NCBI GenBank assembly: GCA_004298675.1
Contig: SCRI01000051.1
Span: 1-12,055 of the forward strand
From: a bacterium
Lineage (GTDB): Bacteria; Vulcanimicrobiota; Vulcanimicrobiia; Vulcanimicrobiales; SCRA01
Direction of reading: 5' to 3'
Length of the DNA stretch: 12,055 nucleotides
Shown here one piece after another: positions 1 to 12,055 of the stretch. A program made the position numbers and the translations under genes. The notes under the pieces were generated by a model. It searched no databases. It saw only the letters and a list, made by a program, of their open reading frames with translations, and was not told the DNA's origin. Each line of letters begins with the position of its first letter. Position 1 is the stretch's first letter.

Positions 1-1
1 C

Positions 2-145
2 GCGGACGCCGCGTACCTCGAGCTGGCCTCCAACCATGGTCACGATGCGTTCTTGGCGGAGCCGGAGTCTCTCACGCGCCTGCTGGAGCCGGTGTTGGCG
101 CCGCTCTATGCGCGCGAGCGCTATCCGGACGCCGCGCTGGCGTGA
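2..145 (+). CDS. metX: Homoserine O-acetyltransferase-like protein (3' fragment)
   Basis: Only the last 47 codons are present; the gene begins left of the window. The frame reads to a TGA stop and contains SNHGHDAFLAEPE, which matches the C-terminal end of MetX-type alpha/beta-hydrolase acyltransferases, where the His of GHDAFL is the charge-relay histidine of the Ser-Asp-His triad. MetX transfers an acetyl (or succinyl) group to homoserine in the cytoplasm, the first committed step of methionine synthesis. A related serine or homoserine acyltransferase cannot be excluded because the nucleophile elbow and substrate-specific residues lie outside the window. The gene converges on the zinc-ribbon gene with only 7 bases between the two stop codons, and no terminator hairpin fits there. 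The family assignment is fairly secure from the motif; the exact substrate is inferred. Confidence 0.85.
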   Translation, partial: ADAAYLELASNHGHDAFLAEPESLTRLLEPVLAPLYARERYPDAALA

Positions 146-152
146 GGGGTCT

Positions 153-455
153 CTAGTAGCGCGAGGCGGGTTGGAAGCAGTCCCGGCAGTAGACCGGACG
201 ATCGCCGCGCGGCTGGAACGGCACCTGGGCCTCGTTGCCGCAACGGCTGCACGTGACGGTATACATCTCGCGCGGGGCGCGCGAGCCGCCGCCATGGCCG
301 CCGCCGTCGCGCTGCGATTTGCGGGCCGCGCGGCACTCCGGACAACGCGATGGCTTGTTAGTGAAGCCCTTCTGCGCGAAGAACTGCTGCTCTCCGCTGG
401 TGAATACGAATGGCCGCGCGCAATCAACGCACGTCAGCGTCTCGTCTTTGTACAT
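153..455 (-). CDS. Double zinc-ribbon protein
   Basis: A 100-residue protein with four CxxC knuckles: C9/C12, C38/C41, C69/C72 and C90/C93. The first pair-of-pairs, with FTSGEQQFF and RCPECR between and around the knuckles, matches the 'probable zinc-ribbon' (zf-trcl) family. The second, with the knuckles 17 residues apart and ending in RPVYCRDCF, matches the CxxC-x17-CxxC family. A Gly/His-rich linker (about residues 50-60) joins them. Two zinc ions are expected to be bound. The molecular role is unknown for the family; nucleic-acid or ribosome association is often supposed but nothing here shows it. The start ATG has an AAGGA stretch about ten bases upstream. A TACCAT hexamer at 485-490 could be its -10 box, but no good -35 box accompanies it. 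Confidence 0.85.
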   Translation of the reverse strand: MYKDETLTCVDCARPFVFTSGEQQFFAQKGFTNKPSRCPECRAARKSQRDGGGHGGGSRAPREMYTVTCSRCGNEAQVPFQPRGDRPVYCRDCFQPASRY

Positions 456-650
456 GAATCAACGTCCTTTGCTGACTCAGGCGAATGGTAACAACCGTTT
501 GGTCTGTCTACGTCAGCGTGGATCGTGATCCGCGAGACCGACTGACTGAACCCCAAACTTCAACGTGAAGATACCATGAAGGGGGAAAGGAAGCAATGGG
601 GCAGTGGGCCTGAATGTTGCGCCATTCGAAATATCGCTCGGTTTACGGCG
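456..650. other. Gene-free spacer between tRNA-Val and the zinc-ribbon gene
   Basis: No coding region is credible in these 195 bases. On the minus strand it is the 3' flank of the tRNA and the 5' flank of the zinc-ribbon gene, so it should hold the promoter of the latter. Visible structure is limited to an eight-base dyad at 517-534, a short CTTCA/TGAAG dyad at 558-570 and a GAATG/CATTC dyad at 612-627. No integrase site or repeated copy of the tRNA 3' end is seen elsewhere in the window. No U-tailed terminator follows the tRNA. Confidence 0.5.
517..534. repeat. Inverted repeat upstream of the zinc-ribbon gene
   Basis: The arms CGTGGATC and GATCCGCG are separated by GT and pair over eight positions with one T-G wobble. 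It lies about 60-80 bases upstream of the zinc-ribbon start codon. It could be an operator dyad or a short RNA hairpin; nothing in the sequence decides between these, and an arm of this size could also arise by chance. Confidence 0.3.
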
Positions 651-726
651 TGGTGGGCGATGACGGGCTCGAACCGCCGACTTCCTCCTTGTAAGGGAGG
701 CGCTCTCCCAGCTGAGCTAATCGCCC
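651..726 (-). tRNA. tRNA-Val (anticodon UAC)
   Basis: Read on the minus strand this 76-base segment folds as a complete cloverleaf: a seven-pair acceptor stem GGGCGAT/ATCGCCC, a D arm beginning TAGCTCAG, an anticodon stem CCTCC/GGAGG around loop CTTACAA (anticodon TAC, valine), a T arm GGCGG-TTCGAGC-CCGTC, discriminator A and an encoded CCA (651-653). Encoding of CCA means the nucleotidyltransferase is not needed for its first maturation. The gene lies 47 bases downstream of arsC on the same strand, so co-transcription with the ars operon is possible. No convincing promoter of its own is visible in the short gap. Confidence 0.97.
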
Positions 727-745
727 TATTTTAGCCGCTTGTTCC

Positions 746-772
746 CTTGGCGCCGCAGCACGGCGCCTCAAG
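746..772 (-). terminator. Hairpin after arsC (possible terminator or processing signal)
   Basis: Just after the arsC stop codon, GGCGCCG and CGGCGCC form a seven-pair stem around a five-base loop; a further CTT/AAG extends it across a two-base bulge. On the minus strand the stem is not followed by a U run (AAGGGAACAAG follows), so it is a weak candidate for intrinsic termination. It may instead stabilise the 3' end of the ars mRNA or separate it from the tRNA. Confidence 0.4.
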
Positions 773-773
773 T

Positions 774-1220
774 TTATCTCACGCGGTCCATTTCGCCTCC
801 AGCTTGCGTGTACCACTGCTCGACCTGCTCGCGAATGCGGTCGCGTACGATGCGTACGTTCGCCATGATGGCTTCGTGATCACCCTCGAACTCAGACGGG
901 TCCAGGAAGTGCCAGCTGATGCGCGTGCCCGCGGTCGGGTAGATAGGACACGGCTGCGCGGCGGACTCCTGACACACCGTGAAGACGTAGTCGTACTCCT
1001 GGTCCGCGATCAGCGGGTCGAATACCGTTTTCGTCGCGTTCCCTTCAATGTCGAACCCTATTTCCTTCATCGCCGCGACGACGTACGGATTCAACGCGCC
1101 CGCCGTGATGCCGGCACTATAGACGTCGAACTCCTCACCACCGATACGTTCGAGGAAGGCTTCGGCCATCTGACTGCGTGCGCTATTGTGAGCGCAGACG
1201 AACAACACCTTGGATTTCAT
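774..1220 (-). CDS. arsC: Arsenate reductase, thioredoxin-coupled type
   Basis: A 148-residue protein of the low-molecular-weight tyrosine-phosphatase fold. The N-terminal phosphate/arsenate loop CAHNSARS carries the nucleophile C9 and R15 (CX5R). The redox relay cysteines follow as C83 (FTVCQES) and C91 (QPCP), the arrangement of the thioredoxin-dependent ArsC of Bacillus and Staphylococcus type, not the glutaredoxin-dependent R773 type. It reduces As(V) to As(III) in the cytoplasm. Length is close to the family norm. Its ATG overlaps the TGA of the aquaporin gene (ATGA), indicating translational coupling as third gene of the operon. The nearby aquaporin gives the arsenite an exit route. Confidence 0.95.
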   Translation of the reverse strand: MKSKVLFVCAHNSARSQMAEAFLERIGGEEFDVYSAGITAGALNPYVVAAMKEIGFDIEGNATKTVFDPLIADQEYDYVFTVCQESAAQPCPIYPTAGTRISWHFLDPSEFEGDHEAIMANVRIVRDRIREQVEQWYTQAGGEMDRVR

Positions 1221-1894
1221 TGACGCTCCTCGACGAGCACGCCGGTTCCCACTACATACCGGAAAACGAACGTGGCTGCGAACGCGCCGAGCAGTTGCGC
1301 AACGACGAACATCGGTATGTCGATCGGCCTGATGCCTGCAAACGTGTCAGACATCGAGCGTGCGATAGTAACCGCCGGGTTCGCAAACGATGTCGACGAC
1401 GTGAACCAGTACGCCGCTACGATATACGCCGCGACCGCGAACGCAGTGAACTGAGACTTAACGCGCACGCATCCCCAGATCACGAGCAGCAAACCGAACG
1501 TCGCGACGAACTCGGCAAACCAGATGGACGGCCCGGCGCGTATGTGCCGCGACACGGAGAAAAGCGGCAATCCGAACATGATATTTGCGGTGGCTACTCC
1601 AACGATGCCGGCGACGATTTGCGAAGCGGCGTAGCCGAATGCTTCGCCCCACGACAGCCCGCCGAACAAAGCACCGGCAAGCGACACGGCTGGATTGAAG
1701 TGCGCCCCGGAAATAGGTCCTAGTGCGATGATAAGACAGACGAGCACACCGCCGGTCGCAAGCGTATTTGCGAGCAAGGCGATGGCGACGTTACCGCCAG
1801 ACAACCGTTCCGCCATGATGCCGGAACCGACGATTGCCGCGAGCAGAAAGCCGGTCCCGATGAACTCGGCGAGACACCGTCGCGCGAGCGTCAT
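1217..1894 (-). CDS. Aquaporin-family (MIP) channel of an ars operon
   Basis: A 225-residue, six-helix MIP protein with both half-helix signatures: HFNPAVS (N67-P68-A69) and FANPAVTIARS (N172-P173-A174). Its position between arsR and arsC is that of AqpS in Sinorhizobium meliloti, where the channel is known to pass arsenite out of the cell down its gradient after ArsC reduction. I therefore infer an arsenite (metalloid) channel. The residue right after the second NPA is Val (175), where water channels and GlpF have the selectivity-filter Arg; an Arg occurs four residues later. I chose the ATG at 1894 because it overlaps the arsR stop as ATGA; an in-frame GTG at 1906 would add four residues and deepen the overlap to 16 bases. 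Neither start has a clear Shine-Dalgarno sequence, which fits coupling. Confidence 0.9.
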   Translation of the reverse strand: MTLARRCLAEFIGTGFLLAAIVGSGIMAERLSGGNVAIALLANTLATGGVLVCLIIALGPISGAHFNPAVSLAGALFGGLSWGEAFGYAASQIVAGIVGVATANIMFGLPLFSVSRHIRAGPSIWFAEFVATFGLLLVIWGCVRVKSQFTAFAVAAYIVAAYWFTSSTSFANPAVTIARSMSDTFAGIRPIDIPMFVVAQLLGAFAATFVFRYVVGTGVLVEERQ

Positions 1895-2253
1895 GCGTTG
1901 CGGCACTCACGCTGAACGGAGACGGGCGACCCTTTCCCTTCGAACGCGGACGCCAAAGCCGCGCGCACGCGCTCGTGCGCTCTTGGCGCAAGGTGGTAGT
2001 AAACCCAGGTTCCGCGGCGCTCCGATATAACGAGCTCGGCCTCGCGCAGAATCCGAAGGTGATGCGAGACCGTGGGCTGATTCAACGGCAGCGCCGCAGT
2101 AAAATCGCAGACGCAAACCTCGCCGGCCGCCGCTGCGAGCATGGCAAGCATGGTCAATCGGTAGGAGTCTGCCACTGCCTTCAGGAGCCCCGCAACCGTC
2201 TCAAAGTCGTTCCAGATCACTTCCGAGGGCGGATAGGACCGCTGTATTGACAT
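1891..2253 (-). CDS. arsR: ArsR/SmtB-family arsenic-responsive repressor
   Basis: A 120-residue winged-helix regulator. EVCVCDF (C47, C49) is the alpha-3 metalloid-binding motif of arsenic-sensing ArsR proteins. QPTVSHHLRILREAELV (about 59-75) is the recognition helix region, followed by the beta wing ERRGTWVYYHL. In this family As(III) binding releases the repressor from its operator, and it normally represses its own operon. Its gene leads arsR-aquaporin-arsC; the stop codon overlaps the next ATG. The promoter -10 box ends six bases before the ATG and no Shine-Dalgarno sequence is present, so the mRNA is probably leaderless. An in-frame GTG at codon 12 also lacks a ribosome site, so the ATG is preferred. 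Confidence 0.95.
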   Translation of the reverse strand: MSIQRSYPPSEVIWNDFETVAGLLKAVADSYRLTMLAMLAAAAGEVCVCDFTAALPLNQPTVSHHLRILREAELVISERRGTWVYYHLAPRAHERVRAALASAFEGKGSPVSVQRECRNA

Positions 2254-2255
2254 AT

Positions 2256-2274
2256 TTCGATTCTAGAGATCGAA
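2256..2274. promoter_or_regulatory. Probable ArsR operator (inverted repeat over the -10 box)
   Basis: Perfect six-base arms TTCGAT (2256-2261) and ATCGAA (2269-2274) flank a seven-base centre. The dyad covers the whole -10 hexamer of the ars promoter, where a bound ArsR dimer would block RNA polymerase. Location and symmetry match how ArsR/SmtB repressors act; binding itself is inferred. Confidence 0.7.
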
Positions 2275-2288
2275 CCGGAAATCGTCAA
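2260..2288 (-). promoter_or_regulatory. Strong sigma-70-type promoter of the ars operon
   Basis: On the minus strand, TTGACG (2283-2288) and TAGAAT (2260-2265) stand 17 bases apart, five of six and five of six matches to the TTGACA and TATAAT consensus. Counting seven bases from the -10 box places the transcription start on the A of the arsR ATG (2253). This is the clearest housekeeping promoter in the window and implies a leaderless arsR mRNA. Confidence 0.8.
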
Positions 2289-2321
2289 GAGAGACGTGGC
2301 GGCGATCCGCTACAGCGCGTT

Positions 2322-2801
2322 CTAACCCAGCTGATCCCAGGCGCGGGCCGGTATCAGCCAACGCAACGTGCCCGCGCCTGCTTGCGGGCGCGCGAGATCG
2401 ACGCGGCAGAGCGCGCCCTTGCCGAAGCGTAACGTCAAGCCGTTGGGGGCCACGGCAGCGGTCAGCAAACGCCCGCACAACGGCTCGTGACTGATGGCGA
2501 TGACGGCATCGGCGTCGAGCGTCCCCAACTCTTCGAACAGCTTGATGGGATCGGCGGAGGGGATCAAGCCGGTCGTGCGCAGGATGGTGGCGCGCGGCAA
2601 CGCCGCCTGCGCCGTCTCCAAAGCGCGCGCATACGGACTGGACAGCACCATGTCGAAACGTAGTCCCAGGCGCTTGAACGCTTTCCCGGCACGCTCCATG
2701 CGCATGCGTCCCTCGCGCGTCAACGGACGCTGCGAGTCATCGGGCCAACGAGTGGGATCTTGCTCGCCGGCATCGCCGTGGCGCATGATGTAAAGCTCCA
2801 C
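2322..2801 (-). CDS. sixA: SixA-type phosphohistidine phosphatase
   Basis: A 159-residue histidine-phosphatase (phosphoglycerate-mutase-like) protein. It begins with the catalytic MRHGDAGEQ (R7-H8-G9), continues with SSPYARALETA (R59) and has the second catalytic histidine in ISHEP (H105). The size and order match SixA, which removes phosphate from histidine of HPt domains and of nitrogen-PTS proteins in enteric bacteria. The partner in this organism is unknown. The start is a GTG preceded by AAGGTGG, a good ribosome site. It follows the 43-residue membrane-protein gene on the same strand, with a GC-rich hairpin in the 84-base gap. It ends shortly before the ars promoter. Confidence 0.88.
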   Translation of the reverse strand: MELYIMRHGDAGEQDPTRWPDDSQRPLTREGRMRMERAGKAFKRLGLRFDMVLSSPYARALETAQAALPRATILRTTGLIPSADPIKLFEELGTLDADAVIAISHEPLCGRLLTAAVAPNGLTLRFGKGALCRVDLARPQAGAGTLRWLIPARAWDQLG

Positions 2802-2824
2802 GCCACCACCTTCGAAACGCCGAA

Positions 2825-2850
2825 GGCCCGCGCCTTCACTGACGCGGGCC
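2825..2850 (-). terminator. GC-rich hairpin between the small membrane-protein gene and sixA
   Basis: GGCCCGCG (2825-2832) and CGCGGGCC (2843-2850) form a perfect eight-pair stem with a ten-base loop. On the minus strand no U run follows; on the plus strand a short GGTTTT lies a few bases beyond, but no plus-strand gene ends here. It may be a partial terminator or an mRNA-stability element separating two cistrons. Confidence 0.4.
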
Positions 2851-2885
2851 CCCGCCGGTTTTGACCTTTGAGAGAGATCCCTACG

Positions 2886-3017
2886 TTACGCCGCGACGTC
2901 CGACGAGACGTTGCCGGCAGCCTGACGCTGCTCGCGGCGCGCGCCCGACGCGGGAAGAACGATCCACGCGACGACCAGCGATCCGAAGGCAACCAGACTA
3001 GCGACGAGCATCTCCAT
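2886..3017 (-). CDS. Small single-pass membrane protein (43 residues)
   Basis: I found this gene by reading the minus strand between amt and sixA. ATG at 3015-3017 is preceded by a perfect AAGGAGG (3023-3029) with five bases between, and the frame runs 43 codons to TAA. The protein starts MEMLVASLVAFGSLVVAWIV: one hydrophobic segment (about residues 3-22), then a basic, polar tail (ARREQRQ...). The positive-inside rule puts the tail in the cytoplasm. A TATACT hexamer (3041-3046) lies 23 bases upstream of the ATG. It is not a family I recognise. It follows amt by 105 bases on the same strand, in the position where many bacteria have glnK, so a link to ammonium transport is possible but only inferred from position. 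Confidence 0.7.
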   Translation of the reverse strand: MEMLVASLVAFGSLVVAWIVLPASGARREQRQAAGNVSSDVAA

Positions 3018-3040
3018 GCGAACCTCCTTGGCTTGGACTC

Positions 3041-3046
3041 AGTATA
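3041..3046 (-). promoter_or_regulatory. Putative -10 box of the small membrane-protein gene
   Basis: TATACT on the minus strand matches five of six bases of TATAAT and lies 23 bases upstream of the ATG, giving a 5' leader of about 16 bases that just accommodates the AAGGAGG site. The -35 region is poor (TGCGGG at a 17-base spacing), so an activator or read-through from amt may also contribute. Confidence 0.45.
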
Positions 3047-3122
3047 CGTCGCCTGCCCTCAGCCCCGCATTGGACGGTTGCCCAAGCGTGAGGGGCCTGC
3101 CGTTCAACGAACGTCGAGACGA

Positions 3123-4376
3123 TCACGGCGCCGGGGCCACGACCTCGCGATGCTGGGTCACGTCCAGGCCCATCGCCTCCTCCTGCTCGCTGACCCGCAG
3201 CGGCACGAAGATGTTGACGAGCTTCAGGATCGCGAACGTCATCACCGCGGAATAGCCGAACGATGCGCCCACGGCGATCAACTGGATCAGCAGTTGCCTA
3301 GGGTTGCCGTAGAGCAGGCCGTTGGAGGCGCCCGCGTTGATGGCCACGGTGGCGAAGAGGCCGGTAGCCAGCGCCCCCCACACGCCGCCCATGCCGTGCA
3401 CGGCGAAGACGTCCAGCACGTCGTCGACGCCACTGCGGCGCATCAGATGCACGCAGACGTAGCAGATGGTGCCGGCACCCAAGCCGATTAGAATCGAGGC
3501 CGGCGTGGTCACGTAGCCCGAAGCCGGCGTGATCGCCACTAAGCCTGCCACGGCGCCGGCGGTGGCGCCGAGCACGCTGGGCGTCCCCTTGTGCATCCAG
3601 GAGATCGTCATCCAGGTGAGCGCAGCCATGGCGGCGGCGGTGTTGGTGACCACGAAGGCATTGGCGGCGAGGCCCCCGGACTGGATGGCGCTGCCGGCGT
3701 TGAAGCCGAACCAGCCGAACCACAGCAGGCTCGCGCCCAGAATGGTCATGGTGGCGTCGTACGGCTCATCCGGCTGTGCCTGGCCGCGCTGCAACTCGAT
3801 ACGCCGTCCCAGCACCGTTGCCGCCACCAGCGCCGAGACACCGCTCGTGATATGCACCACCGTGCCGCCCGCGAAATCGAGCGCGCCCAGCTTCGAGCCC
3901 AGCCAGCCGCCGTGCCCCCAAACCCAGTGCGCCACGGGATCGTACACCAGCGTCGACCACAGCAAGCTGAAGATCACGAAGGCCTTGAAGCGCTTGCGTT
4001 CGGCGAAGGCCCCCGTGATCAGCGCGGGCGTGATGACGGCGAACATCATCTGGAACGCCATGTATGCCAAATGGGGAACGGTGGCGCCGTAGTCGGTGTT
4101 GGGCGTCATGCCCACGCCATTCAAGCCCACCCACGAGAGATCGCCGATGATGCCCCAGCCGTGCCAATCGGGGCCGAAGGCCAGCGAGTAGCCCCACATC
4201 ACCCACTGCACGCTGATCAGGCATAGGATGAAGAAGCTGTGCATGATCGTGGAGAGCACGTTCTTGCGGCGAACGAGCCCTCCGTAGAAGAATCCCAGGG
4301 CCGGAGTCATGACCATGACCAGCGCGGCTGAAGCAAGCAGCCACGCGGTATCTCCCGCGTCGATCTTGGGGTGCAT
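3123..4376 (-). CDS. amt: Ammonium transporter, Amt/MEP/Rh family
   Basis: A 417-residue integral membrane protein of normal Amt length with about eleven helices. The conserved LDFAGGTVVHITSG holds D167 and the first pore histidine H175; DVFAVHGMGG holds the second pore histidine H327. MTPALGFFYGGLVRRKN near the N terminus and FGWFGFNAGSA in the middle are also family signatures. There is no long cleavable signal peptide: the protein starts directly before helix 1 (MHPKIDAGDTAWLL). It conducts ammonium/ammonia into the cell. The start is supported by AGGAGGAG just upstream. No PII (glnB/glnK) gene is adjacent; the small membrane-protein gene follows instead. A TAGCAT -10-like box lies 21 bases upstream. 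Confidence 0.97.
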   Translation of the reverse strand: MHPKIDAGDTAWLLASAALVMVMTPALGFFYGGLVRRKNVLSTIMHSFFILCLISVQWVMWGYSLAFGPDWHGWGIIGDLSWVGLNGVGMTPNTDYGATVPHLAYMAFQMMFAVITPALITGAFAERKRFKAFVIFSLLWSTLVYDPVAHWVWGHGGWLGSKLGALDFAGGTVVHITSGVSALVAATVLGRRIELQRGQAQPDEPYDATMTILGASLLWFGWFGFNAGSAIQSGGLAANAFVVTNTAAAMAALTWMTISWMHKGTPSVLGATAGAVAGLVAITPASGYVTTPASILIGLGAGTICYVCVHLMRRSGVDDVLDVFAVHGMGGVWGALATGLFATVAINAGASNGLLYGNPRQLLIQLIAVGASFGYSAVMTFAILKLVNIFVPLRVSEQEEAMGLDVTQHREVVAPAP

Positions 4377-4381
4377 CGGCT

Positions 4382-4395
4382 CCTCCTCTTGGAGG
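4382..4395 (-). promoter_or_regulatory. Hairpin masking the amt ribosome binding site
   Basis: In the amt leader, CCTCC (4391-4395) can pair with GGAGG (4382-4386) around an AAGA tetraloop. The GGAGG is the Shine-Dalgarno sequence of amt, so the fold would hide it. Five G-C-rich pairs make a modest stem, and whether it forms in vivo is unknown. Confidence 0.4.
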
Positions 4396-4397
4396 GG

Positions 4398-4426
4398 ATG
4401 CTACCAGGAGTTCCGGCGCTCGTGCA
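4398..4426 (-). promoter_or_regulatory. Putative amt promoter
   Basis: On the minus strand TGGTAGCAT gives a TAGCAT -10 hexamer (4398-4403) with an extended TGn element. TGCACG (4421-4426) is a weak -35 at 17 bases. The predicted start leaves a leader of about 15 bases containing the ribosome site. No sigma-54 GG-N10-GC element is apparent, although amt genes often use one. Confidence 0.45.
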
Positions 4427-4544
4427 TTCGACGCGGCGTTAGCGTTGCAGCCGCCGCATACGACGTTTGCAGGAGTGGGGACCGTGCGTGCGCGGCAAAC
4501 ATGGCCAAAGCGTCAACGGCACGGCCCCCCGGTGCTTCAATGGA

Positions 4545-5048
4545 TCAATGCAGGGTGATGTGGAACCAGGTCTCGCCTTTGCCGTTGACGTTGACGTTCA
4601 CGGTGTAGTCGCCCGGTTTGAGCGCCACGTTGTTGCCGTACTCGGCGCTTCCGGAGCCCTTACCCAGCTCCTCGACGCGCGCCACCTGCATCTGCAGCGG
4701 GGCGCCGCCGGCGGACGGCGTCACCATGATGCTGACGTCGGCATCATGAACCAACGCGCCCGTGCTCGCGCTAACGATCTGCACGGCTAGAAAGGCGGTA
4801 GGTGCCGGCGTGGCGGCGAGCGTCACGGGGCCGTCGCCGGCCACGGCGATCAGTCCGGTGACGACGCCCGCGGCCTTCGCGGCGGCGCTCGTCGCGTAGA
4901 GCGGCTGCGAGGGCGTGAACTGAATGCTCACCCGGTAGGGCCCGGCCACGGCGCTGTTCGGAGTCGCCGACTGCTGGGCAAACGCGGGTGGAGTAAGGAG
5001 GGCGACGCACGCAACAGCGGCCGCCAAAAGACGCGCGATGAAGTTCAT
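4545..5048 (-). CDS. Secreted beta-rich protein with P19/Tp34-like tail
   Basis: A 167-residue protein with a type I signal peptide (MNFIARLLAA...PPAFA, predicted cut after A24). The mature part begins PYRVSIQFTPSQPLY and ends AEYGNNVALKPGDYTVNVNV...ETWFHITLH. The YGNNV-x-L-x-PG-x-YTV stretch resembles the end of the P19/Tp34 periplasmic iron-transport-associated proteins, and the overall beta-sandwich pattern also fits YtkA-like domains. The histidine/methionine metal ligands of P19 are not clearly conserved, so metal binding is uncertain. I start at the ATG at 5048; a frame extension to 5102 would add a poor non-signal leader. TATAAC ends six bases before the ATG without a ribosome site, so the mRNA may be leaderless. 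It lies 72 bases downstream of the chemotaxis-receptor gene. Confidence 0.65.
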   Translation of the reverse strand: MNFIARLLAAAVACVALLTPPAFAQQSATPNSAVAGPYRVSIQFTPSQPLYATSAAAKAAGVVTGLIAVAGDGPVTLAATPAPTAFLAVQIVSASTGALVHDADVSIMVTPSAGGAPLQMQVARVEELGKGSGSAEYGNNVALKPGDYTVNVNVNGKGETWFHITLH

Positions 5049-5054
5049 GGCGCG

Positions 5055-5063
5055 GTTATAGCA
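5055..5063 (-). promoter_or_regulatory. Extended -10 promoter element of the secreted-protein gene
   Basis: TGCTATAAC on the minus strand combines a TGn extension with TATAAC (5055-5060). The hexamer ends six bases before the ATG, so the transcript should start at the A of ATG. The -35 region (TGTTCG at a 17-base spacing) is poor, which an extended -10 element can compensate. Confidence 0.6.
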
Positions 5064-5120
5064 CAGACGGAGCCCGGCGAACACGAAAAATATCGGAGCC
5101 ACCGGGATGCGAAAGCGGCG

Positions 5121-6788
5121 TTAGATGGCCGCGATATCCATGGCCACGCGCAGCGCGCCCCAGCGCTGTCCACGCACGTAGAGCGGAACCGCGAGGTCGT
5201 CCATCACCACGCCGGTGTCACGCGCATAGGTCTGGACGGTCATCGAACGCGCCCCCGGCCGGCTGCGCAAGTCCACTCCACGCTGCGTGAAGGCGGAACG
5301 CGGCGCGCGCAGCGGGACGTCCATGCCGCCCACTAAGCCCACCCGGGCGCAACGGATGCCGACGGGATCGTCGAAGATGCGCTTGATGCGGTTCCCCGGC
5401 AGATCCAGCTCGTCGTCGCCGGTGATGTCCTTGCGATAGTCGCGATAGTGCGCGATGAGAAAACCGTTGATGTCGACGATGCAAAAGTAGATGAGGTGCT
5501 TGTCACGCGCGGTATAGCGGTCGACGATCTCCACCAATGCCTCGTCCACCTTGCCGTCGTAGCTCGTACGGTACTTGGGCGGGCGGAAGGCACCGCCGCG
5601 TAGCCGCTCGACACTGAAGAGCCGCGCGAGTCTGCGCACGTCGGGTCCCGTGATCTCCACGTAGCCGGTGTCGAAGACGTCGCGTTCGGAGACGTGGCCG
5701 CTCTCGATCGTGCGCTCGAAGACCGCTTCAATCTCGGCTGCAGCCTCGTTGGCCCAGTCACGGGCGCGATCGATGAAGGTTCCCAGCCGGTACCGCGCGA
5801 GCACCTCGAAGGCATGACCGGTGACCTCGCCCAGGTTGAGCTTGCCGGCATCCTTGGCGTTGGCCGCGCCTTCGTTGGCGTGGGCGCTCAGCGCTTCGAC
5901 ACCGTGTGAGATCTCGCCGAGCACGGCCGACTGCTGTTCCACCGTGGTGGCGATGGAGGCAACTTGCTCCGTCGACTTCTCGATGATCTCGGTCATGTGG
6001 CCGAGATCGTCGCGCACCTTGGAGGCTTCGGCGCTCACCTCTACCGCGCGCTCCGTGCTCTTAGCGGTAGCCGTGCGTGCGGCTTCGACCGAGGAGAGCA
6101 CGTTGCGAATCAACGCTCCGATCTCCTTCGTGGAAGAGCGCGTCGAATCGGCCAGCTTGCGCACTTCGTCGGCCACCACTGCGAAACCGCGGCCATGCTC
6201 GCCTGCCCGCGCCGCTTCGATGGCCGCATTGAGGGCCAAGAGATTGGTGCGTTCCGAGACGTCATCGATGACGTCGACAACCTGCTCGATCTGCTGCGAG
6301 AGCTGCACCACACCCGAGACGTGCCCTGCCGCCTGCTCCGCCTGCGCGCGTAACTGTTCCAACTTCTCGAGCGAGCGCTCCACGGCCGTGAACGACGCCG
6401 ACGACGAGGCACGCATCTCATCGGTGAGGCGGCGCGTGTGGTCCGCGGACTCCGCCACCATCTTCGCGCCTTGTGCGCTCTCGTGCACGGCGGCGGCGAT
6501 CTGCGAAGTCTCCTCAGACTGCCGGTGCGTGGCCGCGGCGATGCGCCCGATCAGGAAGCCGTTGCGCGCGGCGGCCGCCGAGCCTTCGTTCGTGCGCCGC
6601 TCGAGATCACAGAGATCGGAGGCGATGCGCGTGAGCGCCGCATTCAACGCCTCGCACAACTCCACGACGTCCGCCGGCGCACCGGCGGGCGCCGCAAACG
6701 GCGCGGTGAGATCGGCAACATCTTCTGCGGCCAATCGCCTGAGCTGGGTGCTGATATCCTGGATAGCGGTCGCGGGCTCGGTCATCAT
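5121..6788 (-). CDS. Soluble methyl-accepting chemotaxis protein with C-terminal sensor domain
   Basis: A 555-residue protein without any membrane segment or HAMP domain. Residues 80-310 form the coiled-coil signalling domain; its tip reads [19 protein letters not shown][16 protein letters not shown] (about 179-214), the highly conserved region that contacts CheA and CheW. The sensor part comes after it: residues 325-555 include [28 protein letters not shown] and [20 protein letters not shown], a pattern I recognise from cytosolic receptors with a Cache-like C-terminal domain. Ligand unknown. About 25 residues (482-513) between the RC motif and the QTYARDTG motif look longer than usual. The ATG pair at 6783-6788 is preceded by AGGGAGGGG seven bases away, and by a sigma-28-type promoter. 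Confidence 0.92.
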
Positions 6789-6812
6789 GCGCTTGCCCCT
6801 CCCTGCATGGCA

Positions 6813-6839
6813 TTATCGGCCAACACAGCGCATGCTTCA
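6813..6839 (-). promoter_or_regulatory. Sigma-28 (FliA-type) flagellar promoter of the chemotaxis gene
   Basis: On the minus strand TGAAGCAT (6832-6839), an 11-base spacer and GCCGATAA (6813-6820) match the enterobacterial sigma-28 consensus TAAAGTTT-N11-GCCGATAA: eight of eight in the -10 element and five of eight in the -35 element. The predicted transcription start leaves an 18-base leader carrying AGGGAGGGG. Chemotaxis receptors are standard members of the sigma-28 regulon. Confidence 0.8.
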
Positions 6840-6850
6840 GGGGGCAAAGA

Positions 6851-6895
6851 GAGGCGACGTGAGAACGCGTCCCCCCACAGCTCTCGCGTCGCCTC
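6851..6895 (-). terminator. Long inverted repeat, likely terminator of the upstream membrane-protein operon
   Basis: Arms at 6851-6864 and 6882-6895 pair over 13 of 14 positions around a 17-base loop. It lies 77 bases past the stop of the 415-residue membrane-protein gene and directly upstream of the sigma-28 promoter. On the minus strand it is followed by TCTTTG, a poor U tail. It would insulate the chemotaxis gene from read-through. A palindromic operator is the alternative. Confidence 0.5.
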
Positions 6896-6902
6896 CGCCG
6901 CA

Positions 6903-6944
6903 GGTATCTCCTTGCGGGCGGTAATCTTTTAGGCCCAGGTAATC
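6903..6944. repeat. Three spaced GGTA(A)TC copies
   Basis: GGTATC at 6903-6908, GGTAATC at 6920-6926 and GGTAATC at 6938-6944 on the plus strand start 17 and 18 bases apart. The spacing is not far from two helical turns. They lie upstream of the sigma-28 promoter and downstream of the 415-residue gene. They could be a tandem protein-binding site or chance. Confidence 0.3.
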
Positions 6945-6971
6945 GCTTCCTCTGGCCTTTGGGCTATTGAC

Positions 6972-8219
6972 TCACGGGGTCGCCGTTACGCCGCCCGGGT
7001 GCCCTGCACGCGAAATCGCCACGGCCACGTTCGCCGTCATCGACACCCAGCCGGCAAGGCCGAGGATTCCAGCCAAGTGCACCATCCCGGCGCCGCCGCT
7101 GCCGAGGCCGATGGCCCCGAGCAGGATCGCGAGCTGGAACGACGCGTAGGCCACCCAGCTCAGCGGGGCGGTCAGGAGCTCGCTGGGAGGCGTCTCGTCG
7201 TCCTCGCCACGGAACGTCGTGGCGATCATGCGGATCGCGACATGGTGCAGGTGCGCGAGCACCATCTGCCCCACCCAGCCCACCAGCGCGACGAAGACGT
7301 AGGACGCCTTCCAGGGTGCACCGCCGACCACGCCCAAGCCCAGCACCACCGCAACCGCCAGCCACAGCACGGATGTCAGATAGAACGCCTGGGGCGGGCG
7401 ATGCGCGACTTTCGCGTGGCTCGCGAGATCGACGACGTCGACCATGTAGAGCGCGAGGGCGGCGGCGACCAGGATCGCGCCCACCCACACCAGCACCCCG
7501 AGCGAGAACCAGAGGCCAAACACCAGCGCGAAGATGCCGACGGTGATCGCCAGCGCCGCGGTGATATGGTGCCAGAGCACGCTTGGGCGCGCACCGAAGA
7601 TAGGGCCGCTCGTGCGCACCGAGACGCCCATCACCAGCACCGTGAGCCATCCGATCCCCGCCACGTGCGCATGCACGGCCGGCGTCGTCACGAGCCAACC
7701 CGGAGCGGCATGGCTCGCGAGTGCCAGCGCCATGCCCAGGCCCAAGACCGCCGCGGCGATCAGGAACGAGAAGACGATCAGGAACGCGCGCGCGATGGAG
7801 GCCTCCGTGCGCGGGCCACGCGTTGCCGCGCTCAGCATCGGCAGCACCGCCAAGAGGTAGACGATCAGGCCCGCCAGCACCAACGCCGCCGACCACGACA
7901 ACGCGCCGGGATGCTGGCTCCAGAAGGATGCCACCATACCGAAGGCACCGATACCGAAGAGCGCCAGCGCGACGCGTGCCGCCCGCTCGTGGCGGAGATC
8001 TACTTCCGTAAACGCGGGCATGACGTAGACCAGCACCGTCAGCGCCGTCAGCGTCAGCCAGGCCAGCGCCGCAAGATGAATCCACGCCAGGCCGTGCAGC
8101 GTGGGGCCGGTCCAGTCCGTTACCGTAAGTCCCGCGAGCATCACCCACATCAACGCATGCGCGATATGGCCGGCGATGAGCCCGCCCGGCGGAATCCAGG
8201 GGCGCGAAGCGACGCGCAT
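6972..8219 (-). CDS. Multi-pass membrane protein with heme-copper-oxidase-like histidine motifs
   Basis: A 415-residue protein of about eleven or twelve hydrophobic segments. Two segments share an H-x5-W-L pattern: H48...W54 (IHLAALAWL) and H183-x-H185...W191 (HAHVAGIGWL). The latter resembles the H-x-H-x-G-x-x-G-W motif of helix X in cbb3 oxidases and NO reductases, whose histidines ligate heme. AHLHHV (322-327) adds further intramembrane histidines. It is much shorter and otherwise unlike a full oxidase subunit I, so heme binding is an inference. NnrS was considered, but its HAHE-type motif is missing. The start ATG at 8219 overlaps the TGA of the preceding gene (TGATG); the frame upstream of it reads as a shadow. 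The two genes are clearly translationally coupled. Confidence 0.75.
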   Translation of the reverse strand: MRVASRPWIPPGGLIAGHIAHALMWVMLAGLTVTDWTGPTLHGLAWIHLAALAWLTLTALTVLVYVMPAFTEVDLRHERAARVALALFGIGAFGMVASFWSQHPGALSWSAALVLAGLIVYLLAVLPMLSAATRGPRTEASIARAFLIVFSFLIAAAVLGLGMALALASHAAPGWLVTTPAVHAHVAGIGWLTVLVMGVSVRTSGPIFGARPSVLWHHITAALAITVGIFALVFGLWFSLGVLVWVGAILVAAALALYMVDVVDLASHAKVAHRPPQAFYLTSVLWLAVAVVLGLGVVGGAPWKASYVFVALVGWVGQMVLAHLHHVAIRMIATTFRGEDDETPPSELLTAPLSWVAYASFQLAILLGAIGLGSGGAGMVHLAGILGLAGWVSMTANVAVAISRAGHPGGVTATP

Positions 8220-8671
8220 CAGCGTGTCCGCGCCGGTGCGCGTGCGGGCGCTTTGATGCGCACCCACACGACGAATCCCACGATCGCGATCGCGGCGAAC
8301 TGCAGCAACGCGCCGAAAATCAGCAGCGCGGACACGGCGGGATTGTCGGCCAGTGCGACCCACGGTTCGAAGATGAGCCGCAAGGGGAGCCCGACGTTGA
8401 GCGCGAGGTAAGCCACGATCACCGCGCGCACGGGATAGCGCCCTTTACTTTCGGGAAAGCGCCGCGTGTCGAGGGGAAACATCCAAAGTGCCACACCAAT
8501 TACCACGTTGACTAACCAGCCGACGAAACCCGCATGCCCGTGTTCGATGGCGATGATCGGGGGCAGGGGATGCTGGAAGGCCTCTGCCGCCGCAAGGATC
8601 ACGCCGGCGAGGAAGGTGAGCCCGAGGTAGACCATCGCGGTCTTGATGAACAGACGCGGCTCGATCGGCAT
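8219..8671 (-). CDS. Four-helix membrane protein with H-x-H-x4-GW motif
   Basis: A 150-residue protein with hydrophobic segments at about 8-30, 47-67, 81-101 and 112-137. At the start of helix 2, EHGHAGFVGWL carries H44, H46 and W52, followed by a proline at 66. This is the same H-x5-W-x13-P arrangement seen at H48 of the downstream partner, and it resembles helix X of CcoN/NorB, where H-x-H binds heme. It is too small to be an oxidase on its own, and no Cu-B histidine set is visible. A ribosome site AGGAG lies seven bases before the ATG. It is coupled to the 415-residue gene by a one-base stop/start overlap, so the two probably form a complex. Confidence 0.75.
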   Translation of the reverse strand: MPIEPRLFIKTAMVYLGLTFLAGVILAAAEAFQHPLPPIIAIEHGHAGFVGWLVNVVIGVALWMFPLDTRRFPESKGRYPVRAVIVAYLALNVGLPLRLIFEPWVALADNPAVSALLIFGALLQFAAIAIVGFVVWVRIKAPARAPARTR

Positions 8672-8788
8672 CTCCCTCTCCTCGTGTCCTCTCTCATGGT
8701 AGCGGACCCGCGGAGTGACCCAGGTCCCAGGAGGGCCGTTTCAGCGATGCACCGCGAATGCCTTGGATTGGAGCACGAACTCGAGGCG

Positions 8789-9232
8789 CTATGCGGCGTA
8801 GCCGATAGCGACGATCGTGAGCGGAAGATCCCCGGCAGGGCGCCGCCACAACACGCGGTCGCCCACGCGCGCACCGATCAACGCCTTGGCCAGCGGCGAG
8901 ATCCAACTGATCGCACCATGCGTGGGATCGGCTTGATCCTCTCCCACGATCGTGTAATCACGGCGCGCCGCATCCGCTCCCTGGACGGTGACGGTAGCGC
9001 CGAACGCCACCACGTCACGCGGCTGACGCGTGAGATCGACGACGATCGCGTTCTCGATGCGGCGGCGCAGATACGCGGTGTCGCGCTCGTTACTCGACGC
9101 CTCCGCGGCACGCAGGCGCTCCTCGAGCGCCTCCAGCCCACGCTGCGTGACGTAATTCGGGTGGCCGCTCTCCGGACGCGCGGCAGGCAGCTCCGGGGCG
9201 TCCTCGCTCTCCTTGACAAAGGCCCTGCTCAT
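8789..9232 (-). CDS. GreA/GreB-family transcript cleavage factor
   Basis: A 147-residue protein beginning MSRAFVKESEDAPELP, typical of one branch of the GreA/GreB family. The C-terminal FKBP-like domain is clear: VAFGATVTV, YTIVGEDQAD, GAISWISPLAKALIG and VGDRV-W. Gre factors insert a coiled coil into the RNA polymerase secondary channel and trigger cleavage of backtracked RNA. Here the coiled coil (about 27-65) is short, and the tip reads SSNERDTAY where GreB has GDRSENADY, so the acidic pair is altered. Whether it cleaves RNA is therefore open. It is 30 bases downstream of the cupredoxin gene, with a small CCCCG/CGGGG dyad in the gap. A strong ribosome site is not evident (AAGAAG at about 10 bases). 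Confidence 0.88.
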   Translation of the reverse strand: MSRAFVKESEDAPELPAARPESGHPNYVTQRGLEALEERLRAAEASSNERDTAYLRRRIENAIVVDLTRQPRDVVAFGATVTVQGADAARRDYTIVGEDQADPTHGAISWISPLAKALIGARVGDRVLWRRPAGDLPLTIVAIGYAA

Positions 9233-9247
9233 CGTGCTCTACTTCTT

Positions 9248-9260
9248 CCCCGCTTCGGGG
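9248..9260 (-). repeat. Small GC dyad between the cupredoxin and Gre genes
   Basis: CCCCG and CGGGG pair around a three-base loop directly after the cupredoxin stop codon. There is no U run, so termination is unlikely; mRNA 3' protection or processing is possible. Confidence 0.3.
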
Positions 9261-9262
9261 AT

Positions 9263-9781
9263 TCAGCCGCCGAAGAAGCCCCGCAGCACACGCGTGGCGC
9301 TCGTCTTCGGATTTTCCGCGAGCAGGCGACGGTCGTGCGTCACGATGATGACCCCAGACATGGCTCCGCCGAAGCCGTTCACGCCTCGCCGCGGGGCCGC
9401 TTGCACCGCCTGGCCGAACGTCTTGACGAGCGCCGCGTGGACGGAACAGTAGTAGGTGTAGATACCGGGACGTGAGAGCCGCACCGTATAGGTGCCCACG
9501 CCGTGGGAGGCGCCCGGGGTGCCCGCTGCCCGCCCGTTGATGGCAAGCGGGCGCCTGCCCGTCTGCGGATCGAATCCCACGATGGTGTGCGCGTCGGTGT
9601 CTTGGTTGACGAAGACGACGGGCTGCCCCGGCTCCACGGCGACAACGGGTTCCAAGAAATCGTTCGCCCCGTTCATGTGCACGTAGACGGGCCCAGGCGC
9701 GGCCTGCGCCGCGGGGACGCTCGCAGCGAGCGCCAGCAAGGCGGCCATGGCCACAGCGAGCGGAAGAGAGCGTCGCAGCAT
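9263..9781 (-). CDS. Secreted plastocyanin-like cupredoxin
   Basis: A 172-residue exported protein with a signal peptide (about 1-27, SVPAAQA). The cupredoxin fold follows: VAVEPGQPVVFVNQDTDAHTIVG with Cu ligand H65, and GIYTYYCSVHAAL with ligands C112 and H115. The fourth ligand, normally a Met a few residues after the His, is not there; the next Met is M141, after a Gly/Ala-rich insert of about 25 residues. Type 1 copper binding is likely from H-C-H but the axial ligand is uncertain. A periplasmic or extracellular electron-transfer or copper-handling role is inferred. The ATG has a GGAGG site seven bases upstream, and the gene sits 21 bases after the nine-helix membrane-protein gene, so the pair should be co-transcribed. 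Confidence 0.9.
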   Translation of the reverse strand: MLRRSLPLAVAMAALLALAASVPAAQAAPGPVYVHMNGANDFLEPVVAVEPGQPVVFVNQDTDAHTIVGFDPQTGRRPLAINGRAAGTPGASHGVGTYTVRLSRPGIYTYYCSVHAALVKTFGQAVQAAPRRGVNGFGGAMSGVIIVTHDRRLLAENPKTSATRVLRGFFGG

Positions 9782-9802
9782 GTGGAAACCTCCGTGCAGA
9801 CT

Positions 9803-10816
9803 TTAACGTACCGCGCGGGGTTGTGCGTTGCAGAGTGCGTTGAGAAACGCGCCCACCAGCCCCGCGAAGAGAATCGAGCCGGCGGTGACGTCCGGCGTCC
9901 ACCAGATGCCGCCCATCGTGGCTGCCAGAACGGCCAGGTAAACGCTCCAGTAGACCGCCGGCACCGCAAAGGCAAAGACATAGCCCGCGCGTAGCGCGTC
10001 GCCAACGATGCCGCAGGCGAGGCTGGCCGCGACGACCGCCGCGAACTGGCCGGCGTCGTTGGAGTGGGCGCCGGCGACGAAGACGTTGCCCAGCAGCATG
10101 AAGAGCGTCAAGGCGCCCGGGCGCAAGTCGAAGCGGTGCTTGAGATAGAGCGCAAAGCCCGCCAGCAGCAAGCTCTGCACCAGCACCGCCAGCAGCCCGA
10201 TCCCTTGCTTGTAGTAGGCCAGCGTCAGCAGCGTCAGAGCGTCGCGCGGAGAGCTGGCGGGGATGAGCGGCGCGTTCATGCGGGCCGCCTCGCTGACGAA
10301 GATGAACTGCGTGCCCCAGTGCAGCAGCTCCAGCAGCGATGCCGCCGCGATCAACAGCGGCAGCTGCGCCGCCAGCGTGCGCGGCCTGTGGATCTGCGCG
10401 GCGCGGATCGGCCCCGCGCAGATGAGAAACATGCCCGCACCGATCAACAGATGTGTGGGGCTAAGCAGCGCGTTGAAGCCTTCCTCGAATCCCCACAGCG
10501 AGTGCTTGATTAAATCGGCAAGTCCGCCCGCTAGGCCGATGACCAGACCCGCCAGCGTGACCCCGTAGCCTGCCGGCAATGCCTGCCGCCACGGATACCC
10601 GCGGCGGTGGTAGTGCACGAGCACCACGGCGGTACAGACGTAGGCGGCGAGCAGCCCCGCGTAGAGCAAGCCGTGCGCCGGCTCGAAGAACGTCTCGACG
10701 TCATGATGAAAATGATGCCACGTGTCGACGAAGATCCCGGCGCCCAGCCACAGGCTGGCGATGGCGATCGCCCAATCGTAGAGTACGCTCTGCGACGGAA
10801 CGTTGGAGGTCTGCAC
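9803..10816 (-). CDS. Polytopic membrane protein with His-rich N-terminal motif
   Basis: A 337-residue protein (from the GTG at 10816) of about eight or nine hydrophobic segments. After helix 1 comes DTWHHFHHDVETFFEPAHG (about 31-49): five histidines and three acidic residues at the membrane surface, which could bind a metal. LLSPTHLLIGAGMF is a second His-bearing segment. I do not recognise an experimentally characterised family. The adjoining cupredoxin gene suggests copper or electron transfer, as inference only. The frame extends upstream to 10942, but that part is arginine-rich, overlaps the divergent lipoprotein gene and looks like a shadow. No good ribosome site precedes the GTG, so the exact start is uncertain. 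Confidence 0.7.
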   Translation of the reverse strand: MQTSNVPSQSVLYDWAIAIASLWLGAGIFVDTWHHFHHDVETFFEPAHGLLYAGLLAAYVCTAVVLVHYHRRGYPWRQALPAGYGVTLAGLVIGLAGGLADLIKHSLWGFEEGFNALLSPTHLLIGAGMFLICAGPIRAAQIHRPRTLAAQLPLLIAAASLLELLHWGTQFIFVSEAARMNAPLIPASSPRDALTLLTLAYYKQGIGLLAVLVQSLLLAGFALYLKHRFDLRPGALTLFMLLGNVFVAGAHSNDAGQFAAVVAASLACGIVGDALRAGYVFAFAVPAVYWSVYLAVLAATMGGIWWTPDVTAGSILFAGLVGAFLNALCNAQPRAVR

Positions 10817-10854
10817 GACCAGGGAGTTCGTCCGGCTCTTCGAATCCCCCCTGC

Positions 10855-11304
10855 GTGAGTACCGTATCGACGCACGCGCGCGGTCTTGCGTTCGCCGCAT
10901 GGCTCGCGCTCGTGGCGCTCGCGGGCTGCGCGCAGGCGCCACCGGCCGCGCAGACGCTCACCAGCAGCGCGGTGACACGCCTCCCGCAGCCGTGGCCGAC
11001 GGCAGCAACCGTGGCCGGCGACGCACCGCCGCGCATCCTCGCCGTTTACGTGAACCGGACCACCATCGGCAACGGCGACGAATGGCGCGGCCGTATCGTC
11101 ACCAGCACCAACGTCGCCAGCCTGGAGGTCCGCACGGAGTCGTTCTCGTTCGTTGCCGCGCGCACCGCCTTCGGTCAGTTCACGTTCGACGTTCACGTGC
11201 TCGACCTACCGCCGCAGTACCGTCGCGGCTACATGCTGCAGATCACCGCGCGCAACACAGCCGGCGCGCGCGACGACCGCTACGTTCCGATCCGCTTCCT
11301 GTAA
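10855..11304 (+). CDS. Small lipoprotein with beta-sandwich-like domain
   Basis: A 149-residue protein starting at GTG. The N-terminal MSTVSTHARGLAF... hydrophobic run ends in the lipobox LAGC, so C25 should be lipidated and the protein anchored to a membrane. The mature part alternates hydrophobic residues in short strands (ILAVYVNRTTIGNGDEW, ASLEVRTESFSF, GQFTFDVHVLDLP, YMLQITARN), like an immunoglobulin-type fold. No family is recognised. It is the only complete plus-strand gene in the right half. It diverges from the 337-residue gene with only 38 bases between starts, and its end overlaps the Nudix gene on the opposite strand by 25 bases. No clear ribosome site precedes the GTG. Confidence 0.75.
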   Translation: MSTVSTHARGLAFAAWLALVALAGCAQAPPAAQTLTSSAVTRLPQPWPTAATVAGDAPPRILAVYVNRTTIGNGDEWRGRIVTSTNVASLEVRTESFSFVAARTAFGQFTFDVHVLDLPPQYRRGYMLQITARNTAGARDDRYVPIRFL

Positions 11305-11801
11305 GCCCACGCCAGGGCGATCTGGGTCTTGGCATCGGGAATCTCGTCGCGCGTGACCATCTCCCACGCCTGCGCCAACGGCATGACTTCGACCTGGATC
11401 CGCTCGTACGGTTCGGGCTCGGCGGGTCCCGCCGTCAACCCTTCAGCTAGGCACAGATGGAGACGCTCGTCGCAGAAGCCCGGCGAGGTATAGAACGTCC
11501 ACAGCTCGCGCACGCGCTCGCAACGGTAACCCGTCTCCTCGCGCAGCTCCCGCGCGGCACACTCCACGGGGCGCTCGCCGGAATCCAGCTTGCCGGCGGG
11601 CACCTCCCAAAGGGGGCGATCGATCGCCGGGCGGTACTGCCGGATCATGACGATCTCGCTGGGTGTGGGCTGCGCGATGACGCACACGGCGCCCGGGTGC
11701 TCGACGATCTCGTAGGCGTGCGTGCGGCCGTCGTCGAGCGTGACGTCGTCGATGCGCAGGTTGATGATCCGGCCCTCATAGACGCGCCGCGAGCTTCGCA
11801 T
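11280..11801 (-). CDS. Nudix hydrolase, ADP-ribose pyrophosphatase type
   Basis: A 173-residue protein with a full Nudix box: G70-x5-E76-x7-R84-E85-L-R-E88-E89-T-G91-Y92, which binds Mg2+ and hydrolyses nucleoside diphosphates linked to another group. A proline 15-16 residues after the box (SPGF, P107) and the following CDERLHLCLAEGL are the marks of the ADP-ribose pyrophosphatase branch (ADP-ribose to AMP and ribose-5-phosphate). The N-terminal strand-rich part (VYEGRIINLRIDDVTL) also fits. I start at the ATG at 11801, preceded by GGAAG; upstream codons do not continue the family and overlap the next gene. Its 3' end overlaps the lipoprotein gene by 25 bases in the convergent direction. Confidence 0.93.
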   Translation of the reverse strand: MRSSRRVYEGRIINLRIDDVTLDDGRTHAYEIVEHPGAVCVIAQPTPSEIVMIRQYRPAIDRPLWEVPAGKLDSGERPVECAARELREETGYRCERVRELWTFYTSPGFCDERLHLCLAEGLTAGPAEPEPYERIQVEVMPLAQAWEMVTRDEIPDAKTQIALAWAYRKRIGT

Positions 11802-11835
11802 CCGCGGGTCTTCCGCGCCGCACGCTCCATGCCCC

Positions 11836-11864
11836 TCGCCAAGCGGCGCGCGGCGGGGTAGGAT
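11836..11864 (+). promoter_or_regulatory. Promoter of the glutathionyl-hydroquinone reductase gene
   Basis: TCGCCA (11836-11841) and TAGGAT (11859-11864) are 17 bases apart; they match TTGACA at four and TATAAT at four positions. The -10 box ends six bases before the ATG, placing the start of transcription at the initiation codon. The 69-base gap must also contain the divergent Nudix promoter, which I cannot locate. Confidence 0.55.
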
Positions 11865-11870
11865 GTGGCC

Positions 11871-12055
11871 ATGAACGTGCAGGCGCAATTCCCCGGCGAG
11901 CAGACCAAGGACGGTCAATTCGTCCGGCAGGAAGACGAGTTTCGCAACTGGATCTCCGCGGATGGCCGTACCGGCCTCCCGGCGGCCGCGGGACGCTACC
12001 ATCTCTACGTCTCCTACGCTTGCCCCTGGGCCCATCGCACGATCATCACGCGCCG
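11871..12055 (+). CDS. Glutathionyl-hydroquinone reductase (5' part)
   Basis: The first 61 residues of a Xi-class glutathione transferase (YqjG/ECM4 family); the gene runs off the right edge. GQFVRQEDEFRNWISADG followed by GRYHLYVSYACPWAHRT matches the family's start closely, and C51 of CPWAHR is the catalytic cysteine. These enzymes remove glutathione from glutathionyl-hydroquinones. Only the N-terminal thioredoxin-like part is visible. The ATG has no ribosome site but a TAGGAT box at the distance expected for a leaderless mRNA. An ATG eight bases upstream is out of frame and meets a stop within three codons. Confidence 0.93.
   Translation, partial: MNVQAQFPGEQTKDGQFVRQEDEFRNWISADGRTGLPAAAGRYHLYVSYACPWAHRTIITR

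Follow-up and report, generated by a model that had tools for sequence, protein, structure and literature searches.

The window that we analysed is a stretch of 12,055 nucleotides, contig C36 of a host genome of 3.03 Mb (98.5% complete) from an uncultured soil bacterium. The ammonium transporter encoded in it has its closest relatives in MAGs (93-94%) and its next closest in MAGs labelled Candidatus Eremiobacterota. An initial annotation had proposed that three genes of the window, for an ArsR-family repressor, a secreted protein and a glutathionyl-hydroquinone reductase, are leaderless, each with a -10-like hexamer ending exactly six bases before ATG and no ribosome site in between. The placement of TAGAAT, TATAAC and TAGGAT, each ending exactly six bases 5' of ATG, was confirmed. 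The Shine-Dalgarno sites that had been assigned to amt, the 43-aa gene, the cupredoxin gene and the chemotaxis receptor gene are real. In amt, the 43-aa gene, the cupredoxin gene and the gene at 8219-8671, a TANNNT lies instead at -24 to -30. The claim that no ribosome site is present held for arsR and the secreted-protein gene and failed for the reductase gene. Accordingly graded, the three proposed cases are strong for arsR, probable for the secreted-protein gene and better explained by a Shine-Dalgarno site for the reductase gene.

arsR (1891..2253, minus strand) encodes a 120-aa repressor of the ArsR/SmtB family (Pfam HTH_5, E 2.7e-13) and opens an arsR-aquaporin-arsC cluster. Its start region reads ctcTTGACGatttccggttcgatctcTAGAATcgaaatATG and has the layout TTGACG-N17-TAGAAT-N6-ATG, in which a -35 hexamer TTGACG (2283..2288, minus strand) is separated by a 17-bp spacer from the -10 hexamer TAGAAT (2260..2265, minus strand). 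No Shine-Dalgarno site was found at -17..-7. The gene therefore shows the layout by which we recognised leaderless genes, that is, no Shine-Dalgarno site and a -10 box whose end lies about 6-8 bases ahead of the start codon. An operator-like inverted repeat, TTCGAT-N7-ATCGAA (2257..2275, minus strand), lies across the -10 hexamer.

We compared this region with the corresponding loci of 29 related genomes, whose ArsR proteins share 48-70% identity with that of the host. The distance from the -10 hexamer to the start codon was six bases in all 30 loci, host included. For four of these loci the protein match stops short of the N-terminus and the -35 was used to pick the start, an ATG or GTG lying downstream of it, which means that these four are not independent. 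The N-terminus (MSIQR or MSMQR) and the start codon are conserved among the relatives; five of the 30 loci have GTG as the start codon, and in three the first base of the hexamer is not T. The pattern in the 29 relatives is TATTGACA...TCGAT...TAgtATCGA...ATGTCgATgCAa, with TATTGACA as the consensus at the -35. The spacer between -35 and -10 measures 17 bases in 23/30 loci, and the -35 is displaced by one base in the other seven. The left arm of the repeat, separated by N7 from the right arm in the host, lies farther upstream in most relatives (approximately TCGAT-N12-ATCGA).

Since the operator-like repeat overlaps the -10 hexamer, ArsR probably represses its own promoter; binding of ArsR to the TCGAT/ATCGA repeat would be the operator function that this arrangement suggests. 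The same overlap means that part of the conservation of the -10 could stem from the operator. Taken to its limit, the argument would be that the region is conserved as an operator alone and that transcription begins elsewhere, as the near invariance of ATCGA, which overlaps the -10, might suggest. However, TATTGACA is conserved at the -35, outside the repeat and 16-18 bp from the -10, the distance from promoter to start codon is constant, and the host start is not preceded by a Shine-Dalgarno site. We consider an operator-only origin of the conservation highly improbable, and arsR a strong candidate for a leaderless gene. Similar leaderless-type promoters were noticed before ArsR-family paralogues of the host (MAKLR..., about 122 aa) at L018, L036, L115 and L255; these promoters contain ATACATGATATAT or a variant of it, and at L255 only the start of the paralogue is present.

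The second gene (4545..5048, minus strand) encodes a secreted protein of 167 aa with a signal-peptide-like N-terminus; its family is unassigned, with no match in Pfam, and orthologues were found only within the same genus (70-71% identity). Its upstream region reads gtgTGCTATAACcgcgccATG. The -10-like TATAAC (5055..5060, minus strand), which lacks the final T of TANNNT, is preceded by TGC, making an extended -10 plausible, and no recognisable TTGACA -35 was found upstream of the gene. In the layout TGCTATAAC-N6-ATG, all nine bases of TGCTATAAC are the same in the host and in both congeners that have the gene, and the spacer matches at 5-6 of 15 positions in those congeners (ATG-anchored, ungapped comparison). 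Farther upstream, GTGCTATAAC and the block TTTTTCGTGTTC are kept in all three genomes while the intervening stretch diverges, which is the pattern expected of a promoter. The gene thus combines a -10 placed about 6-8 bases ahead of the start with the absence of a Shine-Dalgarno site, in a weaker form than arsR as the last T is absent, and its conserved upstream sequence suggests that it is a probable leaderless case.

The third gene, named by the initial annotation as glutathionyl-hydroquinone reductase-like (11871..12055, plus strand), is truncated where the contig ends, and its 61-aa fragment gave no Pfam match. Contig C70 of the same genome opens with an identical 39-residue stretch of the reductase, and the gene apparently continues there. 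The upstream region reads ggggTAGGATgtggccATG. Here TAGGAT (11859..11864, plus strand) is best read as a Shine-Dalgarno site rather than a -10, with the AGGA inside it starting at -11, which ranks among the two most frequent Shine-Dalgarno positions of the host genome. That the hexamer is a real leaderless -10 draws some support from a recurrent, palindrome-bearing leaderless-type gene of the order, at which TAGGAT appears as the -10 and is followed by 7-8 bases and ATG. Against this, no TTGACA-like hexamer was seen at the right distance before the reductase gene, and AGGA occupies a modal Shine-Dalgarno position. In addition, the closest orthologue (congener G002, 82%) reads GAGGATGATGTCATG, directly after an upstream gene, and keeps GAGGATG without any TANNNT at that place, nor is a TANNNT conserved there in other relatives. 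With AGGA at -11 and a hexamer that is not conserved, the gene lacks the leaderless layout; we rejected it as a case and regard a -10 role for TAGGAT as unlikely.

To follow up the genome-wide check that had been suggested, a plot of TANNNT positions relative to ATGs, we used a 1.95-Mb sample of the host with 1610 called genes. Genes were called with a home-made finder based on a hexamer coding score, which chose starts without looking upstream. Among 568 ATG genes that are first in their transcription unit, TANNNT occurred at -14..-11 in 36, compared to 14.7 expected (P=2e-6). Operon-internal ATG genes (n=546) showed no peak, with 6 occurrences vs 8 expected, and the Shine-Dalgarno signal was strong in both sets. 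Treated likewise, a D. deserti plasmid used as a positive control gave 10 vs 2.1. A C. metallidurans plasmid, intended as a negative control, gave 3 vs 3.4; this control is imperfect, as a paper mentions leaderless transcripts for that organism. A Streptomyces plasmid was too small to inform.

The 36 host sites have further promoter features. A Shine-Dalgarno-like motif was near only three of them, and a perfect TTGACA at 16-18 bp was present in five. When the -35 was defined as at least 4/6 matches to TTGACA at 16-18 bp, it was found at 11 of the 36 sites and at 25 of 227 TANNNT sites farther upstream (P=0.004). No genome-wide enrichment of the TGn extended -10 was seen at the host sites at -14..-11. 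We also anchored the count on promoters of the form TTGACA(5/6)-16..18-TANNNT, taking ATGs that open at least 60 codons. Downstream ATGs peaked at 6-9 bases (3, 7, 3 and 4, a total of 17 with arsR included), compared to about 0.7 per position, and 0-3 at nearly all positions, at other distances. The host therefore has both marks of a genome with leaderless genes, a TANNNT peak just 5' of starts and a promoter-anchored peak. The peak upstream of ATGs that had been predicted was found; its spacing is 6-9 bases with a mode of 7, not exactly six. It is broad and small. The leaderless excess over background corresponds to about 4% of first-of-unit ATG genes with strict TANNNT, a lower bound because the strict motif and errors in start assignment both lose cases.

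These data bear on whether AT-rich hexamers lie six bases before three ATGs by chance, the genes having conventional leaders and being transcribed from more distant upstream promoters. The hexamer class of the initial annotation is loose and was chosen post hoc, and its reductase example drops out. Defining the class as TA plus at least 4/6 matches to TATAAT (background 0.4-0.6% per position), its occurrence at one spacing in 3 of about 13 window genes has a P of about 1e-4, four spacings being allowed for and the choice of class being post hoc. On the other side, the genome-wide TANNNT peak is missing from operon-internal genes, -35 boxes are associated with the TANNNT sites, and conservation extends across the order at arsR and across the genus at the secreted-protein gene. 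Coincidence is already strongly disfavoured, and we judge it very unlikely.

We searched for exact TTGACA-N16-18-TANNNT-N6-8-ATG in 41 genomes (host, genus and order) and obtained 160 matches, compared to 43 with a last gap of N14-16, 37 with N1-3, 52 with N30-32 and 8 with the reversed pattern (totals are sums over per-search tables). In another family of the same class, five genomes together gave 20 vs 7 (N14-16). Outside the class the result was mixed: clear in the large-genome family f13 (57 vs 11) and absent in other families. The f13 genomes with leaderless-type spacing, elsewhere in the phylum, were G054, G061, G064, G068, G072 and G075.

Several other genes with leaderless-type promoters were noticed. 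One encodes a protein in which a Cro/C1-type HTH domain is joined to RibBA, a riboflavin enzyme (L169:826-2265 in the host, where it comprises DHBP synthase and GTP cyclohydrolase II; also L251, L252 and L254). Its -35 lies within an inverted repeat, TTGACA-NN-TGTNAA, similar promoters occur in several genomes of the order, and the fusion is possibly a self-regulating enzyme; our literature search found no paper on it. In another (L249:353-1051, minus strand; L250:286-1038, plus strand), the SOS-box-like palindrome TCGAACATATGTTCGA lies between -35 and -10, and the promoter recurs in many genomes of the order. Identification of this gene as lexA proved wrong; by eye, its product looks ImuA/RecA-like. 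A gene for a CsoR-type metal-sensitive repressor (L010:19436-19744, minus strand) also has such a promoter. We tentatively entertain, without favouring it, the view that Eremiobacteria inherited leaderless initiation from their ancestor as a trait of the whole class. On this view it would be concentrated in genes that regulate themselves (the ArsR-type and CsoR-type metal sensors, the HTH-RibBA fusion and the palindrome-bearing RecA-like gene), with operators inside the core promoter and a fixed distance from promoter to ATG.

Together, the sequence layout, the genome-wide peak and the conservation indicate that the host (Ca. Eremiobacterota, WPS-2) very probably uses leaderless initiation in a minority of its genes beside a dominant Shine-Dalgarno mode; the dual use put forward in the initial annotation is thereby supported by the genome-wide test and by phylogenetic footprints. 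Most genes carry a Shine-Dalgarno site. A smaller group would have a sigma-70-type promoter; its members are mainly genes first in their unit, among them arsR and, probably, the secreted-protein gene. As 6-9 bases separate the -10 of such a promoter from the start codon, transcription should begin either on the A of ATG or no more than about two bases away. The resulting leaderless mRNA would presumably be read by 70S ribosomes or by 30S ribosomes loaded with initiator tRNA.

Leaderless initiation is well known in bacteria. In the literature searched, whose reach left most subscription papers outside, we found no report of leaderless genes in Eremiobacterota/WPS-2, the hits being a reference-list entry or unrelated, and our sequence-based results newly indicate it for this group. 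They add evidence from sequence that a phylum with few cultured members has a second way of starting translation, bear on start-codon annotation in Eremiobacterota and on tracing the distribution of leaderless initiation among bacteria, and offer the arsR promoter as one well-defined, conserved test case. The GeneMarkS-2 leaderless class is cited in PMC9581028, along with a prediction that leaderless genes are used by 21.6% of bacterial species. A survey of 953 genomes defined a TA-led gene class, in which a TA-like signal about 10 bp upstream marks leaderless genes (PMC3160421); the host shares this sign, and Eremiobacterota are absent from the list of groups in that survey. Leaderless genes are also known in Actinobacteria, e.g., M. 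tuberculosis (PMC3898074), which resemble the host in a high-GC genome, a TANNNT -10 and a start at the first codon. Transcription starts have been mapped in Actinobacteria, whereas those of the host are predicted from sequence and the proportion of leaderless genes in the host is lower. In Deinococcus-Thermus, TANNNT precedes the ORF of leaderless genes by about 6-7 bp (PMC12340547, PMC3160421). There, as in the host, a TANNNT -10 adjoins ATG and leaderless genes are mixed with Shine-Dalgarno genes; however, the leaderless share is about one-third or more of genes in Deinococcus-Thermus and, with the strict motif, no less than about 4% of first-of-unit ATG genes in the host, which belongs to a different phylum.
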